From the NCBI GenBank assembly GCA_026396945.1, contig JAPLVX010000089.1:2344-17918 (forward strand): a stretch of 15,575 bases of DNA, read 5' to 3'. The position numbers and the translations under genes were made by a program. The DNA comes from Candidatus Falkowiibacteriota bacterium (GTDB taxonomy: Bacteria; Patescibacteriota; Patescibacteriia; Patescibacteriales; UBA12465). The first letter of the stretch is position 1. Every line of letters starts with the position of its first letter. This document shows, piece after piece, positions 1 through 15,575 of the stretch. Below the pieces are notes generated by a model. That model did no database searches. It worked only from the letters and a program-made list of their open reading frames with translations, and was not told where the DNA came from.

Positions 1-153
1 AACCACGTGATAAGTTGTCTCCCACATTAATTTTTTATAGGGCTTAATTTCAATCCGGCTAATCCCGGTAAAATCAGGGTACTTGGGCAAGACTTCCCGC
101 AAAAATAAATCTTTTATATAGGCCTCGTCTAAAAAAAATTTGGCTTTATTCAT
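1..153 (-). CDS. N-terminus of a possible APH-fold kinase/phosphotransferase (partial)
   Basis: Only the first 51 residues are in the window; the gene runs off the left edge. The ATG is the complement of 151-153, four bases after the stop of the GH57 gene, so it is the last visible member of the minus-strand operon. The fragment begins MNKAKFFLDEAYIKDLF and continues with a short helical stretch and then ISRIEIKPYKKLMWETTYHVV-like sequence (residues 31-51). A helix followed by a strand leading into a T-x-Y-x-V motif resembles the N-lobe entry of aminoglycoside phosphotransferase-like kinases. That fold includes maltokinases, which would fit next to glycogen genes. This is an inference from a very short fragment; the kinase motifs (Brenner HxD, DFG-like) lie outside the window. 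The coding status is well supported by the tight spacing and the open frame, but the function is not. Confidence 0.55.
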   Translation of the reverse strand, partial: MNKAKFFLDEAYIKDLFLREVLPKYPDFTGISRIEIKPYKKLMWETTYHVV

Positions 154-157
154 ATTT

Positions 158-1321
158 TTAAAAATGTTCCTCCCAATGTTTATGCCAAAGCAGCCCCTTG
201 GCTTTAATATATAATTTTTCCGCTTTTATTTTATCGGGCTTAGTTTTGGGATCTACCAGCGACCGAACTGAGCGAATTAAATCGTTCAGACCCCGCTCGA
301 CTTCATCCGGGCTCCAGGCCAAGGGGCCAAAATTATGGAAAAAGTCACGACCGCTGGCCCACCAAAAAGTACAACTGGCCAAACCGCGCTCCAGGTGCCA
401 ACGGTAATAATAATAATTTTTATCATTCTTATATTTAGGGTCTAGGCTCAGCGCTAATTCGGCCAAGCGCCAAGAATAATTTTGAATTTTATTTTTCTGG
501 CTCCGCCATAACCAAAAAGGTCGCCGACTGCTCAGCTCCTGGTTAGTTGATTCCCAGGTTGAGGGCGTTAAATTAACCTTAATTAAATCTTTAGTCTTAA
601 AACTTTTTATAAACTCGGAAATAGTTTGCGTCTTTAAATCTTTCAGTTTAACTAATTTTTCTAGTTCCGCGGTTGGATCTTCGTGCCGCAAACCATAGAG
701 TTCGCCATCGGTGGCCGTAATCGCCAATTCCCGCGTCCCCTTTTTGACTAAATCAAAGACTGATTCCGGCACATAAGAATTGGACAAATCGCGTTCCCGA
801 AAAATAACTTTAAGCCCGCTAGCTCTATCTAAATACATCCGTTTAAAGTCTAGGGATTTATTCAGACGCCCCCCAAGCGCAATCTCGTCTAAAATAATCC
901 ATTGATATCCCAGGCGTCTAACTATTTTAGCTAAACGATCGCTGTAAGCCATTTCCGGCGAAAAAAAACCGCGTAATTTTATCGGGCCAAAATACTTTTT
1001 AATGATTTTCTCCTGCTCCTTTATTTGTCTGACAATCTCCGCCTCGGGTAAAAGAGGCAAAAAGGCATGATAAGCGGCCGAGCCAACTAATTCTACCTGG
1101 CCTCTTTTTATCAAAATCGCTAAGCGATCCAATAAGTCTTGATAACCAGCGTCTTCCAGGCGTAATAAAAGACAGGCACTGATATTTAAAGTGAATTTCA
1201 AAGTTTTATGCTCATCTAATAAATTAACTAAACGGCGATAACTTTTATCAGCCGCCTCCTTAATATAATAAACATCGAGATTGGCTGGCTGATATAAATG
1301 TAAAAAATTTAACCACAACAT
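158..1321 (-). CDS. Glycoside hydrolase family 57 protein (alpha-amylase/glucanotransferase-like)
   Basis: This 387-residue protein carries the GH57 catalytic motifs in order. HLYQP at residues 8-12 matches motif 1 (HxHQP). VELVGSAAYHAFLPLL at about 76-91 matches motif 2. SPEMAY at 121-126 places E123 as the expected nucleophile. ATDGELYG at 203-210 places D205 as the expected acid/base. WWASGRDFFHNFG at about 320-332 matches the region of motif 5. There is no signal peptide, so the enzyme is probably cytoplasmic. Known GH57 members hydrolyse or transfer alpha-1,4/1,6-glucans; the exact specificity (amylase, branching enzyme, 4-alpha-glucanotransferase) cannot be read here. At 387 residues it is short for the family and looks like little more than the catalytic barrel plus a helical part. 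It follows glgA by three bases, which implies a role in making or remodelling an alpha-glucan. Confidence 0.9.
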   Translation of the reverse strand: MLWLNFLHLYQPANLDVYYIKEAADKSYRRLVNLLDEHKTLKFTLNISACLLLRLEDAGYQDLLDRLAILIKRGQVELVGSAAYHAFLPLLPEAEIVRQIKEQEKIIKKYFGPIKLRGFFSPEMAYSDRLAKIVRRLGYQWIILDEIALGGRLNKSLDFKRMYLDRASGLKVIFRERDLSNSYVPESVFDLVKKGTRELAITATDGELYGLRHEDPTAELEKLVKLKDLKTQTISEFIKSFKTKDLIKVNLTPSTWESTNQELSSRRPFWLWRSQKNKIQNYSWRLAELALSLDPKYKNDKNYYYYRWHLERGLASCTFWWASGRDFFHNFGPLAWSPDEVERGLNDLIRSVRSLVDPKTKPDKIKAEKLYIKAKGLLWHKHWEEHF

Positions 1322-1324
1322 AAA

Positions 1325-2788
1325 TTATTTTAAAACTCGTTTGTACAATTCTAAATATTTTTTCGCCGGGATCTCCCAGCTGTTCGATTGCTTCATAATT
1401 CTTTTTACTAAGCTAGACCAAAGACTTTTATTTTTATAGTTTTCGAGTGCGCGAATAATCGCGGCAAATAAAGCAAATTCATCTTCTTGCTTAAAAGTAA
1501 AACCGGTGCCTCTTTTACCAGCCGGGGAAAAATTTTCCACCGTATCATATAAGCCGCCAATCTCTCGGACTATCGGCACACAACCGTAACGCATGGCGAT
1601 TAATTGATTAATGCCGCAAGGTTCGTGATTGGAGGGCAAAAGAAAAAAATCCGCGCCGGCATAAACTAGAGTCTCGTATTTTTGGTTTTGTTCGTGGGAG
1701 GGGACGACAATTAATTTTTTGGGGTATTTTTTGGAAATTTTTTGGAGAGCGCTTAAATAAGTTTTGTCCCCGGCGCCGATAATAATAAATTGGGCATCCA
1801 GGCGCATTAGCTGCGGCGATAATTCAATAATTAATTCAAAGCCTTTTTGAAAAGTTACTCGTGAGGTGGTGCAAAAAACCGGCACTTCTGAATTTATCGG
1901 CAAACCAAACTTCTTTTGCAAAACTTTTTTATTATCTTTTTTGCCAAGAATTGTTTCGTAACCATAGCGCTTAGCCAGACCCTTATCGCTTTGCGGATTA
2001 TAAGCATTATAATCAATGCCGTTAATAATTCCGAACAAACGCTCTTGGCGGTTTTGTAAAATCCGGTGTAAATCCTGACCAAACTTCTTGGTCATGATTT
2101 CCTCCCGATATTGCTCGCTCACCGTATTGATAATATCCGCCGATAAGATCGCGCGCTTGGCAAAGTTAATATTTTCTAAATCTGGATCGCTCAGATGCGG
2201 GATGCGGGTGCGGCCGTAATCTTTCTTGGCCGCCGGGACTTCCCACCAATTATGTCCAAGTTGAAAAATCAGATTATGAATGGTAAAAATTGTCTTAGCG
2301 TTTTTTAAAGTCTTGGAGTAACGAAAATCAGTTTTTAAAAAATACGGGATCAGGCCGGTCTGCCAATCATGGCAATGGATAATATCGGCCGGGAATTTCA
2401 AAAGCGATATTAATTTTAAGGCGGCAATATTAAACACTAGGAAACGAGCATTTTCCCGACTCGACCCATACAAGCGTTTATGTTTAGAAAAATATTTTTT
2501 ATTCTCAATAAAATAAACTGGCAGACCGGGCATTAAATAGGCCTGCCAATAATTAACCTTGATTGCTTCGGCCGAATTCAGAACGACGGTCACGTCTTTA
2601 AACAAAAGTCTCAAATTGTTTTTCTTTTTATCAATTACCTGACCATAAAGCGGCGTAATAATCCTAACTTCATGACCCAAACGATTTAGGGCTTTAGGCA
2701 GACTGCGTGCCACATCGGCTAAACCGCCGGTCTTGGAATAAGGCGCCACCTCTGAAGCAATGTGAATAATTTTTAATTTCTTGGACAT
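1325..2788 (-). CDS. glgA: Glycogen/starch synthase (GT5)
   Basis: The 487-residue product transfers glucose from a nucleotide sugar (ADP-glucose in most bacteria) to the non-reducing end of an alpha-1,4-glucan. The N-terminal signature SEVAPYSKTGGLADV (about residues 12-26) contains the KTGG nucleotide-sugar motif at 19-22. HCHDWQTGL and TIHN follow in the first Rossmann domain. FGIINGIDYNAYNP marks the domain border. The C-terminal EPCGINQLIAMRYG and REIGGLYDTV segments carry the conserved Glu and the GGL motif of GT5 enzymes. Length and motif order are normal, and no disruption is seen. Its ATG lies inside the 3' end of ruvC with a 16-base overlap (2773-2788), which suggests translational coupling. 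The GH57 gene follows after three bases, so the two probably act on the same cytoplasmic polymer. Confidence 0.96.
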   Translation of the reverse strand: MSKKLKIIHIASEVAPYSKTGGLADVARSLPKALNRLGHEVRIITPLYGQVIDKKKNNLRLLFKDVTVVLNSAEAIKVNYWQAYLMPGLPVYFIENKKYFSKHKRLYGSSRENARFLVFNIAALKLISLLKFPADIIHCHDWQTGLIPYFLKTDFRYSKTLKNAKTIFTIHNLIFQLGHNWWEVPAAKKDYGRTRIPHLSDPDLENINFAKRAILSADIINTVSEQYREEIMTKKFGQDLHRILQNRQERLFGIINGIDYNAYNPQSDKGLAKRYGYETILGKKDNKKVLQKKFGLPINSEVPVFCTTSRVTFQKGFELIIELSPQLMRLDAQFIIIGAGDKTYLSALQKISKKYPKKLIVVPSHEQNQKYETLVYAGADFFLLPSNHEPCGINQLIAMRYGCVPIVREIGGLYDTVENFSPAGKRGTGFTFKQEDEFALFAAIIRALENYKNKSLWSSLVKRIMKQSNSWEIPAKKYLELYKRVLK

Positions 2789-3261
2789 AAACGATGATTT
2801 AAAGCGCAGACCGCGATCGCCAGGGCGTCAGCGGCGTCATCTGGGCGCGGTAATTCTGATAAATTTAAAATTAATTTGACCATTTTTTGCACTTGTAATT
2901 TGGAAGCCTGCCCATAGGCGGACACGGCTTGTTTAACTTGCGAGGGCGTAAAATGGATAATCGGCAGTTTATTTTGTTTCAAAACCAAGAGCACGACGCC
3001 TCGCGCTTGTCCGACAATTAAGGCAGTCCGCACGTTTTTATTAAAAAACAATTCTTCGACGGCGGCGGAGTCGGGCTGATATTTTTTGATTAATTTATCC
3101 AGTTGTTGATAGAGGTCGGCTAAACGATCAGCTAAATCGGTTCGCGCTTTAGTCTTAATCGAACCATAAGCCAAACAAGATAGCTGGGCGCCATCTTCTT
3201 TGATTAGTCCGTAACCGGTGTCAGCGATTCCGGGATCAATGCCTAAAATTATTTGGGGCAT
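2773..3261 (-). CDS. ruvC: Crossover junction endodeoxyribonuclease RuvC
   Basis: This 162-residue protein resolves Holliday junctions in homologous recombination, normally as a dimer working with RuvAB. The RNase H-like fold starts with IILGIDPGIADTGYG, giving D9 as the first metal ligand. AAVEELFF supplies E69, and PRPDDAADALAIA near the C-terminus supplies D142 and D145. All four acidic positions of the family are therefore present. Length is close to the usual 160-175. The gene sits 12 bases after yebC, the classic bacterial yebC-ruvC neighbourhood, and overlaps glgA by 16 bases. ruvA and ruvB are not in the window. Confidence 0.96.
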   Translation of the reverse strand: MPQIILGIDPGIADTGYGLIKEDGAQLSCLAYGSIKTKARTDLADRLADLYQQLDKLIKKYQPDSAAVEELFFNKNVRTALIVGQARGVVLLVLKQNKLPIIHFTPSQVKQAVSAYGQASKLQVQKMVKLILNLSELPRPDDAADALAIAVCALNHRLCPRN

Positions 3262-3273
3262 GAAACAAAAATA

Positions 3274-3996
3274 TTAAGCTAAATTAGTATAATAGTCGTT
3301 GATATCTTCATTGTCTTCCAGCTCTTCCATAAATTTATCAATTTTTTCTTGACCCTCGGCGACCAGCCTGACTTTTTCCTTGGCCACGTATTCTAAGTCG
3401 GCGCTGGTAATTTTTAAATTCCTAGATTCCAATTGCTCTCTTATTTTATGAAGGTCGTGCGCCAGCGTATAAATTGTTATTCCCTCAACTTCTTTTTGGA
3501 AATCAATAATTCCCTCATCAATTAAGGCTAACTCCAAATCGTCGGAATTAATATTCTTAGCTTGCAACTCTTCTTGATTAATCCGAATTACTCCTAATTG
3601 AGAAAAATTCCACATCACCGATCCGAAAGAACCACCGACTTTAGTAAATAAATGACGAACGCTCGAAGCGCTGCGATTTTTATTATCGGTTAAACATTTA
3701 ACGATAAACTGCACGCCAACTGGTCCCAGGCCCTCATAATACAATTCTTCAACTTGCGCGCCGCCGAGTTCCCCGGTGCCGCGCTTAATGGCTCGATCAA
3801 TATTATCCTTGGGCATATTAGACATCCGCGCTTTATCAATCGCTAATCTTAAAGAGGCATTAGCATTAGGGTCACCGCCTCGTTCCCGAGCGGCGATGGT
3901 AATAATATTGGCTAATTTAGTAAAAACTGCGCCCCGCTTGGCATCAACGATCGCTTTTTGCCGGTGCGTGGTGGCCCATTTAGAGTGTCCGGACAT
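3274..3996 (-). CDS. yebC: YebC/PmpR family DNA-binding regulatory protein
   Basis: The frame is open from 4074, but the family begins with M(S/A)GHSKW. I therefore place the start at the ATG complementary to 3994-3996, giving 240 residues beginning MSGHSKWATTHRQKAIVDAK. YebC proteins are three-domain cytoplasmic proteins reported as transcriptional regulators; some homologues (TACO1-like) help ribosomes through proline-rich stretches. Visible family hallmarks are GHSKW, KRGAVFTKL, the GG(D/N)P segment, ARMSNMPKDNIDRAIKRG, and the domain containing YEGLGPVGVQFIVKCLTDN. The C-terminus ends EDNEDINDYYTNLA, as expected for the family. No good Shine-Dalgarno sequence precedes the chosen start. 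The GGAGG further up overlaps an alternative ATG that would add 13 residues unlike the family. It is the first gene of the operon with ruvC, glgA and GH57. Confidence 0.93.
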   Translation of the reverse strand: MSGHSKWATTHRQKAIVDAKRGAVFTKLANIITIAARERGGDPNANASLRLAIDKARMSNMPKDNIDRAIKRGTGELGGAQVEELYYEGLGPVGVQFIVKCLTDNKNRSASSVRHLFTKVGGSFGSVMWNFSQLGVIRINQEELQAKNINSDDLELALIDEGIIDFQKEVEGITIYTLAHDLHKIREQLESRNLKITSADLEYVAKEKVRLVAEGQEKIDKFMEELEDNEDINDYYTNLA

Positions 3997-4058
3997 AAAT
4001 TTAAAATTATAAGTCCCAATAAATTCCTCCATTTTTCTTGCCTTCACTTTAGCGTAAA

Positions 4059-4087
4059 TTGAAATAAAAATCAATCTAAATTATAAT
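4059..4087 (+). promoter_or_regulatory. Near-consensus sigma70-type promoter of the SIS-like gene
   Basis: TTGAAA (4059-4064) and TATAAT (4082-4087) are separated by exactly 17 bases, giving an expected start near 4094, about 22 bases before the ATG at 4116. The -10 box is part of the near-palindrome ATTATAAT, so the complement of 4080-4085 also reads TATAAT and could serve yebC on the other strand. The minus-strand -35 is poor. Confidence 0.75.
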
Positions 4088-4115
4088 GAAGAAGCAATGA
4101 TTAATACGCAAAAAT

Positions 4116-5048
4116 ATGAATATTAACCTGAAGACCAAAAACATCGCTAATTTGAATACCATCGTCCTGGCCGGCTTAGACTTTTTTATTAAAAACAAAG
4201 TGACGCGCTTGAATTTTAAAAATAAATCGCTCTGCTTTGTCGTCGGCAGTGTTAACGCTTATAATACCGGACGAATGCTTTTTCATAAACAAGCCGCCTT
4301 GTTCGCGGACGAGGGTAATTTTCTAGAAATTCTAAAAACTTATAAATCTTTAATCGCTAGCCAGAGTGTTAAAGAGGCAATTATTATTTCCGCTTCTGGG
4401 GAGAAAGATTCGATTTGGGAAATAAAAGCGGCTAAGGCCGCCGGACTTAAAACCACTCTTTTAACTTGCAATCCCGATTCTTCAGGCGCTAAATTAGCGG
4501 ATAAGAATTTTTTCTTCAAAAAAATATCCGAGCCCTATTCCTATAACTTTTCCACTTACTTAGGGATGATTTTAAGCGCCACCCAAGAAAATCCAATCGC
4601 TATAAAAAAATTCCTGGGACGAATAAAAATGCCAAGAAACTTCAAAAATTATTCTTTCTTTACTTTTATTTTGCCGGATAAATTTAAACCGATTGTTGAC
4701 ATGCTTAATGTTAAGGATGATGAATTATTTGGACCTTACTCTAGTCTACGCGCCTATTCCGAGGGTAACGCCCGCCACGCTAAATTTATCTGCGAATCAA
4801 ACAAAGAACTAGTTGTTAGCTTTGGTAAAAATCCTTATTTTGGCTTAGCCAAAAACCGTTGGAAAATATCTTTGCCTAAAGAAGCTGACTTTGGCCTCGT
4901 TCTATCTTTAGCCTATTATTTGTCGGGCTTGATTCAAGCAAGTAAACCGAGCTACTTTAAAAATGGTCTGGCTAATTATTGCTATAAAACTGGCCCAAAA
5001 CCATATAAACAAGCTAAACCATTTGCAGTCATTGTGCCCGGGAATTAA
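4116..5048 (+). CDS. SIS-domain-like (sugar isomerase fold) protein
   Basis: The 310-residue protein has no signal peptide or membrane segment. Residues 88-135 read AIIISASGEKDSIWEIKAA, then KAAGLKTTLLTCNPDS and a KLADKNFFF-like strand. This follows the SIS-domain pattern: a strand ending in a Ser-rich phosphosugar-binding loop, a helix with alternating Ala/Lys, a strand ending in a TxNPxS turn, then the next strand. SIS domains bind phosphosugars and act as isomerases or regulators. A second half (about 175-310) with RAYSEGNARHAKF and a Gly/Tyr-rich end may be the second SIS lobe. I cannot assign a substrate; a phosphoglucose/phosphomannose isomerase-like role is possible but unproven. The gene is transcribed alone, away from the glycogen operon, from its own strong promoter and ends at a terminator. 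Confidence 0.75.
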   Translation: MNINLKTKNIANLNTIVLAGLDFFIKNKVTRLNFKNKSLCFVVGSVNAYNTGRMLFHKQAALFADEGNFLEILKTYKSLIASQSVKEAIIISASGEKDSIWEIKAAKAAGLKTTLLTCNPDSSGAKLADKNFFFKKISEPYSYNFSTYLGMILSATQENPIAIKKFLGRIKMPRNFKNYSFFTFILPDKFKPIVDMLNVKDDELFGPYSSLRAYSEGNARHAKFICESNKELVVSFGKNPYFGLAKNRWKISLPKEADFGLVLSLAYYLSGLIQASKPSYFKNGLANYCYKTGPKPYKQAKPFAVIVPGN

Positions 5049-5083
5049 AAATAAATTACAAAAATAAATTTTTTTAAAAAAGA

Positions 5084-5108
5084 GGGGCCGTTTAGCGGTC
5101 CCTTTTTT
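5084..5108. terminator. Bidirectional rho-independent terminator
   Basis: GGGGCCG (5084-5090) pairs with CGGTCCC (5096-5102), with one G-T pair, around a TTTAG loop, followed by six T on the plus strand. An A run upstream becomes a U tract for minus-strand transcripts. It lies between the convergent SIS-like gene (ends 5048) and the acyl carrier protein gene (ends 5140), so it can serve both. Confidence 0.88.
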
Positions 5109-5139
5109 CGATCTTTTCTTTACGATCTGAATAATCGGT

Positions 5140-5466
5140 TTACTCAGCTCTTTCGCCAAGGAGGCTGATCACACAAGCGCAAATAGCGCCTAAGCTGGTA
5201 AATTTGTCGAAATCTTCATCGGGAATAGAGATGTTATACTCTTTTTCTACTTCCAACACAAATTCGGCGTTGTCCATGGAATCTAAGCCCAAGTTATTTT
5301 TAGGGTCGGATTCTCTGGTAATCTTGTCTGAATCAATCCCGCTTTTATTGTGGACTAATTCTTGGATAAAGGCGAAGACCTCAGCTTCGGAAATTTTGGT
5401 GGTCACAGTGTCACCACTGGCAGTATTTTCTTCGCCGGCGGCGGCAATTTCTTCATCGTTACACAT
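5140..5466 (-). CDS. acpP: Acyl carrier protein
   Basis: I choose the ATG complementary to 5464-5466 (108 residues, MCNDEEIAAAGEE...). The frame is open to 5529, but the extra 21 residues are a hydrophobic stretch unlike any ACP. The carrier domain covers about residues 35-105. It holds the phosphopantetheine site in NNLGLDSMDNAEFV, with Ser63 as the attachment residue. EVEKEYNISIPDEDFDKFTSLGA follows, the typical helix II/III region. ACP carries acyl chains as a 4'-phosphopantetheine thioester in the cytoplasm. The first ~25 residues are an acidic, low-complexity extension beyond the usual 75-80 residue length. No other fatty-acid gene is adjacent. A promoter is visible upstream and a terminator downstream, so it seems monocistronic. 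Confidence 0.9.
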   Translation of the reverse strand: MCNDEEIAAAGEENTASGDTVTTKISEAEVFAFIQELVHNKSGIDSDKITRESDPKNNLGLDSMDNAEFVLEVEKEYNISIPDEDFDKFTSLGAICACVISLLGERAE

Positions 5467-5549
5467 GATTACAGGTTTTTGGTGAATAAATGGGGTGAAT
5501 AAACAGAAGATTAATAAACAAAGAGACAATTTTAAAAGAAAGTATTTTC

Positions 5550-5578
5550 ATCCTAGATGATAAAACAATTCTGGTCAA
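5550..5578 (-). promoter_or_regulatory. Promoter of the acyl carrier protein gene
   Basis: Read on the minus strand, TTGACC (complement of 5573-5578) and TAGGAT (complement of 5550-5555) are 17 bases apart. The expected start is near 5543, leaving a leader of about 75 bases before the ATG at 5466. This position is compatible with the chosen ACP start. Confidence 0.6.
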
Positions 5579-5597
5579 TGATTCTTAATCTAATTAA

Positions 5598-5612
5598 TGG
5601 CCATTATGGCCA
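5598..5612. repeat. Small palindromic repeat TGGCCA-TTA-TGGCCA
   Basis: Two copies of the palindrome TGGCCA are spaced by three bases, between the ACP promoter and the end of the phosphoglycerate mutase gene. It can form a 6-bp hairpin but has no T tract on either side, so it is a poor terminator. It lies about 20 bases upstream of the ACP -35 box and could be an operator; its function is unknown. Confidence 0.45.
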
Positions 5613-5640
5613 CGCTCAGCTGGCTTAGACCGCTTTAATA

Positions 5641-6375
5641 TTATCTTTTAGTTTGATTTTTAACTTCGCTGATAGCGGCCGCCAACTCTTTCCGGCTGGC
5701 CAAATAATAATGTTTAATCGGTTTCAGATTATTATCTAATTCATAAACCATCGGGATGCCAGTCGGAATATTAATTTCGGCGATCTCTGCCGCTGACAAT
5801 TTATCTAAATATTTTATTAAAGCGCGCAAGTTATTACCCGAGGCGGAAATAATGATCTTCTTCTTTTGCTTTAGGGCGGGCACAACTAATTCTTGCCAGC
5901 AAGCCTTAGTCCTTTTTTCGACATCCTTTAGGCTTTCGGCTAACGGTACTTTTATCCCCCGATACTTAAGTTCGCCGCTTTGGTTAAACTTATTGCTCTT
6001 CGAAATCTGCGGCGGCCGAACCGCGTAACCGCGCCGCCAAGCTAAGACTTTTTTAGCGCCAAACTTAGCGACTGACTCTGGTTTACTTTTGCCTTGCAAA
6101 TCGCCGTAATGGCGTTCATTCAAGCGCCAATCTTTAATAATCTTTGGTCTCAGACCCGGCATCTCTTTTAAAATCAAGGCTAAGGTTTTAGAGCTCCGCT
6201 TTAAAAAAGAATCAAAGGCCAAATCAAATTTAAAGCCTTTTCGTTTCAAGGTCTGGCCGGCTTTTAGCGCCTCTTTTCGCCCGCGCGGAGTTAAATCAGC
6301 ATCGGTCCAGCCGCAAAATAAATTTTTTTTGTTGAAGGTAGTCTGGCCGTGACGGATTAAAACAATTTTTATCAT
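5641..6375 (-). CDS. gpmA: 2,3-bisphosphoglycerate-dependent phosphoglycerate mutase with His-to-Ser change
   Basis: The 244-residue protein belongs to the histidine phosphatase superfamily and would interconvert 3- and 2-phosphoglycerate in glycolysis. LIRHGQTTFN gives the phospho-acceptor His9 and Arg8. CGWTDADLT follows at 21-29. WRLNERHYGDLQG (83-95) contains Glu87, the usual general acid/base. WRRGYAVRPP and ESLKDVEKR complete the substrate pocket. The C-terminal signature normally reads AHGNSLRAL, with a second catalytic-pocket His. Here it reads SASGNNLRAL, so residue 179 is Ser, encoded by TCG at the complement of 5839-5841. The rest of the block, including NIPTGIPMVYEL, is intact. 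Either activity survives with Ser or the enzyme has shifted function. It has its own extended -10 promoter. Confidence 0.9.
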   Translation of the reverse strand: MIKIVLIRHGQTTFNKKNLFCGWTDADLTPRGRKEALKAGQTLKRKGFKFDLAFDSFLKRSSKTLALILKEMPGLRPKIIKDWRLNERHYGDLQGKSKPESVAKFGAKKVLAWRRGYAVRPPQISKSNKFNQSGELKYRGIKVPLAESLKDVEKRTKACWQELVVPALKQKKKIIISASGNNLRALIKYLDKLSAAEIAEINIPTGIPMVYELDNNLKPIKHYYLASRKELAAAISEVKNQTKR

Positions 6376-6412
6376 AAATTTACTATAAAATTAATTTTTT
6401 AAGGCTAGGTTA

Positions 6413-6440
6413 ATTATACCATAATTATCAAGGCCAACAA
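6413..6440 (-). promoter_or_regulatory. Extended -10 promoter of the phosphoglycerate mutase gene
   Basis: On the minus strand TGGTATAAT (complement of 6413-6421) gives a perfect -10 with an extended TGn. A weak -35 TTGTTG (complement of 6435-6440) lies 16 bases upstream. The predicted start is near 6406, about 30 bases before the ATG. Confidence 0.6.
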
Positions 6441-6469
6441 AAAAACAGCCCTTAATTAGGGCTGTTTTT
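6439..6469 (-). terminator. Rho-independent terminator of the fibronectin-like repeat gene
   Basis: AAAAACAGCCC (6441-6451) and GGGCTGTTTTT (6459-6469) form a perfect 11-bp stem around TTAATTA. On the minus strand the stem runs into seven U, directly after the stop of the gene at 6484. It also insulates the phosphoglycerate mutase promoter from upstream transcription. Confidence 0.92.
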
Positions 6470-6483
6470 AGGAAGAAAAATAA

Positions 6484-7797
6484 TTACGGTTTAGTCGTGA
6501 AAGATCCAGCGGGCGAGGCAGCTGATTCAATTTTATCAAAATCATTATAGGCAGTTACCTTCCAAGTATAGCCAGTATTTGGCGCCCAACTTATACCACC
6601 TGGTATCTTATAAGTTGAGCCGCCAGTGTAATCGGTTTTTATGGGGTTGCCGCCGGCCGCTGGAGTTATCTCTACTTTATAGAACTTTACGCCTGGCTGG
6701 GCCACCCACTTTAGAACCGAAGAAGTTGCCGTTATTGAGGGGTTATTTATTGGCGAAGTAATTGCGAAGGGTTTCAAGAAGTTAGATTTAAAAGGTTTTA
6801 CTTTAGACCACTTGTTGGCGGACCCAACCTGCCAATATAAAGTCTTGCCGGCATTGGTTTTAATTTTATCATAAAGATTGCCGCTGGTACTTTGAAATAA
6901 ATAATTTAAATTATCTACCGTGGTTGTGGCAGCGTTCTCCATTTTACTTTTATCAGATACTTTGATCATATATTGGCCGGCGGTATCAATTCTATTCCAG
7001 TAGAAAAGAACTCCGTTAAAACCAGTTTGAGCAAAAATTTGTTCTGGGGTTAGGCCAGAAGATCTTAATTCAAAATAATCTGACTTGGATGATGAGATTT
7101 GCCCAAGATTATTAAAAGAAACTATCTGCCAACAATATTTACCATTATCCAGTTTGGCCAAAATATTGGAAGAAATTTTCGTCCCGCCGACCATTAAATT
7201 CAGGGCTTCGGTGGTCGTGCAAGCGCCGGCGGCGTCGGTGGTATAGACAATCAGTTTATTGAATAAAATACCGCTGCCGTTTATTTTCCAAGAAAAATCT
7301 TTGGGCTGATCCTTGTAAATAATCGGGTTATCACCACTAGTTTTTTTAATTGGAAAAAGTAGGCTAGGAGCTGATGGACCAGAAGCGGTGGTAAATTTAA
7401 AACTGCTAGACCAATTAGAAGTAGTAGTAGTCGCACCGAGCTCGGCTCGTACTCGCCAATAATAAATCTGATTAGCCGTCAAATATTGACTCCCATTGCC
7501 ATCAACCAACTGGGTGGGAAGCAAATAATTTTGGTCGACCCAGAAATTTGGGGGGACTGAGGTGAATGGAGGATCCGGGAAAGTCGAAAAATTATTATTA
7601 TCGGCTTGGATTTGGACATCATAATTAGTGGCACCTGGCACATTAGCCCAATAAAGCGAAGTGACCGACGGATTATAATTCTTAGCATTATTGGCCGGAG
7701 AAATTAAAGTTGGCGCAGCCGGAGCGGCCGAAACCAAGCTTGGCAATAGGGCTAAAGAAAAAATTAGACCTAAACCAAATGAGATTTTTTTAAGCAT
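6484..7797 (-). CDS. Secreted protein of four fibronectin type III-like repeats
   Basis: The 437-residue product starts with a classic signal peptide: MLKK, a hydrophobic core FGLGLIFSLALLPSLV, then a probable cleavage after SA at about residue 24. The mature part is built from about four beta-sandwich repeats, near residues 26-137, 142-245, 250-340 and 341-437. Each ends with an aromatic-x-hydrophobic strand: YYWRVRA (112-118), YCWQIVS (221-227), LYWQVGS (320-326) and YTWKVTA (410-416). The repeats begin with SP-x-N-N-like turns (for example LISPANNAKNYNPS and ITSPINNPSI). These are features of fibronectin III-like domains in surface proteins and carbohydrate-binding modules. There is no C-terminal sorting motif or membrane anchor, so it is probably released or held by binding. 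The exact ligand is unknown. It is transcribed alone, between an extended -10 promoter and a terminator. Confidence 0.85.
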   Translation of the reverse strand: MLKKISFGLGLIFSLALLPSLVSAAPAAPTLISPANNAKNYNPSVTSLYWANVPGATNYDVQIQADNNNFSTFPDPPFTSVPPNFWVDQNYLLPTQLVDGNGSQYLTANQIYYWRVRAELGATTTTSNWSSSFKFTTASGPSAPSLLFPIKKTSGDNPIIYKDQPKDFSWKINGSGILFNKLIVYTTDAAGACTTTEALNLMVGGTKISSNILAKLDNGKYCWQIVSFNNLGQISSSKSDYFELRSSGLTPEQIFAQTGFNGVLFYWNRIDTAGQYMIKVSDKSKMENAATTTVDNLNYLFQSTSGNLYDKIKTNAGKTLYWQVGSANKWSKVKPFKSNFLKPFAITSPINNPSITATSSVLKWVAQPGVKFYKVEITPAAGGNPIKTDYTGGSTYKIPGGISWAPNTGYTWKVTAYNDFDKIESAASPAGSFTTKP

Positions 7798-7808
7798 AAA
7801 TTTTTTTA

Positions 7809-7835
7809 CTTAATCAATCATCGGAGATGATTAAG
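7809..7835. other. Bulged hairpin in the leader of the fibronectin-like gene
   Basis: CTTA and TAAG flank an inner stem ATCATC-GGA-GATGAT, with a 4-base bulge on one side, giving about 10 pairs. In the minus-strand mRNA it ends about 11 bases before the ATG at 7797. It covers the place where a ribosome would bind and lacks a U tract, so a role in translation or mRNA stability is more likely than termination. Confidence 0.45.
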
Positions 7836-7871
7836 ATAATTTATTTTTTAATATTTTAATTAACTTTTTAT

Positions 7872-7880
7872 ATTATAGCA
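7872..7880 (-). promoter_or_regulatory. Extended -10 promoter of the fibronectin-like gene
   Basis: On the minus strand the sequence TGCTATAAT (complement of 7872-7880) is a perfect extended -10. No good -35 is present. The predicted start is near 7865, with a leader of about 67 bases. Confidence 0.6.
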
Positions 7881-7883
7881 TGT

Positions 7884-7913
7884 TTGACGGAAAAGGTCCA
7901 AGAATGATAGGAT
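7884..7913 (+). promoter_or_regulatory. Possible promoter of the LysM-M23 gene
   Basis: TTGACG (7884-7889) and TAGGAT (7908-7913) are 18 bases apart on the plus strand. The start would be near 7920, giving an unusually long leader of about 160 AT-rich bases before the TTG at 8081. The rest of 7914-8080 shows no gene or clear hairpin. Confidence 0.35.
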
Positions 7914-8080
7914 AAATAGTATAAAAACACCAATTAATCAATAACTATATAATTAATCGTTCGCCCGCCAAACTAACAAGAATCCTGGTTAATTTTTCTT
8001 TAGCGCTTATAAAATCCCTAATTTTACTAAAAAATTTAAGTGTTAAAATTTTAGAATTAATCTTCCGACCTTTAAAATTT

Positions 8081-9319
8081 TTGTTTCGACTATTGTTTTA
8101 TAAAATATTAGTCAAATTTTATTATTGGGTTTTTCGTCTCCGTCAGGCCGGGTTTTCCAATAAATCTTTTGGCGAACTAAGCACGACTCGCTTGCGTCAC
8201 TTACTTCTTATAATTTTAATTGTTTTTATTATTATTGTAAACTTTGCTAATCGTAATAATACTAAAAACGCGTCCGACGAAATCTACCAGACAGTCTTGG
8301 CCAGATTAATACCGAGTGAGTTTGGTAATATTGAAGATCAAACCCTGATTGAAGACAGCAATACTTTACTTAATGTTAAAAATACTAAAGATAAATATCT
8401 CAACGAAACTTGCGTCGTCAAAAACAATCTGCAAATTAATCCTGGTTTCAAGCCAACGGAAATCTCTTTGGCTTTCACTCCGGATAATAGCGCGGTTATA
8501 AAACCAAATTTAATCGATATTGGAGGAGAAATAAGCGGCCTAACGACTAACACCCCGAAACGCCAAGAAATTATTTATTACACCGTTGGTAACGGTGATA
8601 CTATCAGTACAATCGCTAGCAGTTTTGGCATCAGCGTAAATACAATTCTCTGGGCGAATAATTTAAGCGCCTTTAGTCTTATCAGACCAGGGGATAAATT
8701 AACTATTCTCCCCGCCTCCGGCATTTTGTATGTGGTCGCGAAAGGCGATACTTTGGGGAAAATCGCCAAAAGCTATGGCGTGAGTGAAGAACAAATTACC
8801 AGTTGTAATAACCTAGGCGACGTCCTAGTCTTAGGACAAAAAATTATTATTCCCGGGGCCAAGAAATTAAGCACCCCTAGTTTGGCCAGTCGAACCAATG
8901 CCCCGACTTACTCCGGAGCCCAAGCAATTAAGAACTTCATCAAATCTCCCAAGGCTCAGCCGACAGCCAATAAAATGAATTGGCCGACGGTGGGCTACCG
9001 CATTACTCAATATTTCTCTTGGCGCCACCCCGGAGTTGATGTTGGGACGCCAATTTACGCGGCCGATGATGGCGTGGTTATAATCGCTCAAGGCGGCTGG
9101 AACGGTGGTTATGGCAATACGATCGTGATTGATCACGGGGGCGGCAAAAAAACTCGTTACGGGCACGCTTCTAAATTATTTGTTAGGGTCGGCGATACGG
9201 TGGCCAAAGGTGAAAATATCGCCGCCATGGGTTCAACTGGTCGTTCCACCGGACCGCATCTTCATTTTGAGGTTATAATTAACGGCGCCAAATATAATCC
9301 GCTAAATTATATAAGATAA
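8081..9319 (+). CDS. Membrane-anchored LysM-LysM-M23 peptidoglycan endopeptidase
   Basis: The 412-residue protein probably cleaves peptide cross-links of peptidoglycan outside the membrane. A basic cytoplasmic tail (1-40) is followed by one membrane helix LLLIILIVFIIIVNFA (41-56). Two LysM domains follow at about 166-210 (YTVGNGDTISTIASSFGIS) and 216-259 (YVVAKGDTLGKIAKSYGVS). The M23 (lysostaphin/LytM) domain covers about 300-412. Its zinc ligands are intact: H316 and D320 in RHPGVDV, H362 in YGHAS, and H393/H395 in PHLHFE. Between D320 and GTPIYA the usual short loop is missing, a minor deletion. There is no ATG before residue 299, so TTG at 8081 (or TTG at 8093) must be used. The next gene starts five bases after the stop and is probably co-transcribed. 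Confidence 0.92.
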   Translation: MFRLLFYKILVKFYYWVFRLRQAGFSNKSFGELSTTRLRHLLLIILIVFIIIVNFANRNNTKNASDEIYQTVLARLIPSEFGNIEDQTLIEDSNTLLNVKNTKDKYLNETCVVKNNLQINPGFKPTEISLAFTPDNSAVIKPNLIDIGGEISGLTTNTPKRQEIIYYTVGNGDTISTIASSFGISVNTILWANNLSAFSLIRPGDKLTILPASGILYVVAKGDTLGKIAKSYGVSEEQITSCNNLGDVLVLGQKIIIPGAKKLSTPSLASRTNAPTYSGAQAIKNFIKSPKAQPTANKMNWPTVGYRITQYFSWRHPGVDVGTPIYAADDGVVIIAQGGWNGGYGNTIVIDHGGGKKTRYGHASKLFVRVGDTVAKGENIAAMGSTGRSTGPHLHFEVIINGAKYNPLNYIR

Positions 9320-9324
9320 AAAAT

Positions 9325-9573
9325 ATGCATATTTTTTGGGGTTTGGTAATAATGGCCGCGGGCGCTTTTATGGTTATGAAAACCGAATGGCTTTTACAAA
9401 ATTTCGGCCGCTTAGCTTGGTTTGAGGCTAAATTAGGAACCGAAGGCGGCTCAAGATTAGGCTATAAGTTAATCGGTTTAATTATTATTATTATCGGGAT
9501 TATCCAAATGAGTGGCGGCATGGGCGGTTTCTTGACTTGGGCCCTAGGGCCAATCTTGAAATATAATAAATAA
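9325..9573 (+). CDS. Small two-helix membrane protein of unknown function
   Basis: The 82-residue protein has two hydrophobic segments, at about residues 3-19 (IFWGLVIMAAGAFMVMK region) and 47-62 (KLIGLIIIIIGIIQMSG region). A polar, conserved-looking loop WLLQNFGRLAWFEAKLGTEG separates them, with a short hydrophobic C-terminal tail. I do not recognise a named family. Its ATG is five bases after the M23 peptidase stop, which suggests a shared transcript and perhaps work at the same membrane site. The last 18 bases hold the promoter of the following tRNA gene. Confidence 0.8.
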   Translation: MHIFWGLVIMAAGAFMVMKTEWLLQNFGRLAWFEAKLGTEGGSRLGYKLIGLIIIIIGIIQMSGGMGGFLTWALGPILKYNK

Positions 9574-9583
9574 CCAGTATAAT
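9556..9583 (+). promoter_or_regulatory. Promoter of the tRNA-Ala gene
   Basis: TTGAAA (9556-9561) and TATAAT (9578-9583) are 16 bases apart, overlapping the end of the upstream CDS. The start would be near 9590, with a 5' leader of about 55 bases for RNase P to remove before 9646. Confidence 0.65.
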
Positions 9584-9645
9584 AAAAGTCTTGCGGACGG
9601 AGCTTGGAGTACCTATCAGATATTGGATAAGTTGCCTAAATCAAC

Positions 9646-9719
9646 GGGCCCCTAGCTCAGCTGGTTAGAGCACCTGCTTTGCAAGCAGGGGGTCAAGGGT
9701 TCGAATCCCTTGGGGTCCA
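9646..9719 (+). tRNA. tRNA-Ala (anticodon TGC)
   Basis: All four arms fold. The acceptor stem GGGCCCC/GGGGTCC contains G3:U70, the alanine identity pair. The D arm is GCTCAGCTGGTTAGAGC. The anticodon arm is CCTGC-TTTGCAA-GCAGG, with anticodon TGC at 9680-9682. The T arm is AAGGG-TTCGAAT-CCCTT. The discriminator is A9719. CCA is not encoded (CCTT follows), so the 3' end must be completed by CCA-adding enzyme. No terminator follows: a minus-strand ORF ends only two bases away. Confidence 0.97.
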
Positions 9720-9721
9720 CC

Positions 9722-10009
9722 TTAGGAGACAAAGACGCCAAAACGGAGTGAGATAATTTTTTGTTGGATTTCGTCAAAAGAATTGCCGTATTCCTTTTTG
9801 CTAACAGTTATTATTCTGGCATGTACCTCATTATCATTTTCTCCTAATGGTTCTGAATCGCTTAATCCAAAGCCAATAGCAAAATAATTTTCATGATCTA
9901 TTCCAATTATTTTTGCGAGATTAAAAAGTTCTGAACCAGCATGAGTGTCGATTTGGATTTCGCCGGAGTAATCTCCGTACTGTGTTCCATGAAGCTCTTT
10001 TAATTCCAT
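9722..10009 (-). CDS. Hypothetical protein, 95 residues
   Basis: The frame begins MELKELHGTQYGDYSGEIQ and ends SLRFGVFVS. Composition looks like a real soluble, acidic alpha/beta protein (regular mix of strands such as YFAIGFGLSD and ARIITVSKKEY, then a helix DEIQQKII). I recognise no family. It has no signal peptide or membrane segment. It converges on tRNA-Ala with two bases between them, an unusual arrangement that leaves no room for a separate tRNA terminator and suggests that DNA was joined here. No clear ribosome-binding site precedes the ATG at 10009. It could be the last gene of a loose minus-strand cluster with the XRE regulator. Confidence 0.6.
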   Translation of the reverse strand: MELKELHGTQYGDYSGEIQIDTHAGSELFNLAKIIGIDHENYFAIGFGLSDSEPLGENDNEVHARIITVSKKEYGNSFDEIQQKIISLRFGVFVS

Positions 10010-10304
10010 GACTAATTAAGTTTAAGTGATACGATCGTAAAGTATTGAATATGAATATACTGTCTAAATCCAAGCAAATGTAATAAAAATTTACATGACA
10101 GATATAAATTAAAAATACCCCCGACCAGGTAAAGCGGTGTTTACTTCAGCCCTATAGACAAAAAATCCGCCAAGCCAAGCCCTGCGGGTTCGTTACTCGG
10201 CTTGTCATATTTTTTGCTTTTTATAGGACTTCCGTTCACTACAGCCTCCTTTGCCTTGTGGCTATCTCTTTCTTTTCGCTTCGCTCCATTCAATCAATAG
10301 GCTA
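10010..10304. other. Intergenic stretch without a convincing gene
   Basis: Frames on both strands are broken every few dozen bases. The left half is AT-rich and holds the palindrome ACGATCGT near 10030. The middle holds the nested inverted repeat listed separately. The part from about 10228 to 10295 is pyrimidine-rich on the plus strand; on the minus strand it gives only short frames that end within 20 codons. It may be a decayed or dispersed non-coding element. Confidence 0.5.
10151..10227. repeat. 77-base nested inverted repeat (possible structured RNA or cruciform)
   Basis: Four arms nest in order: CCTATA (10151-10156) with TATAGG (10222-10227); CAAAAAAT (10159-10166) with ATTTTTTG (10209-10216); CAAGCC (10171-10176) with GGCTTG (10199-10204); and CCC (10180-10182) with GGG (10186-10188). 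Unpaired gaps are small. The pairing is far more than expected by chance for one 77-base stretch. It is not a simple terminator, because no T tract follows the outer stem. No transposase or integron core site is visible nearby. Confidence 0.6.
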
Positions 10305-10502
10305 TTATTGTTTCCGCCTTTCCCATCTATCCCAGACTTCTCTATTCGAATCACGAATGGACTGAATTGATCGAAGACTATAACGATCGGGATGTTTTTT
10401 GATTTCCATATCTAAATAAACTTCAGTAATAAGACTCGCATAGTATTCTAGGGCAAGTTCTTCATTCTGATATTCTTTAGACGTAGGATATTTTTCCTTC
10501 AT
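10305..10502 (-). CDS. Hypothetical protein, 65 residues
   Basis: A short, highly charged, mostly helical protein: MKEKYPTSKEYQNEELALEYY, then SLITEVYLDMEIKKH, then SIQSIRDSNREVWDRWERRKQ. Base composition and codon use look coding, but I recognise no family. It lies 70 bases after the XRE regulator gene on the same strand and may share its transcript. A small partner of a regulator, as in toxin-antitoxin or phage immunity pairs, is possible but not shown by any motif. Confidence 0.5.
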   Translation of the reverse strand: MKEKYPTSKEYQNEELALEYYASLITEVYLDMEIKKHPDRYSLRSIQSIRDSNREVWDRWERRKQ

Positions 10503-10572
10503 CTTTTAATTATGCCACAAATAGAAGAAAGGGGTGCCCCTGCTGGAGAATGGGAAGCTAAGAGGTGAGAGA

Positions 10573-10824
10573 TTAGTCTTGAGGTGGAATTGGATTTCTT
10601 GATTTCATGTCTGGATACAATTCCTGAGGTGTGACTTGATAAATATCCGCCAAACGAAAAAGGTTTATGATCCCTGGCAGACGGTGGCCATTTTCCCATT
10701 GCGATAGCCTGTTGTTACTCTTAAAACCCAGGCTAATCATGACATCGAACTGGGATAGTCCGACTTTTTGTCGACATTCTTTTAGACAATTGCCGATTGG
10801 AAGGTTAATATTTTGATTATTCAT
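10573..10824 (-). CDS. XRE/Cro-type helix-turn-helix transcriptional regulator
   Basis: I take the ATG complementary to 10822-10824, giving 83 residues. The frame is open to 10887, but the added 21 residues are hydrophobic and unlike the family. The HTH_3 domain covers about residues 11-68: IGNCLKECRQKVGLSQFDVM (helices 1-2), LGFKSNNRLSQWENGHRLPG (turn and recognition helix, with the hallmark SQWENG), then IINLFRLADIYQVTPQELYP (helices 4-5). It probably binds DNA as a dimer and represses nearby genes, as in phage, plasmid and toxin-antitoxin systems. A TATAAT on the minus strand (complement of 10832-10837) lies only about 8 bases before the ATG, so its mRNA may be leaderless. A tail of about 15 residues follows the domain. 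Confidence 0.88.
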   Translation of the reverse strand: MNNQNINLPIGNCLKECRQKVGLSQFDVMISLGFKSNNRLSQWENGHRLPGIINLFRLADIYQVTPQELYPDMKSRNPIPPQD

Positions 10825-10831
10825 ATTTATA

Positions 10832-10837
10832 ATTATA
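10832..10837 (-). promoter_or_regulatory. -10 box of the XRE gene, implying a leaderless mRNA
   Basis: The minus strand reads ACTATAATTATAAAT before the ATG; TATAAT is the complement of 10832-10837. Initiation 6-7 bases on would fall at or one base before the ATG at 10824. The -35 region is poor (TTATAT at 17 bases). Confidence 0.4.
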
Positions 10838-10860
10838 GTAATTACTTGATACACATATAA

Positions 10861-10905
10861 GGGGGTAAAAATCACCATACTTGGCAACTTTTCACCCCTA
10901 TGGGG
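10861..10905. promoter_or_regulatory. Possible operator repeats upstream of the XRE gene
   Basis: CCCC-TAT-GGGG (10895-10905) is an exact inverted repeat. Its left arm in ACCCC is mirrored by GGGGGT at 10861-10866, upstream of the XRE -10 box. Autoregulating XRE proteins often bind such dyads. The 10895-10905 dyad also overlaps the stop of the small upstream ORF, so the assignment is only tentative. Confidence 0.3.
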
Positions 10906-11065
10906 AGCGGTTTTTGGTAAATATAGCCGCTTCAGAGAGGGGAGGCCCTTCAGTTAATTCTGATTTTTCCTTTTCTTTTAATAACTTAGTGAGATAATTA
11001 CAATCTCTTGCAAACTTATTCCAGAAATGGTAGTTTTTGTTCGAAGGATATTTCTTGAAGTCCAC
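10898..11065 (-). CDS. Possible small protein, 55 residues, GTG start
   Basis: A minus-strand frame from GTG (complement of 11063-11065) to TAG (complement of 10898-10900) gives MDFKKYPSNKNYHFWNKFAR and then a Lys/Glu-rich helix and a SEAAIFTKNRSP tail. Composition is protein-like (aromatic-rich start, amphipathic helix). It lies just upstream of the XRE gene on the same strand, 73 bases away. No ribosome-binding site or known family is visible. An in-frame stop lies three codons before the GTG, so no longer form exists. Confidence 0.35.
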   Translation of the reverse strand: MDFKKYPSNKNYHFWNKFARDCNYLTKLLKEKEKSELTEGPPLSEAAIFTKNRSP

Positions 11066-11080
11066 AAAACATTAATACTC

Positions 11081-11173
11081 GCCAGGGAAAGGATCGTTAC
11101 AGTTAAGATGGTAACGAAAGCAATTGGGCGGTAAACTAATGATCCCGCGGAGGTTCAAACCCTCCCCCTGGCA
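11081..11173 (+). ncRNA. tRNA-like RNA with perfect acceptor stem and T arm but no normal D/anticodon arms
   Basis: GCCAGGG (11081-11087) and CCCTGGC (11166-11172) form a perfect 7-bp acceptor stem with discriminator A11173. The T arm GGAGG-TTCAAAC-CCTCC (11149-11165) is canonical and abuts the acceptor exactly as in tRNA. The remaining 61 bases do not fold as D plus anticodon arms. Instead GGATC (11091-11095) pairs with GATCC (11141-11145), enclosing the hairpin GTTAC/GTAAC (11096-11100 with 11111-11115) with a 10-base loop. AGTT in that loop can pair with AACT (11134-11137), a possible pseudoknot. CCA is not encoded. The layout (acceptor, T arm, central helix, no D stem) resembles the tRNA-like half of tmRNA, but the whole is only 93 bases. 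A strong terminator follows after one base. Confidence 0.6.
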
Positions 11174-11174
11174 C

Positions 11175-11204
11175 AAAGCGATAGTTAACGGCTATCGCTT
11201 TTTT
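11175..11204 (+). terminator. Rho-independent terminator of the tRNA-like RNA
   Basis: AAAGCGATAG (11175-11184) and CTATCGCTTT (11192-11201) form a perfect stem around TTAACGG and run into a T tract (six T in a row, 11199-11204). There is no ORF upstream on this strand, so the unit ended here is the tRNA-like RNA. Confidence 0.9.
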
Positions 11205-11250
11205 AAATCGGAAATCATAAATTCATAAGTCTATCTGAATTTATTTAGTA

Positions 11251-11279
11251 TTGACAATATTATAATAAAATGCTATATT
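11251..11279 (+). promoter_or_regulatory. Strong promoter of the 163-residue secreted protein
   Basis: TTGACA (11251-11256) is a perfect -35. TATATT (11274-11279) follows after exactly 17 bases and is preceded by an extended TGC. The start would be near 11286, with a leader of about 68 bases. Confidence 0.8.
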
Positions 11280-11353
11280 ACCCAGTTAGAAAGTTCGTTA
11301 ATAAATGTATAGATAAGTAACCTAAGTTAAACCCTTTAAAACCCAAAGTGCCC

Positions 11354-11845
11354 ATGAAGAGAATGATCCTGATGACCGCAATGCTTGCCTTTGCAGCTGT
11401 ATTATTTGCCCAAAATCAAACAAGCCCCGGAGCCGCCACCGACCAGATTTTTCTACAATTAATGGCCAAAAAGGCCGAACTTACCAACGCCCTGCTCCAA
11501 AAGACAACGACCCTCATGACCTGTCGTGAAAACCTGATAATCGCCAACGTACCAAATGGTAACCCCTCCCAGATAATCAGCAAAAACATGCTAAGTAATT
11601 CCGAGGCAACCCGTCTCCTCTATGCCACCGATTCGTTGCTGGGCTACTATATTCAATGTAATATAGAAAATATTGACACATACATAATGTGTTTTGACTC
11701 CCGGGTGTTTATCGCCCTGAATAGAAATTTAGATGTTGCTACTAAGGCATCTTTAGCTGAGAATAAACAGAATTTCACCAATATCCGGAACACAACTAAC
11801 ATGGTTTTAGCCAAAATAAAGAGCGAACAATCTAACTTAAGATAG
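11354..11845 (+). CDS. Secreted or periplasmic hypothetical protein, 163 residues
   Basis: The frame is open from a GTG at 11348, but the ATG at 11354 gives a clean signal peptide: MKR, then MILMTAMLAFAAVLFA, with likely cleavage before QNQTSPG at about residue 19-20. The mature part is predominantly helical: DQIFLQLMAKKAELTNALLQ, a segment with NPSQIISKNML, then DSLLGYYIQCNIENIDTYIM, and a last helix of Asn/Lys-rich sequence. Three Cys residues (in MTCRE, IQCNI and MCFD) could form disulphides. I recognise no family. Codon choice (more CTG, ACC, GCC) differs from the AT-rich genes left of the tRNA, which hints at a different origin. It has its own strong promoter and terminator and so forms a single-gene unit. 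Confidence 0.75.
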   Translation: MKRMILMTAMLAFAAVLFAQNQTSPGAATDQIFLQLMAKKAELTNALLQKTTTLMTCRENLIIANVPNGNPSQIISKNMLSNSEATRLLYATDSLLGYYIQCNIENIDTYIMCFDSRVFIALNRNLDVATKASLAENKQNFTNIRNTTNMVLAKIKSEQSNLR

Positions 11846-11874
11846 TAAGAAGCAGCGCTCGCTAAAAGATAAAG

Positions 11875-11904
11875 AAAAGGATGGACAAATCGTTCATCCT
11901 TTTT
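11875..11904 (+). terminator. Rho-independent terminator of the 163-residue secreted protein gene
   Basis: AAAAGGATGGAC (11875-11886) pairs with GTTCATCCTTTT (11892-11903), with one G-T pair, around the loop AAATC, and runs into a T-rich tail. It lies 30 bases after the stop at 11845. Confidence 0.88.
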
Positions 11905-11950
11905 CCTTTTCAAAAAACATTCATTATTAGCCATTTTTTACCTTACACCC

Positions 11951-11979
11951 TTGACATTTTTGAATAAATATAATATAAT
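11951..11979 (+). promoter_or_regulatory. Perfect consensus sigma70-type promoter of the 486-residue protein
   Basis: TTGACA (11951-11956), a 17-base spacer and TATAAT (11974-11979) match the full consensus. The start would be near 11986, leaving about 130 bases of leader before 12116. Confidence 0.88.
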
Positions 11980-11985
11980 AATCTA

Positions 11986-12115
11986 AATTAGCTGTTTAAC
12001 AATTTATTAAGAAAAAGAATAGCCCCGGAAAGGAGCCAATCGTTATTCCCTTAGTAAAGGCTAAAATAATCTGAAACTGAAAATTAATATTAACTGTAAA
12101 AAAACTGTCTGTAAA
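11986..12115 (+). promoter_or_regulatory. Long leader of the 486-residue protein mRNA
   Basis: The predicted 130-base leader holds a purine-rich GGAAAGGAG (about 12027-12035) that is not followed by a start codon, and short hairpins such as CCTT/AAGG near 12050. I see no known riboswitch. The SD-like block lies about 80 bases before the true ATG, which itself has no SD. Confidence 0.3.
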
Positions 12116-13576
12116 ATGGAAAAAGATCAAAAAAATCAAGCCGGCGACACGGAAGAGGTTGCCGAAGAAGTTATCATTATTGAAAATCCGGAAGTTATCG
12201 ACGGAACTATGCTCCAGGGTGAAATCGTTAAAGTCGGTGATGGCTTTATATTTATTGACCATGTAAGGCGCGGCTACCAAACCGTCCCTACTAACGGCGA
12301 TGTATTCTGTCCCGTCCCCAAAGATTCCAACTATAAAGTCGGACAATTGGTTCAGTTCTCCGAACTAAACCAGGACAGAGACCGGGTGGGCAAATTCCGC
12401 ACGGAAAACATTTCGCTGGTCAACACCGACCTGGATGTAAACACTCCAGAGGGACGCATTGGCATGATTGCCAAATTATCAGAGACTAAATCCCCTTATC
12501 ACCAACTAAAAAAAATCATTGCCGAGGGTGATATTGAAAAAGCCAAGGAGAATAAGCCGTTGGTCGAATTCGTCCAACAGGTTGCCTGGCTTTTAAACCA
12601 GGAAGGGGGCTATCAGCCGGAACACATCAGTCGAATGGCCGAAGAATTCGTGGCCAAAACCTTTGCCATGTTGGGACCATTGGGAGTGAAATGCTCGATC
12701 CAAGGCGACGTTGACCTGGAGGCCGAAGAAGAAATGATTAAGGAAACAGCCAAGCTGTATGAAGAAAGCGGTTTAAGCGGCCAGGCTGAATCCCTTAAAA
12801 AAGAATATGCCCAATTTCTGGCTGTAAGAAACGCTTTCACTTTGATGAGCCAGAACAATCTGCTCAATTATTGGTCGGTTATAGACCAAAAACATTTGCC
12901 GGAATTGACCTATGCTTTCCCGGTTTGTTATATCTACCGGAAAGCCGGGCTGGACGGTCTGGAACGCCAAGAAAGAGAAGACGACCCACGACCAGACGAA
13001 ACCATCAAGTTTTTCTCAGACTGCGTTGGCAGCCAGGAATACGCCTGGTTTTTCCAGATTTACAACCGCCGCACCCGGCCCTTAGCTCGCTTCAACGGGA
13101 AAGATATTATGCCGCCGGCGTTAGTGAAGATCATGAACAAGGCCAAAGAAAACTTTGACTATATTGCCATCATGACCCCCTATCATGATCAAGCTAGCCG
13201 TGAATGGTCCGATCCGAATTGGCTTCGGAATATTGACCCGATAATGGTGGGCTTTCTCAAAGACCTGCCGTATATGTTTGTGCTCGGCCGTTGGTCAGGG
13301 ACTGGAATTTTTCCTTTGTTACTCGACTGCATCGCCGACACCACCAATCATCTGAGAATTAACAAACATCTGCTCGGAAATTTTATTCATAACTCCTGGT
13401 GGTATAAGGGAAAAAAATCCAGTAACAACGATGAGGTAAAAGATATACTTTCAAATTCCGAGATGGAAAAGGTGTTGATTGAATATACCGATCGCTTACT
13501 CAAGGCCTATGACAACGGTCTTCTGTTCCAGTTTCTCAGGGGAGAACTGAAAGAGGACCCTGACTATAAATTCTAA
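12116..13576 (+). CDS. Unrecognised 486-residue protein with OB-like N-terminus
   Basis: The start is the ATG at 12116. An acidic lead (1-28) is followed by a small beta-rich domain at about 32-103 (MLQGEIVKVGDGFIFIDHV and later VPTNGDVFCPVP, YKVGQLVQFSEL). This looks like an OB/cold-shock or S1-type nucleic-acid-binding barrel. A helical middle part runs from about 120 to 262. The C-terminal part (265-430) reads like one alpha/beta domain, with the striking segments EYAWFFQIYNRRTRPLARF, FDYIAIMTPYHDQASREW (347-364), RNIDPIMVGF and VLGRWSGTGIFPLL. H357 and D358 sit in the second and could be functional. I know no family with this combination and assign no function. No signal peptide or membrane helix is present, so it should be cytoplasmic. 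It has a perfect consensus promoter and a strong terminator, suggesting high expression. Codon use is less AT-rich than in the operon at the left of the window. Confidence 0.85.
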   Translation: MEKDQKNQAGDTEEVAEEVIIIENPEVIDGTMLQGEIVKVGDGFIFIDHVRRGYQTVPTNGDVFCPVPKDSNYKVGQLVQFSELNQDRDRVGKFRTENISLVNTDLDVNTPEGRIGMIAKLSETKSPYHQLKKIIAEGDIEKAKENKPLVEFVQQVAWLLNQEGGYQPEHISRMAEEFVAKTFAMLGPLGVKCSIQGDVDLEAEEEMIKETAKLYEESGLSGQAESLKKEYAQFLAVRNAFTLMSQNNLLNYWSVIDQKHLPELTYAFPVCYIYRKAGLDGLERQEREDDPRPDETIKFFSDCVGSQEYAWFFQIYNRRTRPLARFNGKDIMPPALVKIMNKAKENFDYIAIMTPYHDQASREWSDPNWLRNIDPIMVGFLKDLPYMFVLGRWSGTGIFPLLLDCIADTTNHLRINKHLLGNFIHNSWWYKGKKSSNNDEVKDILSNSEMEKVLIEYTDRLLKAYDNGLLFQFLRGELKEDPDYKF

Positions 13577-13608
13577 AGAAACAAAAACTAAGCAAAACTC
13601 GAGATCTC

Positions 13609-13642
13609 GCTCGCCCTAAAATTAAAGGGGCGAGCTTTTTTT
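13609..13642 (+). terminator. Rho-independent terminator of the 486-residue protein gene
   Basis: GCTCGCCC (13609-13616) and GGGCGAGC (13628-13635) form a perfect 8-bp GC-rich stem with an 11-base loop, followed by seven T (13636-13642). It separates the accessory gene from polA. Confidence 0.93.
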
Positions 13643-13652
13643 ATTATTAAAT

Positions 13653-13681
13653 TTATCACTCAAACTAAGCTTTATTATAAC
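13653..13681 (+). promoter_or_regulatory. Probable polA promoter
   Basis: TTATCA (13653-13658) and TATAAC (13676-13681) are 17 bases apart. The start would be near 13688, with a leader of about 62 bases that has no strong SD before the ATG at 13750. Confidence 0.5.
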
Positions 13682-13749
13682 AAAAAATATCTCTGGCTAG
13701 CCTTAGAATCGTCTTTGCTAGCTGAGCTCAAAAATGATAAACTAAACCT

Positions 13750-15575
13750 ATGGCTACTAAAACTAAAAAACTCATAATTATTGATGGTAACGCCCTAATT
13801 CATCGCAGTTTTCACGCCTTACCCCCGACTTTAAAGACTAAAGACGGTCTTTTGGTTAACGCCGTTTATGGTTTTACTTCCTTTTTATTAAAGGCCCTTT
13901 TGGAATTTAAACCGGAATACGTAGTCCTGACCCTAGATAAAAAGGGCCCAACCTTTCGCCACGTCGCTTACGCTGATTATAAAGCGACCCGGGTCAAAGC
14001 GCCGGATGAACTTTACGAACAAATTCCTTTAGTTAAAGAAGTGGCCACGGCTTTAAGTATTCCAATTTTTGAAATGAGCGGCTATGAAGCCGATGATTTA
14101 ATTGGCACGATTTGCGCCCAGATTAAGACGGAAAAAAATCTGGACAAAATAATTATTACTGGCGACATGGATACGCTCCAATTAGTTAACGAAAGTACTC
14201 GCGTCTATACAATGAGCCGAGGACTTAGTGATACAATTATTTATAATGAGACCAAAGTCAAAGAACGCTACAATCTTCGACCCGATCAAATTATTGACTA
14301 TAAAGCCTTGCGCGGTGACCCGAGTGATAATATTCCGGGGGTTCGTGGGATTGGTGAAAAAACGGCCAGTGAATTATTAAATACTTTTAAAAATTTAGAC
14401 GGACTTTATCAAGCAGTTAAAAATGATAATTCTAAAATCAGCCCGCGAATTTTAGACTTATTAAAAACTCATAAAGCCGACGCTTATCTTTCCCGAGAAC
14501 TAGCCACAATTCATTTAGGCGCGCCGATAAAATTCAAACTCCAAGATATTAGTTTTTCTAATTTTGATTTAGACAAAGTTATTACTCTTTTCAGTCAACT
14601 CGAATTTCGCTCCCTCTTAAATAAAGCTAAAGATTTACGCGATCAAATTAAAATTAGCGCTTCCTCAAGAGCGGACGGACCGCTTAGCGAGTCGGGTGGC
14701 AAATCGCCCGATAGACCGGCCGGTAGAACGGGTAAGAAATCGAAGGGTGATATGGTCGAGCCCGGCAAACAAAATAAACAAACAGCGACGGAGATCAAAA
14801 ACGATTTAAGCGCCCAGAAATTTGCCCGTAACGCTAAAGATTTTAAATATCACAAAATTGATAACAAAAAAGATTTTCAAAATTTTCTTAAAAAATTAAA
14901 AACCGTCGCCGCCTTTACTTTCGATGTGGAAACAACTTCGCTTGATCCTTTGACTACCGAACTCTTGGGCTTAAGCTTTTCTTGGACTAAGGGTGAAGCG
15001 TATTTTGTTGTTACTAAGCCGGACCAAATAAATTCGGCTGAGTCTAAATCAATCGCGGCTTTAAAAAACAGCCGCCCGGATCTATTTAATTACCAAACTA
15101 AACCTGACTCGCCCAAAATGAAAAATATTCCCGAAAAAAATATTCACCCCTGGCTTAAAGACTTGGCGCCAATCTTCGCTGACCCGAAAATAAAGAAGCA
15201 CGGCCATAATCTTAAATTTGACACCCGCGTTTTAACGGCTCAAGGTTTGATTGTCGGAGGTTTAGGCTTTGATACTATGATTGCGGCTTATTTATTAAAC
15301 CCAGATAACCGCCAACATAATTTAGACGCTCTAACTTTTTCCGAATTAGGTTTTGAGAAAATCAGTAAAGGCAATCTTTTGGGTGAAGGGAAAAACGAAA
15401 TCTCTTGGGCGGAAATAGATTTAGATAAATTAAGTTCCTATTCCGGCGAAGACGCTGATTTCACTGAACAACTAGTGAAAATTCTTGAGCCGAAATTAAA
15501 AGCGCAAAAACTGACTGACCTATTTAATAAAATTGAAATGCCTTTGGTTGAAGTTCTGGCAGACATGGAAAATAA
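13750..15575 (+). CDS. polA: DNA polymerase I (5' part; runs off the window)
   Basis: From the ATG at 13750 the frame stays open for 608 codons to the window edge. The 5'-nuclease domain (about 1-297) shows LIIIDGNALIHRSFHALPP with D12, EADDLIGTI (D115, D116), GDMDTLQLV (D139, D141) and GDPSDNIPGVRGIGEKTA (D190, D193 and the helix-hairpin-helix). A hydrophilic Gly/Ser/Lys-rich linker covers about 302-357. The 3'-5' exonuclease domain starts near 366 and keeps all catalytic motifs: FDVETT (D392, E394), HNLKFDTR (D491) and YSGED (Y564, D568). Proofreading should therefore be active, unlike in PolA of Thermus or Bacillus. The polymerase domain begins at the edge (PLVEVLADMEN). PolA fills gaps and removes RNA primers in replication and repair. 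It is insulated from the preceding gene by a terminator. Confidence 0.97.
   Translation, partial: MATKTKKLIIIDGNALIHRSFHALPPTLKTKDGLLVNAVYGFTSFLLKALLEFKPEYVVLTLDKKGPTFRHVAYADYKATRVKAPDELYEQIPLVKEVATALSIPIFEMSGYEADDLIGTICAQIKTEKNLDKIIITGDMDTLQLVNESTRVYTMSRGLSDTIIYNETKVKERYNLRPDQIIDYKALRGDPSDNIPGVRGIGEKTASELLNTFKNLDGLYQAVKNDNSKISPRILDLLKTHKADAYLSRELATIHLGAPIKFKLQDISFSNFDLDKVITLFSQLEFRSLLNKAKDLRDQIKISASSRADGPLSESGGKSPDRPAGRTGKKSKGDMVEPGKQNKQTATEIKNDLSAQKFARNAKDFKYHKIDNKKDFQNFLKKLKTVAAFTFDVETTSLDPLTTELLGLSFSWTKGEAYFVVTKPDQINSAESKSIAALKNSRPDLFNYQTKPDSPKMKNIPEKNIHPWLKDLAPIFADPKIKKHGHNLKFDTRVLTAQGLIVGGLGFDTMIAAYLLNPDNRQHNLDALTFSELGFEKISKGNLLGEGKNEISWAEIDLDKLSSYSGEDADFTEQLVKILEPKLKAQKLTDLFNKIEMPLVEVLADMEN

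Follow-up and report, generated by a model that had tools for sequence, protein, structure and literature searches.

By its sequence, a 93-base RNA encoded at positions 11081–11173 has the amino-acid end of a tRNA and no visible code-reading part. Positions are those of the window, the whole stretch of 15,575 nucleotides that was analysed, from the genome of a Candidatus Falkowiibacteriota bacterium (G000). A homologue is encoded in a second genome of the same family (G032), and the RNA is probably a working one that has been kept in both bacteria. With modest confidence, we read it as a stand-alone small RNA derived from a leucine-like tRNA, non-decoding, that sits in a variable locus.

A tRNA-like end with its own terminator

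The window RNA and its terminator have the following features.

11081–11087, plus strand: 5′ strand of the acceptor stem, GCCAGGG, Watson-Crick paired (7/7) with 11166–11172
11095–11116, plus strand: inner hairpin 1, CGTTAC, 10 nt, GTAACG, from the centroid fold; stands in place of the D and anticodon arms
11128–11148, plus strand: inner hairpin 2, GCGG, TAAACTAATGATC, CCGC, directly before the T arm; resembles a class II variable arm
11149–11165, plus strand: T arm, GGAGG-TTCAAAC-CCTCC, 5 bp with a 7-nt loop, abutting the 3′ acceptor strand
11166–11172, plus strand: 3′ strand of the acceptor stem, CCCTGGC, from the sequence and the homologue comparison
11173, plus strand: discriminator A73; CCA is not encoded here (CAA follows) and is encoded in G032
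11175–11204, plus strand: intrinsic terminator, a hairpin (−13.8 kcal/mol) and T run, beginning 1 base past A73

The initial annotation had described a perfect 7-bp acceptor stem, a discriminator A and a contiguous T arm, with a terminator one base behind, and reading the sequence bears out all of these. As in a decoding tRNA, a contiguous 7-bp acceptor and a 5-bp T arm are present, the latter with a TTCRANY-type loop. We searched with a descriptor of a perfect acceptor and T arm, in which the acceptor 5′ strand lies 30–199 bases ahead of the T arm; it matched once in the window and in none of 200 dinucleotide shuffles of the window, both strands included. Folding z-scores are −3.10 for the window RNA and −3.34 for the G032 homologue. 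The terminator hairpin at 11175–11204 is absent from the output of a simple terminator scan, perhaps because the T run lengthens the stem.

ARAGORN called only a tRNA-Ala in the window (9646–9721) and nothing at the RNA site, where Rfam likewise gave no match at E ≤ 1. On a 181-base stretch at E ≤ 10, Rfam returned only a chance microRNA match, which lies on the terminator, and no match to RF00005 (tRNA). By eye, neither a D arm nor a 5-bp/7-nt anticodon arm can be drawn at the proper place in the window RNA or the G032 RNA. The earlier description of a tRNA-like RNA that has its own terminator and is not an ordinary tRNA stands.

No promoter directly upstream of the window RNA scored above the scan threshold. 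Downstream, a strong promoter match (TTGACA-17-TATATT with TG, 11/12) lies at 11251–11279 and would serve the next gene; the stretch 11251–11845 comprises this match and an ORF of 165 aa, which has no Pfam match and whose start looks by eye like a signal peptide.

A homologue with compensatory changes

The homologue was found in the MAG of Parcubacteria group bacterium M6-OD1-4 (G032; LSNS01000006.1). Among 60 genomes, G032 gave the sole core match outside G000, at 82% identity over the 57-nt core, and BLAST aligned nothing beyond the core.

L002:1512–1609, minus strand: G032 RNA; acceptor GCCAAGG/CCTTGGT, A73, encoded CCA, T arm GAAGG-TTCGACT-CCTTC

Immediately ahead of the T arm, the G032 RNA carries the same GCGGTAAACTAATGATYCCGC as the window RNA. 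We set the alignment of the two RNAs by hand and masked the spacers. All seven acceptor pairs are kept, one altered on both sides and one changed to G.U, as are all five pairs of the T arm, one of them altered on both sides. Hairpin 1 reads CATTG/CAATG in G032, at the same distance from the acceptor, with four of its five core pairs altered on both sides; the hairpin drawn in the initial annotation as GTTAC/GTAAC is thus kept in place but not in letters. Hairpin 2 is identical in 20 of 21 bases and has a loop of 13 nt (UAAACUAAUGAUY).

Taken as four helices, 21 of 21 pairs form in both RNAs, six altered on both sides and one on one side. In a slid control, with partners shifted by 1–3 columns, 44–55% of cells were paired. 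The covariation measures were reached by 7 of 500 shuffles, which is as little as two sequences can yield. Four of the six double changes fall in hairpin 1 and so depend on the hand-chosen alignment; the other two are in the acceptor and T arms, where the alignment is not in doubt. The check for covariation that had been proposed therefore finds compensatory changes in the acceptor, T arm and hairpin 1, from one homologue only, but the GGATC/GATCC helix that had been proposed with them is not the conserved one.

The G032 copy has a clear promoter, TTGACA-17-TATAAT (12/12) with TG before the second box, which ends 18 bases ahead of the RNA; promoter-like sites are frequent in shuffles of the G032 stretch (mean 2.4), and the G032 site is a full match. 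Right behind the RNA is a 12-pair terminator, different from that of the window and in the same place.

Perfect pairing had been taken to argue against decay, and given the intact pairs in two genomes and their compensatory changes, simple decay is probably not the explanation. In its fuller form, this alternative holds that a tRNA-Leu or tRNA-Ser gene decayed at a tRNA-linked integration hotspot, its acceptor and T arm being chance survivors of a gene whose D and anticodon arms are eroding. Such a relic would suit the decoding arms that are not found, the patchy presence (2 of 39 family genomes), the variable locus beside tRNA-Ala and the lack of a promoter match ahead of the window copy. It would hardly suit intact pairing in two genera with six compensatory changes, a near-unchanged 21-nt inner hairpin or the G032 promoter and terminator, and two independent relics would hardly have these features in common. 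We consider decay quite unlikely. On thin evidence, from two genomes, the tRNA-like structure appears to be kept by selection.

Two competing inner folds

The initial annotation had placed a GGATC/GATCC helix around the GTTAC/GTAAC hairpin. That helix can be written, but it is mutually exclusive with the GCGG/CCGC helix of hairpin 2, and the two folds are near-equal in the window RNA (−33.9 and −33.7 kcal/mol, with pair probabilities of about 0.44 and 0.52). In G032, a run of A stands where GGATC would be and GGATC is absent, whereas the GCGG/CCGC hairpin is identical in sequence, with a pair probability of about 0.65. Since G032 keeps GCGG/CCGC without GGATC, we regard the conserved structure as made up of the acceptor, the two inner hairpins and the T arm. 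The GGATC/GATCC helix may be an alternative state of the RNA; a helix GGUGAUC/GAUUCC, shifted and with a bulge, can be traced by eye in G032.

An H-type pseudoknot (CGTTAC/GTAACG with CAGTT/AATTG) can be drawn in the window RNA; in G032 both of its helices would compete for one strand. We rejected a group I intron in tRNA-Leu(UAA), as the inner part is merely 61 nt.

Distribution

We searched for further homologues by BLAST, by pattern and with a model, R1, built from both RNAs. The RNA was found in 2 of 39 genomes of the family, 2 of 111 of the order (by core pattern with two mismatches at most), 2 of 380 of the class (R1) and 1 of 379 in a sample of the phylum (G000).

With the window RNA as BLAST query, 44 of 60 genomes had a match at E ≤ 1, and the core was matched only in G000 and G032. 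Elsewhere the matches cover short segments, chiefly from around the T arm or the terminator; of these, L003, L005, L006 and L010 were inspected. The G032 RNA, searched against 36 genomes, matched G000 at 2.2e-10 and nine others over 17–35 nt (E ≥ 0.0028). Under strict filters, R1 had a match at E ≤ 0.1 in 107 of the 380 class genomes, and only G000 and G032 exceeded 37.2 bits. In the phylum sample, G000 alone passed E ≤ 1e-6, G032 evidently being outside the sample. Within the 39 family genomes, R1 gave four matches at E ≤ 1: the two RNAs, a tRNA-Leu in G012 and a 22-bit match in G016.

A pattern scan of genome contigs gave eight stretches, one of them the G032 RNA and the other seven not forming its structure by eye. 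Four scans of viral contigs with pieces of the core gave 2, 1, 1 and 6 stretches; the first three had no structure of this kind by eye, and the last seven had no R1 score at E ≤ 1. The window RNA had no match among phages, where the G032 RNA gave 105 weak records, the five best (E 0.5) annotated as tRNA-Leu. In plasmids, the window RNA had two chance-level matches.

Probable kinship to tRNA-Leu

All 28 R1-matched loci given to ARAGORN were named as ordinary tRNAs: 21 Leu, 5 Met, 1 Thr and 1 Ser. The R1 alignments displayed place the variable arm of tRNA-Leu onto hairpin 2. By ARAGORN names, the long-armed tRNAs of each genome include three Ser and one Tyr; the remainder are Leu, six in G032 and three in G000. 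Among the nine long-armed tRNA-Leu of both genomes, all have A73 and four begin with GCC, as the RNA does; all six tRNA-Ser begin with GGAGAG and have G73, and the RNA has neither. The RNA resembles a class II tRNA-Leu in its variable arm, T arm, acceptor and A73, and it differs in having no detectable D and anticodon arms and in the 13-nt loop of its variable arm.

We saw no tRNA-Ser(TGA) in G032 among 45 tRNA matches judged by length, ten of them long-armed and named; this genome is 96% complete, and the gene may lie in a gap.

The RNA could instead be a working decoding tRNA of Leu, Ser or Sec type whose odd fold the programs miss. Its length is near that of a class II tRNA, it has A73, the G032 RNA weakly matches the tRNA-Sec model (13.6 bits, E 3.6), and tRNA-Ser(TGA) was not seen in G032. 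Set against these, by eye neither RNA has a 5-bp/7-nt anticodon arm at the proper place, and the RNA neither starts with GGAGAG nor has G73, as the six tRNA-Ser do. Moreover, G032 has six tRNA-Leu genes and thus no gap among its Leu tRNAs, and G000 has tRNA-Ser(TGA) alongside the RNA, which therefore is not simply its stand-in. The RNA might conceivably substitute for tRNA-Ser(TGA) in G032; a decoding function as a whole is very unlikely.

Comparison with tmRNA

The initial annotation had also raised a minimal tmRNA. The RNA shares with tmRNA (RF00023) the acceptor and T arm and helices that replace the anticodon arm, and it differs in its length (93 nt, against 384 nt for the tmRNA of G032), in lacking the G3.U70 alanine mark, in showing by eye no tag frame beyond a few codons common to both RNAs, and in coexisting with a true tmRNA in G032. 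The 3:70 pair is C3-G70 in both RNAs, which argues against alanine charging. RF00023 matched neither RNA at E ≤ 10. A tmRNA above the cut-off was found in 53 of 60 genomes, including G032 and not G000. In G032 it adjoins SmpB.

C6:35326–35709: G032 tmRNA, 384 nt
C6:35721–36155: G032 SmpB

We found neither a tmRNA over the cut-off nor SmpB in G000, which is 81% complete; since the two are neighbours in G032, both may be absent because one region is missing. By eye, the codons GCG GUA AAC UAA UGA, with two stops, are common to both RNAs in the hairpin-2 loop, and the codons before them differ.

A minimal tmRNA would use this loop as the end of a tag frame and rescue ribosomes. The shared UAA UGA frame, the tmRNA-like acceptor and T arm, and the lack in G000 of an over-cut-off tmRNA or a detected SmpB point that way. 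Against it, G3.U70 is missing, G032 has a normal tmRNA beside SmpB, the joint absence in the incomplete G000 genome is what one missing region would cause, and the codons ahead of GCG are not tag-like. We saw no frame conserved beyond a few codons; the proposal is not supported and is highly improbable. A circularly permuted tmRNA was likewise rejected, as the 5′ and 3′ acceptor strands stand in normal order.

A separate family of alanine-type tRNA-like RNAs

Two further RNAs of G000 gave weak tRNA matches (30.9 and 23.3 bits; tRNA cut-off 29) and lay below the tmRNA cut-off; ARAGORN calls neither. They led to a second model, R2. In at least 178 of 192 genomes it had matches at E ≤ 1e-4, and among the matches listed most were ordinary-looking, 72 nt long and at 40–46 bits. 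From 52 matches in 44 loci, we dropped six duplicates, three ordinary tRNAs and one antisense match and kept 42 copies from 22 genomes. The family is represented in loci L163, L164, L167–L186 and L196–L215 and at the following places in G000.

C76:6044–6112, minus strand: alanine-type copy
C56:2706–2774, minus strand: alanine-type copy
C27:21850–21917, minus strand: alanine-type copy
C33:6612–6679, plus strand: alanine-type copy
C37:4301–4368, minus strand: alanine-type copy
C57:4408–4473, minus strand: alanine-type copy

The copies are 66–70 nt long and have a mini D arm. All 42 carry G3.U70, the alanine mark, and A73, and 39 have a UYRRCA loop; ARAGORN calls just one, as tRNA-Cys. In an alignment of all 52 matches (46 distinct rows, tRNAs included) fitted to R2, 19 of 21 pairs are altered on both sides, a level reached by none of 500 shuffles. 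In 34 of the 42 copies, the 120 bases downstream include a stretch able to pair with the anticodon-like arm of the copy itself (score ≥ 10); when copies were mismatched, this was so in 41 of 1722 cases. Three further copies have such a stretch upstream (scores 13–16), making 37 of 42, and five have it on neither side at this threshold. Visual inspection of 35 downstream stretches shows the complementary stretch preceded by a TATAAT-like box and followed by a terminator-like hairpin. From these sequence features, the RNAs and their neighbour stretches may be matched pairs, for instance of toxin and antitoxin RNAs.

A search near this subject in the open-licence PMC literature listed nothing naming the family. 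The window RNA lies outside it, as it is not among the R2 matches in G000 and has no such partner nearby. The alanine-type family is a separate lead, and a stronger one than the window RNA.

A variable locus between tRNA-Ala and polA

The window RNA lies between two genes that border a variable locus.

9646–9721, plus strand: tRNA-Ala(TGC), from ARAGORN and Rfam; left border
13750–15573, plus strand: polA (DNA polymerase I), running off the window; right border

In both genomes the RNA is upstream of polA, which is directly next in G032 and follows two ORFs without a Pfam match in the window. The stretch upstream of polA varies strongly among 30 polA loci and is therefore an insertion-prone place; four of these 30 loci, G000 included, have tRNA-Ala immediately ahead of polA. 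The RNA at this locus probably reflects horizontal gain or repeated loss.

The variable stretch spans 9722–13749 of the window and 9436–14500 of L043, holds accessory genes and is variable across the family. Among them, the window has an XRE-type regulator, and G032 has a MerR-type gene and a STAS-like DUF4325 gene (just under the Pfam cut-off). Relatives of the G032 DUF4325 and MerR-type genes (54% and 46% identical) also stand beside polA in G014, in reverse orientation. On the same contig as the homologue, a type III hammerhead ribozyme match was seen at L043:16381–16435, plus strand (G032:C12), with 40.6 bits (gathering 48.5) and E 1.1e-5.

No window protein between tRNA-Ala and polA matches the 1.5 kb upstream of polA in G032. 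A search for complementary partners found none for the window RNA across the 15.6 kb of the window (best score 10) and none for the G032 RNA in its 19.9-kb locus (best score 11, T runs). These results bear on another reading, in which a mobile element or defence cassette would use the RNA as a decoy or for addiction, for instance to bait tRNA-cutting enzymes or as one member of an RNA toxin-antitoxin pair. The accessory genes of the variable locus would suit such a role, as would the other tRNA-like RNAs with complementary neighbour stretches in the same two genomes, but the failure to find a partner or a shared protein counts against it, and we regard it as unlikely.

Proposed origin and function

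Our preferred reading remains a non-decoding RNA derived from a leucine-like tRNA. In the 3′ half, the acceptor, T arm, long variable arm and A73 would be those of a class II tRNA, closest to tRNA-Leu, with the D and anticodon arms swapped for one hairpin and linkers at a similar total length. The RNA would have a promoter of its own, which is clear only in G032, and end at its own terminator. The acceptor, T arm, A73, CCA encoded in one copy and immediate terminator all fit a passage through tRNA maturation, and we propose that the RNA is stable because it is trimmed and given CCA as a tRNA is. E. coli LeuRS does not need the anticodon, so charging of the RNA is possible, and LeuRS would be the most likely enzyme given A73. 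The RNA would then act outside translation, presenting its 13-nt loop UAAACUAAUGAUY to an RNA or protein partner; we take this loop, in the most conserved part of the RNA, as the putative effector. Against this reading stand the small number of sequences (two, with no tree), a distribution that a drifting mobile relic would explain as well (2 of 39 family genomes, and no further copy in the wider samples), the two near-equal inner folds and the lack of a promoter over threshold before the window copy.

The nearest published parallel, akin in kind, appears to be tRNAOther of Bacillus cereus, a tRNA-like RNA beside an island that is reported to be non-functional in translation and thought to have been recruited to regulation; inactivation of the island tRNA is thought to have yielded a regulatory RNA (PMC3399842). 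tRNAOther has a Trp anticodon and is reported within larger transcripts (PMC3399842); in the window RNA no anticodon arm is visible, one arm resembles that of class II tRNAs, and a terminator of its own follows. Allo-tRNAs and irregular tRNAs share with the window RNA a long variable arm and a non-standard cloverleaf (PMC7609411). Allo-tRNAs carry an anticodon, and the lengths of their acceptor and T arms are 8/4 or 9/3 (PMC7609411); the window RNA has 7/5 and no anticodon was seen, which places it outside them. The open-licence PMC literature gave no paper on tRNA-like RNAs together with Patescibacteria, nor one on tRNA-like RNAs together with the Candidate Phyla Radiation and noncoding RNA.

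A kept tRNA-like RNA with no anticodon would be a clean case in which to ask what parts of a tRNA are enough for its maturation and charging, and what roles such RNAs have outside translation. As ARAGORN and Rfam miss such genes, non-decoding tRNA relatives in very small genomes may be undercounted. A bolder reading, which we consider rather unlikely, is a new class: a class II tRNA that is aminoacylated although it lacks an anticodon, receives its amino acid from LeuRS or another anticodon-ignoring synthetase and serves as a regulator or amino-acid donor through its 13-nt loop. If that were true, then together with the alanine-type RNAs of the same genomes it would mean that RNAs shaped like tRNAs have widespread uses beyond decoding in these reduced bacteria.
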